This document shows positions 1 to 64,000 of a stretch of 64,000 nt of DNA, one piece after another (the stretch's first letter is position 1; every line of letters begins with the position of its first letter). Where the stretch lies: contig NZ_AYTW01000005.1 in the NCBI RefSeq assembly GCF_002752635.1, positions 1-64,000 on the forward strand. The letters are read 5' to 3'. A model generated the notes under the pieces. That model was given only the letters and a program-made list of their open reading frames with translations. It was not told the DNA's origin and did not search any database. The position numbers and the translations under genes were made by a program. This DNA is from Mesotoga sp. Brook.08.105.5.1 (GTDB taxonomy: Bacteria > Thermotogota > Thermotogae > Petrotogales > Kosmotogaceae).

Positions 1-3
1 TAA

Positions 4-141
4 GGGAAAAGGCGCAAGTGGAAGACCCACGAGGGTGAAAGTACCGATGCCAGATTCAGGGGCGGAACAGTCCGTAGTAGTGATGAAGCTCCTGTAATGG
101 GAGTGGAGCGAAGGGACGTGTTATCCAGTTTTGTAGGTTAG
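4..141 (+). pseudogene. Remnant of a group II intron-encoded protein (upstream leader part)
   Basis: The frame from base 4 to the stop at 139-141 reads as a short basic peptide containing the motifs ESTDARFRGG, RSSDEAPVMG and VERRD. This resembles the extreme N-terminal part of reverse transcriptase/maturase proteins of bacterial group II introns, recalled from memory. Downstream, around 180-300, the reading continues only as fragments (for example NRDKEG and LLCTLDEDPL) broken by stops. No reverse transcriptase catalytic motif and no intron domain V could be found before the next gene. I read it as the decayed edge of an intron insertion; the other part may lie left of the window or be deleted. 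It could instead be a chimera of unrelated mobile-element debris. Confidence 0.45.
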
Positions 142-360
142 TCAACCAACTCTGTGCAGACAACCGAAAGGGAGGAACTGTGAACAGAGACAAGGAAGGA
201 GCAAACAGACAAGATGAGGTCGTATGAAATCTCCTTTGTACACTGGACGAAGATCCGCTGTAAGCTTAAGAACAAAAACCCGCTGAACTCTGTGAAGAGT
301 CGTCCTTAGTCCTTCGTCCCAAATCATGGACCCGTCCTTGGGCTTGGGAAGAGCCTGAGG

Positions 361-433
361 TCAGAGGCAAGAGGTCGGAAGAGCGAAGAGATCTTGATCT
401 TCTTACCTCTAGCCTCATTCCTCTTACCTCTGA
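361..433. repeat. Imperfect long inverted repeat, purine-rich arm against pyrimidine-rich arm
   Basis: The left arm (361-393) begins TCAGAGGCAAGAGG and ends AGAGATC. The right arm (396-433) begins GATCTTCTTACCTCT and ends CTCTTACCTCTGA, so the ends are complementary around a very short loop. The right arm holds two copies of CTTACCTCT. No coding frame is evident. It looks like a small dispersed intergenic repeat or a non-autonomous element rather than a terminator, because no T-run follows on either strand. Confidence 0.5.
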
Positions 434-440
434 TCCGCCT

Positions 441-468
441 CATCCCTGACCAAGAGCACGTCAGGATG
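441..468. repeat. Short inverted repeat in the intergenic region
   Basis: CATCCCTGA (441-449) and TCAGGATG (461-468) are complementary with one bulged base and an 11-base loop. It lies just after the larger inverted repeat at 361-433. No gene or T-tract is associated. The two may belong to the same repeat cluster. Confidence 0.35.
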
Positions 469-583
469 ACCAATTGAGTTAGTTCATGCAACCTAACGTC
501 CTGCCCCTAGAAAGGTTCTCCCTCCTGGCGAAGCCAGCCTTACGTCCCCGGATGGTTGGGGGTGAAATCGCCCTGGGCTACTC

Positions 584-614
584 ACCGATTTGTTCGTACA
601 AACAAACGGTCGGT
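584..614 (+). promoter_or_regulatory. Hairpin or operator-like inverted repeat upstream of the secreted-protein gene
   Basis: ACCGATTTGTT (584-594) pairs with AACAAA and TCGGT (601-614), apart from a three-base bulge (CGG). It ends about 30 bases before the start codon at 647, so it is either in the leader or overlaps the promoter. A possible -35 (TTGTTC, 591-596 region) lies within it. Function unknown. Between 142 and 646 nothing else with gene-like properties was seen. Confidence 0.3.
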
Positions 615-646
615 TTATGTGGTCTTATTACCAAGGAGGTGACTAA

Positions 647-1465
647 ATGAAGAAGACATTCTGGGTTTTAATTGTAGTTTTCAATCTTCTATCCTATCTA
701 TTTGCTTTTAACGTTGGCTATGTTGAGCTTGCAGAACTTGAGCCGTTTGTTCTTACGGAGAGTGTAGGAAGTAGAACAAGCAATGTGAACTTCACAGTTC
801 TCTCGAAAAGCTATTCAGGAGAAGTCGCAATTGTCTTGTCCGGCTGGTTGTTCGATCCAGGAAGCCAGAATTCGGAGCGAGAAGTATTCATTCAACTTAG
901 AGGAAATGGGGAGAGTTATGAAAAAAAGATCTCATTGATGAGAGAGGGTATATACTACACAATGAATCCCTTCATTCTCACGTTTCAAAGAGGTTATACA
1001 CTCGTGGTAATGGGACTCGAAGTTGATTATGATAAAAATAGGGGGGATGATGCTATAGAACTTGGGTTTGAGGACGTCTCGGTTGAAGTTGAGTGGGATA
1101 GCGATGTGAGCATTCTTCTGGGGGAGGTTAATGAAGGTCTTTTTACTCAGGTCTCTGCAATCCTTGAAGAACCGGTATTGTTAGTCAAGGGGGGAGAAAG
1201 GCCTACGGGCGGCTACAGCATCGTGATAGACGGCGTTTATCTCCACAAAGATAGAACCATTGAAGTAGCTGCAAAACTGCAGACTCCGGGAAGCGGAGAT
1301 TTCGTTACACAGGCCTTCACTTACCCTCATAAAGCGATAAGAATTCTGGGGCTTCATTCTGGCAATTACGATGTCTCAGTTCGAATGGAAGTGCTCAAGG
1401 ATGGCGAGGTGATTGATATCTATGAATACAGCTCGTGTTTCACTCTTTACTCGTCAAAGAACTGA
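647..1465 (+). CDS. Predicted secreted protein of unknown function
   Basis: 272 residues with a good ribosome site (AAGGAGGTGACT) before ATG. The N-terminus has two lysines, a hydrophobic stretch of about 16 residues and an alanine-rich end typical of a signal peptide, with likely cleavage near residue 21. The rest is beta-rich, polar and free of further membrane segments. I recognise no enzyme motif. An extracytoplasmic beta-sandwich protein, perhaps on the outer sheath, is the simplest reading. Its 3' end overlaps the convergent photolyase gene by 26 bases, so no terminator separates the two. Confidence 0.75.
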   Translation: MKKTFWVLIVVFNLLSYLFAFNVGYVELAELEPFVLTESVGSRTSNVNFTVLSKSYSGEVAIVLSGWLFDPGSQNSEREVFIQLRGNGESYEKKISLMREGIYYTMNPFILTFQRGYTLVVMGLEVDYDKNRGDDAIELGFEDVSVEVEWDSDVSILLGEVNEGLFTQVSAILEEPVLLVKGGERPTGGYSIVIDGVYLHKDRTIEVAAKLQTPGSGDFVTQAFTYPHKAIRILGLHSGNYDVSVRMEVLKDGEVIDIYEYSSCFTLYSSKN

Positions 1466-2786
1466 TCTTTTGCACATAGGCATCGGCATCAAACTTCCTT
1501 TTTAGGCCGTTTGAGTTCATATATCTGACTTTTCCGAATACTGAACGCTCCGCCCAAGCTCTGTCGTGTTTTCCGAAGCACCAGAGAATGCCGCTATAAC
1601 CATTCGGATCTCTACCGTCTAGTTCGTATTTGTCGTTAAGATAGATCGCCGAGCTGATTGCAGTTTCAGGATCTGGACTCCATTCGAGGATCTTCTTTCC
1701 CCAATACATACGCATATAACCGTGCATTTTGCCCTTCACGACCATTTCTCTCTGTGCTGCGTTCCAGTAAGGATCGTGAGTCATCCCGCCTTCCAGTTCA
1801 GAAAGTGAGTATACGTATTCCCGCCTATCGCTTCTATGTTCATTGAGCGTCTTCTGAGCCCACGGGGGGAGTGCTTCGAAGGAATCGTACCTGGAGTTAT
1901 AGAACACGAAATTCATGCTCAGTTCTCTTCTAACAATAAGCTCTTCAAGATAAGCTTCTATTCCCGATGAACCAGACTCCATAACCCTCCTGGCGATCAG
2001 ACAAGGGGAGATTTGTCCGAAGTGAAGAAATGGACTCATCTCTGATAGACAGTCACAATTGGGGTCATTTCTCTCTTTCTCGAACCTATCTATTTTGGTT
2101 TCTAGAAATATCTCAAGTTGTCTATTTGCTTCTTCCTGTCCGCCAGGAAAGTTGCTGACCATGGATGCCGTGTCGTCGATATTTGAAAGGTCCGGATTGT
2201 CGAGATCAAATGTGGTCTCAAAATCGGTTACAGGGTCTCCGGGTTCGAACACGACGGATTCGAAGTCAGTTATGAAATCTTGAAGGCGACTCAACACTCT
2301 TGGCCTAAACGTAGCTGCGCTGTATTCCTCCTTATTACTGGCTGCTTTGACAGGAACAACTACGTTGGCTTCGACCGCGATTACCGGGCACGAGGATGCT
2401 TTCGCAATTTCCCTTCTCCATGCGATCTGATGCCTGAGGTATCCAACGTCTGTGACGATCAAAGCACAGTTCCTTGAGGCCCGGGGGACGATTTCTGTTG
2501 GATTACCCTCTAGAACAGTGAATCTGATACCCATTTCTTTGAGCTTTGATTTAACAGCCTTGAGCCCGTCAATCATAAAGGAAAAGTTCCTGAGATTTGC
2601 AGAGGGGTAATCGGTGTTGAAGACGAAAAGGACTATAAGAGGAAGGCTATTTCTCTTGGCTTCTTGCTTTGCGATCTCGAGTGCGGGGTTTTCTTCGGTT
2701 CTTTGAGAGGCCTGCATCCAGTACATAATGAATCTACCTTTCATATCTCGTCTCTTACTCAGGTTATGAATCCTATCACTCTTCAT
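1440..2786 (-). CDS. phr: Class II CPD photolyase (deoxyribodipyrimidine photo-lyase)
   Basis: 448 residues. Repairs cyclobutane pyrimidine dimers with blue light and reduced FAD. The N-terminal motif YWMQASQRTEENPAL is the class II hallmark of the Rossmann-like antenna domain. The C-terminal FAD domain carries the conserved run KYELDGRDPNGYSG, then WCFGKHDRAWAERSVFGKVRYM, split here for length: WCFGKHDRAW and FGKVRYMN. Length fits the class II family (about 450). The ATG overlaps the upstream stop in ATGA, so translation is probably coupled to the DUF523/DUF1722 gene. Class II enzymes are common in methanogens, some bacteria and eukaryotes, so horizontal origin is possible. The start is not certain, but the overlap supports it. 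Confidence 0.93.
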   Translation of the reverse strand: MKSDRIHNLSKRRDMKGRFIMYWMQASQRTEENPALEIAKQEAKRNSLPLIVLFVFNTDYPSANLRNFSFMIDGLKAVKSKLKEMGIRFTVLEGNPTEIVPRASRNCALIVTDVGYLRHQIAWRREIAKASSCPVIAVEANVVVPVKAASNKEEYSAATFRPRVLSRLQDFITDFESVVFEPGDPVTDFETTFDLDNPDLSNIDDTASMVSNFPGGQEEANRQLEIFLETKIDRFEKERNDPNCDCLSEMSPFLHFGQISPCLIARRVMESGSSGIEAYLEELIVRRELSMNFVFYNSRYDSFEALPPWAQKTLNEHRSDRREYVYSLSELEGGMTHDPYWNAAQREMVVKGKMHGYMRMYWGKKILEWSPDPETAISSAIYLNDKYELDGRDPNGYSGILWCFGKHDRAWAERSVFGKVRYMNSNGLKRKFDADAYVQKISSLTSKE

Positions 2787-3772
2787 TTTCCGGACCTTCC
2801 CTTCCCGGAGTCCGTTATCTCAATCAATTCAGCAGGGTAGGGTTGGAAAAATGTTTGACGAGCAAGATACTCACTGTCAAATGCAACAATGTAAGAACGC
2901 AATATGTAGAGAGGAACACTTAGCGGGATTTTTCCGTCTCGATATCTTTCAAGCGTCTCTAGAAAAAACCTCTTCTCAGAAGAAGAGATGTATTTAGAGA
3001 AGTAACCAAGCCCATGCATCAAGACGTTTATGTGTGAAGTATGTTTTGGGGGGGTGGACATCATCTTGTAGAAGTGGGATGAATAATCGCTGTATACTTC
3101 TTCAATACCTCTTGAATCCATCTTTCCGATTATTCTTCCCATTATTCTCATTTCGTTCTGGTTGTAGGACATGAAGAGCAGCTTGTTATCCGACTGAAAA
3201 TCAACCAGACCTTTTCTGGTGAGATTTATGGAGAGGTCTCTGAAGCGCGTGACGGTGAATAGAATAGTTAAGAAATGCTCTCTTATAGTGAAATTAGAAA
3301 GTCTTCCCTCGTCTTCTATAGGAAGCCCACAGTATCTTTCTAGTACAGCGCCTCCAAAAAAACCAGAATCCCTTCCTGATGAGGCGACTTTTCCTTCTCC
3401 TGGATAGACCTTAACATCCTTTATGCCACACGTAGGTGAGGCCGACTTGAGAATGAAGCCATCTACCCTTTCCAGTCCAGCAAAAAAACTCTCCGTAAAC
3501 TCCAAGAGGCGTTCAGTAACGTCAACTCCCGTTAAGGGTTGCACTAGTCTTGTTTCATTAGATCTGAAAACCATGCGAATGGGCGGCCTAGGAACTCCGA
3601 GCCCGATGTCGTATTCCGGACATACGGTCCTGTAATTGACGAACTTCTTCAGCTTCTCCACGAATTTGTTCGGGATCATCTGAGCGTTGTATCTGCAACT
3701 TTCGAAGCCCAGGCACCTGCTCACGACTACTTCCGGTTTGGTTAGCCTCAACACATCGCCCTCCTCGTTCAT
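2783..3772 (-). CDS. DUF523 and DUF1722 two-domain protein (YbgA-like)
   Basis: 329 residues. The first ~150 form a DUF523 domain with conserved cysteines in SRCLGFESCRYN, VCPEYDIGLGVPRPP and SPTCGIKD. The second half (about 190-310) is DUF1722, seen in MSYNQNEMRIMGRI and HGLGYFSKYIS. The molecular role is unknown. The DUF1722 protein YbgA of E. coli is encoded directly before photolyase phr, and the same order occurs here, which suggests a link to DNA photorepair. ATG at 3772 overlaps the previous stop by four bases. A stronger ribosome site (GAGGAGG) lies inside the gene and would favour starts GTG 3754 or TTG 3751, so the first seven residues are doubtful. Confidence 0.85.
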   Translation of the reverse strand: MNEEGDVLRLTKPEVVVSRCLGFESCRYNAQMIPNKFVEKLKKFVNYRTVCPEYDIGLGVPRPPIRMVFRSNETRLVQPLTGVDVTERLLEFTESFFAGLERVDGFILKSASPTCGIKDVKVYPGEGKVASSGRDSGFFGGAVLERYCGLPIEDEGRLSNFTIREHFLTILFTVTRFRDLSINLTRKGLVDFQSDNKLLFMSYNQNEMRIMGRIIGKMDSRGIEEVYSDYSSHFYKMMSTPPKHTSHINVLMHGLGYFSKYISSSEKRFFLETLERYRDGKIPLSVPLYILRSYIVAFDSEYLARQTFFQPYPAELIEITDSGKGRSGK

Positions 3773-4686
3773 TCCAGAAAACCGATGATTTCTTTTGCTA
3801 TCCTATCAGGTGATTCAAGAAATGGAGCGTGTCCGCTTCCCTCTACTACTTTCAGAATGCTATTGGGAATCTTTCTAGCCAGCGGCTCTCCATGCTCCGC
3901 AACTGGGAGAATAATATCTTTTTCTCCCCAAAGGATCAGCGTGCTGCATTCGATTTCGCCAAGTTTATCCGATATAGAAGCTGTGTCATCACTGTTTATG
4001 AATTCATAAATGAAAGAAGAGGACATATGGTCCACGAGCGAGAAATATCTGCCGAAAGTTTCAGAACTGAATAAGGATTTGTCTCCCAATCCTTTAGTAT
4101 AAAGCAATCTTTGAACCGGAAAAGTTTGGAAATAGAACCTCATAGCGATCCGCGTCATTATCTTGCTTCGCGCAAAGAAACCGGGGAGAATATCTCTATC
4201 CCCGTGAATGGAAGAGTCAATGAGAACAAGGCGGTTGACCCTTTCGGGAAAATAGTAGGCGATGTTCAAAGAGACCTCTCCTCCAAATGAATGGCCAATC
4301 AAATCAGCTTTCTCAATGTTCAATAGGCTCATTAAATCAACCACAAGCTCAGCATAACCCTTTCTTGAATAGTCACCTTTGTTAGAGGCAGTGGACAGCC
4401 CAAAACCGGGCAAGTCCAACAAGTAGACTCTTCTATTCGATGAAAGCAGTTTAGCAAGCTCTAGAAAATCAAAATGTGATCCAGCAAAACCATGTATCAT
4501 TAGAACTGGGTCGCCGTCTCCAATAACCTTGAAGAAGACCTCCTCTTGTTCTACCTTCAAATACCTTCCGTCTCTCTCTATTCTACCGAAATAAATCCTG
4601 GCCATGGTAACGCTGAAGATACTGTTGATAACGAGGAGAGCAGCACCTATTAGCAGAATCAAAAAGAGCGCTTTAATCAATTTCAT
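3769..4686 (-). CDS. Alpha/beta-fold hydrolase, membrane-anchored
   Basis: About 305 residues from the ATG at 4686, chosen because AAGGGGTG lies 6 bases before it; an upstream in-frame ATG at 4734 has no such site. An N-terminal hydrophobic segment (about residues 5-24) predicts a membrane anchor or uncleaved signal. The hydrolase fold shows the oxyanion motif MIHGFAGSH, the nucleophile elbow GHSFGG (Ser), an acid in WGEKDIILP (Asp) and a late His in GSGHAPFLE, so the catalytic triad is complete. Substrate unknown; it may be an esterase or lipase. First gene of a coupled three-gene set with the DUF523/DUF1722 protein and photolyase. Confidence 0.85.
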   Translation of the reverse strand: MKLIKALFLILLIGAALLVINSIFSVTMARIYFGRIERDGRYLKVEQEEVFFKVIGDGDPVLMIHGFAGSHFDFLELAKLLSSNRRVYLLDLPGFGLSTASNKGDYSRKGYAELVVDLMSLLNIEKADLIGHSFGGEVSLNIAYYFPERVNRLVLIDSSIHGDRDILPGFFARSKIMTRIAMRFYFQTFPVQRLLYTKGLGDKSLFSSETFGRYFSLVDHMSSSFIYEFINSDDTASISDKLGEIECSTLILWGEKDIILPVAEHGEPLARKIPNSILKVVEGSGHAPFLESPDRIAKEIIGFLE

Positions 4687-4776
4687 TAGATACACCCCTT
4701 CACGGGAAGTATTCAAGCAACAATAATATACCATTTTTTCTTTGCAGATCGTTGGATGGTTACGAATACCGAGTAT

Positions 4777-5230
4777 CTAGGAAAGCAATTCTTCTTTTTG
4801 AAGAGCAGTGCTTCTTTCTTTTGGAAGAAGCCACCATTCGAGAACGATTAAGAGAAGCTGTTGCCTTTTCTTCTTCTTGCCTAGAAGCTCTACACCTTCC
4901 TTGGCACTGAGATTTCCTTCTTCCAATTTCCTGATGATCTTCGAAGCTTCCTGAATTTGGCGATTTGCAAGCTCATATCCGAGACTTGTACCAGTTACTC
5001 CAGTTTGCTTCTTGCAGTGGGATAGGAAATACTTAGCTCCTTCTGGAGTTCAGAGAGATTTCCTCTATTCTTAATGAACACTTTCAGGAAGTCAAGGAGT
5101 TCTTCGGGCAGGTAAAGCAGCTCGTCTTGCACAAAGGTCCCGATAATCTTAATCTCGCAGTTCTTAAAGGTATACTCGGTAATTGTAGATATCCGCCGCA
5201 GCTGGGACACTTAGCAAGCCGCTTCTTCAT
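4777..5230 (-). pseudogene. DUF2089-family protein, frameshifted
   Basis: Starting at ATG 5230 (preceded by GGAGGG) the frame reads MKKRLAKCPSCGGYL. Around 5190 it must jump frame to continue as TEYTFKNCEIKIIGTF, then LYLPEELLDFLKVF and NLSELQKELSISYPTARSKLE. A stop follows, and the third part GYELANRQIQEASKIIRKLEEG, quoted here as GYELANRQIQ and IIRKLEEGNLSAKEGVELL, lies in another frame down to the TAG at 4777. Together these spell a full DUF2089 protein: zinc ribbon (though the second pair has lost a Cys), winged-helix-like region and a C-terminal SHOCT-like helix. At least two frameshifts make it a pseudogene unless the assembly contains errors. Confidence 0.8.
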
Positions 5231-5590
5231 CCAGAGCCCTCCATCCGATCGGCAATAAGCGTACTGCAAGAGAAAATATCGGTAAACCCGGGAAGAAGTC
5301 AATCTTTGGAGAGTCATCAATTCAATAAAGTTCAATAATATTATCTAATAATTGATAACTATATGACAATAACTAATAAGTGTAAATATTGCATAAGCAA
5401 AATCTTATTTCTTCTGAATTCTAGATATATCCCAGCGATTCGATTTGATGGAGTGTGCGCATGACAGAGAAATGACCAATATTGAAACAATTCCTGAAAT
5501 TCACCTGGAAAGAAAACTTTAGGTGTTTTCTGCAACGGAGACACGCTTCTGCAAGACAATCCTTGATGTAAATGAATGCGGAGATTCAAA
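5231..5590. other. AT-rich intergenic region without a recognised gene
   Basis: From about 5325 to 5410 the sequence is strongly AT-rich, unlike the flanks. Open frames here have no family resemblance and no ribosome site. A hairpin at 5502-5525 (CACCT against AGGTG with AAAG/CTTT inside) is followed by four T on the plus strand, but no plus-strand gene lies upstream. No convincing terminator for the leftward niaR-niaP transcript was found. Confidence 0.4.
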
Positions 5591-6868
5591 CTATTCAATT
5601 ATCACCTGTCTTGTTTCTACACCCATTCTGAAGACAACTATAGCTGCAAATGTACTGAGAGCGGCCATAAAAATCATTACAACAAATACGCTACCGGTGG
5701 CTCCCATTAAAGTGCTGGTGAAATAGGGCGCGATAATTCCTGCTGACCTTGCCATAGCTCCTGAAGTACCGTTTCCAAGGCCACGCATCTCGGTTGGATA
5801 TAATTCAGGGGTATAAGCGTATACCATGCCCCAAGCTCCAAGAACGAATAGAGAAATCAGAACGCTGGCGAAAAGAAGAAGCGAAGAGCTGCTTACAAAA
5901 GCCATCACAATAGACGATACTGCCATTCCCGCAAAAAAGAATGTGAGAGATGGCCTTCTACCGAACCTCTCTATAAGAAGCGCTGCGGCAAGATATCCTG
6001 GAAGTTGCATGATAAGCATGAAAAAGGTGTACCAGAGAGATGAAACTGGGGTGAGCCCTTTCGACATGAAAATCTTTGGAGCCCAAGTATAGATTCCGTA
6101 GTACACAAAGCTAACCGAGAACCAGCTTATCCATATCATGATTGTTCTTCTCGCAAGACCGTTTCTAAAAAGCCCCAGAATAGGCTGCTTTTGGCGTTGG
6201 TGCATCTCAACTTCTTCATCTATACTCGTCGAAAGAATCTTTTCCAGAGCTGATTTTCCCTTCTTCATGAATTCATATTTTGGACTCTCAGGAAGAAGAA
6301 AGGATACGAATATAAGGGGAATACTGAAGAAGGCAAGCAAATAGTATGACCACTGCCATCCAAGGGATTCCAGCGTTAACATTGTGAATCCACCTATCAA
6401 GATACTTCCAATTGCCCAGCTAGATTCCAGGAGAGCAAGATAAAGGCCCCTGATTCTGATGGACGAGAATTCGGTAAGGTAGGCGTTTACAACAGGCAAC
6501 AATCCGCCATAACCAAATCCTGAGATAAATCTTCCCAGGGAGAACACTCTCATTGAGTTAGAAGCGCCGGTGAGTCCTGTTGAAAATCCGGCGATCAACA
6601 AAAGAACAAGATTAGTCCACTTTCTTCCGAATCTATCAGAAATTGCACCGGAGAATAGGGCTCCAAGAAGCATACCTGCAAATACGGAACTCGCCATCAT
6701 GTTCTGGCTTCCAACAGTTCCAGCGAGATCGTCAACAATAGAAGGAAGAGTCAGGGAGGTAATCATCACCCCTCCGGCCACAAGCATCCATTCCATTGAT
6801 GTCAAGAGAAGCATTCGTCTTCTTCTACCGGAAGTGATATATTTCTGAATGACTTCGTCTATGTTCAT
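5591..6868 (-). CDS. niaP: MFS transporter, probable niacin permease NiaP
   Basis: 425 residues with about 12 membrane helices. Major facilitator signatures are visible: SDRFGRKWTN in the loop between helices 2 and 3, LIERFGRRPS in the second half and PELYPTEMRGLGNG near helix 10-11, the pattern of the sugar/aromatic acid symporter branch. The assignment to niacin (nicotinate/nicotinamide) uptake rests on context: it starts 12 bases after niaR, the NAD-related repressor, and NiaP transporters belong to this branch. AGAGGGG precedes the ATG. If the context is misleading, it is an MFS symporter for another small acid. Confidence 0.8.
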   Translation of the reverse strand: MNIDEVIQKYITSGRRRRMLLLTSMEWMLVAGGVMITSLTLPSIVDDLAGTVGSQNMMASSVFAGMLLGALFSGAISDRFGRKWTNLVLLLIAGFSTGLTGASNSMRVFSLGRFISGFGYGGLLPVVNAYLTEFSSIRIRGLYLALLESSWAIGSILIGGFTMLTLESLGWQWSYYLLAFFSIPLIFVSFLLPESPKYEFMKKGKSALEKILSTSIDEEVEMHQRQKQPILGLFRNGLARRTIMIWISWFSVSFVYYGIYTWAPKIFMSKGLTPVSSLWYTFFMLIMQLPGYLAAALLIERFGRRPSLTFFFAGMAVSSIVMAFVSSSSLLLFASVLISLFVLGAWGMVYAYTPELYPTEMRGLGNGTSGAMARSAGIIAPYFTSTLMGATGSVFVVMIFMAALSTFAAIVVFRMGVETRQVIIE

Positions 6869-6880
6869 TCGCTTACCCCT

Positions 6881-7393
6881 CTACTTGGCAAAAAAGCCCC
6901 TCTCCTCCAGCATGTTTCTGATACTCCCCAGTACCTCTTCAGAGTCCGCCTCAATAGTGTGAAGGTGAACTCCGTCTTTTGAAAGACTAAGAAGAGGAAG
7001 TGCATCTGATGCTTTCAAAGCAGATACGAACCTGTTTAGATGATCTATGCTTGATAGATTAAGCTGACCTTTGAGTTCACCATAGACTGCGTGAATCACG
7101 CTGACATCAATTACGCGTCCTCCAGCTCTTATTATTGCTGAAAGTTCCTCGTAGATATCCTTTTCCTCGTGTTTTACGGAGACAACCATTCTTAAACTCT
7201 TTCTTCCGTCAAGAACATATCCTCTCGGAGTAGAGACGATTCTATAGCCTCTTTCCCTTAGCTCGTCAACATCCTTTACGATCATCTGTCTACTAACGCC
7301 TGTTTCAGCTGCCAGAGTCTGTCCCTTTACCGGAACGGTAGAAGCTTCAAGAGTCTCTAAGATGTGTTTGTGTCGCGAAGATCTCTCCACCAC
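6881..7393 (-). CDS. niaR: NiaR-type transcriptional repressor of NAD/niacin genes
   Basis: 170 residues. N-terminal winged helix (HTH_11, about 8-60) with the helix-turn-helix around AAETGVSRQMIVKDV, then a C-terminal 3H domain (about 72-168) named for three conserved histidines, seen in VKHEEKD, DVSVIHAVYGEL and DGVHLHTIE. In this family nicotinic acid is the co-repressor, as shown for B. subtilis NiaR (YrxA) and studied structurally in T. maritima TM1602. It precedes the likely niacin transporter, so the pair probably autoregulates. The start is GTG at 7393 or the next GTG (7390); GGGGGTGAG fits the second slightly better. Confidence 0.88.
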   Translation of the reverse strand: MVERSSRHKHILETLEASTVPVKGQTLAAETGVSRQMIVKDVDELRERGYRIVSTPRGYVLDGRKSLRMVVSVKHEEKDIYEELSAIIRAGGRVIDVSVIHAVYGELKGQLNLSSIDHLNRFVSALKASDALPLLSLSKDGVHLHTIEADSEEVLGSIRNMLEERGFFAK

Positions 7394-7406
7394 CTCACCC
7401 CCAGCA

Positions 7407-7432
7407 TAAAGCTAATTATAGCAGCTACTTTA
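7407..7432 (-). promoter_or_regulatory. niaR promoter -10 within a possible operator
   Basis: On the minus strand TATAAT (7415-7420) is a consensus -10. The -35 is weak. The -10 lies inside an inverted repeat, TAAAG at one end and CTTTA at the other (7407-7432), with an inner GCTATAATTAGC palindrome. For an autoregulated repressor this is where an operator would be expected. Sequence resemblance to known NiaR boxes was not established. Confidence 0.45.
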
Positions 7433-7446
7433 CAGTAATTCAGTCT

Positions 7447-7472
7447 AAAAAAATATGCCCGGAAGGACATAT
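7447..7472 (-). terminator. Rho-independent terminator of the tRNA operon
   Basis: On the minus strand ATATGTCC, a TTCC loop and GGGCATAT form an 8-bp stem (one G-U pair) followed by a run of seven T. It lies 28 bases after the last tRNA. Confidence 0.85.
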
Positions 7473-7499
7473 CGTGAATTAAGAATCCACGGAAAACTC

Positions 7500-7575
7500 T
7501 GGTGGCAAGGGACGGAATCGAACCGTCGACACACGGATTTTCAGTCCGCTGCTCTACCTGCTGAGCTACCTCGCC
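7500..7575 (-). tRNA. tRNA-Phe (GAA)
   Basis: 76 bases including an encoded CCA. The acceptor GGCGAGG pairs with CCTTGCC with one G-U. The anticodon loop is CTGAAAA, giving anticodon GAA. The T-loop GTTCGATTC is canonical. It is the last of three tRNAs read leftwards. Confidence 0.97.
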
Positions 7576-7582
7576 ATCAATC

Positions 7583-7657
7583 TGGTGGAAGCGACAGGGA
7601 TCGAACCTGTGACCTTCTGCTTGTAAGGCAGACGCTCTTCCTCTGAGCTACGCTTCC
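7583..7657 (-). tRNA. tRNA-Val (TAC)
   Basis: 75 bases with encoded CCA. The acceptor GGAAGCG pairs with CGCTTCC. The anticodon loop CTTACAA gives TAC. The T-arm holds GGTTCGATCC. Middle gene of the cluster, separated by 7 bases from tRNA-Phe. Confidence 0.97.
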
Positions 7658-7662
7658 ACCTC

Positions 7663-7738
7663 TGGCGCCCTCACGGGGATTTGAACCCCGGTCGCCGGCG
7701 TGAAAGGCCAGTGTCCTAGGCCACTAGACGATGAGGGC
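7663..7738 (-). tRNA. tRNA-Glu (TTC)
   Basis: 76 bases with encoded CCA. The acceptor GCCCTCA pairs with TGAGGGC, with discriminator G as expected for Glu. The anticodon loop CTTTCAC gives TTC. First tRNA of the transcript. Confidence 0.97.
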
Positions 7739-7752
7739 CGAAGCACGAATTT

Positions 7753-7781
7753 ATATTACACTATAAACCGTCCCCGGTCAA
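7753..7781 (-). promoter_or_regulatory. Promoter of the tRNA Glu-Val-Phe operon
   Basis: On the minus strand TTGACC (7776-7781), a 17-base spacer and TAATAT (7753-7758) form a near-consensus sigma-A promoter. Transcription would start about 8 bases before tRNA-Glu. Confidence 0.75.
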
Positions 7782-7887
7782 GAGGTCGATGCTTTTCTTT
7801 CGTGGCTTTCGCCGACTACTTTGGGTTCATAATCCGCCTAGGGTAGGGTTTTTTCATGATAGAATCTTGAAGAAAGGGGTGATCGTG

Positions 7888-8544
7888 ATGCCGATTGACT
7901 TCAGAATGACAAAAAAAGGGCTGATTCTTCTCATTGACTCTTACAGAACCGTCGATGAATTGAGGCAAGACATCATGAAGAAGTTTGCTGACGCGAAGGA
8001 TTTCTTTCGTGAAGGAGATGAGATCTCGCTCATGCTTACTCAAGATACAAGCAAACCGGATGACATCGTTAAGATCGTCTCGCTGTTGAGTGATCTTGGT
8101 GTCCACGTTAAGGACATACTCGTGGGTAGTATGGAGCAGAAGGATGTGAAAGTCGGTCAGAAGTATGATCTTGTTAGAGAGAAGATTACTGAAGTCCGAG
8201 GAGCTCAGATCATTAGGCGTAATCTCAGATCAGGACAGATAGTTGTTCACAATTATGATGTTGTGGTGGTTGGCAATGTTCATCCCGGTGCAGAGGTAAT
8301 CGCCGGTGGTAGTGTTGTAATATTTGGAAGTGCAAGAGGGGTTGTTAGAGCCGGTTACTCTCAGGGTGAAATCGGGATAATCGCAGCGATCGATTTGCAG
8401 CCTTCACTGATCCAGATTGGGAATTTCATAACTCAGGAATACGATCGTTTTGATAAGCCTGCCGTGGCACACGTAAGGACGGGCAGGATAGTAGTTGAAG
8501 AGGCGGACAATGTTAAGTTTGAAGTAAAGGGGGAGGCGAATTGA
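7888..8544 (+). CDS. minC: Septum site-determining protein MinC
   Basis: 218 residues. Inhibitor of FtsZ polymerisation that keeps septa away from the poles together with MinD. The N-terminal domain (1-100) matches the FtsZ-binding part; the C-terminal domain (about 115-215) is the right-handed beta-helix, seen in the repeated glycine pattern VVVVGNVHPGAEVIAGGSVVIFG, here quoted as VGNVHPGAEVIAGG. The start is ATG at 7888, 9-10 bases after AGGGG. A T. maritima homologue (TM1047) also precedes M42 peptidases. MinD and MinE are not in the window. It opens the long plus-strand operon; the next gene starts within its stop (TTGA). Confidence 0.93.
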   Translation: MPIDFRMTKKGLILLIDSYRTVDELRQDIMKKFADAKDFFREGDEISLMLTQDTSKPDDIVKIVSLLSDLGVHVKDILVGSMEQKDVKVGQKYDLVREKITEVRGAQIIRRNLRSGQIVVHNYDVVVVGNVHPGAEVIAGGSVVIFGSARGVVRAGYSQGEIGIIAAIDLQPSLIQIGNFITQEYDRFDKPAVAHVRTGRIVVEEADNVKFEVKGEAN

Positions 8545-9554
8545 GTTTAGCCAGGTTATTGATTAATCTCTCCAATGCCTTTGGACCTGTGGGATACGAA
8601 GATGAGGTCCATTCGGTAATTAGGGAAGCGATAGGTCCGTTTGTGGATGAGACCTATACAGACGAAATTGGAAATCTGATTGCAGTTAAGAAAGGAAGTG
8701 GGAAGAGAATAGGCGTATTCACTCATGTTGACGAGGTATCGCTTGTGATTTCGAGAGTCGATGAAAGAGGGTTTGCAAGGTTTGAAGAGCTAGGAGGCGT
8801 CGATCCTAAGGTATTGATTTCTCAGAAGGTTAAGATCAGGAGCAGAGATGGAAAGGAAAGATCAGGAGTAATTGGAATGTTGGCTCCCCACCTTCAGAAA
8901 AGGGAGACAAGAGGAGAAGTCCCTTCTTTCGATGAGCTCTTCATTGATGCTTCGATTAATCCGGATTATGAGAAGATAGGTGTTGGCGATCTTGCAGTAG
9001 TAGACATTTTAGCGTTTGAGATGAACGGCAAGGTTGCTGGGAAAGCTCTTGACGACAGAGCGTGTGCAGCGATAAGCATAGAGACTGCAAGAGAGCTCTC
9101 GAAATACAGTACAACTCCTACCGTCTATTTCGTGTTCACAACAAGAGAAGAAGTCGGGGCAATAGGAGCAAAGGGCGCCGCTGAAGCTTTGGAAATCGAT
9201 CTTGGTGTTGCCATGGATGTTACTCACCATGACAAAGAGAACGATGTCGAACTTGGAAAGGGTCCGGCCTTAACTGTTGGAGGCCCGAATATCCACAAGA
9301 AGTACTTTGAGTTACTCGATAAACATGCGAAAGACAATGAAATCAAAGTTCAATATGACTTCACCTCAGGTAGAACGGGAACTGATGCAGACAATGTCCA
9401 AATAGCCGGCACCGGAGTTCCAACGCTTCTGCTTTCTCTCCCTGAAATGTTCATGCACACTCCAGTCGAAGTAGTTCAAGTTAGTGATGTTGCAGGAACG
9501 GCCAGATTACTTGCAGGATTTTTCATATCACTGAAGGGGGCTGAGGAGCAATGA
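8541..9554 (+). CDS. M42 family aminopeptidase (TET-type), first paralogue
   Basis: 337 residues. Zinc-dependent exopeptidase whose relatives form large tetrahedral TET assemblies that trim peptides. Metal-site and catalytic motifs: THVDEV (His62, Asp64), KALDDRACA (bridging Asp), REEVGAIGA (catalytic and ligand Glu), AMDVTHHD (Asp) and MFMHTPVE (His). Homologues are often mislabelled endoglucanase or CelM. TTG start overlapping the minC stop, with GGGGGAGG before it. First of three tandem paralogues in a translationally coupled string. Confidence 0.93.
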   Translation: MSLARLLINLSNAFGPVGYEDEVHSVIREAIGPFVDETYTDEIGNLIAVKKGSGKRIGVFTHVDEVSLVISRVDERGFARFEELGGVDPKVLISQKVKIRSRDGKERSGVIGMLAPHLQKRETRGEVPSFDELFIDASINPDYEKIGVGDLAVVDILAFEMNGKVAGKALDDRACAAISIETARELSKYSTTPTVYFVFTTREEVGAIGAKGAAEALEIDLGVAMDVTHHDKENDVELGKGPALTVGGPNIHKKYFELLDKHAKDNEIKVQYDFTSGRTGTDADNVQIAGTGVPTLLLSLPEMFMHTPVEVVQVSDVAGTARLLAGFFISLKGAEEQ

Positions 9555-10591
9555 AGCTAGAACGCCTGAAAGACCTTTGTGAACTCCCGGGAATATCAGG
9601 TTTTGAGGAAAAAGTCTCTTCCTTCATCAGGAGCATTGTCGAGCCAAGAGTCGATTCGATCTGGACCGATACAGTTGGAAACCTAATTGCGGAGAAAAAA
9701 GGGACGGGGAAGAGTTCTAAGAAGCTTATGCTTCTTGCTCATACCGATGAGGTTGGTCTTATGGTGAAGAAGATCAATGAAGACGGCACACTCTCTTTCA
9801 CCAGTGTAGGAGGAGTCGATCCAAGAGTATTGATGGGTAAAAAGGTTTTGGTGGGAAAGGATTTTGTTCCTGGGGTGATAGGGTTTGAAGCCATACACAC
9901 TCAGGATCCAACCGCTTTGCTTAAAACACCAAGCATGGGCAAACTGAGAATCTATTTGGGTTATTCAAAGAAGGAAGAGGCTCAGAAGAACCATCGCATT
10001 GGAGACCCAGTATTCTTCGATACTCAGTACGAAGAGATTGGCGACTATGCGATTGCGAAATCATTTGACGACAGGACGGGGTGCGAAGTATTAATAAGGA
10101 TTCTTGAGAGCCTTGAAGGGTACCGTCTGGATTTTGATGTCTATTTCGCCTGGGTGGTCCAAGAAGAGGTTGGTCTGAGGGGAAGCGGGGTCGCGGCGAA
10201 ACAGATAAAGCCGGACGCAGCTCTTGTGTTCGAGAACACTACGGCTGGAGACAACCCGGAGCTTCCTGATTACAGGTGGGCCACAAGTCTTGGAAGAGGC
10301 CCCGTCTTAACATTTGCCCACAGTGGATTGGTGCTAGATAAGAGGATACTCGACACAATCGTGGATACTGCTAAGAAAAACTCAATAGAATTCCAGTACA
10401 AGAGCAGGATAGCTGGGGGTACTGATGCAGCTAGGCTTGCAAGAGTAATTTCGGGTATACCGTCAGGTGTTATCTCGACTCCTTCGAGATACATACATTC
10501 TCCAACTTCTGTAATAAACGTCAATGATTTTCTCGGAGTGGTAAAACTCGCCAGTTTACTAGTTAAGGAAGGGAAGGTGCTGTCTAGATGA
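9551..10591 (+). CDS. M42 family aminopeptidase (TET-type), second paralogue
   Basis: 346 residues. Motifs: LAHTDEVGL (His64, Asp66), KSFDDRTGC, QEEVGLRGS, and SRYIHSPTS. At the position of the usual fourth ligand (Asp in DVT) the sequence is VFENTTAGD, with Glu in place of Asp, as in one M42 subgroup. This suggests a different metal preference or side-chain specificity from the neighbours. The ATG overlaps the previous stop in ATGA. Same order as the T. maritima TM1048-TM1050 triplet from memory. Confidence 0.92.
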   Translation: MKLERLKDLCELPGISGFEEKVSSFIRSIVEPRVDSIWTDTVGNLIAEKKGTGKSSKKLMLLAHTDEVGLMVKKINEDGTLSFTSVGGVDPRVLMGKKVLVGKDFVPGVIGFEAIHTQDPTALLKTPSMGKLRIYLGYSKKEEAQKNHRIGDPVFFDTQYEEIGDYAIAKSFDDRTGCEVLIRILESLEGYRLDFDVYFAWVVQEEVGLRGSGVAAKQIKPDAALVFENTTAGDNPELPDYRWATSLGRGPVLTFAHSGLVLDKRILDTIVDTAKKNSIEFQYKSRIAGGTDAARLARVISGIPSGVISTPSRYIHSPTSVINVNDFLGVVKLASLLVKEGKVLSR

Positions 10592-11598
10592 AAAAGCTGA
10601 TTGAGAAACTGGTTACGATTAGTTCTCCCAGTGGTAGGGAGGATGCTATAAGGGAAGCGATCGCCGAAGAGATCAAACCATACGTTGATAGCATGAAGAT
10701 AGATCCGTTAGGCAATCTTGTTGCTCTGAAGAAAGGAAAGAGTGGCAAGAAGCTGTTATTTGACGGTCACATGGACGAAATCGGTGTCGTGGTCACACAT
10801 ATCGACTCAAATGGTTTTCTCAGGATTGATTCGATAGGTGCGCTGTCTCCATATATGCTTTTGGGTTCGAGATTGATTTTTGAGACAGGAGCATCAGGTG
10901 TCGTTGACCTAGAAGGTGAGACGATCAAAGAGCTCGGGGAGAGCATCAAGAATCTTGATTTCGACCACATTTTCGTTGACATCGGAGCAATAGATAAGAG
11001 TGATGCAGAGAGGAAGGCACCGATCGGGACTTTTGGAACATATGATTCAGAGTTCATCGATCTTGGAAAGAGACTCATCTCGAAATCTATGGACGACAGG
11101 ATCGCCTGTGCAATTATGATACAGGTCTTGAAAGAGCTAAAGGATCCCAAAGACGATGTTTACTTTGTCTTCGCCGTTCAGGAAGAAGTTGGACTAGTGG
11201 GTGCAAGTGTCGCTGCATTTGATATTATGCCAGATATGGCTGTTGCAGTAGATGTTACCACAGGACCCGACACCCCGAAATCTTTGAAGAGAATGGGATT
11301 CAAACTTGGAGAAGGACCTACGATAAAGATAAAGGATCGCGGAAGCATAAGCTCTTCGAGAGTAGTATCTAGATTGAAGGAGATTGCTGAGAAAAAGGAG
11401 ATTCCCACTCAGTATGAGGTCTTGATTTTTGGAGGCACTGACGCTAGAGGTTACCAGACGACCGGAAGAGGAATAGCCTCAGGAACGGTCTCGGTTCCTT
11501 GCAGATACGTGCACTCGCCTCACGAGATGGTTGATTATGATGATGTTCTTAATGCGGTTCGTCTGTTAAAGGCACTTGCTGAAGAAGGAGTGGAATGA
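10588..11598 (+). CDS. M42 family aminopeptidase (TET-type), third paralogue
   Basis: 336 residues. Motifs: DGHMDEIGV (His61, Asp63), KSMDDRIAC, QEEVGLVGA, AVDVTTGPD (Asp) and YVHSPHEMVD (His). All expected metal ligands and the catalytic Glu are present, so it should be active. ATGA overlap with the second paralogue. The three proteins share only the family pattern, which suggests old duplications with different substrate ranges (as acidic, basic and hydrophobic residue-specific TETs in archaea) rather than recent copying. Confidence 0.92.
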   Translation: MKKLIEKLVTISSPSGREDAIREAIAEEIKPYVDSMKIDPLGNLVALKKGKSGKKLLFDGHMDEIGVVVTHIDSNGFLRIDSIGALSPYMLLGSRLIFETGASGVVDLEGETIKELGESIKNLDFDHIFVDIGAIDKSDAERKAPIGTFGTYDSEFIDLGKRLISKSMDDRIACAIMIQVLKELKDPKDDVYFVFAVQEEVGLVGASVAAFDIMPDMAVAVDVTTGPDTPKSLKRMGFKLGEGPTIKIKDRGSISSSRVVSRLKEIAEKKEIPTQYEVLIFGGTDARGYQTTGRGIASGTVSVPCRYVHSPHEMVDYDDVLNAVRLLKALAEEGVE

Positions 11599-12584
11599 GA
11601 AGAATCACATTTACCAGTGAATCAGCTGAAAGGTGTCAGTTGATTTTTGGGAAGGCTTTTGCTGGAAGACTTCCAGAGTCCCTGAAAATAGTAGACTCTG
11701 GTTTTAGAAAGGTTTTTGGCGAAAGACTGGAAGACGAATACTTGATGCCCGGTGGAGAACATGTGAAGTCAGTTGACAGAGTGTTCGAAATATATCAGGC
11801 TATAAGGGCATCGAGAAGAAACGCAATAACAGCCGTTGGAGGAGGTTCTCTCATCGATCTGGTAGGTTATGCGTCATCAGGTCATACCGATATTGAGAAG
11901 CTCTTCCTCTTTCCTACGACGACAGTTAGTCAGGTGATGCCTGCGCTGAAAGGATTCAGGGTGAATTTCGAGTTTGTGAAGGACCTTCTCTCTTTCAACT
12001 GTCTCCCGGACAAAGTCTTCATTGATTTTGAGGTCAGTTACAGAGAGTATGCTTGCTCGTCCAAGAGTGTTCTGATCTTTCCTTTGCTGGTTGCCCTTTC
12101 GTTTGATAATAGGCTTTTCAAGTATCTTTTTAACGTTGTGGTCTCTGGTAAAGATATCTCTGCTGAGCAATGGGAAGATATTGTTTTCTCGTCAGTGAAA
12201 GCTTATCTTAAGGGAATTGAAACTGGCAGATTCGTTGTAGGCACGGAAATTGGAAGGCTTATTGAAACTGCTTCTAGGCTTAAGGCTGGATATGATTCTT
12301 CACTTCTATTTGGAGCCATGATGGAATTACGTCTGGCCGAGAAATTTGGTACAGGGGATAGTAGTGTGACAGAAGACTTTTTTAGAGTGGTGAAATTGCT
12401 GTGGGACAGTAGATGGTCTTCCAGAATTGATATGTCGTCCTTGGTTGACTTGGTCGAACAGAAAGGTGGTGTAAGAATCAGTACTCCTGACGGAAATCTC
12501 GACAAGACTTACTTCGTGGGGTGTTCTATATTTGAGAGATTTGTCAGGGAAAAGACCTGGAGGGGATTGGAGAATTTTGTATGA
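11595..12584 (+). CDS. 3-dehydroquinate synthase-like protein, degenerate
   Basis: 329 residues. The stretch AVGGGSLIDLVGYASSG followed by LFLFPTTTVSQVMPALKG and CLPDKVFIDF has the layout of the NAD-binding part of dehydroquinate synthase or glycerol-dehydrogenase-like folds (GGG, then PTT, then a product-release loop). The lysine-rich substrate loop and the C-terminal zinc histidines of genuine AroB are not apparent, so shikimate activity is doubtful. No other aromatic pathway genes are nearby. It is coupled (ATGA) to the M42 gene before it and the membrane protein after it, and probably serves a lineage-specific role. Confidence 0.6.
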   Translation: MRRITFTSESAERCQLIFGKAFAGRLPESLKIVDSGFRKVFGERLEDEYLMPGGEHVKSVDRVFEIYQAIRASRRNAITAVGGGSLIDLVGYASSGHTDIEKLFLFPTTTVSQVMPALKGFRVNFEFVKDLLSFNCLPDKVFIDFEVSYREYACSSKSVLIFPLLVALSFDNRLFKYLFNVVVSGKDISAEQWEDIVFSSVKAYLKGIETGRFVVGTEIGRLIETASRLKAGYDSSLLFGAMMELRLAEKFGTGDSSVTEDFFRVVKLLWDSRWSSRIDMSSLVDLVEQKGGVRISTPDGNLDKTYFVGCSIFERFVREKTWRGLENFV

Positions 12585-13321
12585 GCGAAGTATCGCATGA
12601 TTATGTTCTGAAGACTCTTATCGTTATCGTTCTTGCATTGTCGGCAGTTGTCATGACGCTTGGAGGATATGCTATTTTTCTCCGGGAGGAAAACAGAAAG
12701 TCGGAACTCATAATTGAGGAAATCAGAAGTTCTGTGCTTTCTCAGGGGATCGATCAGCCTGAACAGCCGGACAATCCCGTACAATTTCCCACAGGAACAC
12801 AGGTTGTCAGAGAGACAATATCGATTCCAGAAACTCAGAACTTCTTTCTTGAGGTATTCGACTATAGGCGGCTAATACTGAACTCCTTCGACTTTCTTGC
12901 AGAAGGTTCCGAGTTTGGTTATGTTGTTGTGGAAGAAGATACAGCATTCAAGTTGTGCGTGGAGAAAGGTCTCGGGAAGTACTTTATCACCAGGGTGGGG
13001 GATAGTTTTGGCGTGATGTTTCTGGGGAAGAACCCACTTGACGGACTTTATGACTCAAAGACGGCTTATGGAATTCAACTCGTATCGCACACAGTCTCAG
13101 ATGGGATAGCACCACAAGTAATGGATCTGAGGAGTGCAGGTTACCCTGCCTTTGTGTATAAGTCAATAACCGCGGACGGGAGAACATTCTATGCAGCTGT
13201 TTTAGGGATTTTCCCTGATGCGGCAGCGGCCAGAGAGTACTCTTCATCAGTCGACGTTCAGGCACTCCAGAGGATAACGGGCTGGAATATCACTGACAGG
13301 TTTCCGAGGCAGTTGAGATGA
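12581..13321 (+). CDS. Single-pass membrane protein with a SPOR-like C-terminus
   Basis: 246 residues. A membrane helix at about 10-32 is followed by a polar linker with prolines and an extracytoplasmic domain. The last 60 residues (VYKSITADGRTFYAAVLGIF, then DAAAAREYSS) resemble the SPOR pattern of an aromatic strand followed by a helix with alanines. SPOR domains bind denuded peptidoglycan at septa, and the operon starts with minC, but the match is weak. ATGA overlaps on both sides. Function not recognised. Confidence 0.6.
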   Translation: MSEVSHDYVLKTLIVIVLALSAVVMTLGGYAIFLREENRKSELIIEEIRSSVLSQGIDQPEQPDNPVQFPTGTQVVRETISIPETQNFFLEVFDYRRLILNSFDFLAEGSEFGYVVVEEDTAFKLCVEKGLGKYFITRVGDSFGVMFLGKNPLDGLYDSKTAYGIQLVSHTVSDGIAPQVMDLRSAGYPAFVYKSITADGRTFYAAVLGIFPDAAAAREYSSSVDVQALQRITGWNITDRFPRQLR

Positions 13322-14094
13322 GGAAGATTTCGGTCAAGGAGTTACAGATAATCGGATCAATTGTGATACTAGTGCTCATGGGGTTTGTGGCCCTCTCAGG
13401 GTATAGCGGTAGCAACTCAACGGCCATCGGTGAAAACTCTGATAAACCGAAGTCGGTTAGCTTCCCTATTGATTTGAACTCTTGCTCGGAGAAGGAGCTG
13501 GAGCTGTTGCCGGGGATAGGCCCTGCCAAGGCCCGAGCAATAGTCGATTACAGAGCTACGTCCGGTCCGTTTTTTTCCATTGACGATCTTCTTCTTGTCA
13601 GGGGAATTGGTGAAAAGACCCTGAGTAACTTGAGAGAAATGGTGACCGTTTCCGGTCAGCTGTATTCCAACGCAGAAGGAGTGGTTTTAATCGACATAAA
13701 CACGGCTTCCTCTCAGTCTCTTCAGAAAATTCCAGGAATCGGTGAAGCTAAGGCAGCTGCTATAATCGAATACAGGGAACTCAAGGGACCCATAATAACT
13801 GAGGAAGACCTTCTCAATGTACCTGGAATCGGACCTTCCATACTTCCTGAGATACTTGCTGCCATTATTCCTCTTATCGGGGCTGAAGAACAATCCGGTT
13901 CGAGAAAGGTGAATGTTAATAACGCAGATGTGGAAGACCTCTGTAAGCTTCCAGGCATCGGGCCCGTGCTTGCTCAGAGAATAGTTGACACGCGTGCTCA
14001 TTTCGGTCCATTTCGTTCGTGCGATGATCTGGCTAAGGTAAGTGGAATTGGTGATAAGACCATTGCCAGTTTGAAGGAGCTGGTTGAGTTTTGA
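13318..14094 (+). CDS. ComEA-like protein with three helix-hairpin-helix domains
   Basis: 258 residues. One N-terminal membrane helix (about 8-28), then three tandem HhH units: LPGIGPAKARAIVDYR with VRGIGEKT, IPGIGEAKAAAIIEYR with VPGIGPSI, and LPGIGPVLAQRIVDTR with VSGIGDKT. Each begins with the DLN or NVNNA strand typical of ComEA, the DNA receptor of natural transformation, which has only one such unit. It should sit on the outer face of the membrane and bind double-stranded DNA without sequence specificity. No comEC is in the window. Three units may raise affinity. Confidence 0.85.
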   Translation: MRKISVKELQIIGSIVILVLMGFVALSGYSGSNSTAIGENSDKPKSVSFPIDLNSCSEKELELLPGIGPAKARAIVDYRATSGPFFSIDDLLLVRGIGEKTLSNLREMVTVSGQLYSNAEGVVLIDINTASSQSLQKIPGIGEAKAAAIIEYRELKGPIITEEDLLNVPGIGPSILPEILAAIIPLIGAEEQSGSRKVNVNNADVEDLCKLPGIGPVLAQRIVDTRAHFGPFRSCDDLAKVSGIGDKTIASLKELVEF

Positions 14095-14870
14095 ATCTGC
14101 TTCATGTTTGCTGCGCACCGGATCTAGTTAGTTCTGTTTTGAAGAGAGAGGAACTGAAGCATTCAATGCTGCTTTTCTATAATCCGAATATCTATCCTGA
14201 AGAAGAGTTCTTCAAAAGATATCATGCTTTCCGAAGAGTCTGTCAAGAAATGGGAGTTGAGTGTCCTGAACCAGACTACAGCCCCGAGGACTTCTCTGCT
14301 ATTCATGATTCCTTTGAAGATGAGCCGGAAGGGGGCATGAGATGTACGAAATGTATAGAATTAAGGTTGAGAAAGGCAGCGGAAGCTGCAAAATCCTTAG
14401 GTGCCAAGAGCTTCAGTACCACGCTTCTTGCAAGCCCCCAGAAGCCAATTTATCTGATCTGTCAGATTGGGCAGAAAGTTTCGGAATCGTTTGATTTGGA
14501 GTTCATTTCGGAAAACCTAAGACTAGAAAGGGGAAAGCTAAATCAGTTTTTGGGTAATGTCTATGTCCAGAATTACTGTGGCTGCAAATCTAGTCTCAAG
14601 GAAATTGTCCAGACCAGAGAGATCAAGAAAAGGAGAGATAAAGAGGCGCTAGAGAGAGACTTTTCATGCTTCGCCGATCTCTGGAGATTCAGAGGTGCCG
14701 TAATTTCTCGAAGCAGCATCCCCGTTGAAGAGGTCTCCGTGTTGAAAGAGCTGATAACTCTCATTAAGCCTTGTGCACTTCTTGATGATGTCGAAGATGT
14801 TTCACTACAAGGCAAAAGATGGTTGAAAACCGGGAGTTACAACTGCCGGATAATCAGGGAGAAGAAGTAA
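14091..14870 (+). CDS. queH: Epoxyqueuosine reductase QueH
   Basis: 259 residues. Performs the last step of queuosine synthesis in tRNA, reducing epoxyqueuosine without cobalamin; it replaces QueG. The DUF208 signature is present: HVCCAPD at the N-terminus (adjacent cysteines), RCTKCIELRL with CxxC, and YCGCKSSL, the conserved cysteines for the iron-sulfur cluster and metal. The C-terminal 70 residues extend past the core. It begins with TTG inside the previous stop. Other que genes are not in the window. Confidence 0.9.
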   Translation: MNLLHVCCAPDLVSSVLKREELKHSMLLFYNPNIYPEEEFFKRYHAFRRVCQEMGVECPEPDYSPEDFSAIHDSFEDEPEGGMRCTKCIELRLRKAAEAAKSLGAKSFSTTLLASPQKPIYLICQIGQKVSESFDLEFISENLRLERGKLNQFLGNVYVQNYCGCKSSLKEIVQTREIKKRRDKEALERDFSCFADLWRFRGAVISRSSIPVEEVSVLKELITLIKPCALLDDVEDVSLQGKRWLKTGSYNCRIIREKK

Positions 14871-15175
14871 TGGATACTCTGGCAAAAAGAATCAGATCAC
14901 TGGGGGAAGAGTGTGGAATGGTCTTTCGCCTGGTCGACGAAAAAGGGATTCCTTATGATGGGGAGTTGGAATTTGATATCCCTCAGCTCATAATCGCGCT
15001 TTCAAAAGCTACGGGTTCGAGAAGCTCAACGGTTGTGAATGGGACGCAGATTACCGCTCTATATCTTGATGGAATTAGAAAGAGTTCTTATCTCATAGTG
15101 CTCGGTGAGTTCCTTGAAGACAACGCATATAGGCTTTTGAAAACGGTTATCGAGTCCCATGAGGCGAACCTGTGA
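14870..15175 (+). CDS. Small conserved-looking protein of unknown function
   Basis: 101 residues when started at ATG 14870, which overlaps the queH stop by one base and has GGGAGAAG before it; the upstream in-frame start at 14819 lies inside queH and lacks a site. The protein is soluble and mixed alpha/beta, with a central beta-like part (STVVNGTQITALYL) and a C-terminal helix. No motif recognised. The next gene (ogg) begins in its stop codon (GTGA), which implies coupled expression with queH and ogg. Confidence 0.65.
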   Translation: MDTLAKRIRSLGEECGMVFRLVDEKGIPYDGELEFDIPQLIIALSKATGSRSSTVVNGTQITALYLDGIRKSSYLIVLGEFLEDNAYRLLKTVIESHEANL

Positions 15176-16065
15176 TTGAATTCACTTTGAAACCTGCGGG
15201 TCTAATTGATCTTGATTCGACACTTGACTGTGGTCAGACTTTTCGATGGCGAAAAGAAGGAGACTGGTGGAAGGGAGTTGTTCGAGATACAGTTCTCTTC
15301 CTGAAAGAGGACTCAGATGGAATTATCGTCAGATCTTCCTCCAAATCTTTGCTCGGAAAAGATATCTATGAGGAAATTGGGAACTACCTTGGACTTGGGG
15401 ATAATCTGGAGGAGATTCACTCTATAATTCTGGAAAGACTGAAGTGTTTTGATCAAAGGGTTAGAATAGTGTCTGAAAAGGCTCTCAAGGAAGCCGAAGG
15501 ACTGAGAATACTAAGGCAAGATCCTTTTGAGATGGTTGTGGAGTATATTCTCTCAACTAGAAACAGCATTCCTATGATTCGATGGATGAGCGACAAACTA
15601 TCGGAACTCTTTCCCGAAAACAGGATCGATCTATGTCAGGAGAGTTACTACACGTTTCCTTCATTGGAGCAGGCCAAGGGAATCTCAGCAGAAGCTCTGA
15701 CCGAGCTCAAAATCGGTTTCAGGGTTCCGTGGCTTATGAAACTCTTTTCAGACATAGAGACAGAAGGGTATTTCTCACGGCTTTCTTCACTGGCTGCTGA
15801 AGACTTGCTCGAAGAATTGATGAAGCATGACGGCATTGGTTACAAGGTAGGTAGCTGTGTAATGCTCTTTGCCTACGGTAAGCTGAGCGCCTTCCCGGTA
15901 GATATCTGGGTGAGCAGAGTGATGAAAGATCTGTTCGCGCTGGACGGTTCAACAAAAAAGGTAATGCAGTTTGGAATGGATTCCTTCTTTCCTTATGGAG
16001 GGTACTATCAAGAAGCACTATTCAGGTACTATAGAACTCACAAACTAGGAAGAGAGAAGAAATGA
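15172..16065 (+). CDS. ogg: 8-oxoguanine DNA glycosylase/lyase, OGG1-like
   Basis: 297 residues. Removes oxidised guanine from DNA and nicks the abasic site. It follows the OGG1/AlkA layout: an N-terminal TBP-like domain with CGQTFRW, then the helix-hairpin-helix DGIGYKVGSCVMLFAY carrying the catalytic Lys (GYK), and FPVDIW holding the catalytic Asp. The motif EYILSTRNSIPMI corresponds to the SACNNIPRI motif of OGG1, with S-T-R-N in place of C-N-N. GTG start overlapping the previous stop. It adds to the oxidative and photochemical repair genes in the window. Confidence 0.88.
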   Translation: MIEFTLKPAGLIDLDSTLDCGQTFRWRKEGDWWKGVVRDTVLFLKEDSDGIIVRSSSKSLLGKDIYEEIGNYLGLGDNLEEIHSIILERLKCFDQRVRIVSEKALKEAEGLRILRQDPFEMVVEYILSTRNSIPMIRWMSDKLSELFPENRIDLCQESYYTFPSLEQAKGISAEALTELKIGFRVPWLMKLFSDIETEGYFSRLSSLAAEDLLEELMKHDGIGYKVGSCVMLFAYGKLSAFPVDIWVSRVMKDLFALDGSTKKVMQFGMDSFFPYGGYYQEALFRYYRTHKLGREKK

Positions 16066-17360
16066 GGATAAATGTTATCGGTGGAGGACTGGCCGGTTCT
16101 GAAGTTGCTTTGAGCCTCGCGGATTTCGGAAAAGAGGTAATGATTTTCGAGATGAGACCTGCCAGGAAAACCGATGTTCATCAAACGGAAGACTTTGCGG
16201 AACTAGTATGCAGCAACTCTTTGAAATCTAAGTCACTGGACAATGCATCGGGCCTGTTGAAGGAAGAGGGTCTGCTAATTGGCTCCCGACTTCTGGAAGC
16301 CGCCCACCGTCATAGAGTACCTGCGGGAAAGGCTTTGGCAGTAAACAGAGAGACCTTTGCAAGAGAGATCACTAGGAGGATAGAGAACCACCCACTTATC
16401 AGTGTTCGGAGAGAAGAGGTGTGCCAGCTAGACATCTCCGGGTCAGTCAATATAGTGTGTACCGGCCCACTAACTTCTGAATGCCTTGAGAATTATCTAG
16501 GTGAACTGTTCGGCAACGCACTCTTTTTCTTTGATGCTGTAGCTCCAATAGTCGCTTCGGATTCGGTAAACTTCGAGAGAGCCTTTGTTGCTGACAGATA
16601 TTCCGACACCGGAGACTACGTGAACTGCCCTCTTACGACTGAGGAGTACGAAGTTTTCTGGAAGGAGATTGTATCGGCAGAAGTTTTGGAGATCGAAAAC
16701 TTCTCGGATCGATTTCTCTTCGAACGCTGCCAGCCTGTTGAAGAGATAGCGCGAAGCGGAAAAGAAGCTCTGAGATTTGGTCCAATGAAGCCGGTGGGAC
16801 TGACCGATCCTGCAACGGGAGAAGAACCTTTTGCGGTTGTTCAGCTTAGAAAGGAAAATCTCTCAGGTTCACTGTTAAGTCTTGTTGGGTTTCAAACGAG
16901 GCTGAAATGGAGCGAGCAGAAGAGAATCCTAGGACTTATCCCAGCTCTAAGGAACGCCGACATTGCCAGATATGGAGTAATGCACAGGAACACCTTCCTC
17001 GATTCACCCAAGCTTCTGAATCCCGATCTTCAGTCCAAAGATTACCAAGGGCTGTTCTTTGCAGGACAGATTTGCGGTCTTGAAGGATACGTGGAGGCAA
17101 TAGTCTCCGGAAGGCTTGTGGCAATCAATGTCAATCGATTTGTTGACGGTCGCAGAACGTTAATTCCTCCGAAGGAGACAATGCTTGGAGGGCTGGTCAA
17201 CCATGTAACAGTATCTGGCAGGAGTCCCTTAAGGCCAGTCTATGCGAATTTTGGTCTTCTACCGGAGATAAGGATGAGAGATAAGAGAGAGAAGAATAGA
17301 AGAAAGGTATTAAGAGCGCAAGAGCAGATGGAGCATTTCCTGAAAGAGGTGAGAAAGTGA
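16062..17360 (+). CDS. trmFO: TrmFO, folate/FAD-dependent tRNA m5U54 methyltransferase
   Basis: 432 residues. Methylates U54 of the tRNA T-loop with methylenetetrahydrofolate as carbon donor and FADH2 as reductant. The N-terminal dinucleotide motif VIGGGLAGSEVA is followed by the family signature VCSNSLKSKSLDNASGLLKEE, here quoted as CSNSLKSKS. Later motifs GPMKPVGLTDP, LRKENLSG and FAGQICGLEGYVE are typical. Length is normal. It replaces the SAM-dependent TrmA type. Overlaps ogg and manA by four bases each. With ThyX nearby, two flavin enzymes here use methylene-folate. Confidence 0.96.
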   Translation: MRINVIGGGLAGSEVALSLADFGKEVMIFEMRPARKTDVHQTEDFAELVCSNSLKSKSLDNASGLLKEEGLLIGSRLLEAAHRHRVPAGKALAVNRETFAREITRRIENHPLISVRREEVCQLDISGSVNIVCTGPLTSECLENYLGELFGNALFFFDAVAPIVASDSVNFERAFVADRYSDTGDYVNCPLTTEEYEVFWKEIVSAEVLEIENFSDRFLFERCQPVEEIARSGKEALRFGPMKPVGLTDPATGEEPFAVVQLRKENLSGSLLSLVGFQTRLKWSEQKRILGLIPALRNADIARYGVMHRNTFLDSPKLLNPDLQSKDYQGLFFAGQICGLEGYVEAIVSGRLVAINVNRFVDGRRTLIPPKETMLGGLVNHVTVSGRSPLRPVYANFGLLPEIRMRDKREKNRRKVLRAQEQMEHFLKEVRK

Positions 17361-18148
17361 TATACAGAAGCAAACCCGTCTTTTCGAGTAGACCGTGGGG
17401 TGATAGTGATTTGAACACCATCTACGGAGTAGATTCTGAAGAACCGATAGGAGAAGTTTGGCTTCTGTCAGATACAGCTAATATGAAGACTAGTCTTGAG
17501 TCAAGCTCTTCAAGACTGAATCCTGAAGATGTTACTGAAGAGCTTTGCGGACGAGCTTTGCCTAGGCTTCCTTTGATGGTTAAATATATCTCGGCAAAGG
17601 AATGGCTTTCAGTCCAGGTTCATCCTGATGATGAATTTGCCCGTCGCATTGAAGGAGAACCATGGGGTAAGAGCGAATGCTGGTATTTCTTAACAAATGG
17701 TCAGGTGCTTGCAGGGTTAAAGAAAAAAACCGAGACAATCGACATCAGAGAGAAAGACCTGAATCACATCAGTCTTAATAAGGGAGATCTTCTGGCTTTG
17801 CCTGCAGGTGTCGTACACGCAATAGGGCCGAGTTCTAAGCTGATCGAGATTCAGCAGAACAGTGACACAACGTACAGGCTCTTCGACTGGAACAGGGGTC
17901 GGGATCTTCATCTTGACAAGGCAATCAAAGTAATTAAGCCGTCTGTTAATCCAGAATACTGTAAGAACATGAAGAGTTTTCAGTGGAAATACTTTTCGAT
18001 AGAGAAGACAGTAACATTCTCCGGTACTGGAATATGTGTCACAATTGAGGAAAGACCTAATCTATATGTGGTTATCAATGATAATGTTGAATCCCAAATG
18101 CCATTTCTTGCTATCACTTTGGGACCATTTTGGAGTGAGGACTTGTGA
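17357..18148 (+). CDS. manA: Type I mannose-6-phosphate isomerase, compact form
   Basis: 263 residues, shorter than the E. coli enzyme (391) but like many short bacterial forms. Interconverts fructose-6-P and mannose-6-P, supplying GDP-mannose for glycans. Cupin zinc-site motifs: VQVHPDDEFA (Gln, His, Asp region), GKSECWYFL (Glu) and PAGVVHAIG (His). The N-terminal RPWGD and EVWLLSD are typical. It begins GTG or as ATA-adjacent GTG in the overlap with trmFO. Sugar for the polysaccharide module at 32-42 kb is a plausible use. Confidence 0.9.
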   Translation: MIYRSKPVFSSRPWGDSDLNTIYGVDSEEPIGEVWLLSDTANMKTSLESSSSRLNPEDVTEELCGRALPRLPLMVKYISAKEWLSVQVHPDDEFARRIEGEPWGKSECWYFLTNGQVLAGLKKKTETIDIREKDLNHISLNKGDLLALPAGVVHAIGPSSKLIEIQQNSDTTYRLFDWNRGRDLHLDKAIKVIKPSVNPEYCKNMKSFQWKYFSIEKTVTFSGTGICVTIEERPNLYVVINDNVESQMPFLAITLGPFWSEDL

Positions 18149-19317
18149 AGCACATTTTGGTTCTTGCCTTTATATTGACCGTTTCAGCTCTTGCCTTTTC
18201 TGTTGACAAAACGGATTTGCTTCTTTCGAAGAACTACCTTATGGATATTCAATCACTTGACAGCAGAGATTTGGAAACGAAGGCTTATCTTACGTTAGCC
18301 GTGGGTCTGAAGTACAGAGAGACTATCCAACCAAACTACAAGGTTTGGTTTAGTAATCTTTACTCAGAGCTTCAAGGAGAGGTACTTCCTCCGTACCTTC
18401 AGGAAGCCATCGAGGTGGTCTACCAGTTAGTCGCTGTTTCAACTGTCTCTGCGTTGAATATGCTCTATTCGTCTGAAAGCGAGGACCATCTCTTGAAGGC
18501 GGTATCTCTGAGAGCCTTCTTCTATGATTGGGTTGATACAAGAGATCCGAGATCGGCAAAGCAGATCGAGGAGACGGCAAATGAGTTGATTGACGCTCGA
18601 CCCGGGCAGTATTTCCCATACAAAGCTTTGCTGGAGTTGTATTCCAGCATCGGCTCAATGGATATTGAAAGGTTAATGGAAATCCGAGAAACGGTATTCT
18701 CTGAAAACCTTCAGGGACTGCTCGGAGACGATCTTATCGAAAGTGAATTTGTCTCAGGGCTTACAGAGGTGGTTATAGAGGACTTTTCGAGGCTGGAAAC
18801 AGAGGATCCACTTTCCAGCTATTATGTGGCGATGTCCTATCTGCAACTTGGTGAAGTACCTCAAGCTTGGGAGATCTTAGACTCCCTCGATCTGAATCAG
18901 ATTCCTCCCAGATTTGCGTCTAATGCTTCGATGGTAATTGGAGACATCTACCTTGAAGATGGTGACTTTGAAGAAGCAATTGAGCGCTATCAGGAGGCAG
19001 TACGTTTTTGGCCGAACAACTCAAGGGCTATTAGGAATCTTGGAATGGCCTATTATGAGACGAAAGATCGAGACTACTATGATTTAGCTAGGTTCTATCT
19101 TCAGCTGAGTGGATTCGAAGATTATGATTATGCAGTAAGTTCTGCACTGAAGGAGTTAAGGCGAAGAGTAATCTTTGAACTGGCGCTTGTTACAGTAGTC
19201 CCGCTTACTGCCGTAGTAGTCCTGGGGCTCTTTCTGTTAGAATACTTTAGTAGAAAGAGAAAGAGTTCACAAGAGAGAAAGGCGATGAAAGAAGACGGAG
19301 GAAATGATGAGAATTGA
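18145..19317 (+). CDS. Secreted TPR protein with a C-terminal membrane anchor
   Basis: 390 residues. Signal peptide at 1-18 (ending SALAFS), a helical body with TPR-like units clearest at about 230-320 (MSYLQLGEVPQAWEILDSLD, then DGDFEEAIERYQEAVRFWPN, then RNLGMAYYETKD), one membrane helix near 335-358 (LVTVVPLTAVVVLGLFLLEY) and a basic cytoplasmic tail. TPR units usually scaffold protein complexes; here the repeats would face the periplasm. Partner unknown. GTG start overlaps the manA stop. Confidence 0.78.
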   Translation: MKHILVLAFILTVSALAFSVDKTDLLLSKNYLMDIQSLDSRDLETKAYLTLAVGLKYRETIQPNYKVWFSNLYSELQGEVLPPYLQEAIEVVYQLVAVSTVSALNMLYSSESEDHLLKAVSLRAFFYDWVDTRDPRSAKQIEETANELIDARPGQYFPYKALLELYSSIGSMDIERLMEIRETVFSENLQGLLGDDLIESEFVSGLTEVVIEDFSRLETEDPLSSYYVAMSYLQLGEVPQAWEILDSLDLNQIPPRFASNASMVIGDIYLEDGDFEEAIERYQEAVRFWPNNSRAIRNLGMAYYETKDRDYYDLARFYLQLSGFEDYDYAVSSALKELRRRVIFELALVTVVPLTAVVVLGLFLLEYFSRKRKSSQERKAMKEDGGNDEN

Positions 19318-19999
19318 TGTTCTTGACAAAGGGTTCGTCGAGCTTGTAGACCGAATGGGAGATGACTACTCAGCGGTTCAGGCAGCTAGGGTAAGTTATG
19401 GTAAGGGCTTAACTAGCAAAGATAGAGATGATCGCCTAATTCGTTATTTGATGGAGCATGGTCACCACTCCCCTTTTGAACACATAGTGTTCAAGTTCCA
19501 CTTGAAGCTACCGATTTTCGTTATGAGACAGCTCGTGAGACACAGAATAGCGTCAATAAATGAGCGAAGCGGAAGATATACTGAGTTCTCTGATGAGTGG
19601 TATCTGCCAGATTCCATAAGGACTCCAGACGGCGAAAACAAACAGGGTTCAGTGGAATGTGCAGATAAGGCAATCACTCAAAAGGCGATTGCAATAATCG
19701 AAGAAGCCTATAAGAACGCTTTTGTCGCTTATAGTAGACTCATAGAAATGGGCGTTGCGAAAGAGATGGCGAGAATTGTACTGCCCACATCTATGTACAC
19801 AGAGGCGTACTGGACTATCAATGGAAGGTCGATTATGAATTTCCTAAATCAGAGAGCAGATTCTCATGCTCAGCCAGAAATCCAACTGTATGCTAGTGCA
19901 ATCGCAGAGATTTTCGAAGCTAAATGTCCGGTAGTATATGATGCTTTCATCAGGTACAACTATACAGGTGATCTTCTGAATAAGGAGGTTAGGGGATGA
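19307..19999 (+). CDS. thyX: Flavin-dependent thymidylate synthase ThyX
   Basis: 230 residues from the second ATG (19307), which is 5 bases from GGAGG; the first ATG at 19304 is only 2 away. Makes dTMP from dUMP using methylene-folate and FAD. The ThyX signature is clear: RHRIASINERSGRYTEF, matching RHRxxSxNExSxRY. Also HHSPFEHI and the C-terminal RADSHAQPEIQ. Thermotogae classically use ThyX; T. maritima TM0449 is the reference enzyme. It overlaps the TPR gene end by about 11 bases and the DRTGG gene by four. Confidence 0.97.
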   Translation: MRIDVLDKGFVELVDRMGDDYSAVQAARVSYGKGLTSKDRDDRLIRYLMEHGHHSPFEHIVFKFHLKLPIFVMRQLVRHRIASINERSGRYTEFSDEWYLPDSIRTPDGENKQGSVECADKAITQKAIAIIEEAYKNAFVAYSRLIEMGVAKEMARIVLPTSMYTEAYWTINGRSIMNFLNQRADSHAQPEIQLYASAIAEIFEAKCPVVYDAFIRYNYTGDLLNKEVRG

Positions 20000-20358
20000 G
20001 ACTTGCCAATATCATCCGGTTACTTGATTGCGAGATACTGAATAATGTAACTGAAGATCCTGAAATAGAGTCGGTAGGAGCTGCAGATCTGATGAGTGAT
20101 GTGCTTGCTTTTGGAGGACCTGGAATGATTCTGGTAACAGGCCTGAATTCTCCTCAATGTGTTAGAACTGCCTCAGTGGTTGGAGCCGCTGCAGTGTTGA
20201 TAATAAGGAAAAGAAATGTTCCTGAGACCACGATTCATCTGGCTCAAGAACTTGAGATGCCTTTGATTCACGCAAGAATGTCGATGTACAGGACTTGCGG
20301 AATTCTTTATAGAGAGGGTCTTGGAGATTCACTAGAAGAAGGGAAGAACTTTGACTGA
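19996..20358 (+). CDS. DRTGG-domain protein, first copy
   Basis: 120 residues. Resembles the single-domain DRTGG family: an N-terminal strand-helix segment (LANIIRLLDCEIL), the motif AADLMSDVLAFGG and the closing region of alternating Val and Ala (TASVVGAAAVLIIRK). DRTGG domains are often linked to CBS domains and may bind nucleotides; function unknown. It is followed by a TTG start of the CBS/HATPase protein inside its 3' end. A second copy at 21312 is diverged, so the two may form a heterodimer. Confidence 0.78.
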   Translation: MRLANIIRLLDCEILNNVTEDPEIESVGAADLMSDVLAFGGPGMILVTGLNSPQCVRTASVVGAAAVLIIRKRNVPETTIHLAQELEMPLIHARMSMYRTCGILYREGLGDSLEEGKNFD

Positions 20359-21310
20359 ACGAAGTGTTGACGACCTCCTTGAAAAGTTAAGAGGGTTATT
20401 TGTAGATATAACGGCAAAAGACATAATGTTGAAGAGCGTTATCACGCTAACCAAAGATAGAACGATGTGGCAGGCGAAAGAACTGATGAGGATCTGCAAG
20501 ATATCAGGAGTTCCCATTACCGATGCCGATAACCAGCTGGAAGGCATAGTGAGTATAGAGGACATTATTGTTGCTCTGGAGGGCAACTACATAACTGATT
20601 CGATTGAAAAGCATATGACAAGGGATTTAGTTACACTCTCTCCAGAGATGAATCTTGAGGCACTGATTGAGAAGTTCAACAGATACAGATACGGGAGATT
20701 CCCAGTTGTTGATTCCGAAGGGAAGCTCATCGGAATAATTACAAAGAAGGATATTATCGGAGCCATTCTTGATAAATTCAGGCTAATCTACGTTCACGAT
20801 ACCCGACGAAGGGAAGTTCTGGAGAGAAGTGTTGACTGGTTTGATAAGTCTCTTATTTCGGGAGATGCCGTTGAGAAAAAGAGTGCTGACTTCGTATTCC
20901 ATATTGATTATTCGGAAATTGACATGGCCGGAGTTGGATCTGCGAAACTGAAGAGCTATCTGAAGACGCTTACAGATGACGACAATCTGATACGGAGAGT
21001 ATCAATCGCCTGTTATGAAGCTGAAGTGAACGTCGTAATTCATAGCGGTAGCGAAGGTTATATCTTCGCCTGGTACGATGAGGCCCTGGTAAGAGTGAGA
21101 GTTGAAGACTATGGAAGAGGTATTGAAAACGTGGAGCAGGCAATCAAGGAAGGATTCTCCACGGCGTCTGATCACATTCGCGAGCTGGGTTTTGGAGCGG
21201 GGATGGGCCTTCCGAACATGAGAAGGTACTCAGACAAAATGGTTGTAGTATCTGAGACGGGAAAAGGGGTTGTGGTTGAAATGCACTTCTATCGAAATGG
21301 GAGGAAATGA
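20351..21310 (+). CDS. CBS-pair plus HATPase (anti-sigma/kinase-like) protein
   Basis: 319 residues. Two CBS motifs (about 20-75 and 85-140) carry AKDIMLKSVITL and RYGRFPVVDSEGKLIGIITK; such pairs bind adenosyl ligands. The C-terminal half (about 175-315) has the GHKL ATPase fold: VRVEDYGRGIE (G1 box with Asp), and GFGAGMGLPNMRRYSD (G2-like lid). There is no phosphoacceptor His domain, so it resembles anti-sigma kinases or switch proteins more than a full histidine kinase. TTG start with GGGAAG. It sits between two DRTGG genes and probably senses energy charge. Confidence 0.82.
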   Translation: MTERSVDDLLEKLRGLFVDITAKDIMLKSVITLTKDRTMWQAKELMRICKISGVPITDADNQLEGIVSIEDIIVALEGNYITDSIEKHMTRDLVTLSPEMNLEALIEKFNRYRYGRFPVVDSEGKLIGIITKKDIIGAILDKFRLIYVHDTRRREVLERSVDWFDKSLISGDAVEKKSADFVFHIDYSEIDMAGVGSAKLKSYLKTLTDDDNLIRRVSIACYEAEVNVVIHSGSEGYIFAWYDEALVRVRVEDYGRGIENVEQAIKEGFSTASDHIRELGFGAGMGLPNMRRYSDKMVVVSETGKGVVVEMHFYRNGRK

Positions 21311-21311
21311 C

Positions 21312-21647
21312 ATGAGATTGAGCGAACTGGTTGACAAATGTGGGACAAAAGTAGTCACAGACTTACCTCTCGAGGCTGACATATCGGATGCTTACATTGG
21401 AGACTTGCTTAGCGACGTAATGGGAAATGCCCCATCGAATTCTATCTGGTTGACTGTTCAGTCTCATATGAATATTCTGGCAGTTGCCACTATTGTAGGG
21501 GTCAAAGCAATTGTGTTGTGTAATGGTCTTCACTTCGACGACGCGACTATTAGAAAGGCCGAGGAAACGGGAATCGTCCTTATGGAAAGCGAAGAAACTA
21601 CCTTCGATCTTGTTTACAGGCTAATAAAGAGTGGTTTCAAGGGCTGA
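21312..21647 (+). CDS. DRTGG-domain protein, second copy
   Basis: 111 residues from ATG 21312, one base after the previous stop region and preceded by GGGAGGAAAT; an earlier in-frame ATG at 21270 is buried in the upstream gene. Motifs: LSELVDKCGTKVV, AYIGDLLSDVMGN and VATIVGVKAIVLCNG. It parallels the first copy at 19996 but is clearly diverged. It belongs to the same five-gene module. Confidence 0.78.
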   Translation: MRLSELVDKCGTKVVTDLPLEADISDAYIGDLLSDVMGNAPSNSIWLTVQSHMNILAVATIVGVKAIVLCNGLHFDDATIRKAEETGIVLMESEETTFDLVYRLIKSGFKG

Positions 21648-21653
21648 AGTGTT

Positions 21654-22373
21654 TTGCAGTTTCTTTGCGACTTTCACATTCATAGCTGTCTCTCTCCATG
21701 TGCCGAAATTACAATGACGCCAGGCGAGATTGCAAAAGTATGTGTATCAAGAGGGATCGATTGGATTGCTATTACGGATCATAACAGTGCGGGTAACGTT
21801 AGAGTTTTCAGCAGTGTTCTTCAAGAAGTGGGGGTTTCCGTGATCCCCGGCATAGAAGTACACACACTTGAGGATGTTCACGTATTAGCGTATTTTCCAG
21901 ATGTTTCGTCAGCAGAAGGGTATTCTGCATTTCTTAAGAGAGAGAAGCTTCCGATAGTTACGATAGACCCTGAGATATCTGGTTATCAGTTGTTGGTGGA
22001 TGAGAATGATTCTTTTGTAGGTATGGAGGAAATCTGGCTTGGACAGCCAGCTTCTCTGAGCATTTCTGAGACTCTTAAGACTGTAGAAGAGAATGGTGGG
22101 ATTTCGGTAATGGCTCATATTGATAGGAAAATGGGTCTCATTGTGCAGCTCGGACTTGTACCAGAAGAATGTATAGAAGTGCCCATGGAGATTTCTTTTG
22201 AAAGGACTCTGAAGCGGGGGCTGCAGACGAAAAACATTATACATTCAAGTGATGCACATAGTTTAGACCTGATCAAGCCCACAGTGGCAATTTCGGCCAG
22301 CACAAGAAGCTTCGAGGAGTTCAAAACTGCGATTTTTTCCTCAGGAAGGGCGTTGAGTATAATATGGGACTGA
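21654..22373 (+). CDS. PHP-domain phosphoesterase
   Basis: 239 residues. PHP metal motifs in order: CDFHIHSCLSPC (HxH), AITDHNSAG (DH), PGIEVHTLEDVHVLAY (ExH, and H), VMAHIDRK (H) and HSSDAHSLD (DxH). Residues for a three-metal centre are all present. PHP enzymes hydrolyse phosphoesters or pyrophosphates of nucleotides or proteins; substrate not deducible. TTG start at 21654 is the only suitable one, with a weak ribosome site, suggesting reliance on translational coupling from the gene ending 6 bases earlier. Confidence 0.85.
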   Translation: MQFLCDFHIHSCLSPCAEITMTPGEIAKVCVSRGIDWIAITDHNSAGNVRVFSSVLQEVGVSVIPGIEVHTLEDVHVLAYFPDVSSAEGYSAFLKREKLPIVTIDPEISGYQLLVDENDSFVGMEEIWLGQPASLSISETLKTVEENGGISVMAHIDRKMGLIVQLGLVPEECIEVPMEISFERTLKRGLQTKNIIHSSDAHSLDLIKPTVAISASTRSFEEFKTAIFSSGRALSIIWD

Positions 22374-22927
22374 GAACAATCTGCGACCACATACTGGATA
22401 TTGCTCAGAACTCAGTAGATTCTGGAACAAAAACAGCGAAGTTAACGATCGAAGAAAGGAAGGAAGAGACTCTCTTTTTCTCGGTTGTGGACTGGGGTAA
22501 GGGCATTAATGCTCAATCTTTGGAAGCAGTCATGGATCCTTTCTATACGGAAAAGAAAAAGAAAGTCAATTTCGGATTAGGCTTGCCGATGCTGAAGTTT
22601 GCAGCTGAATCTACGGGAGGCAACTTCGAAATTCGTTCAGAGCCTGGGATTGGTACAGAGGTTAGCGCACTGTTCATTCTTTCAAGTGTCGACTGTCAGC
22701 CTGTAGGTGATGTCCCATCGACTCTATTTGCTGTGATTACTATGAAAGACAATGTAGACTGGACAATAGAGAGAGTTCTAGATGAAGATGGTTATTCTTT
22801 CTCCTCGGCTCAATTCAGAGAAGTTCTGGGGAACGACTGTTTCGTTTTTCCAGTCAAAATGAAGATGATTCTTGAAATTCTTCAGGAGGCAGAAATTTCA
22901 CTGGGAGGTTTATCGGATGTCCATTAG
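22364..22927 (+). CDS. Stand-alone HATPase (histidine-kinase-like ATPase)
   Basis: 187 residues. GHKL ATPase fold: N box HILDIAQNSVDSG, G1 VVDWGKGIN, F box DPFYTEKKKK and G2 FGLGLPMLKFAA, followed by an extra C-terminal 60 residues of mixed structure. No dimerisation or phosphoacceptor domain. It overlaps the PHP gene by 10 bases and ends after the bamA start, so it closes the signalling module. Homologous stand-alone HATPases lie beside bifurcating hydrogenase genes in several anaerobes (from memory). Confidence 0.83.
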   Translation: MGLRTICDHILDIAQNSVDSGTKTAKLTIEERKEETLFFSVVDWGKGINAQSLEAVMDPFYTEKKKKVNFGLGLPMLKFAAESTGGNFEIRSEPGIGTEVSALFILSSVDCQPVGDVPSTLFAVITMKDNVDWTIERVLDEDGYSFSSAQFREVLGNDCFVFPVKMKMILEILQEAEISLGGLSDVH

Positions 22928-25388
22928 AAGATTATCGATTATTCTTAGTCTGCTTTTGCTATGTGGGTTTGGTTTGGCAAGCATCGTTCCGTCAAGGATC
23001 GCTGTTCTTGACAACAGAGTGATCTCAGACAACGAAGTTCTAGAGATTCTGAACATTCAGCGTGGAAAGGAAATAAGCGGTTCTGAACTAGAAGAGGCGA
23101 TAGAGAGAGTGAAGAACAGTGGTTACTTTTCCGATGTGTATCACAGCTTTGATGAAGCATCCAGACTTCTGACAGTTCAGGTCAAAGAGTACCCTGTTGT
23201 AGAGGTTTCAGTTGTTTTCGACGGTCCGAAAATCGTTGAAACATCTCTACTCGAAGCTGCTTCAGTTATCAAGAGTGGCAAACCTATGAATCCTTCAAGG
23301 TTGATGTATGATATTCCCTTAACCCTAGAAGCAATAGAGAGCAAACTGGCTGAAAGCGGTTATATAGAACCGTTTGTACGGGTAGAGTGGGAGACCGATA
23401 AAGACAGAGCCGACGTTTTTTCAGGCAATGTTACTGATAAGGTGAAGGTCACTTTTACAGTTAAAATCTCTTTCCTGTGGGAGCTTTCGATCGATGCTCC
23501 AATATCGGATGAAGCTAAATCCTATCTCCTTAGTAGATTGGAGATAGATTATTTGAAAAAGTATTACGATACTTCGATCCTGATTAGATGGGTCAATTCT
23601 AAGAAAAAGTATGTTCCAAGAGTCGAAGACATTAACAGAGTCGTTCAGACGATTTACTCCACTTATTATGCTAATTCAAACGGACAGTGGGGATTCGATG
23701 ACAGAACTTATCAGGCGATGATCGTGACACTGAATAACGCCCTGAAAAGCGTGAGACAGGTGACGCTTCCCGATGAAGTTAGGGAAAGCAGCGCATTATC
23801 AATGAGTATCACTTTCACGCCGATAGAGTATGTAAAATCGGGATTCGAATTAAGAAGTGTCTTTATTGAGGGGAACGTTAACTTGCAGAAAGGAGAAATC
23901 CTTAGACAGACCGGTCTTGCTGAAGGTCAGAAGGTTGACAATGAGATTGCGGCAAAGGCAATTCAGGCAGTTCAAGACTTATATACCGATAGGGGTTATC
24001 CCTTTATGAGAATTGAGCCGGTAATTGATGAAAAAATCGGCTTCTTCAGTCTGAAGATAACTGAGCCCTTAGTGAGAGACGTAACAGTTGAATTTGATGG
24101 TCCAAAGAAGACTCAGGATTATCTCATCAATGACAAAATCGTCATTGAGAAGGGTAAGGTTTTGTCCTTGGATGAGCTTAGAAACACATATGCCTTCTTA
24201 AACAACACAGGTTACTTCTCGAAAGTGGATATTGCTCCTGTTCCTGTAGGTAGCGATGCATTGGATGTGAAGATCACGCTTACGGAAACCGATAAAAACA
24301 ACAGGATTGGTGGCGGCGGAGGATGGCAGAATGGTCTGAATCTTTATCTTGATCTGGGACTGCTCAATGTGTGGGGTTATGGTCAGAATATCTCAACTAC
24401 GCTCAGTGTTACCCTTCCAATGCCCAACAACAAAGAAGTTGTTTTGACTGAAGGAGCCACGGAAACAACAACGAGAAGACCGGCCTTTGATGCCACTATA
24501 GGCTATTCGATTCCCAAGATCGGTGGTTCCAGGCTTGATTTGGACACGGCCTTCAGACTGAAATTTACTGGATTTACGACAACAATCGATTCCACCGATA
24601 CCATAGTAACCAAAGCTTCTCAGGATACAGAGTTCATGCTCTCATTTACTCCAAGTTACAAGCTGTCACCCGGACAAAAAATTGGGTTTACTGCGGGGTA
24701 TGAGTATATTATGTCAGAGAGCAAGGTTTCTACAGAGACTAAGCCTGCGACTGGCGACGATACTGGGAGCGTCTCCGAAAGCTTTGACGGGCTGTTTACT
24801 GGGATAAGTTATCAGCTCTCTACCCGAGATGACATCCTAAGGCCGACAATGGGAAGTGAGTATCTTGCCGGCCTCACTGCTAGAGGTATCCTTGGGAAGG
24901 ACGACAAACTGTTCCTTTCGGGATATGCAGAGTACAAGAATTTCATGTCAATAGGAGATCCAGTTCTTGGCTTCAGGATAAGAACGCAGCAGCTTTTCCC
25001 GCTCTCTTCTAACGGTGTCTTCAGAAACTATCTGTTTAGCCCGGACTCTCTCATTAGGGTAAGGGGTTCTCAGAGTATCGGTCAGAATTCCTACGGTGTA
25101 ACTGTCGGTTCTGCCCAGCTGAGATATCCGTTGACACCGGAAACATCGTCAATACCTGTTGACATAGTTGGGTTCGGTGACTTGCTTTTCTATCGGAACA
25201 GTTCGGGCGGGGACATAATCGGAGGAAACTTTCTTGCTGATTTTGGTCTTTGCATAGATATATCAATTCCAATGATTGGGTTGGTTCGTCTTGGTTACGG
25301 ATACAACACGAGCCTTGCTGAACAGAATTCCATGTATGGCAAGCCGTATTATGGAACTCCCTTCTTTGGTTTTGGGCCTGCATTCTAA
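22917..25388 (+). CDS. bamA: BamA/Omp85-family outer-membrane assembly protein
   Basis: 823 residues from ATG 22917, chosen because GGGAGG precedes it and a signal peptide (residues 1-21, ending GFGLAS) follows directly. POTRA-like units fill the N-terminal half, for example RIAVLDNRVISDNEVL, LRSVFIEGNVNLQKGEIL and VTVEFDGPKKTQDYL. The C-terminal ~350 residues are a beta-barrel with alternating polar and aromatic strands, ending in Phe (FFGFGPAF), the classic outer-membrane signal. It folds barrel proteins into the sheath-like outer membrane of Thermotogae. It overlaps the HATPase gene by 11 bases and ends the operon at a strong terminator. Confidence 0.92.
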   Translation: MSIRRLSIILSLLLLCGFGLASIVPSRIAVLDNRVISDNEVLEILNIQRGKEISGSELEEAIERVKNSGYFSDVYHSFDEASRLLTVQVKEYPVVEVSVVFDGPKIVETSLLEAASVIKSGKPMNPSRLMYDIPLTLEAIESKLAESGYIEPFVRVEWETDKDRADVFSGNVTDKVKVTFTVKISFLWELSIDAPISDEAKSYLLSRLEIDYLKKYYDTSILIRWVNSKKKYVPRVEDINRVVQTIYSTYYANSNGQWGFDDRTYQAMIVTLNNALKSVRQVTLPDEVRESSALSMSITFTPIEYVKSGFELRSVFIEGNVNLQKGEILRQTGLAEGQKVDNEIAAKAIQAVQDLYTDRGYPFMRIEPVIDEKIGFFSLKITEPLVRDVTVEFDGPKKTQDYLINDKIVIEKGKVLSLDELRNTYAFLNNTGYFSKVDIAPVPVGSDALDVKITLTETDKNNRIGGGGGWQNGLNLYLDLGLLNVWGYGQNISTTLSVTLPMPNNKEVVLTEGATETTTRRPAFDATIGYSIPKIGGSRLDLDTAFRLKFTGFTTTIDSTDTIVTKASQDTEFMLSFTPSYKLSPGQKIGFTAGYEYIMSESKVSTETKPATGDDTGSVSESFDGLFTGISYQLSTRDDILRPTMGSEYLAGLTARGILGKDDKLFLSGYAEYKNFMSIGDPVLGFRIRTQQLFPLSSNGVFRNYLFSPDSLIRVRGSQSIGQNSYGVTVGSAQLRYPLTPETSSIPVDIVGFGDLLFYRNSSGGDIIGGNFLADFGLCIDISIPMIGLVRLGYGYNTSLAEQNSMYGKPYYGTPFFGFGPAF

Positions 25389-25392
25389 GAAG

Positions 25393-25428
25393 ATAAAGAA
25401 AGCGCGGCTTAGTCGCGCTTTCTTTATT
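25393..25428. terminator. Bidirectional rho-independent terminator
   Basis: ATAAAGAAAGCGCG (25393-25406) and CGCGCTTTCTTTAT (25414-25427) form a perfect 14-bp stem with a 7-base loop. The A/T ends supply a T-rich tail on both strands. It separates convergent bamA and the deacetylase gene. Confidence 0.95.
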
Positions 25429-25439
25429 GGTGAGTTGAG

Positions 25440-26402
25440 TTAAACTACTGCAGTCAAAAAGTTAAGCACAGATTCTGAGTTCGCAACAGGGTTGTAGCCA
25501 CCCTCCTGTACAATAAGCTTTTGAACATCAACTTCCTGTATGAGTTTCCCCATCATTGAGAAGTCCTCATTGTTCAGGCTGAAATGGCCTATCCCGTCGT
25601 TTTTGTGGCTGTCAATTCCAAGAGAAATTATAAGCAAGTCAGGGGAAAAATCATCGATTTCCTGAAGTGCTTTCGAAAGAGTTCGCATGTATTCAGGTCC
25701 CTCTGTGCCACCCGGAAGAGGGAAATTCATGTTGAAACCTTCGCCCGAATCGGAACCAATCTCCCAAGAGTTGCCGCTTATCCAGGGGTAGAATATCTTT
25801 GGATCGCCATGAATGGAGACATAGAATACCGTGTCGTCGTAGTAGAAGATCTCCTGAGTTCCGTTTCCATGATGGAAATCGACGTCAAGAATTGCGACGA
25901 AGCCTCTAGTGTGTTTTTGGTAGTATCGCGCGGCAATTGCTGCATTGTTGAAGTAGCAGTATCCTCCACCAGTCGATATACCGGCATGATGTCCTGGGGG
26001 TCGGCAAAGAGCATAGGAAACACTTTCACTGTCGAGGATTGAATCGACGGCGTTTAAGGCTGTGGAAACGGCAGCAAGCCCTCCAACATAGCAACCCGAG
26101 GTGACCGGCGTGCCAGTATCGAAGAGTTTGTCATATCCAAAGACCTCGGGGAAGTACTCTCTGTCTCTTGATACTGAGAGACTCTTTTCTCTTAACCATT
26201 CAACGTACTCTGGTGTATGCACCTGATAAAGATGAGAACAGTGGTAATCTCTTGGTTCCCTAATACGAAAGCCCGCGGTCTCCAGCGTGCTGCGAATTGC
26301 CTCTATCCTTTCAGGTTTGTCCGGATTTTCGATCCAAAGGCCGTCTTCCAATTCTTTCATAGGTAGATGAAAGAGATGTCTTCTGTCATAGTAAGTTATC
26401 AA
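25440..26402 (-). CDS. Histone-deacetylase-fold amidohydrolase, acetylpolyamine type
   Basis: 320 residues. Arginase/deacetylase fold with the zinc and charge-relay motifs: RPPGHHAG (His-His), GGYCYFNNAAIAA, LDVDFHHGNGTQEIFY (Asp and His ligands), and LGIDSHKND (Asp) with EGGY near the end. This set is shared by bacterial acetylpolyamine amidohydrolases and AcuC-like enzymes; the N-terminal segment NPDKPERIEAI fits the former. It removes acetyl groups from amines such as acetylputrescine or from lysine. The ATG overlaps the rpiB stop by four bases. Confidence 0.88.
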   Translation of the reverse strand: MITYYDRRHLFHLPMKELEDGLWIENPDKPERIEAIRSTLETAGFRIREPRDYHCSHLYQVHTPEYVEWLREKSLSVSRDREYFPEVFGYDKLFDTGTPVTSGCYVGGLAAVSTALNAVDSILDSESVSYALCRPPGHHAGISTGGGYCYFNNAAIAARYYQKHTRGFVAILDVDFHHGNGTQEIFYYDDTVFYVSIHGDPKIFYPWISGNSWEIGSDSGEGFNMNFPLPGGTEGPEYMRTLSKALQEIDDFSPDLLIISLGIDSHKNDGIGHFSLNNEDFSMMGKLIQEVDVQKLIVQEGGYNPVANSESVLNFLTAVV

Positions 26403-26860
26403 TTTCCATTCACCCTGTCCCCGGAAGGTCCAGTCTCAAGCTTGTTCACTCTGACCTGGTGACGTCCACCCTCTTCAGATGAAGCGAGAAAAGCTTCCAC
26501 TATCCAACCGGCTAGCTCGCTACCTATCAACCTTCCACCCAGCACGAGAACGTTAGCATGGTTGTGCCTTCTGGCAAGTGCGGCCATTTCCGGAAATAGG
26601 CAAAGAGCAGCGCGAACACCCCGATGCTTGTTTGCGGCAATCGACATGCCAATTCCAGTCCCACATAGTAAAACACCGAAGTCGGAGTCTCCGCTCGTTA
26701 CCGACTTACATACCTTATCGGCATAGTCTGGATAATCAACAGATCGTTCACCAGATTCAGGACCGAAGTCGACCACTGAATGACCCTTTTCTCTGATGTA
26801 GTTTACAACGAAATCTTTGAGCTGATAGGCAGCGTGATCAGAAGCAACTGCGATTTTCAT
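26399..26860 (-). CDS. rpiB: Ribose-5-phosphate isomerase B
   Basis: 153 residues from the ATG at 26860; AAGGAG lies 7 bases before it and only 1 base from the upstream ATG at 26866, so the second is chosen. Interconverts ribose-5-P and ribulose-5-P. Family motifs: VASDHAAYQLK, VDYPDYADKV, LLCGTGIGMSIAANK (catalytic Cys) and RRHNHANVLVLGGR. Cotranscribed with the deacetylase gene, likely also with lexA upstream. Confidence 0.95.
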   Translation of the reverse strand: MKIAVASDHAAYQLKDFVVNYIREKGHSVVDFGPESGERSVDYPDYADKVCKSVTSGDSDFGVLLCGTGIGMSIAANKHRGVRAALCLFPEMAALARRHNHANVLVLGGRLIGSELAGWIVEAFLASSEEGGRHQVRVNKLETGPSGDRVNGN

Positions 26861-26886
26861 GTCCATACTCCTTAGAAATGGCTTTG

Positions 26887-27513
26887 CTATTTGTACCAGC
26901 GGAGTACACCGGAAAGCCGTCCCTGGATTTTCACCCTGTTTGCTTCAACGACAATTGGAAGCATCTCCGGGTTTGAAGGCACCAGCCTAATCTTAGGTCC
27001 CTCGTTCTCATATCTCTTAAGGGTAGCATACTCGTCGTCTATTAGGGCCACAACAATATCACCGTTATTAGCCCATTCCTGTTTTCTAATAATAACAAAG
27101 TCACCGCTCATGATATGAGAGTCAATCATGCTGTTCCCGGTTACTTTCAGCATGTAGTATTCAAAACCTCTTCTTATCATCCACAAAGGAACAGGAATCT
27201 TCTCTTCCTCAGTCTGGACAGCTTGGACAGCCTCACCCGCTGCTACGTTACCAATAACAGGGAGCATGACAACATCTTCGCCAGGTTCAAGCGATGAGCC
27301 GTCAGGACTCTTCAAGACTCTTATTCCGCGAGAAACGCCGGTTCTTTCAATGTAACCCTTCTTCTCAAGTGACTCAAGATGCTTTGCCACTCCCCTTGGA
27401 GAAGATATTTCAAAGTCTCTGCAGATATCTCTTATGCTAGGCGGGTAACCATAGAGCTTAATGAAATTCTCAATGTACTCCAGAATCTTCTTTTGTTTCT
27501 CGGTCAGAGTCAA
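26887..27513 (-). CDS. lexA: LexA repressor (SOS response)
   Basis: 208 residues from TTG 27513, preceded 8 bases by GGGGGTG; the longer frame to 27558 overlaps gyrA and has no site. The N-terminal winged helix has KILEYIENFIKLYGYPPSIRDI, quoted here as YGYPPSIRDI. Autocleavage occurs at AAGEAV (Ala-Gly), with nucleophile Ser in TGNSMID and general base Lys in YATLKRY. It is placed 31 bases after gyrA, tying the SOS regulator to DNA topology genes. An SOS operator was not identified. Confidence 0.96.
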   Translation of the reverse strand: MTLTEKQKKILEYIENFIKLYGYPPSIRDICRDFEISSPRGVAKHLESLEKKGYIERTGVSRGIRVLKSPDGSSLEPGEDVVMLPVIGNVAAGEAVQAVQTEEEKIPVPLWMIRRGFEYYMLKVTGNSMIDSHIMSGDFVIIRKQEWANNGDIVVALIDDEYATLKRYENEGPKIRLVPSNPEMLPIVVEANRVKIQGRLSGVLRWYK

Positions 27514-27544
27514 TTCATTACACCCCCTATTCTTGGCTGGGTTA

Positions 27545-29971
27545 TTAATCAACGACAACTGCCATCGTAGCGACGGTATCGTTTTCTTTTAGGTCCACTA
27601 TCCTAACTCCCTTGGTTATTCTTCCGGTCGGTCTAACTTGTGAGATAGGAATTCTTATTGACATGCCCAACTTGGTCGCAAGAATAATCTCGTCTTCGTC
27701 GGTCACGACGAGAGTTCCGACAACAGGACCGATCTTCTCGAGTCCGTAGATGTTCTTTACACCCATGCCTCCCCGATTCTGGCATCTATACTCGGAAATG
27801 CAGGTTCTCTTTCCTCCTCCCTTTTCTGTAGTTGTCAGGAGGAATCTTTTGTCGTCAGCAGAAACGATGCTGGCTCCAACGACCTCGTCATTCTTCTTCA
27901 GTCTTATGCCCATAACTCCTGCTGCTCCTCTTCCCATTGCACGTACCTGTACAAGCGGAAATCTAGTTACCATACCGTTCCTTGTTGAAATAATAATGGT
28001 ATCATCTTCCCTTGATGCAAGTGAAGCATCTATCACCCTATCGTTCTCGTTCAAACCGATTGCCCTAATTCCGGATACCCTCACATTCAGGAAGGCCTCG
28101 AATACCGTCTTCTTGATCTTGCCAGATCTAGTGGTAATAACCAGATGCTTTCCTTGAACCTCTTCCTTTCTCGTTGAAAGGACTGCCTGTACGTTCTCAT
28201 CGGGATCGATCTTGATGTAGTTGGCGAGAAGCTTTCCCTTTGAGTCTCTAGAAGAGTGATCGATGATGTGGTTGCTAAGTACGTATGCTTTTCCCTTTGA
28301 TGTGATGATAACTGTCTTGCTAAGCCTGGTTGTTGTAAGAATGTTGACAACGAAATCCTCTTCGCCCGTTCTTACTCCGATGACGCCTTTGCCGCCACGC
28401 CCTTGCTTTCTGTAACTTTCAAGAGGTGTAGATTTTATGTACCCCTTCTTTGTTACCATCAAGACGATCTCTTCATCCGGAATCATGTCTTCGATGTCAA
28501 AATCCCTTCCATTGCCCAAATCAATCCTTGTGCGTCTAGCATCTCCGTACTTGGTCTTTATTTCATCGAGCTCCTTAACAATGATCTCATAGACCTTTTC
28601 ATCACTTCCTAGAATCAATCTGTACTCGTTGATCTTGGCTACCAAATCCCTGTACTCACTGAGAAGCTTCTCGATTTCCATTCCTGTAAGCTTGCCCATT
28701 CGCATGTCTAGAATCGCGGCGCTTTGCTCCTCAGTTACTTCAAGTGTTTCCATCAGATTCCTGGATGCCTCTTCCGTATTAGCCGAATTCCTTATTATGT
28801 CTACAACTGTATCAATAGATCTTGTCGCCTTCGTCAGCCCCTCGACAATGTGAGCTCTTCTGGATGCTTGCTCAAGATCGTATTCAGTCTTTGCTCTAAT
28901 TACATTGAACCGGTGAAAAAGAAAGCCCTGAAGTATTTGCTTAAGATTCATTACTCTTGGGCGCTTCTTCTCGTCGATAACCAGCATGTTCACGCTAAAG
29001 GTTGTTTGAAGCTGTGTATGCTTGAAAAGAAGATTAAGGACTACGTTAGGATCGGCACCGCGTTTCAGTTCAATAACTACCCTGAGCCCTTTTTGATCGG
29101 ACTCATCCCTTATGTTTCTTATCTGAAGGTCGCGGTGGTTCTGAGTTGCGCTAACTATCTGCTGAATTAGATCTGCCTTCGATATGTTGTAAGGTATCTC
29201 ATGGACAACTATTTGAGGACTTCCACCTGACTCTTCAATCTCGGCAATAGCTCTAATGGTGATTCTTCCTTTCCCTTCCTCATATATTGAAGGGATGGAT
29301 CCTGCATCCATTATCATTCCGCCAGTAGGAAAATCCGGTCCCTTCACGAATTTCAAGAGATCGGAAACCGTACAATCTGGATCCTTGATCAGCAGATTTA
29401 GGGAATCAACTATTTCGATTAGGTTGTGTGGTGGTATGCTCGTCATCATTCCCACGGCAATTCCAGAAGTGCCATTCAGGAGTAGGTTTGGGATTTTAGT
29501 AGGAAGCACATCAGGTTCTGAAAGAGACCCATCAAAATTCGGCATCATCGGTACGGTGCTCTTATCGATGTCCTGAAGCAATTCTTCTGCAAGAGTCTGC
29601 ATTCGTGCTTCGGTATACCTCATGGCAGCGGGAGGATCTCTATCGACTGATCCGAAGTTGCCCTGCCCTTCGACAAGAGGATAACGCATAGAGAATGGTT
29701 GAGCCATTCTCACTAGAGCGTCGTAAATGGCAGCATCGCCGTGGGGATGGAACTTTCCCATGACTTCTCCGACTATACGGGCGCTTTTCTTGAAACTTTG
29801 ATTATGACGAAGACCCAATTCCGACATCCCGAAAAGAATCCTTCTCTGAACAGGTTTCAGACCATCGCGCAGATCCGGGATCGCTCTCCCTACTATAACG
29901 CTCATAGAGTAGAGCATGTATGAATTAATCAGTTCATCATCAATATTCTTGTGGATAATTTCTTCAGGCAA
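27545..29971 (-). CDS. gyrA: DNA gyrase subunit A
   Basis: 808 residues. Breakage-reunion subunit that with GyrB introduces negative supercoils. Motifs: [37 protein letters not shown], catalytic Tyr in [10 protein letters not shown], then a coiled tower and the C-terminal six-bladed beta-pinwheel. The GyrA box that wraps DNA is QGRGGKG at about 525, a one-residue change from QRRGGKG; the blades repeat GAxGVxGI-like motifs. TTG start with AGGAGG. Leads lexA and rpiB in the same direction. Confidence 0.97.
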
Positions 29972-29993
29972 AGACGTATTCCTCCTCTACTTG

Positions 29994-31901
29994 TCACGAA
30001 ACTTTGGCGCCTGGAAGCAGATCCTTATGAACAGTTAGCAGTGAAAGCGCATTTCCTATCTTTGCGGCAAGAAGCATCCCGTTTGACTCAATCCCCATCA
30101 GTTTTGCAGGTTGAAGATTAGCGACCACCACCACCTTCAGACCGACCAATTCTTCCGGGCTGTAGAATTGAGCGATTCCAGCTACGACCTGCCGCTTGCC
30201 AAGTTCACCTAGATCGAGCTGCAACTTGACAAGTTTCTTGGATTTCGGAACGTTCTCCGCCTCAATTACAGCCGCCACCCTAAGTTCAACCCTGGTGAAT
30301 TCGTCGATTGCTATCAGAACGTTATTTTCTGTTTCAGGCTTAGTATCCTGACCGTTCAAGTCTGTCACCTTCTTATGTTTTTCTATGTCAATTCTCGGAA
30401 AAATCGGTTCACCGTGACTGACTCTACTTCCAAAAAGCGGATCGGCCCAGTCAAGGTCTTGAAGAGTCATTCTCGACTCAATACCTAATCGCTTTCGAAT
30501 CTCCTTTGCAGTATTGAACATAACCGGTTCAATCATTAACGACACATTTCCAAGAACACAGACAAGATTGTGCAGGACAGTGTCTAGTCTCGTTTTCTTT
30601 TCGTTGTCTTTCCCGAGCTTCCATGGCTCAGTCAGATCGATGTATTTGTTACCATATCTTATGAGTTCCCAGACGCTTTCAAGTGCCTGTGTGAACCTGA
30701 GTCTATCCATTGAGTCCACATATGTGGAAAAGGTGCTTTCCAAAAGCTCTTTAAGGGACTCATCAACCATCTCTTCTACGCCTCTTTCAGGAACAACTCC
30801 GTCATTGAACTTCTGAATCATCACGACTGTTCTATGCAGAAGATTACCCAGATCGTTTGCAAGATCTGCGTTGATTCTGCCAATAAGGTTGTCTTCGGAA
30901 AAGTCGCCATCGCGACCAAACTGGATATCCCTTAGGAGGTAGTATCTCAGAGCGTCGTTACCGTAAACCTTGACAAAGCTCATCGGACTTATCGCGTTTC
31001 CCAATGACTTGGAGATCTTCTGACCATTAATTGTTAGCCATCCGTGGGCATAAACCTGCTTAGGCAAAGAGATTCCAGCAGACATAAGCATAGCTGGCCA
31101 AATAATTGAGTGAAAACGATTTATCTCCTTTCCAATCAGATGCACATCGGCGGGCCAATACCGTTCAAAGGAGTCGTGATCATTCGGGAACCCGATTGCA
31201 CTCAAGTAGTTTATCAGCGCGTCCACCCAAACATAAATCACGTGTTCTGGATCGTCAGGCATCGGTACCCCCCAATTGAAAGACGTTCTCGTTATACTTA
31301 AATCCTTCAGCCCGGATTCGAGAATTTTCAGCATTTCATTTCTTCTAAAATACGGTTGGACAAATTCAGGGTTCTCTTTGTAGAGTTTGAGAAGAGGATC
31401 ATTGTACTTAGAAAGTCTAAAAAAGTAGTTCTCTTCACTCACCCATTTCACTTCGCGACCACATTCTGGGCAAGTCTTTCCTTCCTTCAGATCTTCCTCA
31501 TTCCAGAAAGTTTCATCTGGTATGCAGTACCACCCTTCATATCTTCCCTTATATATATCACCGTTTTCCTTTAGTCGTGAAACGAATTCCTGCACGGCTC
31601 TCATGTGATTCTCATCAGTAGTTCTCACGAACCCATCGTTCGTCAATTCAAGATCTTTCCAGAGCTTTATAAATTTGGCGGCCATTATATTGCAGTATTC
31701 CTGAGCATTGATATTTCTCGTTAGCGCTTCATTCAAGACCTTTTGACCGTGCTCATCGGTGCCAGTGAGGAAGAATACTTCATAGCCGGAGAGTCTCCTA
31801 TATCTGGCAATTACATCTGCAATTATTGTAGTATAGGCAGAGCCAATGTGAGGCTCACTATTTATGTAGTATATTGGCGTGGTAACATAGAACTTCTTCA
31901 A
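29994..31901 (-). CDS. metG: Methionyl-tRNA synthetase with C-terminal tRNA-binding domain
   Basis: 635 residues. Class I catalytic domain with the HIGH-equivalent PHIGSAY and KISKSLGN (KMSKS loop). The connective peptide contains CPECG as zinc-binding pair. After the anticodon-binding helices (about 390-510), a linker leads into an EMAP/OB-fold tRNA-binding domain (about 535-635; RVAAVIEAENVPKSKKLVKL, quoted as ENVPKSKKL; and VAGIAQFYSPEEL). Fusion of that domain is normal in bacteria. TTG start with GGAGGTG and a good promoter upstream, so it is probably the head of metG-gyrA-lexA-rpiB. Confidence 0.97.
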   Translation of the reverse strand: MKKFYVTTPIYYINSEPHIGSAYTTIIADVIARYRRLSGYEVFFLTGTDEHGQKVLNEALTRNINAQEYCNIMAAKFIKLWKDLELTNDGFVRTTDENHMRAVQEFVSRLKENGDIYKGRYEGWYCIPDETFWNEEDLKEGKTCPECGREVKWVSEENYFFRLSKYNDPLLKLYKENPEFVQPYFRRNEMLKILESGLKDLSITRTSFNWGVPMPDDPEHVIYVWVDALINYLSAIGFPNDHDSFERYWPADVHLIGKEINRFHSIIWPAMLMSAGISLPKQVYAHGWLTINGQKISKSLGNAISPMSFVKVYGNDALRYYLLRDIQFGRDGDFSEDNLIGRINADLANDLGNLLHRTVVMIQKFNDGVVPERGVEEMVDESLKELLESTFSTYVDSMDRLRFTQALESVWELIRYGNKYIDLTEPWKLGKDNEKKTRLDTVLHNLVCVLGNVSLMIEPVMFNTAKEIRKRLGIESRMTLQDLDWADPLFGSRVSHGEPIFPRIDIEKHKKVTDLNGQDTKPETENNVLIAIDEFTRVELRVAAVIEAENVPKSKKLVKLQLDLGELGKRQVVAGIAQFYSPEELVGLKVVVVANLQPAKLMGIESNGMLLAAKIGNALSLLTVHKDLLPGAKVS

Positions 31902-31918
31902 AGGACACCTCCAGAAGT

Positions 31919-31947
31919 ATTATATCATTTACCTAGCTAAATGTATA
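31919..31947 (-). promoter_or_regulatory. Promoter of metG and the genes after it
   Basis: On the minus strand TATACA (31942-31947), a 17-base spacer and TATAAT (31919-31924) form a near-consensus promoter. The start of transcription would be about 12 bases before metG's ribosome site. Confidence 0.7.
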
Positions 31948-31961
31948 CCAGGGAAAATCAC

Positions 31962-34736
31962 TCAAAGCGTTTCGAAGAGCGAGATTAAGCTTTGTATCTG
32001 ATCAACGGTTTTCTCTGGAAGATTGGGCGTCTTCTCAATCAGATCCCTATTTAGATTGACCACTCTTTCGTAAATATTTTTCAGATTTTGCTCGAAGTTA
32101 CTTAATTCTTCTCCAGAAAGATTTGATCTGCCCCACTGTACTGCGAATTGCAGTGTTTCGTCTGGAGTTGCCGGTCCCATGTTCTCACAGGCCCATACGT
32201 GTTTCCGGACAACCTCAAGTATCTTCAGTTTCTGTGCATCTATAGAATCAACAATCGAGGGTATTGAGTTCAAGTATTCAATGTAGATGTCCTCCCAGTC
32301 CGGGTATCTGTTCCATGTGCCGGGAAGAAGAGTGATCGCAAGATCAAACCAGTAAGTTGCTCGAATACCACTTTCGTATACCAGATCTATGATTATCTGC
32401 CTGAACTCTCCGCTTTCTCCGAAGGCAGAGACCACAGTGCTTTCTCTAGAATTGATGAAGTTGAAGTACTTCTTGAGTTCGCTATTCAAGCTTGTGTATA
32501 GGCGGCCAAGAATCCTTGGCGTCTGGCGCTCGCTGAACAGTATAACAGATGATTCATAGTAGTCGGCAGCATCGAGTATCATCTGAATCTGTGTAATGAA
32601 GTAAAGCTGTAAGCCCGACACAAGTTCAGGATTGTCGAAAACCGAAGCGTGCTTCTGGAAGAACTCAGCGAACGGAAGAGTTCTAATGCTTGTTCTATGA
32701 ACCGGAATTATTTCGGGATCTCCCTTGAACTCAAGTATTATGTCAGAGGAATACTCATCCTTCCCTGTTAGAATCGATTTCATGAGCTCCGGGTTGTCTC
32801 TCACTGTCTCAAGTCGCTGTGCCTTTGTCCCCAGGCCTGCAATATACCATAAGGGTTTGCCAAATACGGGATACAGTCTATTTGAAAGTTTGAAATCGTC
32901 TAATGCCTTATCATAGAACTCCCCCGCCTTGGAAATATAGAAGTTGTACTGGTTTATTCGATTGTTTATCTCATCCAATAGTTTTCTGATCTCGCTCTGT
33001 CTCTCTTTTTCAGCTAGCTCAAGAAGATCGATTTGATTGGCGCCAGGATACTTCGATCGGATCTCGCTTCCCTTCACATTCATATAACTCGCGACATCTT
33101 GCAGGTGAGCGTAGTTGCCAGAGAAAGTGCTGATCTCATTCTTGATTTGCTGAAGAGCACTTAGATTGATGTTCTGTGCTTGATTATAGTAAGCAAGATA
33201 ATACTGCTGGTTAGTTTGTCCAATCCTGAAGAAGCCCTCTCCAAGAAACGCCGACGTCTTCAGGAAGATCAGTACGGCGGCTATAGCGAACAAGGCCACC
33301 ACAGCAGGAACTCTTGGAAGCTTTCTTTCCTTAAGATCTGGATTGAAGTACTTTCCAACGGCGATAGATCCCAAAAAGATGGCCAGCATAAGATTTGGCT
33401 GCATATGGAGAGGAAATTCAAAGAAACTGTGAACTGCCAGGGAAAATATTCCCGCTCCCAGGGAGCCATAAAGCAGCAGATCCCTCTTATTGTCTATTCT
33501 GAACAAGTTTTTTACGTACCTGAAGACCAGTAGGCCGACCATCAATACAATGAAGAGGAGGCCGATGATTCCCATCTCTCCCAGACCCTGGATGTAGTCG
33601 TTGTGAGTCCTCTTGAAATTATTCCATACAGGCATGAAGTCAGGACTATGGTTAAGTACCTGAGGACTGTATAAGAGATGATACAGCTGAAACGTTCCGA
33701 TTCCACTCCCGAAAGGGATTCTCAGCTTATTGTTATCATCGAGCCACTGGAAAAGCGAGTTGTACCATGCTGAGAACCTCTCTTTCCACGATCCAGAGGA
33801 AGTTAATACATATTCAAGTCTGGCAGTGATATTGATTTTTCCGTCGCCGGTCAGGGGAGATGGTGTGAGATAAAGATATGACAATACGGCTATGATTACT
33901 AGAGCCAAGAGAAGAAAGATGAGTGAGAGTCTTTTCAACTTCTTCTCTTCAGAGGTTTCCAGAGCTTCTGGCTTCTTTCCTTTCCTCAAGAAGAAGTACA
34001 ATAGCAAGAATAGTAGATTGCCTATGAATATCGCAGTTATTACCGTTCTTGTCTGTGATACAAATACAGAGGCTACCATCGGAATCAAGAATACCAGCAT
34101 GATTATCTTAAGGATAAGTTGACTTCTTGCACTCTTGAACAGAATCCCGAGTGGTCTTCTGGAGATCAGGAAATAGAAGATCATAGGAATTGTCATGCCC
34201 ATGTAATCAGAGACGAAATTCGGGTTTCCAATAGTCGATCTAGCGGAGGCTCTTGCAAAAGGTTCTCCGACCTTGCCTAGAAAAATGTCAAATCCCAGGT
34301 AGAAGTTAAGGAGTGCATCAGCTGCGACAACGGCTGCTCCAATCAAGAAGAACAGCATAATTACTTCAATCTTCTCGACGGAGTCCCATTTGCTGGAAAT
34401 ATAGATCGCGGTGAAGGAAAGGAACACAACATAAAGAGCAATCTCCAAAGAGTACCTGAAGTACTGAGGATTGTCCATCGAAACCACAATCAACGAGAGT
34501 AAGGCAGCGATTCCGATTCCGAAAAAGGCCAGATGTACGTACCCAAATCGCATCAAAACCTCTCTCTTCCTAATAAACACAGAAAGGAAGATTACTGTGA
34601 ATCCGACAACGTAGAAGAGATGTTTTCCGGTTGAAGGCTCGTGTGTGAATCCCTTGGTGACAAACAAAGGAATAAACAGAGTCAGAATCAGATAAACAAT
34701 GGTTTCGAAGTCTATTAGTTGTTTCTTCTCCGTCAT
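31962..34736 (-). CDS. O-antigen ligase/polymerase-like membrane protein with a long C-terminal domain
   Basis: 924 residues from ATG 34736, with GAGGTGG 5 bases before it; an upstream GTG at 34745 overlaps that site. About 12-13 membrane helices fill residues 10-470. The Wzy_C/ligase signature FKRTHNDYIQGLGEMG lies in a long loop (about 350-370). After the helices, about 400 soluble residues are mostly helical and appear TPR-like, unusual in length. It should polymerise or transfer surface glycans outside the inner membrane. It ends the exopolysaccharide module and is separated from the BY-kinase gene by about 100 bases. Confidence 0.82.
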   Translation of the reverse strand: MTEKKQLIDFETIVYLILTLFIPLFVTKGFTHEPSTGKHLFYVVGFTVIFLSVFIRKREVLMRFGYVHLAFFGIGIAALLSLIVVSMDNPQYFRYSLEIALYVVFLSFTAIYISSKWDSVEKIEVIMLFFLIGAAVVAADALLNFYLGFDIFLGKVGEPFARASARSTIGNPNFVSDYMGMTIPMIFYFLISRRPLGILFKSARSQLILKIIMLVFLIPMVASVFVSQTRTVITAIFIGNLLFLLLYFFLRKGKKPEALETSEEKKLKRLSLIFLLLALVIIAVLSYLYLTPSPLTGDGKINITARLEYVLTSSGSWKERFSAWYNSLFQWLDDNNKLRIPFGSGIGTFQLYHLLYSPQVLNHSPDFMPVWNNFKRTHNDYIQGLGEMGIIGLLFIVLMVGLLVFRYVKNLFRIDNKRDLLLYGSLGAGIFSLAVHSFFEFPLHMQPNLMLAIFLGSIAVGKYFNPDLKERKLPRVPAVVALFAIAAVLIFLKTSAFLGEGFFRIGQTNQQYYLAYYNQAQNINLSALQQIKNEISTFSGNYAHLQDVASYMNVKGSEIRSKYPGANQIDLLELAEKERQSEIRKLLDEINNRINQYNFYISKAGEFYDKALDDFKLSNRLYPVFGKPLWYIAGLGTKAQRLETVRDNPELMKSILTGKDEYSSDIILEFKGDPEIIPVHRTSIRTLPFAEFFQKHASVFDNPELVSGLQLYFITQIQMILDAADYYESSVILFSERQTPRILGRLYTSLNSELKKYFNFINSRESTVVSAFGESGEFRQIIIDLVYESGIRATYWFDLAITLLPGTWNRYPDWEDIYIEYLNSIPSIVDSIDAQKLKILEVVRKHVWACENMGPATPDETLQFAVQWGRSNLSGEELSNFEQNLKNIYERVVNLNRDLIEKTPNLPEKTVDQIQSLISLFETL

Positions 34737-34838
34737 TGAGACCACCTCGAAAAATGAGATTAGAATTCTACAAAGAGATACCTTCTCAATATGTTGTCTT
34801 CATAGCTTGCCAAAAAGCAACGTTATTGCCTGAAACTT

Positions 34839-37049
34839 CTACTTGCTGGTTCTCTTCCTTCTCTTTTTTCTTTTTCCTTCTTCGTTGTAATAGTAATAGT
34901 AGTGGTAGTAATAGCTTGAATTCTTCTCATCTACTCCATTGACTATTACTCCAAGAATCTTCACTCCCACGGTCTTGAGATTCTCCACAACTATTCTCAA
35001 GCCATCCTTTATTGCCCTTCCGGGCCTAACAACTAGCACGATTCCGTCTAACTTGTTTCCCACCAAAGAAACGTCTGAAGTGACAACCGCCGGTGGCATA
35101 TCTATCAGAACTCTGTCATATCTCTGCTTCAGTTCAGAAAGGAGAGTGTCGATCCTTTTCGACGAAAGGACTATTGTGGGATTTGGGGGAATGATTCCCA
35201 CTCCTATGAAATCCATGTTTTCAGCGTAGTTCTCGACAACGTCATCAATTGAGGCAGTTCCCATTATCACATCCACCGCGCCCTTGGTTCTCTTGCCAGC
35301 TTTGAGTATCTTTTCGACCCTGGGGCGACGCAGATCAAGGTCCAGGAGGACTACTCTTTGACCGCTGTTTGCCATTGAATAGGCGATATTTGCAATTACG
35401 AAACTCTTTCCCTCAGTAGGGAGAACCGATGTAACTGCCACCGTCTTTCCCTCGCCCATCGTGAAAGAGAGATTGCTTGCTGCAAGCTTTATCGATTCTG
35501 AAGAAGGTGCCGTTGGGTTTTTCTCTACATACATTTCTTCGCTTGTTCCTTCGATACTCGGAATTCTTCCGATTATCGGCTGCCTACTGAAACGTTCTAT
35601 CTCTTCCTCTGTCTTGAGAGTTTTGTCGAGGTACTCGGCAAGAAAGACCATTAGCATTCCAAGAAAGATCCCCAAAACGCCTCCAATGGCCAGAGATAGT
35701 TTCTTGTTGGGTTTCACCGGCGACTGAGGCACGGTCGCGGGGTCGACAATTGCAGCGTTTCCAACTACGGCAGCTTCACTGATCTTTGCCTCCTCAAGTC
35801 TCTCCAGAAGCAAGGTGTAGAGGCTCTCTTTAACTGCTATCTGCCTCTCAAGATCGAGCAGCTGTTGCTCCTTTGCCGGCAGGTTTCTCAGTTCAGATTG
35901 ATACTGGTCCCTCAAAAGACCCACTGCCTGAATCGAAGCTTGAAGGATTTGAAATCCTGCTTCTGAACTGATGACGCCAGTTATTATCTGCTGGTACGCA
36001 GGATTCAAGGTCATGCCCTGGCCTGAGACTATGAACTCGTTTTGAATCTGTTCTGCTATCAAACTCTCAGTCTTCGAAATCTCTGTGATTTTCGATCTCA
36101 CTCTAGGGTCAGTTTTTGGATACTGCTCCTCCAGCGAAGCAAGCTCAACTTGAAGAGTTGCAAGGCTCTGTCTTAGACTGGTAAGCACGGGGTTTACGGA
36201 AAAACTCTCAGATGTCTGAACCCAAAGTGCCTTTATGCTCTTTGAATCAATGCTGTCAAAATCGTCGAGCATACTCTGGTAAGTTTCGATTTCAGCTTTC
36301 TTCTCTTCAGCGGAGATCATCAGTTCGTTGTGCTGCTTGTCATAGTTGCTGAGCATTTGGAATAGTTGATCGGCATGCTTGTCGAGTACGTAGATGCCTG
36401 TTTCTTCTTTGAACTGCTTTATCTTATCGGTAGCCTCGTTCAGATCGCTCTCCAGAAGTGGGATCTGTGCCTCAATGAATTCACGTTTTCTTGTCAGGTC
36501 TCTTTTTGACAATTCTGCCAGTTTGGTATTGTAAACCTCGGCTAGAGTATTGGCGATATCCCTCGCAAGAACGGGGTCCTTGTTCTGAACTGAGACTCTG
36601 ACAATCCTGGTATCCTTAACAGGTGAGACAGTTATCATTGATGAAATACTTCGCGTGAGTGAAGCTACTAGATCACGGTCCGAATAACCTTCCGATAGTA
36701 GCCGAGCCTTCGTATCTTCTGAATATACTCTGTCGACCAACCCGAGCACTTCGATTATCTCTTCGATGTTCGTCCTGCTCTTAATAAGTTCAACCTCGGT
36801 TGAGATATTCGATCCCGAGCTCCCTGTAAGGGAACTACTAAAGAGATCCCCCACAGATGATTGAGAGGTTGGATCGACTTTGATGGTGACGCTGGCTTCA
36901 TAAATTGGCGTAGCGAAAATGAGATAAACGCCTGTGACAACAACTACCGCAAGTACAATAGAAATGAAGAGAACCATTCGCTTCTTAAACATTCTAAAAA
37001 TGTCTTCAAGAGTTAGTTCCCTATAATCGCTGCCCTCGAACTCGCTCAC
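34839..37049 (-). CDS. Wzz-type chain-length regulator fused to a BY-kinase
   Basis: 736 residues. Wzz domain at the N-terminus with a first membrane helix near 30-52 and the second near 450-470, and a coiled periplasmic region between (about 190-400). The cytoplasmic tyrosine kinase (about 480-715) has a deviant Walker A in TSVLPTEGKSF, Walker A' in VLLDLDLRRPR and Walker B in VLIDMPPAV. The C-terminal tyrosine cluster is SSYYYHYYYYYNEEG, nine tyrosines within 12 residues. Such kinases control capsule or exopolysaccharide polymer length by autophosphorylation. GTG start after GGAGGTG. The phosphatase lies immediately upstream. Confidence 0.94.
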   Translation of the reverse strand: MSEFEGSDYRELTLEDIFRMFKKRMVLFISIVLAVVVVTGVYLIFATPIYEASVTIKVDPTSQSSVGDLFSSSLTGSSGSNISTEVELIKSRTNIEEIIEVLGLVDRVYSEDTKARLLSEGYSDRDLVASLTRSISSMITVSPVKDTRIVRVSVQNKDPVLARDIANTLAEVYNTKLAELSKRDLTRKREFIEAQIPLLESDLNEATDKIKQFKEETGIYVLDKHADQLFQMLSNYDKQHNELMISAEEKKAEIETYQSMLDDFDSIDSKSIKALWVQTSESFSVNPVLTSLRQSLATLQVELASLEEQYPKTDPRVRSKITEISKTESLIAEQIQNEFIVSGQGMTLNPAYQQIITGVISSEAGFQILQASIQAVGLLRDQYQSELRNLPAKEQQLLDLERQIAVKESLYTLLLERLEEAKISEAAVVGNAAIVDPATVPQSPVKPNKKLSLAIGGVLGIFLGMLMVFLAEYLDKTLKTEEEIERFSRQPIIGRIPSIEGTSEEMYVEKNPTAPSSESIKLAASNLSFTMGEGKTVAVTSVLPTEGKSFVIANIAYSMANSGQRVVLLDLDLRRPRVEKILKAGKRTKGAVDVIMGTASIDDVVENYAENMDFIGVGIIPPNPTIVLSSKRIDTLLSELKQRYDRVLIDMPPAVVTSDVSLVGNKLDGIVLVVRPGRAIKDGLRIVVENLKTVGVKILGVIVNGVDEKNSSYYYHYYYYYNEEGKRKKRRKRTSK

Positions 37050-37063
37050 GAAAGCACCTCCAT

Positions 37064-37726
37064 CTAGAGATAGTAATCGTTCAAAAAAAGCCTATATCGA
37101 TCATCGTGAAAATCTATTAAGAGTCTGTTGTCGCCAGACTTGTGTTTATCGCTTCCAATGATCTCGGCTATTCCTTCGTTGATAAGAACCCGAGTTCTGG
37201 GATTCTTGTCGAGACTGTTCCAGTTTACCTGAAAGAGAACTCCCATGTCTCTAAGCCTAAGTATATCGTCTGTAAGCTCTTGCTTGCCAAAAAACAACCC
37301 GCTTTTTCTGAAAAGGTATTCATAACGCTCAACATGAGCAAGTATTATTCTTAATCCCTTGACCTGCAGTTTTTCGATCACTTCAAACAGATAGTGAGGT
37401 CTTCGCTGCGTTGGAAGCTCCAATAGAACAGTGTTTGACCCACCCATAGTAATCAGATCGGCATCCAGTATCTCTGGTCTAAAGAATATCTCAGAGCCAA
37501 GCAAGACTTCAACTGAGTGAGAGTTCAGTTCAAAATGGTATTCGTTCCATCTCTTCACTATCCGTTCAGGATCGGAAGGACTCATCGGGGAAAAAAGGTG
37601 AGGTGTCAAGTAAAGTCTCTGAAGCCCCTTGAGCTTCATTTCTTCAAGGAGTGCCAGAGACTCCTCAATGCTATCAACACCGTCATCCACTCCAGGGAGC
37701 AGATGGCAGTGAGAGTCGATATTCAA
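37064..37726 (-). CDS. CpsB/YwqE-type PHP protein tyrosine phosphatase
   Basis: 220 residues. Metal-dependent tyrosine phosphatase of the PHP fold. Motifs: DSHCHLLPGVDDG (HxH), LTPHLFSP, GSEIFFRPE, LAHVERYEYLF and GSDKHKSGD (DxH). It removes phosphate from the tyrosine cluster of BY-kinases; here the target is the next gene, 14 bases away. TTG start, 10 bases after GAGG. It follows the SLBB export gene by 12 bases. Confidence 0.93.
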   Translation of the reverse strand: MNIDSHCHLLPGVDDGVDSIEESLALLEEMKLKGLQRLYLTPHLFSPMSPSDPERIVKRWNEYHFELNSHSVEVLLGSEIFFRPEILDADLITMGGSNTVLLELPTQRRPHYLFEVIEKLQVKGLRIILAHVERYEYLFRKSGLFFGKQELTDDILRLRDMGVLFQVNWNSLDKNPRTRVLINEGIAEIIGSDKHKSGDNRLLIDFHDDRYRLFLNDYYL

Positions 37727-37738
37727 TGCAGATCAACC

Positions 37739-40700
37739 TCACTTGAATATGCCGACGGCCGAATTCACTATGCTAAGCGATGAAGCAACAATCGACATGA
37801 TGTCCTTGATGTTCACGATAGACGACTGGGGAACGAAAATGATGTTTCCCGGCGTCAAAGGAACGTTGCCTTTCGCAGGCTTTCCCTTCTGCTGATCAAG
37901 ATCAAGTACTAGAGGCTGTTTGTCAGGGTCCTGGAACAGCAGCGCGTTACCTAACACTGCATAACTTGTGGGACCTCCCGCCTCGACGACCGCCTCGATT
38001 GCCGTTATGCCATCATAGAACCTTACAACTCCCGGTCTCTGCACTTCGCCAAAGACGTACACTCTGGCGGGTTCAGAATAAGGAACATATATCGTTGACC
38101 CCGGTGAGACAGTCCTTCTGGTTAATGTGAGGAAATCTTCCGGGGTAGTAATCACTTCTTCAGTCTTTCCGGAATAAGAGATGAAGATTCTGCCCCTGGT
38201 TTCGAAGCTGGCAAGACCCCCTGCAAGACTCAGTAGTTCTGCAAGCGAAAGCTCCCCATATTCTGAAACAGAGAATATGCCTGGTGACTTGACGTCTCCT
38301 ACGATAGTAACGAATGAATCATAGTTTCTTAGCGCAACAATGGTATCATCATCCTTAACATAGCTTCTAGCCAGTTCCTCGGTCTTCAGTGCATCTACCA
38401 GCTTTATTGTGCCATCGATTCCTACAAGACTGAGCGTAGTCACTGATTTGTCGAGTCCTCCAGCAACTGCAATCGCTGTCGCCAATGAAGGTTTTTCTCC
38501 GCTGATCTCGTACTTTCCAGGTCTTACTACATCGCCGAGCACTGTGATTGATATCAAGGATTTGCTCGACACATAAATGTATGAGTTGTCTGATAGAGGA
38601 TCCCCTCGCTTTTGCAGAACCGATGCGGTGAACTCGCTGACGGATTTTCCATCATGAATTACTATCTTTCCAACCTGATTCTCGTCAACTATTCCGCCCG
38701 CTTTGGCTATTGCATCAGAAAGAGAATGGCTTTCATCTACGCTAAATGTGTAGAGGCCTGGATTGTTTACTGCACCCAGAACAGTTATCCTAATCACCTT
38801 TCTTGGAACGATAACCGTGCTTCCCGCTTCAATTACCGTATCTCTACCTTCGTTTTTGACTTCAGCCAGACTAATCGGGAGAATCTCTCCGGAAGGCATG
38901 AGAATCCTAACTTGATCTGAAGCAGTAATCTTCTCTCCTCCTGCTCTCGCAAGTGCTCTGAGAACAGTGATCTCCTCTTCGAAGGAAAACTCAAACTTGC
39001 CAGGAGAATTCACCTCTCCGCTAACATAAACGTAGCGGTCATCTCCGGCAATGTACACAGTCTGACCTGCCGACAAATGAATGTCTTCACCTTCAATTAG
39101 GTCGAACCAGCGAATCTCTCTGTCTTGATCTGTGATCTTTATATTAGTAGCAGCCCTATTTGTTAGACCGCCGGCCTTGGAAATGGCTAGCATCAGGCTA
39201 GGGGTCTCATTCTTGTAAAACTCGACGATTCCCGGGTTTCTAACTTCTCCAATTACATTCACTCTAACAGCCTCATAAACTGGTACATATACGAAGGACC
39301 CATCTTCGAGCGTAAGATCGAGGGCCTTTCCTAGTAGTATTGGGTCAACATTTACTGTGGAAGTTCTACCAAAAGGATCTGTTATCTGTATCTTGTTGCT
39401 GAGTGCAAGTGGCGTCATCCCGCCAGCTCTTGCAATTAGAGTAGTCAATGTAACTTTTTCTCCTGGCTCGAACTGAACTGATCCTGGACTATTGACTGCA
39501 CCAACCACAAATATCTGGCGGAGAACGTTGGGATACACGATTATCGATCCGGGTGAAAGTACCATGTCATTATCTTTGAGATCGGAGATCTGTCTTTCTC
39601 TTCTTGTTCCGTCGGGAAAAATCACAGTTACTCTACTGTTTGAGTCAAAATCAAGCAGGTTATGCTTTGCAAGGGCAGTTCTAAGGGTGATCTCCTCATT
39701 ACTAGAAAAGTCAACTCTCCCGCCTCTTTCTCTCGAGATAACGTAAACGAACCGTTCTGAAGTCTCGGGCACGTATACTATTGAACCACTTGTTATCTGT
39801 GGATCAAGTGATATGCCCTTTATAACTGCCTGAAGGTCAAGTTTCTTGCGTTGGTCGGATTCAACTATTTCAACGTTTTTTGATAGAGGATCGATTAACC
39901 CTCCGGATATTGCTATTAGCTTTGTCAGGGTGGGATTCGGTTCTTCTCTGCTAATCAATTTGAGCCCAGGCTCCTTTACACCACCAAGAATGTACACATA
40001 TCTTGATTCTATCTCGGGCACGAAGACTGTTGCTCCATCAGGAATAGACGGAGGGGTATCCTTCGATAGATCATCAATAGTATATACGGTTATTGAGGCT
40101 GCTCTCGAGTCAATTACTGTTATGCCGTATCTGTCAGCATAGTCATCAAAACCACCGGCAGCGGAAATCACGGTAGCCAGGTTGAAGGGGATACCGGGTT
40201 TCAGGGTGATTGTACCTGGGTTTCTTACTCGCCCAAGAACATTCGCCACGTTGCTTGCCTGCGGATAGAACACAACACTTCCTGTCTCAAGTTCCCAGTC
40301 AGTCTTTATTAGAGAACTGATAGGAATCCTTCTTTCGCCGCCGTCAGGAGATATCACCCTTATTTCCTTCTCTGAGGAAATCTCTACGAGATTTAGTTTC
40401 GCCAGAGCGTTTCTCAATGTGATCTTCTCTCCCGAAGAGAAGTCAACTTTGCCTCCGCTGTTGTCGGAGATAACGTACACGAATCTGTTGTCGATTCTTG
40501 GAACATAGATTAAATCGTCATACCCAATTTTCGGGTCTATTGAAAGACCTTTAAGAACTCTATCGAGATCGACGTCGATTATTTTCGTTCCTGAAAGAAC
40601 CTGTACTGAAGAAATGTCGGCATTTTGCGAAAATCCTCCACCCGCGCTAATGGCTCTGGTTAAGAGAAGGTCATCTTCATCTAGCTCGATTTTTCCCGGT

Positions 40701-42466
40701 CTTCCCACTTCTCCAAACAAGTATACCCAAGTGCTGGTGTCAGGAACAATTACGATTGAGCCGGGTTCAAGGAAGTAATCCTTCTCTTCCAACTCCGAGG
40801 CAGGGATCTCTAGATTAGTACCGTTTGAACTAATTATCGAAATGGACTTGCTTGACTTGAAATTAAGGAGATTGATTCTGGCAAGAAGGTTTCTCAGGGT
40901 GAAGGCTTCATTCTCTTGAAAGTCGACTCTTCCTCCCTCTGTGGAAGAGACAACGTAGACAAATCGCTGTTCTTTCTCCCTAACAAGAACAATAGATTGC
41001 GGTTCTAGAACCAGAGAGCTTCTAGTGGCCTCTTCTATTGACAAGAGCCTTGTTCCGTCTTTCATAAGAACCTCGACAAGTCCTGCCTTTTCATTAAGAC
41101 CGCCCGACTTAGCAATTGCTCTACTGAGAGTGATTTCTTCGAAATTTGAAAAGGGTAGAGAGCCTGGGTTTCTAACCTCTCCAGTTACAAAGACCGTCTT
41201 CTCTCCGTGGGGCAGGATAATCATCGAACCTGCCTCGAGAAGCATATCCTCTTTTTTGATGGAGTCATAACGTTTTCCAGAAGGTTCAACTATCACGACA
41301 GAATCGAGACTAGATGGGTCGTATAGGTCTACCTTAACCAGAGCATTTACAAGAGTAAGATTCTCGTCGATACTGAATTCTACTTTTCCGCCGAATGATG
41401 CTGAAGCGACATAGACGAACCTTTCTCGCAGACGAGGAACGAAGACCGTATCACCCGGATTCAATTTCACGTCATCGATTGAACCGCTCAAGAGCTTATC
41501 GACTTCAAAGGACTCAGGCACCGCGACGCCACTTCTCAGAATGTACAATCCTTCTGATGCAGTTTGTCTAAGGCCGCCGGCCTCTCCAATTGCCTGTAGA
41601 AGGGTAAGTGTTTCACGGTATGGTAGCGATGTTGGGTTGTTGAACTCACCAAGAAGTTTCACGGATTTTGATGAAGAATCGTTTGCTATTACGATACTCC
41701 CGGCGGGGACTTCCGGGTCGCTTACTCTTCCAAATAGTATACTATTCAGGTTTATTGAGGATGAGTTGCCCTGGAATTCGTCGCTAATGATCAGAATCTC
41801 TTCTTTGTCGGCCGTTTCGGCAAGGCCGCCCGACTTAGCAATAACCTGGGTTAACGTAATGCCTGGATTGAATTTCACTAGAGTAGGTGACCTGAACTCT
41901 CCCATAGTCAAGATCCATGCTTTTGTACCCGTTGGAACGTATAGGGTTGAACCTTCCGTAATCTTCTCCTTCAAAGCTTCGCCTGCCGACAAAATGGAAG
42001 ACAGATCGACGTGCTTTCTGGTTCCATCCTTATAGACAACGAAGGCAGAAGAGAGATCTGCCCCATCCTGGAGCCCGCCAGCAAGGGCAAGAAGCTGAGA
42101 GATTCCGATCGTGCCTTCATGCCACTCTATCGCCCCTGGTTTGTTTACTTCCCCAAGGATGTAGAACATGAATGGTGCATATGATTTCACAGATACCGTA
42201 ACCTGTGGTTTAGATGTAAGGATGCCCTGATTTAAGAACTGAGAAGACAGCAAAGATTGGATTTCTTCGAGAGTCTTTCCCAGTAAAGCAATATTTCCTA
42301 GCGGTGGAATAGAAGCGGTACCGTCAGGACCAACAAGTACTTCGCTGGAAAGATCGCCTGAACCATAAACAGAGATCAATAGCAGATCACCTGGTCTAAC
42401 CGAGTATCCGAAAAGGGAAACTGTAATAACAAGCAATATTAGAAGCGGGATGATTCTAAAACGCAT
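37739..42466 (-). CDS. Giant polysaccharide export protein with about 18 SLBB-type repeats
   Basis: 1575 residues, about four times Wza (379). Signal peptide at 1-20, then a Poly_export (PES) domain: RPGDLLLISVYG, DGTASIPPLGNI. From about 100 to 1510 the chain is made of SLBB-type repeats. About 14 have the core G-x-V/F-x-x-P (ILGEVNKPGAIEW, VTGEVRNPGSL, VIGEVRNPGIVEF, ILGGVKEPGL, VFGEVQRPGVV). About 4 have a diverged form VYVxSxxxGGxVxF, which alternates with the first in the middle (VYVVSSTEGGRVDF, VYVISDNSGGKVDF). The C-terminus has a hydrophobic helix (IMSIVASSLSIVNSAVGIF). Role: channel or scaffold for polymer export across periplasm and sheath. AAGGAGG precedes the ATG. Confidence 0.92.
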   Translation of the reverse strand: MRFRIIPLLILLVITVSLFGYSVRPGDLLLISVYGSGDLSSEVLVGPDGTASIPPLGNIALLGKTLEEIQSLLSSQFLNQGILTSKPQVTVSVKSYAPFMFYILGEVNKPGAIEWHEGTIGISQLLALAGGLQDGADLSSAFVVYKDGTRKHVDLSSILSAGEALKEKITEGSTLYVPTGTKAWILTMGEFRSPTLVKFNPGITLTQVIAKSGGLAETADKEEILIISDEFQGNSSSINLNSILFGRVSDPEVPAGSIVIANDSSSKSVKLLGEFNNPTSLPYRETLTLLQAIGEAGGLRQTASEGLYILRSGVAVPESFEVDKLLSGSIDDVKLNPGDTVFVPRLRERFVYVASASFGGKVEFSIDENLTLVNALVKVDLYDPSSLDSVVIVEPSGKRYDSIKKEDMLLEAGSMIILPHGEKTVFVTGEVRNPGSLPFSNFEEITLSRAIAKSGGLNEKAGLVEVLMKDGTRLLSIEEATRSSLVLEPQSIVLVREKEQRFVYVVSSTEGGRVDFQENEAFTLRNLLARINLLNFKSSKSISIISSNGTNLEIPASELEEKDYFLEPGSIVIVPDTSTWVYLFGEVGRPGKIELDEDDLLLTRAISAGGGFSQNADISSVQVLSGTKIIDVDLDRVLKGLSIDPKIGYDDLIYVPRIDNRFVYVISDNSGGKVDFSSGEKITLRNALAKLNLVEISSEKEIRVISPDGGERRIPISSLIKTDWELETGSVVFYPQASNVANVLGRVRNPGTITLKPGIPFNLATVISAAGGFDDYADRYGITVIDSRAASITVYTIDDLSKDTPPSIPDGATVFVPEIESRYVYILGGVKEPGLKLISREEPNPTLTKLIAISGGLIDPLSKNVEIVESDQRKKLDLQAVIKGISLDPQITSGSIVYVPETSERFVYVISRERGGRVDFSSNEEITLRTALAKHNLLDFDSNSRVTVIFPDGTRRERQISDLKDNDMVLSPGSIIVYPNVLRQIFVVGAVNSPGSVQFEPGEKVTLTTLIARAGGMTPLALSNKIQITDPFGRTSTVNVDPILLGKALDLTLEDGSFVYVPVYEAVRVNVIGEVRNPGIVEFYKNETPSLMLAISKAGGLTNRAATNIKITDQDREIRWFDLIEGEDIHLSAGQTVYIAGDDRYVYVSGEVNSPGKFEFSFEEEITVLRALARAGGEKITASDQVRILMPSGEILPISLAEVKNEGRDTVIEAGSTVIVPRKVIRITVLGAVNNPGLYTFSVDESHSLSDAIAKAGGIVDENQVGKIVIHDGKSVSEFTASVLQKRGDPLSDNSYIYVSSKSLISITVLGDVVRPGKYEISGEKPSLATAIAVAGGLDKSVTTLSLVGIDGTIKLVDALKTEELARSYVKDDDTIVALRNYDSFVTIVGDVKSPGIFSVSEYGELSLAELLSLAGGLASFETRGRIFISYSGKTEEVITTPEDFLTLTRRTVSPGSTIYVPYSEPARVYVFGEVQRPGVVRFYDGITAIEAVVEAGGPTSYAVLGNALLFQDPDKQPLVLDLDQQKGKPAKGNVPLTPGNIIFVPQSSIVNIKDIMSIVASSLSIVNSAVGIFK

Positions 42467-42489
42467 GTAACTTCCTCCTTCTCCAATTT

Positions 42490-42852
42490 TCAGTTCTCTT
42501 CCAGGAGTCTTTTGATCTGAGACTTCAATTCCGAGAAATCGGGTGACTTAACGACATACGCGTCAGCGGCCCAAGAAGAGAGATCATGTTTGTAGTGTGT
42601 GTACGCTGTCAAAAGAACGATCTTCTTATCAGGATATTTTTCGCGCAATATGCCGGCTAGCTCAAGTCCATTTATCCCTTCCATTTCAACATCGATAGTA
42701 ATGAGATCAAACGATGTTCCCTGCTTTAAGATGCTCAGAGCTTCTTCTGCGCTACTTGAGCCCTCGACTTCATATCCCGATTCCTTGAGCTCTTCTTCAA
42801 GGAGTAGCCTCATGTTCTTTTCATCTTCAACTATCAGCACTCTTTTTTTCAA
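42490..42852 (-). CDS. Receiver-only response regulator
   Basis: 120 residues from TTG 42852, 7 bases after GGGAGG that lies in the end of the kinase gene. CheY-like receiver: VLIVEDEKN (acidic pair), TIDVEMEGING with the phosphoacceptor Asp in ITIDVE, LLTAYTHYKHD (Thr switch) and VVKSPD (Lys). No DNA-binding or enzymatic output domain follows. It lies between the kinase and the SLBB gene, which suggests it acts by protein contact or by phosphorelay on the polysaccharide machinery. Confidence 0.9.
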   Translation of the reverse strand: MKKRVLIVEDEKNMRLLLEEELKESGYEVEGSSSAEEALSILKQGTSFDLITIDVEMEGINGLELAGILREKYPDKKIVLLTAYTHYKHDLSSWAADAYVVKSPDFSELKSQIKRLLEEN

Positions 42853-45541
42853 GATCAAACCTCCCAACTCTTCTAGTCGGCAACCTGAAAGTGAAGTTAG
42901 TTCCTCCGCTTCCGCTTGAAGCGGAAATCTCTCCCCCGTGTTCCTCAACAATCTTCTTGCATATCGAAAGTCCTAGACCCGTGCCAAAGGTCTTGGTAGT
43001 GAAGAACGGCTCAAAGATACGCTTCAACGTCTCCTCTGGTATCGTTCTTCCGCCATTCCAGACGGAAAAGTTTATACTATCATCTTCTTCTTGAATAGTT
43101 ATCCGTACTTCACCATCACTTTCAGAAGCCTCAATAGCGTTCTGAACAAGGTTAATTATTACCTGTTTAATCCTGTCTTTGTTGCCGTAATACTCAATTT
43201 CATCTTTTCTTGAGTATAGAACAAGTTTAACACTTTCTTGGACGGCTTTTTCTTCAAAACCGGCAAGTATCTCGCGTGTTATGGAAACGAGATCGAACTT
43301 CTCGTCCGTTGTTACACTCCTTCTTCGCGAGGCTTCTAGTACTTCTCCAACTATGCTGTCGAGTCTACGGAGTTCTTCCATAAGTATCTTCGCATATTCT
43401 CTAGTTTTTTCCCTGTCGGAAGAGGCCAGAATCCTCTTAACAAAACCGCCGATTATCGTGATGGGGTTTCTGATTTCGTGAGCAACTTTGGCAGACATTT
43501 CTCCGAGAGCAGCGAGTTTTTCTCTGCTTTTCAACTCCTGTTCCAGCTTTCTTCTTCTAGTTATTTCATCTAGAGATAGAATCACACCGGTAAGCTTCTT
43601 TCTTCTCTCTTCTCTCAAAGGTGTTATTTGAACATCGAAATACTTGTCGCCAAAAGCGTTAAAATGCTGATCAGTCAAAGTAATCGTCTCTCCAATTCTC
43701 ATCGCGTCAAAGAGTAGTTCGATGATACCGTCGAGTTTCAAATTCATGGACTGGATGCTCTTTCCGATAATGTCATTTCTATTGACGTCAAGAAGGAACT
43801 CAGCGGTTCTGTTTACCTCTGTTATTTTGCCTTCAACCGAACAGACGATTATTGCCGATTCGAGAGACTGAAGAATACTTGATACAAACCTACGATAGTA
43901 ATTAGATAGGTTTTTCTCCTTCTCAAGGCTCTCAGCCATCTGGACAATTCTCTCGTAGTTCTCCGTAAGCTCCAGAGCTACCCCTGTGCTGTCGGCAAGC
44001 AACCCGAGAATCTCCGTATCGGCATTGCTGATTCTCTTTCCTGAATCACTGTTGTCGATTATCAGAATTCCTAATACTTCTTCTTCACCGGATACGGGAA
44101 CAATCAAGTATTCATCTGAACCGATGATCCTATTGAGAAGAGCCAACTCTTCCCCTCTCAGCCTAAGCATTTCGGGTGTGACGTGAACGATTTTCTTCCT
44201 CAGGACTACTCTCTCAAGGATGATATTACCCGGGTAAGAAATCAACGCCCTAGATTCATTTTCATCATTTGAAGATTCCTCAAACGACACATCCTGAAGA
44301 TATCTTGCTAGATCGCTATACACTGATCTGTCCGAGTTTTCTCTGCTTTTTGAGAGCATTTTGCTCTCTTCAACAAGAACAGAACGTGCGTTATCCACTC
44401 TGAAGAATATTGCTCTATCGAATTTAAGTCCGGAGGAGTGGGTTGCGCCCATAAGAAGAATTCTAATTATTCTCTCTCTGTCAAGGCTTCTCTTCATTGC
44501 CTCTGTGATTTTGTGAAGCACGCTCAATTTGAAGAGTTGCTCTTTCTGTTCGCTTATTAGTTCCTCATGCTTCTTTCCGAGCTGCCTGAGTTTTCTCACT
44601 TCCATTTCCAGTCGAGAAGTAAGTCTTAACCTACTTATGGCAACTGCCATCCTTCTACTCATATCATCAAGCATCTTCAAATCTTCTCTGTCAAGGTGTT
44701 TGTAAGCTCTGAATTCACCTTCTACCTCTTCTCTATCGGCAGCAACAATCAATCCAACTACCATTCCCTCGACCAAGAGTGGAACTGCTATGAACGAACC
44801 TACGGAGACTTCTTCTGTGAAGATCACTGATGAAAGATCCGACTTCTTGGCTGAAACAAAAAGCCTCTCTCTTGAGAGAGCATCAAGTTGCTCATCGGAA
44901 ATACTCATCTCTATTCCTCGTAAAGGACTTGTTCCTTCACCAATCGCTGCCCTAAGGTGAAATGAGGTGTCAAGCCTTTCAAGAAAGAAGATCCATCTAA
45001 CCCTTAACATCTCTCTGGCAATTTCAAGAGATCTATATACAAGCTCTTCCGAATCGGTTTCCGTTTCGAGAACCGAAGTTAATCGAGAGACAAGCTTCAG
45101 TCTCCTGTAGCTTTCTTCTTCTAGCGATCTCTTGATTGAATAGTGCAGAGCCATTTCTAGCTCCTTTATCCAGCTTCCGAGTGAGCCTTTGACTTTAGAT
45201 TTTGTAGGGAAGGTCAAAAGGCCGAGCGGTTCACCCTCGCAAAACAAACCTATGAACTTAACCTTTTCCTTATGTTCCTCGAGATGAGTAGAAAGGACTA
45301 TCTCCTTCTCGAACACATCAGCTTTGTTTAGTTCTCTCAGAAAGGGATTCTTATTCAATCCAATTTCCCTTCCTGTACGGGTGAATCCTTCTCTGAAATT
45401 CACTTCCTTGAAGACATCCCGGTACTTCTCCAGAATAAAGAGTGATGGTTCCGATGAGATTTCCAGCGCTATTCTTTTCAGTATTCTCTGGATTATCTCA
45501 TCAGAAGATGTTTCAAACCCCGTTCCTCTCAGTTCAATCAC
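42827..45541 (-). CDS. Soluble sensor histidine kinase with two GAF and one PAS domain
   Basis: About 904 residues, GTG at 45541 forming GTGA overlap with the previous stop (45544 is an alternative). No membrane segment. Order: variable N-terminus, GAF (about 160-310), coiled coil, GAF (about 345-535), PAS (about 555-670), HisKA with phosphoacceptor His in KVAHEIRNP, HATPase with N box QVIINLVQNAIEAS and G2 FGTGLGLSICKK. All catalytic boxes are present. It should sense a cytoplasmic ligand or redox state and phosphorylate the receiver at 42490. Its 3' end overlaps the receiver start by 26 bases. Confidence 0.93.
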   Translation of the reverse strand: MIELRGTGFETSSDEIIQRILKRIALEISSEPSLFILEKYRDVFKEVNFREGFTRTGREIGLNKNPFLRELNKADVFEKEIVLSTHLEEHKEKVKFIGLFCEGEPLGLLTFPTKSKVKGSLGSWIKELEMALHYSIKRSLEEESYRRLKLVSRLTSVLETETDSEELVYRSLEIAREMLRVRWIFFLERLDTSFHLRAAIGEGTSPLRGIEMSISDEQLDALSRERLFVSAKKSDLSSVIFTEEVSVGSFIAVPLLVEGMVVGLIVAADREEVEGEFRAYKHLDREDLKMLDDMSRRMAVAISRLRLTSRLEMEVRKLRQLGKKHEELISEQKEQLFKLSVLHKITEAMKRSLDRERIIRILLMGATHSSGLKFDRAIFFRVDNARSVLVEESKMLSKSRENSDRSVYSDLARYLQDVSFEESSNDENESRALISYPGNIILERVVLRKKIVHVTPEMLRLRGEELALLNRIIGSDEYLIVPVSGEEEVLGILIIDNSDSGKRISNADTEILGLLADSTGVALELTENYERIVQMAESLEKEKNLSNYYRRFVSSILQSLESAIIVCSVEGKITEVNRTAEFLLDVNRNDIIGKSIQSMNLKLDGIIELLFDAMRIGETITLTDQHFNAFGDKYFDVQITPLREERRKKLTGVILSLDEITRRRKLEQELKSREKLAALGEMSAKVAHEIRNPITIIGGFVKRILASSDREKTREYAKILMEELRRLDSIVGEVLEASRRRSVTTDEKFDLVSITREILAGFEEKAVQESVKLVLYSRKDEIEYYGNKDRIKQVIINLVQNAIEASESDGEVRITIQEEDDSINFSVWNGGRTIPEETLKRIFEPFFTTKTFGTGLGLSICKKIVEEHGGEISASSGSGGTNFTFRLPTRRVGRFDLEKKSADS

Positions 45542-45987
45542 CACTTCTCGACAATCTCTATTATCATTCTCATGTGCTCAACATGACTTCCCTTCCAGTA
45601 GATATGACCGCAATTCTTGCACTTTGAGAAGTTCTCTTTTGTAAGTAGTATGTAGTCCGGTACTCCGCAAAGATCTTCAAGAGAGGCTATTTCTAGCTCG
45701 CCGTTGCATTTTGAACATCTGCTGAGGAAATCGATATCTTTGTGACTTATCCTGAACCTGTGAACGACCGACTTCAGTTGCGACTTCCAGTTCTCCGATT
45801 TGATAAGGTAACATCTGATCCTGAATCTCATTGCAATTTCGAGAGCTTTCCTGCTCTTGGTAAGAAATACGTCTCGATTGCTGACAGCTCCTTCAATCTC
45901 ATTTCTTGAGCATATCTCGGTGTCGAAGCCAAGAAACCGGAGCTTCTTCGCCAGCTTTGTAAGAGAGTCTTCAACTAGGAACTTCAT
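45538..45987 (-). CDS. Mut7-C RNase domain protein
   Basis: 149 residues. Mut7-C domain: an N-terminal PIN-like part with FLVEDSLTKLAKKLRFLGFD, quoted as FLVEDSLTKLAKKLRFLG, and DVFLTKSRK, followed by a zinc ribbon with CSKC and CKNC. In eukaryotic Mut-7 this is the RNA-processing region; bacterial forms are probable RNases of unknown substrate. ATG overlaps the rsmD stop by four bases. Confidence 0.85.
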   Translation of the reverse strand: MKFLVEDSLTKLAKKLRFLGFDTEICSRNEIEGAVSNRDVFLTKSRKALEIAMRFRIRCYLIKSENWKSQLKSVVHRFRISHKDIDFLSRCSKCNGELEIASLEDLCGVPDYILLTKENFSKCKNCGHIYWKGSHVEHMRMIIEIVEKW

Positions 45988-46541
45988 TTCTTCACCATGA
46001 TCGAGAATACTATCCCTGCATATTCTCTTTGATCGATAAGCCTAAACAGAGTACCGGTTCTTGCAAGAGAATCGCTTTCTCTCTTTGAAGTTTCGACTAT
46101 CAGGAGACTTCTAGAGTTTAGAACGACAGAGTTTTGTTCTAGCAATTCAATAAGAGGTTTGGTATATTGTTCATCAAAAGGGGGATCTGCAAAGATAATA
46201 TCAAATTCAACACCCTTTCTTACGAGGGAAGGGATGGCTCTGCGGAAGTCGGAGCAGACTATTTTCAAGTCCGCTGAAGGATCAAGTCCATTCTTGCTTT
46301 CGAGAATTGATTGACATGCCTTCTTTGATGAATCAACTGATGTTACATCTATTGCGCCTCTACTCAATGCTTCAAAAGAAATTATTCCGCTTCCTGAGAA
46401 GAGATCAAGAAAGGTCTTCGAGCTCACGTCCACTATATCGAAAAGGGCCTTTCTGGCGGACTGAGGTGTATATCTTGTACTCCTCCTTGGAGGAGTCTTT
46501 ATAGATCGTCTAGCCCACTTCCCTCCGGTTATGACCAACAT
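45984..46541 (-). CDS. rsmD: RsmD, 16S rRNA m2G966 methyltransferase
   Basis: 185 residues from ATG 46541, one base past the recG stop, with GAGG 9 bases before it (itself inside the recG end). The SAM-binding motif is FLDLFSGSGIISFEALSRGA, and the catalytic motif IV is FADPPFDEQY. N-terminal GGKWARRSIKTPP resembles RsmD's GGxxxGRxLxxP. Methylates G966 in helix 31 of 16S rRNA. Coupled with recG and the Mut7-C gene. Confidence 0.93.
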   Translation of the reverse strand: MLVITGGKWARRSIKTPPRRSTRYTPQSARKALFDIVDVSSKTFLDLFSGSGIISFEALSRGAIDVTSVDSSKKACQSILESKNGLDPSADLKIVCSDFRRAIPSLVRKGVEFDIIFADPPFDEQYTKPLIELLEQNSVVLNSRSLLIVETSKRESDSLARTGTLFRLIDQREYAGIVFSIMVKK

Positions 46542-46542
46542 A

Positions 46543-48900
46543 CTATCCAACCTCTATCAATCTTACTCTTTCCGAGTATAGCCTCTGCATTTCGATTCTG
46601 AGAGCTCCATGCTCCAGAAGATCGGGGTCTCTTTCAATAGTTTCCTGAGCATCTTCCCTGGCTTTGAAAAGGAGATCTTGATCATCGACAATGTCGCCGA
46701 GAAGAAATTGAGGCATTCCGTGCTGCCTCAAACCAACGAACTCACCGGGGCCTCGAAGTCTAAGATCGAGCTCAGCAACATCAAATCCACTTGCGGTCGA
46801 AGCAAACTCTCTCAACCTCGAGAGCGCTTCGCCCGAAATCGCCCGGTTCATTAGCATGACGCAAATCGACTTGAGATTGCTTCTTCCTACACGTCCTCTG
46901 AGCTGGTGAAGTTGCGCCATTCCAAATCTTTCGGGGTGTTCAATAACCATAACGGTTGCCGTAGGTATATCAATTCCTACCTCAACAACAGTTGTGGAAA
47001 CAAGAATCATGCTCTTCTTTGATTTGAATCTCTGCATAATCTCTTGCTTTTCGGTGTCGGTTAGTCTTCCATGGAGCAGTTCCACTCCTGCACCAGGGAA
47101 GACTTTCTCTCTTAGCCTTGCCGCTTCATCTGTTGCATTTTTCAGGTCTACTTGCTCTGACTCTTCTACGAGAGGATAAATGAAGAAAATCTGATGACCC
47201 ATCTTTATTTCCTCCGAAATGAATGAATAGAGATGATCTATCCTGCTTCGGGCAAGCAGTATCGTTCGTACTGGCGATCTTCCTTTTGGCATCGTATGAA
47301 TTGTTGATACGTCAAGATCACCGTATACCGTCAAGGCAAGTGTTCTGGGGATAGGGGTCGCAGTCATGACAAGACTATCAAGAAGTCTCCCCTTTGAAGT
47401 CAATGTTTCACGTTGCTTAACTCCGAATCTGTGCTGTTCGTCGACCACAACAAGACCAAGGCTTCTGAACTCCACACCCTCCTGAATTAGGGAATGGGTT
47501 CCAACCACTACGTCTATCTCTCCCTTTGTCAATCTGGTTCTGATACTCTCCTGATCAGTCTTCTTGAGTGAACCAGTCAACAGTGCGACGTCGATACCTA
47601 GCGGTTCAAGATCCTTCTTCAACTTTTCGAAGTGCTGCATTGCCAAGACAGACGTTGGAACCATCAAGGCGCTCTGATATCCAGCTTCATAGTTGTCTGT
47701 GATTGCCAGTTCGGCTACAAGTGTCTTTCCAGAGCCCACATCTCCCTGAAGCAACCTGCTCATTGGCGAGGTGGCCCTCATATCATCTCTTATCTCTCTG
47801 AAAGCCTTTACCTGATCTTCTGTTAACTCAAAGGGCAGTGACTCTACAAGTCTTTCGGCGAGAATCCCGGCGATTTCCTTAGGTAGGCCTTGGTATTTAC
47901 ACCTTATCTGTCTTCTACGAGAAAGAACTGCTATCTCAAATAAGAAAAACTCTTCATATGCAAGCGTTTCGCGAGCCTTTCTTGCTTCGAACATGCTCTT
48001 GGGAAAATGTATCGCAGTGAATGAATGCTTTCTTTCGAGGAGCTGCCTTCTTTCTTTGATCTTCAGAGGGATAAGGTTTTCTAGGGATCTCACAACACCA
48101 AGATTGCGCTTGGTTATTTTCCTCATCATTTTCATAGAGATTCCTGAAGTAAGGGAGTAGACGGGCAGAATCTCCCCCGAGACTTCGCCATTCACTTCTT
48201 CGATTTCCGGAGAGTTCATCTCCAGAGGACCAAATGGGGTCTTCTTTGCCAATCCGTGAATGAGATACTCTTTGTCTTTCTTGAGCTTTTGTAGAATGTA
48301 GTCCTGATTGAACCATTTGAGAAGCAGTTGACCGAAGCCATCGCCTGCGACTGCAGAGATTATCGTGTAGCCTGAAACCTTCTTAACTGAGAAGTTAAGT
48401 ATTCTCGCCCTTACACTTACCTTGGAATCAGCTGAAAGTGACGAAATCGGGAGAATCACCCTTCGGTCTTCGTAGTCTCTCGGAAAGTAATAGATCAGAT
48501 CACCAATTGTTTCGATATCCATTCTCTTAAGAATTTTGGATCTTGCTTCACCGACTGAGTAAGCATACTTTATGGGTGTTGAGGGTGACACGGGCCTTCC
48601 TAGTAGCGCCTCGATTTCGTCAACAGTTCGCAGAAGGAAAATCCTTCTCAACTTTGCTACCATTTCGAGTCCATTTATTAGTCTCTTTTTCCTTCTATCT
48701 TGACTGAGCGCTTCGCTTTTCGAGAAGTAGGAGACGAATTTGGACAAGTATTCGTTGAGTAAGGGAAATCGGGAAAACTCCTCTTTGTTTGTCTGAGATA
48801 CGATTCGCTTCAGTTCAGAGAAGAGAACTTCATTGTCTCTTCCTGAGAGCGAAGCTTCGAAAAGCATTTCACATTCGTCAAGGACTTGCTCAAAAAGCAT
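46543..48900 (-). CDS. recG: ATP-dependent DNA helicase RecG
   Basis: 785 residues from ATG 48900, which overlaps the degV stop in TAATG; a GTG at 48927 is possible. Rescues stalled forks by regression and processes recombination intermediates. An N-terminal helical extension (~100 residues, absent in E. coli RecG) precedes the wedge OB domain, as in the T. maritima enzyme. Helicase motifs: GDVGSGKTLVAEL (Walker A), VVDEQHRFGVKQR (DEQH), TATPIPRTLAL, HGRLTDTEKQ, and HQLRGRVGRS. All intact. Confidence 0.97.
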   Translation of the reverse strand: MLFEQVLDECEMLFEASLSGRDNEVLFSELKRIVSQTNKEEFSRFPLLNEYLSKFVSYFSKSEALSQDRRKKRLINGLEMVAKLRRIFLLRTVDEIEALLGRPVSPSTPIKYAYSVGEARSKILKRMDIETIGDLIYYFPRDYEDRRVILPISSLSADSKVSVRARILNFSVKKVSGYTIISAVAGDGFGQLLLKWFNQDYILQKLKKDKEYLIHGLAKKTPFGPLEMNSPEIEEVNGEVSGEILPVYSLTSGISMKMMRKITKRNLGVVRSLENLIPLKIKERRQLLERKHSFTAIHFPKSMFEARKARETLAYEEFFLFEIAVLSRRRQIRCKYQGLPKEIAGILAERLVESLPFELTEDQVKAFREIRDDMRATSPMSRLLQGDVGSGKTLVAELAITDNYEAGYQSALMVPTSVLAMQHFEKLKKDLEPLGIDVALLTGSLKKTDQESIRTRLTKGEIDVVVGTHSLIQEGVEFRSLGLVVVDEQHRFGVKQRETLTSKGRLLDSLVMTATPIPRTLALTVYGDLDVSTIHTMPKGRSPVRTILLARSRIDHLYSFISEEIKMGHQIFFIYPLVEESEQVDLKNATDEAARLREKVFPGAGVELLHGRLTDTEKQEIMQRFKSKKSMILVSTTVVEVGIDIPTATVMVIEHPERFGMAQLHQLRGRVGRSNLKSICVMLMNRAISGEALSRLREFASTASGFDVAELDLRLRGPGEFVGLRQHGMPQFLLGDIVDDQDLLFKAREDAQETIERDPDLLEHGALRIEMQRLYSERVRLIEVG

Positions 48901-49796
48901 TACTTTCTTTCTTTCTCCCCGTAACACGCCAGGCCAAAGACTGCGGGTCCGCTATGGCAGGCTATTGTTGGCCAGATTCTTCCGGCAACAAGTTCAATCT
49001 CATTTCTTTGGATGCCTAAATTCTCTTCGATCAACTCGACGGTTTTTTCGGTTGTTTCTTTCGCAATATCCGAGTACTCCTCGCTCCCGTAGATAGAGTA
49101 CAAAACAACTGATTCTCTCCTTCTCTCGAGAAACTCAAGGACGTTTGAAACCATCTGCTCCTGCAACTTCTTCATACCTCTAAGCTTCGCCACAGGACTA
49201 ATATATCCTTCTTCATCCACTGAAAGAATCGGCTTGATGTTGAGCAAGGTTCCGGCTAGCCCCTGTGCTTTTCCTATTCTTCCGTTCTTTATCAAGTATT
49301 TCAGCGTGGGAACGCTGAATTCCATGAACGTATCTTGAATTATCTCCGGCACTCTCGATATTGCCTCATCGATCTCCAACCCTCGTTCTATTAACTCAAT
49401 AAGTTTCTTAGCGATCAAATAAGCTCCAATAGAGACTTTTCTGGTATCAACAACTGTGACTTCTAGCCCCTCCACCATTTTGGAGGCCATAACGCAAGTA
49501 TCATACAGACCCGACATCTTCGATGAGAAATGAATATCAAGTAGCTTCGTGTAACCTTTTGACTTTATGTCATTGTAGTAATCAAGAACCTGTCCGAGTG
49601 GCGGTTGAGCTGTGTGAAACTCTCTGGAGCTTTCGACGATATTGTAGAAAACATTCTCCATGAAGTCAAACTCGTCGTTATATTCCTTATCATCAATAAT
49701 GATTTTCATTCCCATGAAAAAGAGTTTATGCTCCTCAACGAAACTTCTCGTTGGCGCACAACCTGAATCAACGGATACCGCAATCAATTCGTTCAC
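48900..49796 (-). CDS. DegV family fatty-acid-binding protein
   Basis: 298 residues. Binds acyl chains; in Gram-positives it works as FakB with a fatty acid kinase. N-terminal VSVDSGCAP, a middle motif HFSSKMSGLYDT (typical ISSxLSGTYx), VVDTRKVS, and PVAKLRGMKK (phosphate-facing site). The late motif SIYGSEE and the final HSGPAVFGLACY match the family. FakA is not in the window. GTG start overlaps the small upstream gene; it ends in the recG start. Confidence 0.9.
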   Translation of the reverse strand: MNELIAVSVDSGCAPTRSFVEEHKLFFMGMKIIIDDKEYNDEFDFMENVFYNIVESSREFHTAQPPLGQVLDYYNDIKSKGYTKLLDIHFSSKMSGLYDTCVMASKMVEGLEVTVVDTRKVSIGAYLIAKKLIELIERGLEIDEAISRVPEIIQDTFMEFSVPTLKYLIKNGRIGKAQGLAGTLLNIKPILSVDEEGYISPVAKLRGMKKLQEQMVSNVLEFLERRRESVVLYSIYGSEEYSDIAKETTEKTVELIEENLGIQRNEIELVAGRIWPTIACHSGPAVFGLACYGEKERK

Positions 49797-50104
49797 CTTC
49801 CTTCGGCGAAAATCTGTTCTTGGTCGTCTCCGTTATCTATTCTCACGCACCATCTACCATCGACAAAATCAGTCTCTAGTGAATAGCCGTTAAGTTCCAC
49901 AGCAAGTGGTCTGCCATTATCTATGCTGAACTGAAGAAGTCTTTCGGCAGAAACCCTTACTCCCCTCTTTACAGAAGCCTCAAGCATTAACTGCGTGTTT
50001 TTGCGATTTGAGTTCACAACACTCAGTGCAAAAAAAGAAGTTATCATACAGATACTCAGAAGTAAGACAGAGAGAACAAGTGTAACAATGTTGCCTCTTC
50101 TCAT
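49793..50104 (-). CDS. Small membrane-anchored protein, possibly PilX-like minor pilin
   Basis: 103 residues. ATG at 50104 overlaps the hpt stop (TGATG) with AAGGTG before it. The N-terminus MRRGNIVTLVLSVLLLS and a hydrophobic helix of about 20 residues look like the PilX-type class of type IV prepilins (short basic leader ending RG, no Glu at +5). The remainder is a short soluble domain. No other pilus gene is near. A simple signal-anchor protein is an equal possibility. Confidence 0.55.
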   Translation of the reverse strand: MRRGNIVTLVLSVLLLSICMITSFFALSVVNSNRKNTQLMLEASVKRGVRVSAERLLQFSIDNGRPLAVELNGYSLETDFVDGRWCVRIDNGDDQEQIFAEGR

Positions 50105-50637
50105 CAATCACCTTTCAAATAACCTACGTAAGGTAGATTTCTGTATACTTCATCATAGTCAAGTCCATATCCAACAATGAACTGATCGCCTATTCTTTCG
50201 CCGGTAAAGTCTATCCCAACACCATGATCGTGAATAGTCTTTTCAAAGAGCGAGACCAGTTTCACGTCTGCCGGTTTCTGCTTCCAGATATAGTTTATTA
50301 TGTATCTCAAAGTTCCTCCGGTGTCAACTATGTCTTCAACAAGAAGAACGTAACGGTCCGTAACAGATTCATCCACCCATGTCTTCACACGAATTCTTCC
50401 CGTAGTGGAGACTCCTGAATAACTGGAAACATGAACGAAATTATAGCGCACCTTTAACTCAAGTCTCTTTAGGAGATCGCTATAGAAATGAACTGAGCCC
50501 TTCAGAATGCAGACAGCCGTTATCTCTTCAGTAATCGAGGAGTAGTAACTGTTGATTTCTTCTGCAAGTCTACTAACAATTCTCTCAAGGGCCTCTTCTG
50601 AGTAAAGAACCGCGATCTTAGCAGGATCAAAGAGCAT
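50104..50637 (-). CDS. hpt: Hypoxanthine phosphoribosyltransferase
   Basis: 177 residues from ATG 50637, 8 bases after GGAGG; the GTG at 50646 sits too close to that site. Salvages hypoxanthine and guanine with PRPP. Motifs: LKGSVHFYSDLLKRL (early loop), YSGVSTTGRI, the PRPP loop VLLVEDIVDTGGTL and YGLDYDEVYRNLPY. Length is usual. First gene of the leftward string, driven by an extended -10 promoter just upstream. Confidence 0.96.
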   Translation of the reverse strand: MLFDPAKIAVLYSEEALERIVSRLAEEINSYYSSITEEITAVCILKGSVHFYSDLLKRLELKVRYNFVHVSSYSGVSTTGRIRVKTWVDESVTDRYVLLVEDIVDTGGTLRYIINYIWKQKPADVKLVSLFEKTIHDHGVGIDFTGERIGDQFIVGYGLDYDEVYRNLPYVGYLKGD

Positions 50638-50663
50638 TTCCTTCACCTCCGGCAGTCATGATA

Positions 50664-50672
50664 ATTATACCA
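50664..50672 (-). promoter_or_regulatory. Extended -10 promoter of the hpt operon
   Basis: On the minus strand TGGTATAAT gives a consensus -10 (50664-50669) with the TGn extension. No good -35 is seen at 17 bases, which is typical of extended -10 promoters. The leader would be about 20 bases. Confidence 0.6.
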
Positions 50673-50808
50673 TCGCAGAAAGACTATAAAACTATCAATT
50701 CTTCTGAAGCATTAAGTGGAAATGCGAGGTTGAGTAGGTTACAATCCTTCTTGTGAAGTTGCACGGATTTCTTGGCTAATCTTTTTGCCTACAGAATGGG
50801 GCGATTGT

Positions 50809-51750
50809 ATGGATCAGCATTTTCTGATTAATTACCTCGACGCTTCCGAACATGAGCTTCCTCTAGATTTGCCGACAGTCTTTGGGAGGGAAAGCGAAAC
50901 ATACCTGGAAGTGGGGTTTGGTAGTGGCGAGTTCCTTGTTCAGAAAGCGATTGATAATTCTGCAAAAGATTTCCTGGGAGTTGAGTTGTCTGTAATAAGC
51001 ACAGAGAAACTTCTTAAATCGCTTAAGAGAGAGCTTGTAGAAAACGTCCGAGTGCTTCTGACGGATGCATCTTTCTGTTTAAATAACGTAATTCCTAAGG
51101 ATTCACTGTCCGGTGTTTATATGAATTTCCCCTGTCCGTGGCCAAAGAAAAGACATTCAAATCGGCGGCTGAACGACCCCAATTTCGTTTTGAAGATTGG
51201 GCGGGTTCTAAAAAAAGGGGGTTTCTTTCAGCTCTACTCCGATTCGAAGGAATTCATCTCTGAGATGAGCTCAAGCGTAGACCTAACTGGTCTCTTCGAT
51301 TCGGTCACAGTCGAAATAAATCCAACGGCCGGAGTGGGAACTAGATACGAGAGAAAATGGCTGGCTATGCAGAGGGAGATATTCAGACTCATCTGTAGAA
51401 GAAACAGCAAAGCAGTGAACTGTGAAGAGGATGTGGTTAACTTGTCGCATTTGTGGGTGAAGAACATCGACAAGTCCCAGCTTAATAGAGTTGCAGGGCG
51501 GTCGTTTTCTAGTGATGAGATGTTTGTCAAGTTCATGGGGGTCTACAGAAAGCTTGATAATGAGGTCTTTCTAATTGAGACTCTTTCGGTTGACAGAGGC
51601 TATTCTCAAAGATTCTATATAAGTCTTTCCAAAAGGGAAGAAGTTTGGCTGATTCAACTAGATAGTCAAGCGAAACCTTTTAGGACCAGAGCGGTAAAAT
51701 TCGCCTTTAGAATGCTCTCTCGGATACTTGGTGACGAAAGTCGAGCTTAA
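50809..51750 (+). CDS. trmB: TrmB, tRNA m7G46 methyltransferase with C-terminal extension
   Basis: 313 residues from ATG 50809 (GGGG 8 bases before); a TTG at 50785 is possible but has no site. SAM motif YLEVGFGSGEFLVQKA, then FLGVELS, and the substrate motif FPCPWPKKRHSNRRLN, where the usual PDPWPKKRH has Cys in place of Asp. The core is about 210 residues; the extra ~100 at the C-terminus, also found in Thermotoga TrmB, has no known fold that I recognise. Monocistronic, divergent from hpt. Confidence 0.93.
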   Translation: MDQHFLINYLDASEHELPLDLPTVFGRESETYLEVGFGSGEFLVQKAIDNSAKDFLGVELSVISTEKLLKSLKRELVENVRVLLTDASFCLNNVIPKDSLSGVYMNFPCPWPKKRHSNRRLNDPNFVLKIGRVLKKGGFFQLYSDSKEFISEMSSSVDLTGLFDSVTVEINPTAGVGTRYERKWLAMQREIFRLICRRNSKAVNCEEDVVNLSHLWVKNIDKSQLNRVAGRSFSSDEMFVKFMGVYRKLDNEVFLIETLSVDRGYSQRFYISLSKREEVWLIQLDSQAKPFRTRAVKFAFRMLSRILGDESRA

Positions 51751-51832
51751 TAGTGAGGCGCATTTTTGGGAAGTTCTGCTTTTCTTAATAGAGTAGGAAG
51801 CGCTTTCATTGAACGGGGCAAATCATAGTTAT

Positions 51833-51856
51833 GGCGGGGCGCAGAAGCGCCCCGCC
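51833..51856. terminator. GC-rich hairpin between convergent trmB and fabF
   Basis: GGCGGGGCGC, an AGAA loop and GCGCCCCGCC form a perfect 10-bp stem. T-runs are absent on both sides, so termination may be weak or the hairpin may act as a 3' stability element. It stops 13 bases before the fabF end. Confidence 0.55.
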
Positions 51857-51868
51857 CGATTAAGATAG

Positions 51869-53092
51869 TTAGAGCTTCTTGAATAGCAAAGAAGCGTTAT
51901 GGCCTCCAAAGCCAAATGAGTTTTTTAGGGCGTAGTTGATTTTCCTATCAACTCCTGAATTTGGTGTGTAGTTCAGATTGCATTCAGGATCGGGGATAGA
52001 GTAATTAATCGTTGGTGGAACGAAAGAGTTCTGAATTGCAAGAAGAGTTGCTACAGATTCAATTGCTCCTGCGGCTCCCAGGGCATGTCCGACCATTGAC
52101 TTTGTGGAACTTATGTTGAGCCCATCACTACTCCCAAATAGACGCTTTATGGCTCGTGTCTCCGTCAAGTCGTTTAAGGGCGTAGAAGTGCCGTGAGCGT
52201 TAATATAGTCAACTTCTGATGGGTCAACTTCGGCTTCTTCAAGAGCCATTTTCATAGCTCTGTAAGCTCCATCACCAGATTCCTCGGGTGAAGTGATATG
52301 AAACGCATCATCGGTTGAACCGTATCCGGCGATTTCCCCGTAGATCTTTGCTCCACGCTTCAAAGCATGCCCGTATTCCTCGATGATCAGTGTTGCGGAT
52401 CCTTCGGCCATAACAAATCCATCGCGTTCGCGATCAAACGGTCTTGAAGCATTTTCAGGATTTCCGCGTGATAGGGCGGTCATATTCGAGAAGCCGGCAA
52501 GAGCAAGGGGCGTGATCGTGGCTTCAGAACCGCCGGTCATCGCGATATCGATTATCCCATTTCTTATAAGCCTCGTTGCTTCACCAATCGCATTTGTGCC
52601 AGAAGCGCAAGCTGTGGACACAGTGAAGTTTGTACCCTTGAACTTGAAACGTACGGCGAGAAGTCCTGGTGCCATATTCGCGATAGTCATGGGAATCAGG
52701 AAAGGGCTGATTCTCGAGGGGCCTTTTTCCAACAAGACGGAGTGCTGGTCCTCAATGACATCCATTCCGCCTAGACCTACACCATAGACCACCCCAGCCC
52801 TTTCGGGATTAGGAATCTTTCCGTCCAGACCGGAATCATCATACGCCTGGCAAGCACTAGCAACAGCCATCTGAACAAATCTTGCGTTTCTTTTTGCTTC
52901 TTTTTTGCCCATAAATGCAACAGGATCGAAGTCTTTTACCTGACCAGCAACCTTTGATCCAAACTGAGTGACATCAAAAGTGTCAATCCAGTCAATACCA
53001 GATCTACCAGATTTCAGCGACTCCCAAAACTCCGATAGGTTCTTTCCTATTGAACAAATTACACCCATTCCAGTTATTACGACTCTTCTCAT
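51869..53092 (-). CDS. fabF: Beta-ketoacyl-ACP synthase II
   Basis: 407 residues. Condenses malonyl-ACP with acyl-ACP. Cys-His-His triad visible: Cys in VSTACASGTNA, His in NAHGTSTPLND and His in KSMVGHALGAAGA. GFGGHNASL near the end is typical. Length is usual for FabF. Begins 2 bases after the acpP stop; fab genes share the promoter in front of fabK. Confidence 0.97.
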   Translation of the reverse strand: MRRVVITGMGVICSIGKNLSEFWESLKSGRSGIDWIDTFDVTQFGSKVAGQVKDFDPVAFMGKKEAKRNARFVQMAVASACQAYDDSGLDGKIPNPERAGVVYGVGLGGMDVIEDQHSVLLEKGPSRISPFLIPMTIANMAPGLLAVRFKFKGTNFTVSTACASGTNAIGEATRLIRNGIIDIAMTGGSEATITPLALAGFSNMTALSRGNPENASRPFDRERDGFVMAEGSATLIIEEYGHALKRGAKIYGEIAGYGSTDDAFHITSPEESGDGAYRAMKMALEEAEVDPSEVDYINAHGTSTPLNDLTETRAIKRLFGSSDGLNISSTKSMVGHALGAAGAIESVATLLAIQNSFVPPTINYSIPDPECNLNYTPNSGVDRKINYALKNSFGFGGHNASLLFKKL

Positions 53093-53093
53093 C

Positions 53094-53342
53094 CTATCTC
53101 TCTTCCAGTTTGATTATGAATTTCACAACGTCATCGATGGTCTTGAAGCTTGCGGTCTGACTGTCGCTGATCTGGATATCGAATTTGTCTTCAAGTTCCA
53201 TTACAAGATCTACCAAGTCAAGAGAGTCAGCTCCAAGATCTTCTATGAATCTTGAACTTCCGACGATTTCTCCAGCTTCAATACTCAGATTCTCTGCTAC
53301 GATCGAAATCACTCTTTCCTGTACAGTAGACGTCTTTTCCAT
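53094..53342 (-). CDS. acpP: Acyl carrier protein
   Basis: 82 residues from ATG 53342, 8 bases after AGAGG; GTG 53351 is in-frame upstream but would overlap the site. The 4'-phosphopantetheine attachment motif is GADSLDLVDLVM. Highly acidic and helical as expected. It carries the growing acyl chains between FabD, FabF, FabK and FabZ. Confidence 0.96.
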   Translation of the reverse strand: MEKTSTVQERVISIVAENLSIEAGEIVGSSRFIEDLGADSLDLVDLVMELEDKFDIQISDSQTASFKTIDDVVKFIIKLEER

Positions 53343-53369
53343 TGAACTCACCTCTCATTTCAAAGTATT

Positions 53370-54305
53370 TTAGTTAACGATTTCCTGGAATTCTCTTATT
53401 ACTTCAAGGCTTTCGCAATCTGTTGTGCTAATCGAAACGTTTCTATCAATCTTCTTCATAAATCCGCTAAGAACCTTTCCGGGTCCTACTTCAATGAATC
53501 TGTCCGAGCCAAGTTGTATCATTCTTCTTATTGATTGTTCCCATTTAACTGGCTTATATGCCTGGGAGATTATGAGTTCTTTGATTTCCTCTGGATCTTC
53601 GGGGAAGAAGTCGCCAGTGACGTTTGAGATCACGGGGATTTTAGGAGGACTCACCTTGACGTCCTTCAGAAAGTCCCGCAAGACATCGCCTACTGGCTGT
53701 AAGAATCGACTGTGAAAAGGTGCGCTGACGGAAAGCTCAACGCACTTTCTAGCACCTGCTTCCAGTGCCATTGAAGTTACCAAACGCACTTTTTCTGTAG
53801 TTCCCGAAACCACAACCTGGCCTGGACAGTTGTAATTGGCAACGATAACTTCTTCTTCAGAAGAGATTTCCAGGCAGATTTTCTCTACGGCCTCATTGGG
53901 TAAACCTATGATTGCCGCCATTATTCCTTCACCGGGTGGAATTGCTTCTTGCATCGCTATTCCCCTCAACCTGACAAGTCGAAGAGCATCAGCGTACTCA
54001 AGTGATCCCGCAACAGTAAGCGCACTGAATTCTCCAAGAGATAGACCCGCTACAATATCGGGTTTAGCACCCCTTTCCGAGAGGAAATCCGAAAGAGCGA
54101 TGCTGACAGAGAGAATAGCCGGCTGAGCATTCTGTGTAAGAGTCAACTCACTTTCCGGACCTTCAAGCATCAATCTTAACATATCAAATCCAAGCATTCG
54201 GCCCGAGAGCCCAATGAATTCTCGTATTATGGCGCTTTCCTCGAACAGTGTCTTTCCCATTCCAACGTACTGACTCCCCTGACCGGGAAATATCCATGCT
54301 ACCAT
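53370..54305 (-). CDS. fabD: Malonyl-CoA:ACP transacylase
   Basis: 311 residues. Loads malonyl groups onto ACP. Motifs: FPGQGSQYVGMG at the N-terminus, nucleophile Ser in GLSLGEFSAL, and His in SAPFHSRFL. Starts inside the last 7 bases of fabK (ATG 54305). Confidence 0.96.
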   Translation of the reverse strand: MVAWIFPGQGSQYVGMGKTLFEESAIIREFIGLSGRMLGFDMLRLMLEGPESELTLTQNAQPAILSVSIALSDFLSERGAKPDIVAGLSLGEFSALTVAGSLEYADALRLVRLRGIAMQEAIPPGEGIMAAIIGLPNEAVEKICLEISSEEEVIVANYNCPGQVVVSGTTEKVRLVTSMALEAGARKCVELSVSAPFHSRFLQPVGDVLRDFLKDVKVSPPKIPVISNVTGDFFPEDPEEIKELIISQAYKPVKWEQSIRRMIQLGSDRFIEVGPGKVLSGFMKKIDRNVSISTTDCESLEVIREFQEIVN

Positions 54306-55252
54306 CTCTTGATCCCTCCCAAAACTTCGATGACCTCTTCGGCTTCCCCGATGATTTCTTCCAACAACTCACTTACGCTTTTGATGTCTCTGATCAATCC
54401 ACTAGATTGACCGGCCATGAGCGAGCCAAAATTGAGATCACCTTCTCTTGCGGCTCTTTTAAGGCCGCCAATCGCCACTCTTTCAATTGCCTCGACTCCG
54501 TTACCTTGTCTTTCAAGTTCTTCAATCTTCCTAGTCAATTTATTTCGGAAGGCTCTGACAGGATGTCCGGTTGAGATCCCTGTAACGACTGTATCAAGCT
54601 CGTTTGATGAAAGAACTCTTTCTTTGTAATTATGGTGTGCCGAACACTCCGTCGTGCAAATGAACCTTGTTCCCATCTGGATTCCGCTTGCCCCTAGAGC
54701 AAGAGCTGCTACGAGCCCTCTTCCATCAGCGATTCCGCCGGCAGCAATAACAGGGATCTTTACTACGGATGCAACGGCCGCCACCAGAACCATTGTTGTC
54801 ACCTTTCCGATATGGCCACCGGCTTCCATTCCTTCGGCAATTACTGCGTCAGCACCTTGTTTTTCGAGCCTTCGTGCAAGTGCCGTTGAAGCAACAACCG
54901 GGATTACTTTAGTCCCAGAAGACTTGAGCCTTTCAATAATGCGTGATGGGCTTCCTGCACCTGTCGTTACCACTGGTACCTTCTCTCGGCAGACAACTTC
55001 TATTTGATCTTCGATGTTCTGAGAGAGAAGCATAATATTTACGCCAAAAGGTTTTGATGTGATCTCTTTTGTTCTTCGGATTTCAGTCTGTAACTCTTCC
55101 GCCGAAAGGCTTCCGCCAGCAATAATCCCTAACCCGCCAGCATTTGAAACAGCCCCTGCCAAGCCGTTGTCTGAAATCCAGGCCATTCCTCCCTGGAATA
55201 TTGGATACTTTATTCCTAATAGTTCAGTTAGTGTTCTTCTTTGTCTCGTCAA
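54299..55252 (-). CDS. fabK: Enoyl-ACP reductase II (flavoprotein FabK)
   Basis: 317 residues from TTG 55252, chosen because AGGAGG lies 5 bases before; the in-frame GTG at 55270 would put that site inside the gene. Reduces the enoyl-ACP double bond with FMN; resistant-type alternative to FabI. FMN/TIM-barrel motifs: YPIFQGGMAWIS, NAGGLGIIAGG, AEGMEAGGHIGKVTTM and AAGGIADGRGLVAALALGA. No FabI in the window. It leads fabK-fabD-acpP-fabF. Confidence 0.94.
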   Translation of the reverse strand: MTRQRRTLTELLGIKYPIFQGGMAWISDNGLAGAVSNAGGLGIIAGGSLSAEELQTEIRRTKEITSKPFGVNIMLLSQNIEDQIEVVCREKVPVVTTGAGSPSRIIERLKSSGTKVIPVVASTALARRLEKQGADAVIAEGMEAGGHIGKVTTMVLVAAVASVVKIPVIAAGGIADGRGLVAALALGASGIQMGTRFICTTECSAHHNYKERVLSSNELDTVVTGISTGHPVRAFRNKLTRKIEELERQGNGVEAIERVAIGGLKRAAREGDLNFGSLMAGQSSGLIRDIKSVSELLEEIIGEAEEVIEVLGGIKRW

Positions 55253-55294
55253 TGTCGTTCCTCCTGGCACGGAAATGCTGATAAAGAGTCAGCA

Positions 55295-55323
55295 ACACTA
55301 TACCAGGGCCCAAGGAGACCAAT
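55295..55323 (-). promoter_or_regulatory. Promoter of the fabK-fabD-acpP-fabF operon
   Basis: On the minus strand TTATTG (55318-55323), a 17-base spacer and TATAGT (55295-55300). A palindrome TGCTGA, 7 bases, TCAGCA (55274-55292) overlaps the expected transcription start and could be an operator. Confidence 0.55.
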
Positions 55324-55340
55324 AAAGTATGGATTTCGGA

Positions 55341-55368
55341 CGCTTTGCGGTCTTATTGACCGGAAACG
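55341..55368 (+). promoter_or_regulatory. Hairpin in the fabZ leader
   Basis: CGCTTTGCGGTC (55341-55352) and GACCGGAAACG (55358-55368) pair almost completely around TTATT. It is 17 bases ahead of the fabZ start, directly before the ribosome site, so it could be a regulator site or influence translation. No T-run follows. Confidence 0.35.
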
Positions 55369-55384
55369 CTACAGGAGGAGAGCT

Positions 55385-55792
55385 TTGAAAGACAAGGAGT
55401 ATGTTCAAGAGAGAATTCCTCACAGAGACCCTTTTCTGTTAGTGGACGGTGTAACATCTATTGGAGAAACGGAGGCTAAAGCTTACAGAGATATCCTTGA
55501 AGATGATCCCGTTTTCAGAGGCCACTTTCCCGGGTGCCCAATCTACCCGGGAGTACTAATAATTGAGGGTCTAGCACAAACGGCGGGAATTCTTCTTCTA
55601 AAGCCTGGGACAACCCCTTTGTTCGTAGGAATAGAAAAAGCACGGTTCAAGACCATAGTTAAACCTCCATGCAGACTTGAATACTCAATCAGACTGATTG
55701 GAAGAAAGATGAATCTTGCCAAAATAGATGCTACAGCTTTTGTAGATGGCAAACTTTCTGTCAAGGCAGTTCTACTTGTCACTTCGCTATAA
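55385..55792 (+). CDS. fabZ: 3-hydroxyacyl-ACP dehydratase FabZ
   Basis: 135 residues from TTG 55385, preceded by GGAGGAG; the frame continues upstream to 55241 but without a ribosome site. Dehydrates beta-hydroxyacyl-ACP. Hotdog fold with catalytic His in IPHRDPFLLVDG and Glu in PGVLIIEGLAQTAG; GHFPGCPIYPG is characteristic. It stands alone, divergent from the rest of the fab cluster; the two promoters share about 110 bases. fabG and fabH are not in the window. Confidence 0.94.
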   Translation: MKDKEYVQERIPHRDPFLLVDGVTSIGETEAKAYRDILEDDPVFRGHFPGCPIYPGVLIIEGLAQTAGILLLKPGTTPLFVGIEKARFKTIVKPPCRLEYSIRLIGRKMNLAKIDATAFVDGKLSVKAVLLVTSL

Positions 55793-55800
55793 CAATGATT

Positions 55801-55829
55801 TTGGAAAGAAAAAACCCCTGTGCTATAAT
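55801..55829 (+). promoter_or_regulatory. Possible promoter embedded in the htrA terminator
   Basis: On the plus strand TTGGAA (55801-55806), a 17-base spacer and TATAAT (55824-55829). Transcription would start near 55836 and run into a hairpin at 55868-55892. No coding frame follows, so a short structured RNA is the only plausible product. May be chance within an AT-rich loop. Confidence 0.4.
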
Positions 55830-55853
55830 TTAGGCGTTGATCCTGCACAGGGG
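55809..55853 (-). terminator. Rho-independent terminator of htrA
   Basis: On the minus strand CCCCTGTGC (from 55853 to 55845) and GCACAGGGG (55823-55815) form a perfect 9-bp stem, followed by six T (55814-55809). The 21-base loop is long. It lies about 50 bases after the htrA stop. Confidence 0.85.
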
Positions 55854-55867
55854 ACTAAAGGGGGTAA

Positions 55868-55892
55868 GCCGTCACCTTCGAAGGGTGACGGC
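55868..55892. other. Second strong hairpin between fabZ and htrA
   Basis: GCCGTCACCTTC and GAAGGGTGACGGC pair with a single bulge, with no loop beyond the TTCGAA turn. On the plus strand ATTTCCATTTT follows, a modest T-rich tail. It may terminate fabZ or the putative short RNA, or protect the htrA 3' end. Confidence 0.6.
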
Positions 55893-55901
55893 ATTTCCAT
55901 T

Positions 55902-57299
55902 TTAGAACTGGAAAGAAGCAACGAATCTTACGCCGCTTCTATAGACGAAGAAAGCCACGTAATCTCCCTCTCTTATGCTATCAACAGCTTCTTCAAAAGC
56001 ACTTACATTATCAATAGCCACCTGATTTCCATTTATGCTTAAACGGGTTATTATGTCGTCTTTCCCTATGCCCAGCCTGTATACTATTCCTTCTGTGCTT
56101 ACACTCCTAACGATTATCCCTCTGAACTCTTGAGAAAGGCCGAGACGCTCTCTGTCTTCAGGAGTTATCTCGGAAACCGAGAGGCCTAAAGAGCTCTCGA
56201 AAGCTTTTGGCTCTTCACTCTCTTCCTGTGAAGAAGTACTTTCTTGAGAAAGGGTCCCAAGGACTGCAGTTACAACAATCCTCTCTCCGAACCTGTCGAT
56301 CGTGATTCTAACTTGAGAACCAGCAGGGTAGTTGAGTACAGCTGCTCTAAGCTCAGAGGAGTTTGAGATCTCAAGATTTTCGAATCCGACTATTACGTCT
56401 TGTGGCCTAATTCCCGCCTTGTCAGCAGCTGAGTCAGGTACGACATCGGTTATTAAGGCGCCTTTATCAACTTTGAGACCCAACGATCGAGAGATTGCCT
56501 CAGTGACGGAGTCCATGTACACTCCCAGATAAGCCCTCTGAACCGATCCCGTTTCGATTATCGAATCAACGAATCTCATAGCAACGTTGATCGGTATTGC
56601 GAAGCCAAGAGAAGTCCCAACGTCGGGAGATATAATGGCTGTGTTGATTCCGATAACCTGACCATAAATGTTGAGGAGTGGACCTCCACTATTACCGGGG
56701 TTGATTGCTGCATCAGTCTGGATAAGATTCGAATAGACTCCGTTACCGTCGGGTTTCGGTAGCTGCCTGCCGACAGCGCTGATCACGCCGAGGGTAACTG
56801 TGTGTTTTAGACCAAAAGGATTGCCTATCGCAATTGCCCATTCGCCTATCCTAAGAGAGTCGGAGTCACCGACTTCAACAATGGGAAGATCGGCACCGTC
56901 CGGTTCGATCTTTATCACGGCAATGTCTAGTTCGGCGTCTCCTCCAATATACTTTGCCGGATAGACGTTGCCGTCGAGAAGAGATACCGATATCTTGTCT
57001 GCTCCAGCGACAACATGTTCGTTAGTGAAAATATAGCCATCTTTACTGAAGATGAACCCGGACCCAACGCCGGTCACCTTCTGATCGGGAATTTCACCAA
57101 AAAAACGCCTGAAGAATTCCTCGAAACCGTAAGGATCTCTGATGGAATATTTCCTTGTCGCCTCAACGTCTACTTTGACAACTGCTGGTCCTGCTGCTTC
57201 AACTACGTTAATAACTGGGCTCTCGTAGCCTTCATTAACCAGGGCCAGAGAAGCCACTGATAACATAACTACAACAAGTACTACAGAAACCTTCTTCAT
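55902..57299 (-). CDS. htrA: HtrA/DegP-type periplasmic serine protease
   Basis: 465 residues. Signal peptide 1-19 (SVASLALV). Trypsin-like domain with His in FTNEHVVAGA, Asp in AELDIAVIKIE and Ser in NPGNSGGPLLN; the LA loop region GFEEFFRRFFGE is present. Two PDZ domains follow: about 240-340 (VVPDSAADKAGIRPQDVIVG, quoted as SAADKAGIRPQDVIVG) and about 370-465. Degrades or refolds damaged envelope proteins, which fits bamA in the same cell. GGAGG 7 bases before ATG. Confidence 0.96.
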   Translation of the reverse strand: MKKVSVVLVVVMLSVASLALVNEGYESPVINVVEAAGPAVVKVDVEATRKYSIRDPYGFEEFFRRFFGEIPDQKVTGVGSGFIFSKDGYIFTNEHVVAGADKISVSLLDGNVYPAKYIGGDAELDIAVIKIEPDGADLPIVEVGDSDSLRIGEWAIAIGNPFGLKHTVTLGVISAVGRQLPKPDGNGVYSNLIQTDAAINPGNSGGPLLNIYGQVIGINTAIISPDVGTSLGFAIPINVAMRFVDSIIETGSVQRAYLGVYMDSVTEAISRSLGLKVDKGALITDVVPDSAADKAGIRPQDVIVGFENLEISNSSELRAAVLNYPAGSQVRITIDRFGERIVVTAVLGTLSQESTSSQEESEEPKAFESSLGLSVSEITPEDRERLGLSQEFRGIIVRSVSTEGIVYRLGIGKDDIITRLSINGNQVAIDNVSAFEEAVDSIREGDYVAFFVYRSGVRFVASFQF

Positions 57300-57362
57300 A
57301 ACTCTGACCTCCTTCTTCGAGTTGGCTACTCCGGTATCAATTTGACTGAAAATTTTTGTCCA

Positions 57363-57391
57363 TTGTTCAAGGAATTGGTTGGTGATATACT
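57363..57391 (+). promoter_or_regulatory. Promoter of the ArsB/NhaD-type transporter
   Basis: TTGTTC (57363-57368), a 17-base spacer and TATACT (57386-57391). About 25 bases of leader then include GAGAGGTGA before the ATG at 57423. Confidence 0.6.
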
Positions 57392-57422
57392 GTTATAGTT
57401 CATTTTCGAGAGGTGACTCGAA

Positions 57423-58697
57423 ATGCAGTGGTTGTTCGTTCTAGTTGTTTTTGTTCTGGCTTACATTCTCATAATATCTGGTAAATTCAATAGATCTACC
57501 GTTGCGTTTGCAGCAGGTATAATCATACTTCTTTCTAAAGTAATACCTAACTTCGATATGAAGGAAATTGGTTTTCTTGTAGACTTCAATACGATAGGCA
57601 TTCTTATCGGAATGATGATAGTGGTCGGCACTCTTAGGACAACAGGGTTCTTCGAGTTTGTGGCTGTTCATGTTGTGAGGATTTCGAAGGGAAATGTTAG
57701 AGCATTATTAGTCTTCTTTATGGTTACAATTGCGCTTTTCTCTGCCTTTCTAGACAACGTCACTACTATACTTCTCTTTGCCCCGATAATATTTCTTGTT
57801 GCGGATTCTCTGGAAGTCTCCCCCAGAAACTTCCTGCTTGCGGGTGTCCTCGCCGCAAACGTTGGAGGAACGGCAACGCTGATTGGAGATCCGCCCAATA
57901 TCCTTGTCGGTTCAGCGAGTGGATTCGGATTTATGGATTTCATAAGGATAGATGGCCCTATTACTCTCATTGCACTGCTAATTACTGTCGTCTTTCTTGA
58001 CAGAAGGGTTTTCAAGAGTTATAGATTGATGGGAGACAAACTTCAGCGGCTTGCAAGTATGGATCCCAACAAGGCTATAGTCTCAAAATCCTCACTGTAC
58101 AAGTCGCTGACCGTGTTTTTTGGAATAATAGCAGGATTCCTTCTGCACGACTTGATAGGAGTTGAGCCATCTTTGATTGCCCTCGGCGGTGCTGCTGCTG
58201 CGATGATCCTTAGCGGTAAGAGTTTTTCAAGTCTGTCTGAGGATATCGAATGGGACACGATCTTTTTCTTCATGGGGTTGTTTGTGCTTGCGTCGGCACT
58301 CCAACAAGTAGGTATTACGTCATCTATTTCCGATCTACTTGGTTCTCTTTCGGGCAACAGGATCATTCTCTTTCTAACACTTTACTGGTTATCTGCACTC
58401 ATGAGCGGTTTTATCGGTGCGGTGCCGGCTGTAACATTTATGATTCCCGTTATTGAGGGGATGACTGCAAAATACGGAGTTCCCATGGATGTTTGGTGGG
58501 TGATATCGATCTCAGCGTGTTTTGGGGGGAGTTTCTCAATTGCGGGCGCCGCAGCCAATATGGTTGGTGTCGGACTGATAGAAAAGCATTCAAGGGAAAA
58601 GCTGAGTTATTCGGATTTCTTGAAGTTTTCAATGCCGTTGACGATCATGACCCTTGCTGCCGGTACTGCGTATATCCTTGTGAGGTTTTCCTTCTAG
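57423..58697 (+). CDS. ArsB/NhaD-family ion transporter
   Basis: 424 residues with about 11-12 membrane helices. Belongs to the ion transporter superfamily (ArsB, NhaD, SLC13): signatures FLDNVTTILLFAPI and LAANVGGTATLIGDPPNI are the duplicated helix-hairpin core, and SGFIGAVPAVTFMIPVI with FGGSFSIAGAAANMVG are the second half. Could be a sodium/proton antiporter, an arsenite or a dicarboxylate transporter; there is no arsenic gene nearby, so Na+/H+ is the leading guess. Its 3' end overlaps the convergent radical SAM gene by 69 bases. Confidence 0.85.
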   Translation: MQWLFVLVVFVLAYILIISGKFNRSTVAFAAGIIILLSKVIPNFDMKEIGFLVDFNTIGILIGMMIVVGTLRTTGFFEFVAVHVVRISKGNVRALLVFFMVTIALFSAFLDNVTTILLFAPIIFLVADSLEVSPRNFLLAGVLAANVGGTATLIGDPPNILVGSASGFGFMDFIRIDGPITLIALLITVVFLDRRVFKSYRLMGDKLQRLASMDPNKAIVSKSSLYKSLTVFFGIIAGFLLHDLIGVEPSLIALGGAAAAMILSGKSFSSLSEDIEWDTIFFFMGLFVLASALQQVGITSSISDLLGSLSGNRIILFLTLYWLSALMSGFIGAVPAVTFMIPVIEGMTAKYGVPMDVWWVISISACFGGSFSIAGAAANMVGVGLIEKHSREKLSYSDFLKFSMPLTIMTLAAGTAYILVRFSF

Positions 58698-60371
58698 GGT
58701 TCGTCTTTCAGTTAAAACCTCTTTTTGTGCTTTTCTAGAACCTGAGGACTTTTCTACAAAGATTGAGTCGCCATTTTCTGAAGTCATCTCAGTGTAATAC
58801 ATAGCCGTGGAGAGTGTCGAAGGTGAAGGAGTGAAAATCTGGACTTGCTCAGGATTATAGCGCATTTTCTCTCGAATAAATCTCTTTAGTTCTTCCATGT
58901 CCCGAATCGTGCACCCTGGGTGGGCCGCGATGAAGTAACCAACAACGAAGTTTTTTCTGTCTGATAGCCGATCAACTTCTTCAAGAAAGCTAGTCAGCAT
59001 CTTATTCGAGGGTTTGCACATGTGTTCAAGCACATGATCGACTGTGTGCTCTGGAGCTATCTTCAGCTGCCCCGAGACGTGGTTTTTCATTAGTTCCTTC
59101 AGAAATTCCTTCCCGTATCTTTTATCACCTAGAATGAGATCATATCTGATGCCCGAGGAGACGAATACATGTTTTACTCCAGGAATTTCTCTCGCTCTTT
59201 TTAGAAGAGACAAATATCTTGAATGATCAGGTTCCAAAGAGCCGCATACCTCCGGGAAGAGGCATCTCTTGGTTCGGCAGGCTCCAGCCTTCAGCTTAAC
59301 CAAACACTCGTAGCCGTACATGTTCGCCGTTGGTCCACCTATGTCAGTTACGGTTCCTCTGAAATTACCATCTCTTGTGAGAGAAACGACTTCGTCAAGA
59401 ATAGATGTCTCACTTCTTGAGACTACTGTCCTTCCCTGATGAAGGGCAATTGCGCAGAAATTGCACTGACCATAGCAACCTCTATGGCTCGTCACTGAAT
59501 AGCGTACCGTATCAACAGCTTTAACTCTACCTTTGGAGAGAGATACAGGATGCACGGTACGAGTGAAAGGAAGAGAGTAGAATGAGTCCAGCTCCTCTTG
59601 AATAACAACTGGCGGTTTGTTCTGAACAACATATCTGTTATCCTGGAGCTGGTAAAGCCGATTCCCTCTTGCGGCATCGGTCTCTTCGTGGATCATTCTG
59701 GTGAGCTTGAAGTAATCCTTCTTGTTGCGGACTACAGACTCATGTGATGGGAGTTCCACTCCATCCGGTTTTGCGCTTGACCAGAAAGCTGTACCCTCTA
59801 CATTGTGAGACACTCTTCCTTGATTAGCAATCTCTCTGGCAATTTCCACAATCGGTTTTTCTCCCATTCCATAAACAAGCAAATCGGCTTTGGAATCAAG
59901 GAGAATCGACTTCTTTATTCTGTCGCTCCACCAATCAAAATGAGAGAATCTTCTCAGACTAGCTTCTATGCCTCCAATAACTACAATTGTGTCTTTAAAT
60001 GCCTGCCTAATTAGGTTAGCATAGACCGTCACTGCCCTATCGGGTCTCTTTCCCCCGATCCCTCCTGGTGTGTAATCATCGCTCTTTCTCTTCTTCCCGG
60101 TTGAAGTATAGTTTGCAACCATCGAATCGGCATTCCCAGAGGTCACACCAAAGAAGAGTCTTGGTCTTCCCAGCGCTCTGATCTCTGTGGTTGTTCTCCA
60201 GTCGGGTTGTGAGATAACACCAATTCTCCACCCATCAGATTCAAGGACCCTGGCTATCATTGCAGTTCCAAAGGAAGGATGATCAACAAAAGCATCCCCC
60301 GTTACAAGGATCACATCGAGAACGTTCCAGTTTCTTTCTACCATCTCTTCGGTCGTCATTGGTATATTCAT
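58629..60371 (-). CDS. YgiQ-family radical SAM protein
   Basis: 580 residues from ATG 60371 (GGAG 6 bases before); the open frame continues to 60434 but into the RNase P RNA 3' end. Radical SAM cluster motif: RGCYGQCNFCAIALHQG (CxxxCxxC). N-terminal DVILVTGDAFVDHPSFG and later GGIEASLRRFSHFDWW are diagnostic of the UPF0313/YgiQ group. Substrate unknown. A C-terminal basic tail extends past the family core and runs antisense to the transporter. Confidence 0.93.
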   Translation of the reverse strand: MNIPMTTEEMVERNWNVLDVILVTGDAFVDHPSFGTAMIARVLESDGWRIGVISQPDWRTTTEIRALGRPRLFFGVTSGNADSMVANYTSTGKKRKSDDYTPGGIGGKRPDRAVTVYANLIRQAFKDTIVVIGGIEASLRRFSHFDWWSDRIKKSILLDSKADLLVYGMGEKPIVEIAREIANQGRVSHNVEGTAFWSSAKPDGVELPSHESVVRNKKDYFKLTRMIHEETDAARGNRLYQLQDNRYVVQNKPPVVIQEELDSFYSLPFTRTVHPVSLSKGRVKAVDTVRYSVTSHRGCYGQCNFCAIALHQGRTVVSRSETSILDEVVSLTRDGNFRGTVTDIGGPTANMYGYECLVKLKAGACRTKRCLFPEVCGSLEPDHSRYLSLLKRAREIPGVKHVFVSSGIRYDLILGDKRYGKEFLKELMKNHVSGQLKIAPEHTVDHVLEHMCKPSNKMLTSFLEEVDRLSDRKNFVVGYFIAAHPGCTIRDMEELKRFIREKMRYNPEQVQIFTPSPSTLSTAMYYTEMTSENGDSIFVEKSSGSRKAQKEVLTERRTLEGKPHKDIRSTGSKGHDRQRH

Positions 60372-60392
60372 AAGGCACTCCAAAAAGAAAAA

Positions 60393-60723
60393 CGGGAAGC
60401 GAAACCGTAAGCCGGATTCTGTTACTGTGACCATCTATCTGGGAGCCATGTTACCATAGCCCTCTTGCATCCTACCCGAAAGGGATTTGGTGGGCATCCT
60501 CAGACCCTTTCTGCTTGGACTTGCTCCAGACGGGGGTTACCAGGCCTGCCGGTCGCCCGACAGCCGGTGAGCTCTTACCTTCACCTTTCCATCCTTGCCC
60601 TAAGGCGGTCTTCTTTTCTATGGCCCTTTCCGGAGATCACTCTCCCTGGGTATTACCCAGCGCCCCTGCCCATGGAGTCCGGACTTTCCTCGGAATTTCC
60701 GCGGTCACACGTTTCGCTTCCCG
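60393..60723 (-). ncRNA. rnpB: RNase P RNA, bacterial type A
   Basis: 331 bases. Minus strand: 5' CGGGAAGCGAAAC pairs with 3' GTTTCGCTTCCCG (helix P1). Conserved cores: GAGGAAAGTCCGGACTCC near the 5' end, the central AGGGCAAGGATGGAAAGG, GGTAACCCCC region, and the 3' core ACAGAATCCGGCTTACG (split here to stay short). TTTTTCTTTTT follows, so P1 plus the T-run acts as terminator. No Shine-Dalgarno or gene lies inside. It sits between two radical SAM genes with 2 bases to the upstream one. Confidence 0.97.
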
Positions 60724-60724
60724 A

Positions 60725-61630
60725 TTAGATTGCCAAGGCCTTAATGCCCTGATATCTACCTTCAATTATCATCTTTCTCTCGATCATATTCAAGAGCTTG
60801 ATCTTCGACATTCCCCAGTTACCGAAGAGAGTACCTTCGATCGGCGGATCGGAGACGAGTCTGTGGATTATTACGTTTTCGTTCAAATGCTCAAGAAAGA
60901 GAATGACTCTCTCCACAAATTGCTCTGCAGTACCTAGGTCCACTTTTCCCTTCTTATACATTCTCGCTAGCTCAGTGCCTTCAACAATGTACAGAGAGTG
61001 AATCTTAACTCCTTCGATACCAAGTACTGAGATCAACCTTGCCGCTTCGCAGACATCCTCTTCGGTATCCCAAGGCAGATTGGCTATCACGTGAGTGACT
61101 ACCTCAATACCTCTCTTTCTCGCTCTCAATGAAGAATCGACAAATTGTGCAAGCGTATGTCCTCTATTAATAGCTTTCAGAGTGTTTGGATTAATGCTCT
61201 GAAGACCGAGTTCAAGAATAACGTCAACTTCTTCGGAGAACTCCTCCAGAAGATCCAGTACTTCTTCCGACACAAGATCCGGTCTTGTCGAAATGTCCAG
61301 TATTACTACATCTTCAATGAGAGCCTCTCTGTACACTGTTCTCAGTCTTTCAGTTGGTGCGTACGTATTCGAGTTGGCCTGAAAGTATGCCATGAACTTT
61401 CCAATTCCCTTTTTTCTAAGAAGAGATATTCTTTGAAAGAGCTGTTCCCTCAAAGAAAGACTGGAGTCAACAGAGAACCCGCTTCCCGAAGGATCGCAGT
61501 ATATGCAACCTCCAATTCCATTGACTTTATGAGGACATGAAAAACCGGCATCAAGTGGGACTCTATGAACATACTCGCCGTACTTAAGCCTCAGGTGAGT
61601 CTTCAGATCTTTGTAGGGCTTATGATTCAA
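60725..61630 (-). CDS. TIGR01212-family radical SAM protein (YhcC-like)
   Basis: 301 residues. Motif GFSCPHKVNGIGGCIYCDP carries the spaced cysteines of this family (CPHK...GGCIYC). Elp3-like radical SAM barrel: LELGLQSINPNTLKAINRGH. Function unknown; relatives often flank glutamate synthase or tRNA genes. TTG at 61630 preceded by GGTGAG, overlapping the lipoprotein end. Ends 2 bases before rnpB. Confidence 0.92.
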   Translation of the reverse strand: MNHKPYKDLKTHLRLKYGEYVHRVPLDAGFSCPHKVNGIGGCIYCDPSGSGFSVDSSLSLREQLFQRISLLRKKGIGKFMAYFQANSNTYAPTERLRTVYREALIEDVVILDISTRPDLVSEEVLDLLEEFSEEVDVILELGLQSINPNTLKAINRGHTLAQFVDSSLRARKRGIEVVTHVIANLPWDTEEDVCEAARLISVLGIEGVKIHSLYIVEGTELARMYKKGKVDLGTAEQFVERVILFLEHLNENVIIHRLVSDPPIEGTLFGNWGMSKIKLLNMIERKMIIEGRYQGIKALAI

Positions 61631-62129
61631 CGGATCTCACCAGACTCTTTTCGAACTCTTTGAAGGCATCAACTGCAGAGTTTACCTCCTCTTTGGAACT
61701 ACCTATGAACAAATACAGCCACTTTCCCGAGAACCACGTCTTCACAAATCCTCCATCGATCTTCCCCGAAAATTCTCCATAGATCCACGGTATCGCACTT
61801 ACGAGCGCTCTGAATTCATTTGAAATTTCTCTAATCAGCGAATACCAGAGACTTGTGGTCCCTGAAGCGGTCTCGAATTTCGCTATATATATGCTGAGCT
61901 CCTTCGTTCCTTTTGCGAATTCTTTATGAAGAAGAAGAGAGTCTTCATTAAGAGTAAAGCCTAATAGTCTGCCTCCAACACTTGTAGTCGTTGAAATGTC
62001 CATGTAGCCACTCATAGTGAATCCTGCGAACCTACCAGGTACCAGGTCAACTCTGGAGCTTCCACAGGAAGAAACCAGAATTACCAGAAACAATAGCGCT
62101 ACGATGAAACGGGATTGTTTGCCTCTCAT
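61620..62129 (-). CDS. Predicted lipoprotein
   Basis: 169 residues. Lipobox LVSSC at residues 18-22 after a hydrophobic stretch, so it should be lipidated at Cys22. Mature part is mixed with no recognised motif. Possible role: outer-sheath or inner-membrane anchored binding protein. GGGAGG before ATG; overlaps folK stop by four bases. Confidence 0.78.
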   Translation of the reverse strand: MRGKQSRFIVALLFLVILVSSCGSSRVDLVPGRFAGFTMSGYMDISTTTSVGGRLLGFTLNEDSLLLHKEFAKGTKELSIYIAKFETASGTTSLWYSLIREISNEFRALVSAIPWIYGEFSGKIDGGFVKTWFSGKWLYLFIGSSKEEVNSAVDAFKEFEKSLVRSVES

Positions 62130-62656
62130 TTCTTCACCTCCCGGTCGATTAATTCTCTGAAGCGTCTGGCTTTCAAGAAGGGCTTAGGCCAACTCTCCTG
62201 TCCCAGCCTCTCTAAATGATCCGAAAAGAGAGTGCCGTCTCTCGGGTCCTTAAGCTCCCTATCAATTTCAAGCAAGGGGACCAGAACGAACTTCCTATTA
62301 ATTATATCGCTATGAGGAACTGTAAGCTCTACTGTCTGGAGAACCGTTTTTCCGTGAAGCAAGATATCGATATCAATCTCCCTCGGACTCCATCTGAATC
62401 TTTGAACTCTGCCAACAGCATTTTCAATGAACTTAATATCTCTTATGAGTAACCTGACATCTCCTGAGTAACGGAACTTGCCGACACAGTTCAGGAAATC
62501 ATCCTGCTCTGTGTTTCCGTACGGTTGTGTAGTGTATACTGACGAGACCTCTAAAAGGGGCAATCCCAATTCGATGAGCTTTGTGAAAGCTTCCGCGATG
62601 TAATTCAGTCTGTTGTCGATATTGCTACCAAATGCGAGAAATAGATCACTCTCCAC
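62126..62656 (-). CDS. folK: FolK, hydroxymethyldihydropterin pyrophosphokinase
   Basis: 176 residues. Step in folate synthesis. Motifs: LFLAFGSNIDNRLNYI, quoted as AFGSNIDNRLNYI; SSVYTTQPYGNTEQDDFLN; and RWSPREIDIDILLHG (Mg-binding Asp pair). PHSDIINRKFVLVPLLEI closes the core, followed by ~30 residues. GTG start 8 bases after GGAGG, overlapping the upstream radical SAM gene. Supplies folate for ThyX and TrmFO. Confidence 0.95.
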   Translation of the reverse strand: MESDLFLAFGSNIDNRLNYIAEAFTKLIELGLPLLEVSSVYTTQPYGNTEQDDFLNCVGKFRYSGDVRLLIRDIKFIENAVGRVQRFRWSPREIDIDILLHGKTVLQTVELTVPHSDIINRKFVLVPLLEIDRELKDPRDGTLFSDHLERLGQESWPKPFLKARRFRELIDREVKK

Positions 62657-63992
62657 TCAACTTCCTCCGTAATGACCACGCCGCTTCTTTTAGTCTCTGC
62701 ACAGTGTCCAACGAGAATCCCTGCTTCCACCAGTGCGGAATGATCGAGTTGTCAAGAAGTAGTGGGTCAATATCTTCAGCAAATGAACCTCTTTCAATTA
62801 GTTCTTTCCATTGCAGAGTTCCTGGTATAGGCGTGAATTCGTTAAGACTTGGGGACAGGCCTAACTCTTCACAGATTCTCAGTGAGTCCAGTACATCTTC
62901 TTCGCTCTGTCCAGGTAGATTCAGCATGATGTAGGCGCTAATCTCCTTGTAGGTGAATCCGGCCTTTGAGAGGTTATCGACGGCTCTGTAGATATCGTTA
63001 AGAAAAACTTTCCCCCCTGTGGAAGTTTGCAAGGCTCGATCTGAAGTCTCCAGTCCGATTTTAATCGTCTTGAAGTTATTAGCGTACATCAAATCTGCGG
63101 TTTCCCTGTCTACAAATCGCGCGTGCACTCCATTAGGCAGGTGAAACCTTGTTCTTATGCTACGATGTTCGATTTCTTTCATAAGTGTCTTGAAACCGCC
63201 ACCAACAAGAATCGCGTCATCAAAAAAGACAATGTCTGAGAGATTCGATGATTTAACCAGGTACTCGATATGCTCTGCAGTCTTTGTCGGATCTCTTCTT
63301 AAGAAATGGCGCCATAGATAACTACTTGCGCAGTAAACGCATCTGAAAGGGCACCCTAGACTGGTTATTACAACAGCATAATGCGGAGATTCGTAGGCCG
63401 AGTAATCGGGACTAAGCTCATCAAACCAATCAGACTGAACAGATTTGTTTATTCCGAGGAATAGCAGAGCCTTCTCTATAGGCTTCATTCCCGTTCCGGG
63501 ACAGACCAAATCTGCCCCTGCATTCCTTTTTGCGTGTTCCGGAAGCAGCGTTGCGTAGACCCCACCAAGCACAATAGGTATTGACGGCAACTCTTGGCGA
63601 ACAACCCTTATTGTGTCGCTCACTCCATAATGCCAGTACGTCATCATAGAAGTAACGAAGACACCGTCAACGTGGTCTAGTTGTTGCAGTTTGCTCCTGA
63701 ATACTTCTTCAGGAAAACCGAACCTCTTGAACCTTCTTGGGATGGAAGCTATACAGTCTGGTTTTGGAACAACGGTTTCCACGAACTTCCCGGTTCCGAA
63801 GTATTTTTCACCTGAACCGGAGGAATATGAGAGAAGGTCCGAATCGTATCGATCAAGACAGTCAACTAAGACCGGTTCAACTCCAAGGGTTTTCAGAGCA
63901 GAAGATATGTACAATAACCCCAAAGGCTTTAGCCAGTAATCGTAGGCTGATACATCTTCAATCCAAGGATTGATCAGTAATATTCTTTTCAA
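62646..63992 (-). CDS. B12-binding-type radical SAM protein
   Basis: 448 residues. N-terminal B12-binding-like Rossmann domain (LLINPWIEDVSAYDYW; then SSALKTLGVEPVLVDC), then a radical SAM domain with GCPFRCVYCASSYLWRHF (CxxxCxxC) and FDDAILVGG. No DxHxxG motif is clear, so cobalamin binding is unproven. Substrate unknown. TTG at 63992 lies 8 bases from the window edge; a ribosome site cannot be checked and the real start could lie upstream. Confidence 0.88.
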   Translation of the reverse strand: MKRILLINPWIEDVSAYDYWLKPLGLLYISSALKTLGVEPVLVDCLDRYDSDLLSYSSGSGEKYFGTGKFVETVVPKPDCIASIPRRFKRFGFPEEVFRSKLQQLDHVDGVFVTSMMTYWHYGVSDTIRVVRQELPSIPIVLGGVYATLLPEHAKRNAGADLVCPGTGMKPIEKALLFLGINKSVQSDWFDELSPDYSAYESPHYAVVITSLGCPFRCVYCASSYLWRHFLRRDPTKTAEHIEYLVKSSNLSDIVFFDDAILVGGGFKTLMKEIEHRSIRTRFHLPNGVHARFVDRETADLMYANNFKTIKIGLETSDRALQTSTGGKVFLNDIYRAVDNLSKAGFTYKEISAYIMLNLPGQSEEDVLDSLRICEELGLSPSLNEFTPIPGTLQWKELIERGSFAEDIDPLLLDNSIIPHWWKQGFSLDTVQRLKEAAWSLRRKLSGE

Positions 63993-64000
63993 ATGACTTC

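Follow-up and report, generated by a model that had tools for sequence, protein, structure and literature searches.

What does a compact set of five genes, encoding two DRTGG-type proteins, a CBS-linked ATPase, a PHP phosphoesterase and a free-standing ATPase, do in a Mesotoga genome, and does it still serve a hydrogenase? In the window (the whole stretch of DNA analysed, 64,000 nucleotides), the ORF listing and the sequence place five open reading frames, DRT1-CBSH-DRT2-PHP-HATP, on the + strand at 19996-22927, flanked as follows:

19304..19999, + strand: thyX, the upstream neighbour, overlapping DRT1 by 4 bases (PF02511, 205 bits)
19996..20358, + strand: DRT1, a DRTGG-fold protein (model fold, conservation)
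20351..21310, + strand: CBSH, two CBS domains fused to a SpoIIAB/RsbW-like GHKL domain (Pfam, motifs)
21312..21647, + strand: DRT2, a second DRTGG-type protein (sub-cut-off Pfam match, ortholog, conservation)
21654..22373, + strand: PHP phosphoesterase (PF02811, 31.0 bits; conservation)
22364..22927, + strand: HATP, a stand-alone GHKL ATPase (PF02518, 49.1 bits; model pLDDT 88)
22917..25388, + strand: bamA (Omp85/POTRA), the downstream neighbour, overlapping HATP (PF07244, PF01103)

Adjoining genes overlap by 4, 8 or 10 bases or are separated by gaps of 1-6 bases, and the five are translationally coupled between thyX and bamA, the full chain being thyX - DRT1 - CBSH - DRT2 - PHP - HATP - bamA. 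DRT2 starts at an ATG at 21312 (the ORF listing extends to a TTG at 21270), and the start codon of PHP is TTG. The original prediction of five tightly coupled genes of these families is thereby borne out by the reading frames, Pfam matches, folds and conserved gene order. The order thyX-cassette-bamA is kept in relatives of several families (f1, f2 and f8, and on the bamA side also f4), so the arrangement is not a product of chance. Elsewhere in the window, at 13318-14094, the translation reads as a protein of 258 aa in which three ComEA-like helix-hairpin-helix repeats stand in tandem.

The two DRTGG proteins score 18.0 (DRT1) and 18.9 (DRT2) against PF07085, both below the cut-off of 25.2, and a match of DRT2 to PF02603 (20.4 bits) is also below its cut-off. 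Their orthologs score 30.1 and 25.3 bits, the latter being a clostridial DRT2 ortholog over the cut-off, and every one of the 29 DRT1 relatives in the alignment has a DRTGG match (best 1e-10). A sequence search of the PDB with DRT1 gave no match, but a fold search with its AlphaFold model (pLDDT 89) did: the top match is the DRTGG protein 2ioj (E 6.3e-6, TM 0.79), followed by the CBS/DRTGG region of a clostridial pyrophosphatase (3l2b) and HPr kinase. Membership of the DRTGG family is confirmed for both proteins through their relatives and the modelled DRT1 fold. In 65 DRT1 sequences from Thermotogota and Clostridia, D31, S34, T48, L50 and Q54 are invariant; in DRT2, T62 and N68 are invariant and D45 and S48 are 99% conserved. 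Across both phyla, D31/S34/T48/Q54 of DRT1, D45/S48/T62/N68 of DRT2, the GHKL motifs of CBSH (ExxxN, DxGxG, GxGxG) and HATP (DxxxN), and the PHP metal ligands are all invariant or at least 98% conserved.

CBSH exceeds the Pfam cut-offs for two CBS domains (102 bits), HATPase_c and HATPase_c_2 (31.3 over 27.4), and carries the CBS-domain motifs S68xxD71 and T131xxD134 together with an N-box (E223xxxN227), a G1 box (D253xGxG) and a G2 box (GFGAGMG). Among GHKL proteins its top scores are to HATPase_c_2/SpoIIAB models, and it falls far below the SpoIIAB equivalog cut-off (49.8 vs 135). It thus resembles the anti-sigma serine kinases SpoIIAB and RsbW in its HATPase_c_2 match and ExxxN N-box; unlike them, it carries CBS domains and is partnered by DRTGG proteins, no STAS partner having been identified. 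A second likeness is to the CBS-DRTGG region (3L2B/3L31) of family II pyrophosphatase, which is regulated by AMP and diadenosine tetraphosphate and shares both the CBS pair and the DRTGG fold, although here CBS and DRTGG lie on separate proteins, with a GHKL ATPase taking the place of the pyrophosphatase as effector. In CBS/DRTGG pyrophosphatase, AMP and ADP inhibit whereas ATP and ApnA activate (PMC11172384).

The PHP domain scores 31.0 over a cut-off of 26.4, and its metal-ligand residues (H8, H10, D42, H43, E68, H76, H155, D200, H202) are conserved in 97 sequences; a sequence search of the PDB returned weak PHP proteins only. Beside the ligands, Cys16 (window 21699-21701, within HSCLSPC) is invariant in the 97 PHP proteins from two phyla, and is a possible redox switch or ligand. 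The N-box of HATP is acidic (D12xxxN16), and the protein has an alpha/beta extension at its C-terminus; its modelled fold resembles the ATPase domains of MutL, BCKDK/PDK and histidine kinases, so that HATP may be not a kinase but an ATPase.

The same five families, in matching order and with common invariant residues, occur in the clostridial HydABC cluster: hydC-DRT1-kinase-HydS-like-DRT2-PHP-(hydC)-HATP-hydD-hydB-hydA. The original prediction had placed such sets beside [FeFe]-hydrogenase genes in clostridia, and this is correct; it also holds within the Thermotogota, in the Mesoaciditogales-like family f7 (G008, G012, G015, G016), where CBSH-DRT2-PHP-HATP runs straight into hydC and hydB, hydD being included in three of these genomes and hydA lying divergent from the operon in G012. 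Clostridial loci came from a PHP-motif scan over 84,980 species genomes, the matches to which are Clostridia; since the motif was taken from a clostridial sequence, Clostridia having it are over-represented in the sample, and within that sample hyd genes lie at 29 of 38 cassette loci with at least 3 kb of downstream sequence. HydB is encoded in 17 of the 18 genomes searched, those with locally orphan cassettes included. In 299 genomes drawn evenly from Bacillota, HydB is present in 131/132 DRT1-positive and 111/167 DRT1-negative genomes (Fisher p 1.5e-15, ignoring phylogeny), and DRT1 and HydB lie no more than 12 kb apart in 66 of 88: a genome with the cassette almost always encodes HydB as well, and one with HydB need not carry the cassette. 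Cassette and hydrogenase genes are linked in these lineages. A literature search on DRTGG with hydrogenase yielded nothing but an unrelated gene; kinases and phosphatases upstream of hyd genes have been described at Cthe_0340-0342 and Cthe_0428-0430 (PMC3492117). As a separate observation, nine of nine f2 genomes (G034-G036, G046-G051) whose HydB is short of ~110 N-terminal residues are also without the cassette CBS-kinase; this was not counted as evidence of a link between cassette loss and HydB truncation, as other cassette-less genomes have full-length HydB.

In most Thermotogota, as in this genome, the cassette lies between thyX and bamA, away from hyd genes, and one could suppose that there it serves its operon neighbours, in thymidylate synthesis or outer-membrane assembly, and that the hydrogenase link belongs only to other lineages. 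The conserved gene order and the overlapping frames speak for this reading, which we nevertheless consider doubtful: in f7 and g35 the cassette is found away from thyX and bamA, and its f7 neighbours are hydC-hydD-hydB. We know of no functional tie between thyX or bamA and DRTGG, CBS or PHP proteins.

If the cassette belongs to a hydrogenase, does this genome encode one? No [FeFe] hydrogenase was found in the window, in line with the original prediction, but its absence does not extend to the genome: the cassette is on contig C5, and a whole-genome profile search found a single Fe_hyd_lg_C (PF02906) gene on another contig (C36:43605-44456), within a HydA of 586 aa at C36:42939-44699. This HydA passes NF040763 (NADH-dependent [FeFe] hydrogenase, group A6; 849.5 over 765), and its H-cluster motifs are intact (TSCCP, MPCTAK, EIMACPGGCIGGGG). 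HydC-HydD-HydB lie at about C36:69953-72687, 24 kb from HydA; HydD (also called Fd2) is a 126-aa Fe-S protein, and HydB shares 68% identity with the cassette-linked HydB of G012. Judged by these matches, the gene set of a predicted group A6 bifurcating [FeFe] hydrogenase (HydA, HydB, HydC) is present. In phylogenetic trees, its HydB (100/98) and HydA (96/93) group with the cassette-adjoining enzyme of f7, apart from T. maritima-type HydABC. The complete genome of a relative, G023, has the cassette at 2.203 Mb, HydB at 2.264 Mb and HydA at 2.292 Mb, a distance of about 60-90 kb between cassette and hyd genes. A second HydC/NuoF pair occurs directly 3' of hydB in this genus and in other families (L081 7766-9918), its NuoF having 538 aa and about 51% identity to HydB.

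Linkage and HydB co-occurrence elsewhere, cognate HydA, HydB, HydC and HydD in this genome, and conserved catalytic sites together point to the cassette as a HydABC regulator. On balance we favour the hypothesis, by a modest degree of belief, that it is an accessory regulatory module of group A6 (NADH-dependent, HydABC-type) [FeFe] hydrogenase, detached in this lineage and operating an adenylate-sensing serine phospho-switch. The original suggestion of an orphan phospho-switch regulator is reasonable as to regulation and as to the hyd genes not being adjacent, but the genome is not free of hydrogenase genes, a cognate HydABC being encoded elsewhere. HydABC beside a second cassette had been named as a finding that would speak against that suggestion; HydABC does lie elsewhere, and no second cassette was found in this genome.

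The phosphotransfer, its targets and its ligands are what we infer. CBSH would act as a SpoIIAB/RsbW-like serine kinase, with adenine nucleotides sensed by its two CBS domains, a gating supported by the joint occurrence of CBS and DRTGG in the nucleotide-regulated pyrophosphatase; it would phosphorylate the invariant serine of DRT1 (S34) and/or that of DRT2 (S48), and PHP would reverse or limit this phosphorylation. The state of the DRTGG proteins, perhaps read out via HATP, would then turn the HydBC electron-transfer core up or down. Against the regulatory hypothesis stand the existence of HydB genomes without the cassette, the distance of this cassette from hyd genes, and the failure to identify a STAS partner, which SpoIIAB-like kinases usually have as their substrate.

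The input to such a switch appears to differ between phyla. Thermotogota CBSH proteins are 306-388 aa with CBS motifs in 36 of 36 cases, whereas the clostridial kinase is about 140 aa (nearly all of 40 counterparts are 139-170 aa) and lacks CBS. It is followed by a HydS-like protein (4Fe-4S/Fe-hydrogenase/FeS) whose best Thermotogota relative is the HydS of T. maritima. In the window no HydS-like sensor is found between kinase and DRT2, and the genome's only PF02906 match is HydA. There is thus an apparent sensor swap, HydS in Clostridia against CBS in Thermotogota. Because the clostridial kinase lacks CBS and is accompanied by a protein of Fe-S/hydrogenase fold, the input would be H2 or redox in Clostridia and energy charge here.

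The original prediction had also placed the cassette beside HydABC in T. maritima, and this did not hold. In G091, which we take to be Thermotoga-type from gene lengths matching T. maritima HydABC, the genes flanking HydABC are those for Rex, a SpoIIE-type phosphatase and HydS, and the DRT1-CBSH-DRT2-PHP set lies instead beside gltX. The T. maritima cluster likewise has serine-type phosphoregulation genes beside a bifurcating [FeFe] hydrogenase, but it contains no DRTGG, CBS-kinase, PHP or HATP, and its HydA and HydB fall in another clade; Rex, SpoIIE-type phosphatase and HydS are a different regulatory set for T. maritima-type HydABC. On L087 (G091), Rex, HydA, HydB, HydC, the SpoIIE-type phosphatase, HydS and a 75-aa Fe-S protein form one cluster at 8982-16818.

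A further possibility is that the GHKL and PHP proteins are not a phospho-switch at all, and instead serve to assemble, repair or activate the HydBC (Bfu) core, driven by ATP as in MutL-type ATPases. HATP folds onto MutL as well as onto kinases, its acidic N-box is like that of ATP-hydrolysing GHKLs, and the constant partner of the cassette is the Fe-S-rich HydB; in addition, a 'hisK', which we infer to correspond to HATP, is encoded in the [NiFe]-HydABCSL operon of A. mobile and is not in the holoenzyme (PMC9304861). For CBSH, however, the HATPase_c_2/SpoIIAB models are the best matches among GHKLs, and Clostridia have a HydS-like sensor in the place of its sensory CBS pair, so that we regard an assembly role as rather unlikely and retain the regulatory hypothesis.

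What the putatively regulated enzyme does here is a further question. We searched this genome for HydF and HydG, two of the three activating enzymes; in the assembly, which is 100% complete, HydG had no match and HydF only GTPase-domain matches (86 bits against a cut-off of 325.55), while one positive-control genome (inferred to be T. maritima) passes both cut-offs. Kosmotoga-type maturases gave no tblastn match in the 0.22 Mb of genus DNA covered, a weak negative. G019, of the same family, carries hydG-hydE-hydF at C1:413150-417092 (L238; 530, 287 and 538 bits). Mesotoga is described as lacking a bifurcating hydrogenase and producing little H2 (PMC7795431), with H2 reported solely as traces (PMC4603820), and at the biochemical level the absence of a working bifurcating hydrogenase may yet prove true. 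With HydG and HydF not detected, the enzyme under the proposed cassette control may not be an active hydrogenase.

The non-detection of HydF and HydG, together with the unlinking of cassette and hyd genes, would also fit a relic, an orphan cassette decaying after an active hydrogenase was lost. This we consider very improbable: CBSH sequences within the genus share 83-91% identity and have intact motifs, conservation that already indicates purifying selection, and in 7 members of the genus a cognate HydA, from which the G026 copy differs in kind, has kept every H-cluster ligand and sits on short branches. A more speculative extension of the regulatory hypothesis, which we put forward tentatively and hold to be rather improbable as a whole, is that purifying selection maintains an A6 HydABC in the lineage along with its CBS/DRTGG switch but without H-cluster maturases, the complex being a non-H2, possibly bifurcating NADH:ferredoxin oxidoreductase (e.g. 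towards sulfur) whose regulator has exchanged its sensor, HydS in Clostridia for CBS in Thermotogota.

The apparent sensor swap and a HydA-bearing genome with no HydG or HydF detected are both new to us. The latter offers a natural test of HydABC function minus the H-cluster, and the non-detection of HydF and HydG may explain the little H2 reported for the genus. The apparent HydS/CBS exchange suggests that a single output can be fed by either of two inputs, H2/redox or adenylates. With its near-constant HydB co-occurrence in Bacillota, a near-invariant serine in both DRTGG proteins and a neighbouring kinase-like ATPase, the cassette makes the on-off switching of bifurcating [FeFe] hydrogenases directly testable.

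Follow-up and report, generated by a model that had tools for sequence, protein, structure and literature searches.

The long OPX protein encoded in the genome of Mesotoga sp. Brook.08.105.5.1 is, with a probability of about 0.65, a Wza-type exporter of a Wzx/Wzy-type pathway whose stack of SLBB units is matched to the depth of the periplasm set by OmpA rods. Its gene was analysed within a window of 64,000 nucleotides (contig NZ_AYTW01000005.1, positions 1 to 64,000), and the features of the gene and its neighbours are given in Table 1. What is new here is the co-scaling of the SLBB span with the OmpA rod across Thermotogota, for which the comparative support is good. A literature search found no paper tying SLBB number to Thermotogota or to envelope depth, and Thermotogota are not mentioned in the text of the published OPX census (PMC9603273).

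Table 1. Coordinates of the long OPX gene, its parts and the genes downstream of it.
Feature	Position in window	Strand	Details
Long OPX (Wza-type) protein	37739..42466	-	1575 aa; from N- to C-terminus a putative signal peptide, the PES domain, 18 SLBB units and a helix
Poly_export (PES) domain, PF02563	42185..42406	-	residues 21-94, single copy, E 4.7e-17 to 1.7e-16, over cut-off
18 contiguous SLBB units	37820..42169	-	residues 100 to ~1550, ~80 aa each
SLBB unit starts			residues 100, 184, 269, 349, 425, ~503-505, 581, 661, 741, 822, 904, 985, 1069, 1145, 1227, 1307, 1386, 1468
Subtype B SLBB units		-	unit 4 = residues 349-424; 6 = 503-580; 8 = 661-740; 11 = 904-984; from profile and unit tree
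C-terminal amphipathic helix, possible outer-membrane segment	37745..37810	-	residues 1553-1574, 22 residues, model-predicted
CpsB/CapC-type (PHP) tyrosine phosphatase	37064..37726	-	PF19567, E 1e-32
Wzc-like co-polymerase and tyrosine autokinase	34839..37049	-	Wzz, GNVR and kinase domains
O-antigen-ligase/Wzy-like membrane protein	31962..34745	-	PF04932, E 1.6e-10; conserved family neighbour

The earlier note on this DNA had described a single 1575-residue chain with one PES domain and about 18 SLBB-type units, and this description held. The frame is intact, with no internal stops, and GGAGG lies a short way 5′ of its ATG. Full-length orthologs (58-77% identity) were found in six more genomes of the same genus, including single- and two-contig assemblies; the 1575-residue protein is thus not an assembly artefact. 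A single-genome oddity was likewise ruled out by these orthologs and by the long OPX proteins of other families. The Pfam model PF10531 detected 12 SLBB stretches C-terminal to Poly_export, and a profile built from the protein's own repeats resolved 18 units with no gaps between them. All 18 were found again, at 26-58 bits, by a profile made from other Thermotogota families alone, for which the best score in 200 shuffles was 3.6 bits.

Structure prediction, which the earlier note had named as a check, indicated that the units are SLBB-like. In two overlapping AlphaFold2 models (residues 1-984 and 822-1575; pLDDT 78.5 and 82.8) each unit has the beta-grasp pattern, and single modelled units match the SLBB domains of ComEA and NuoF at 2-3 Å. 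The packing between units is not confident in the model (pTM 0.32). Wza was the top PDB match by sequence and Wza-type proteins were the top matches by fold, with GfcC ranked lower among the fold matches; the model aligns with three Wza domains only at 7.5-8 Å.

The OPX gene is followed co-directionally by the genes for the CpsB phosphatase, the Wzc-like kinase (the second gene downstream) and the ligase-like protein, an order conserved in the home family. A response regulator and a GAF/PAS histidine kinase are encoded upstream. Mesotoga and metagenome-assembled genomes of Kosmotogaceae are the nearest relatives that carry names. In many other families, too, a Wzc-like gene lies close to the OPX gene; in f2, a Petrotogaceae-like family, none was found adjoining it. 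The protein was placed in the OPX family because of its PES and SLBB architecture, the top match to Wza, the CpsB/Wzc/ligase operon and the occurrence of nearly always one long OPX protein per genome. In f2 an ompA gene is found some 10 kb away from the OPX gene, the two being separated by housekeeping genes (e.g. L064, L151; G049:C16). The two genes are not linked in the home genome, and linkage was therefore left out of the evidence. Elsewhere in the window are a gene for an Omp85/BamA-like component of the outer-membrane assembly machinery, which carries POTRA domains (22872-25388, + strand), and three tandem M42-family aminopeptidase genes (8541-11598, + strand).

Wza of E. coli, a class 1 OPX protein (PDB 2J58, 9R60-9R69), partners the Wzc co-polymerase, in keeping with the Wzc-like gene of the Mesotoga operon. 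Wza has two SLBB units and is 140 Å long, whereas the Mesotoga protein has 18. Wza is a lipoprotein with a Wza_C helix of ~32-35 residues; in the Mesotoga protein, residues 1-20, judged by eye, are basic and then hydrophobic as in a signal peptide, and no lipobox was seen after them by the same inspection. PF18412 (Wza_C) was not matched at E up to 0.01 in the Mesotoga protein or at E up to 1 in its relatives. The predicted 22-residue helix at the C-terminus has a hydrophobic moment of 1.37 and a mean hydropathy of 1.45, and a similar tail is present in the OPX proteins of nearly all genera. A weak match to PF06251 (GfcC) falls over the mid-chain SLBB units (683-740), away from the C-terminus. 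By Pfam content the protein formally fits OPX class 3 (Poly_export and SLBB only), but the modelled helix might represent an outer-membrane segment in shortened form.

The canonical units (subtype A) and the VYVxS..GGxV units (subtype B) are arranged as AAABABABAABAAAAAAA. The earlier note had seen an alternation of canonical and VYVxSxxxGGxVxF units over residues ~350-980. Subtype B is real, and strict alternation is limited to units 3-9 (residues 269-821) and ends where two canonical units, 9 and 10, follow one another. The B units, a divergent subtype that was duplicated, share ~45% identity with one another, compared with 27% for the A units. The duplicated two-domain block proposed in the earlier note is unsupported beyond this, since the A units preceding and following B units are 28.6% and 27.6% identical, which does not exceed the similarity of random A units (27.1 ± 2.1%); a one-step duplication of an A+B pair is thus not shown, though some of the mid-chain A units do group together in the unit tree. 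That tree was made from the SLBB units of four genera of the home family, and in it units 1-3, like most of the final six, pair with the units at the same position in other genera. The differences in copy number sit mid-chain, where the B clade (support 0.945) expanded. Indels of whole units (68-84 aa) were also seen between the OPX proteins of close relatives.

Long OPX proteins occur across the phylum. A Poly_export protein was found in 83 of 103 Thermotogota genomes, nearly always exactly one per genome, and a survey of the complete proteins, a comparison the earlier note had suggested, gave 7-20 SLBB units by profile; contig-truncated proteins and a 5-unit frame in g19 were left out. The number is 18 in every full-length protein of g1, 20 in g4, 16 in g5 and 13 in g3, and ranges over 7-15 in f2, 10-11 in f8, 9-14 in f9 and 10-13 in f10. 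The remark in the earlier note that Wza-type proteins usually have two to three SLBB domains understates the known range, as the published census lists Poly_export followed by 1-14 (PMC9603273). By Pfam count the Mesotoga protein has 12 and its 20-unit relative in g4 has 14, so its size lies inside that range. A record size was ruled out, given the 20 units of the g4 proteins and the 14 reached in the census by the same Pfam count that gives 12 here. Within one genus, the OPX proteins of G057 (L050) and G058 (L060) are only 33% identical, compared with 73-85% for their OmpA proteins, and G057 shares its unit pattern with genera g34 and g35, which suggests that the OPX gene was exchanged.

OmpA (Omp-alpha) of T. 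maritima, with an SLH domain and a coiled coil of 316 residues, spans a gap of ~50 nm (PMC3387000). It is a structural tether, non-homologous to OPX and no exporter, that crosses the same periplasm, and its length co-varies with the OPX units across the phylum. For this comparison SLH proteins were gathered phylum-wide and the rod was defined as everything between the SLH domain and the C-terminal anchor. Only proteins whose C-terminal tail is hydrophobic and whose rod measures 200-520 residues were kept, limits chosen by the analyst that left 12 proteins outside. The rods of g35 (probably Thermotoga) measured 311-315 residues, in agreement with the published 316. Some f9 genomes, such as G068 (L194) and G076 (L205), encode a second kind of SLH protein of ~860-1140 aa, far longer than the ompA products.

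Over 25 genera the SLBB span correlated with the longest OmpA rod (Pearson 0.92, Spearman 0.95). The correlation stayed at r >= 0.905 with any one family omitted and was 0.84-0.86 within families, where permutation gave p 6e-4. When each genus was reduced to a single tip of the GyrA tree, phylogenetic contrasts gave r 0.84; with all tips the value was 0.72 if the longest rod was used, 0.55 with the mean rod and 0.34 with the shortest. Neither of the two controls, genome size and GyrA length, was significant in the same comparison. The slope was 22-26 rod residues per SLBB unit, equivalent to 33-38 Å (reduced-major-axis interval 28-49 Å). A height of ~31 Å per ring is expected from Wza as 140 Å less a 32-residue helix, divided by three rings, which is our own estimate and takes the rings as equal and the helix as upright.

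Between sister species the coupling is loose. G082 and G084 follow the phylum-wide trend, one unit fewer being accompanied by ~20 fewer rod residues in each OmpA. G038 has three more units than G043 with an OmpA just 9 residues longer, and one more unit than G040 with an equal OmpA; G070 has one more unit than G068 yet a shorter OmpA. The genus with the most units, g4 (20), does not have the longest rod. The arms of Wzc shift by ~20 Å (PMC12881504), which makes a slack of about one ring plausible; three rings would amount to ~9 nm. The proposal in the earlier note that the length of the protein fits a wide periplasm beneath the sheath gains comparative support from the OmpA rods, and from secretins outside the home family, and is weakened by this looseness.

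Great length is a feature of Thermotogota secretins as well. In families other than the home family, the length of the secretin frame correlated with the OmpA rod (r 0.96 within families, 0.66 in contrasts) and with the OPX span (r 0.84 within families, 0.58 in contrasts). The secretins of the home family depart from this pattern, most g1 frames having 3900-4575 aa, that of g3 2635 aa and those of g4 and g5 ~840-1050 aa. The g1 frames far exceed the other secretins of the phylum; in G023 weak secretin-N matches lie 11-12 kb upstream. The sole PF00263 secretin match of the Mesotoga genome is located outside the window (G000:C5:209283-209771, + strand, L303) in an open frame of 3908 aa. Matches to PF03958 were too weak for counting secretin N domains. 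PilQ, the secretin of Thermus thermophilus, differs from OPX in fold and substrate and represents one species, with no comparative series. The periplasmic length of Wzc varies by 3% compared with 27% for OPX; with the Wzc part near-constant, OPX is the length-changing part of the machine. Wzc as a length-adapting element was ruled out by this 3% variation, despite a weak correlation (r 0.53). TamB, considered as an additional ruler, had no match in the 103 genomes.

The number of SLBB units might instead serve the handling of the polymer, as a glycan-binding surface, a chaperone or a reservoir for a long chain, and not the spanning of a distance. The membership of SLBB domains in a ligand-binding superfamily (PMC1796856) and the loose coupling among sister species are in line with such a role, which however predicts neither the correlations with OmpA rods and secretins nor a slope near one ring height per unit; we regard it as unlikely. 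It is also quite improbable that the correlation is historical, arising from unrelated lineage differences and shared ancestry while length follows neutral repeat drift. Under drift, the one- and three-unit indels among close relatives with no matching change in OmpA would be expected, and the fixed unit number in several genera can be read in the same way, but the genus-level contrasts (GyrA tree), the within-family permutation and the flat controls argue against it. That the protein is a flexible beta-grasp string tethering or decorating the envelope, with no ring-stacked channel, is compatible with the monomer models and with the poly-ubiquitin-like PDB entries also found among the matches to the model, and is very improbable given the conserved PES domain, the CpsB, Wzc and ligase neighbours in the family and the Wzc-like gene near many OPX genes elsewhere.

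For the distance-matched exporter, analogy with Wza would have the OPX chains form a ring whose PES domains face the inner membrane and dock to the Wzc-like kinase. Stacked rings of the 18 SLBB units would build a tube, presumably the polymer channel, across a periplasm of unusual depth, and at its far end the C-terminal helix would lie at or insert into the outer membrane. SLBB number has changed by gain and loss of whole units mid-chain, which would match the stack to the distance that the coiled-coil rods of OmpA impose while the Wzc part stays constant. We infer periplasm depth as the cause of SLBB number, and the periplasm widths likewise.

Thermotogota provide a natural series for asking how large envelope machines cope with an unusually wide periplasm. 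The chances appear even that the lengths of three unrelated trans-envelope proteins, the OmpA spacer, the SLBB exporter and the secretin, have co-evolved, set by the depth of the periplasm, and that SLBB count is a measure of its width readable from the genome, at about one 3-nm ring per step and up to ~70 nm in Mesotoga. If true, one export tube would cover roughly 25-65 nm by adding or losing units of equal size with its inner-membrane partner fixed, and the envelope depth of uncultured members could be estimated from their genomes.
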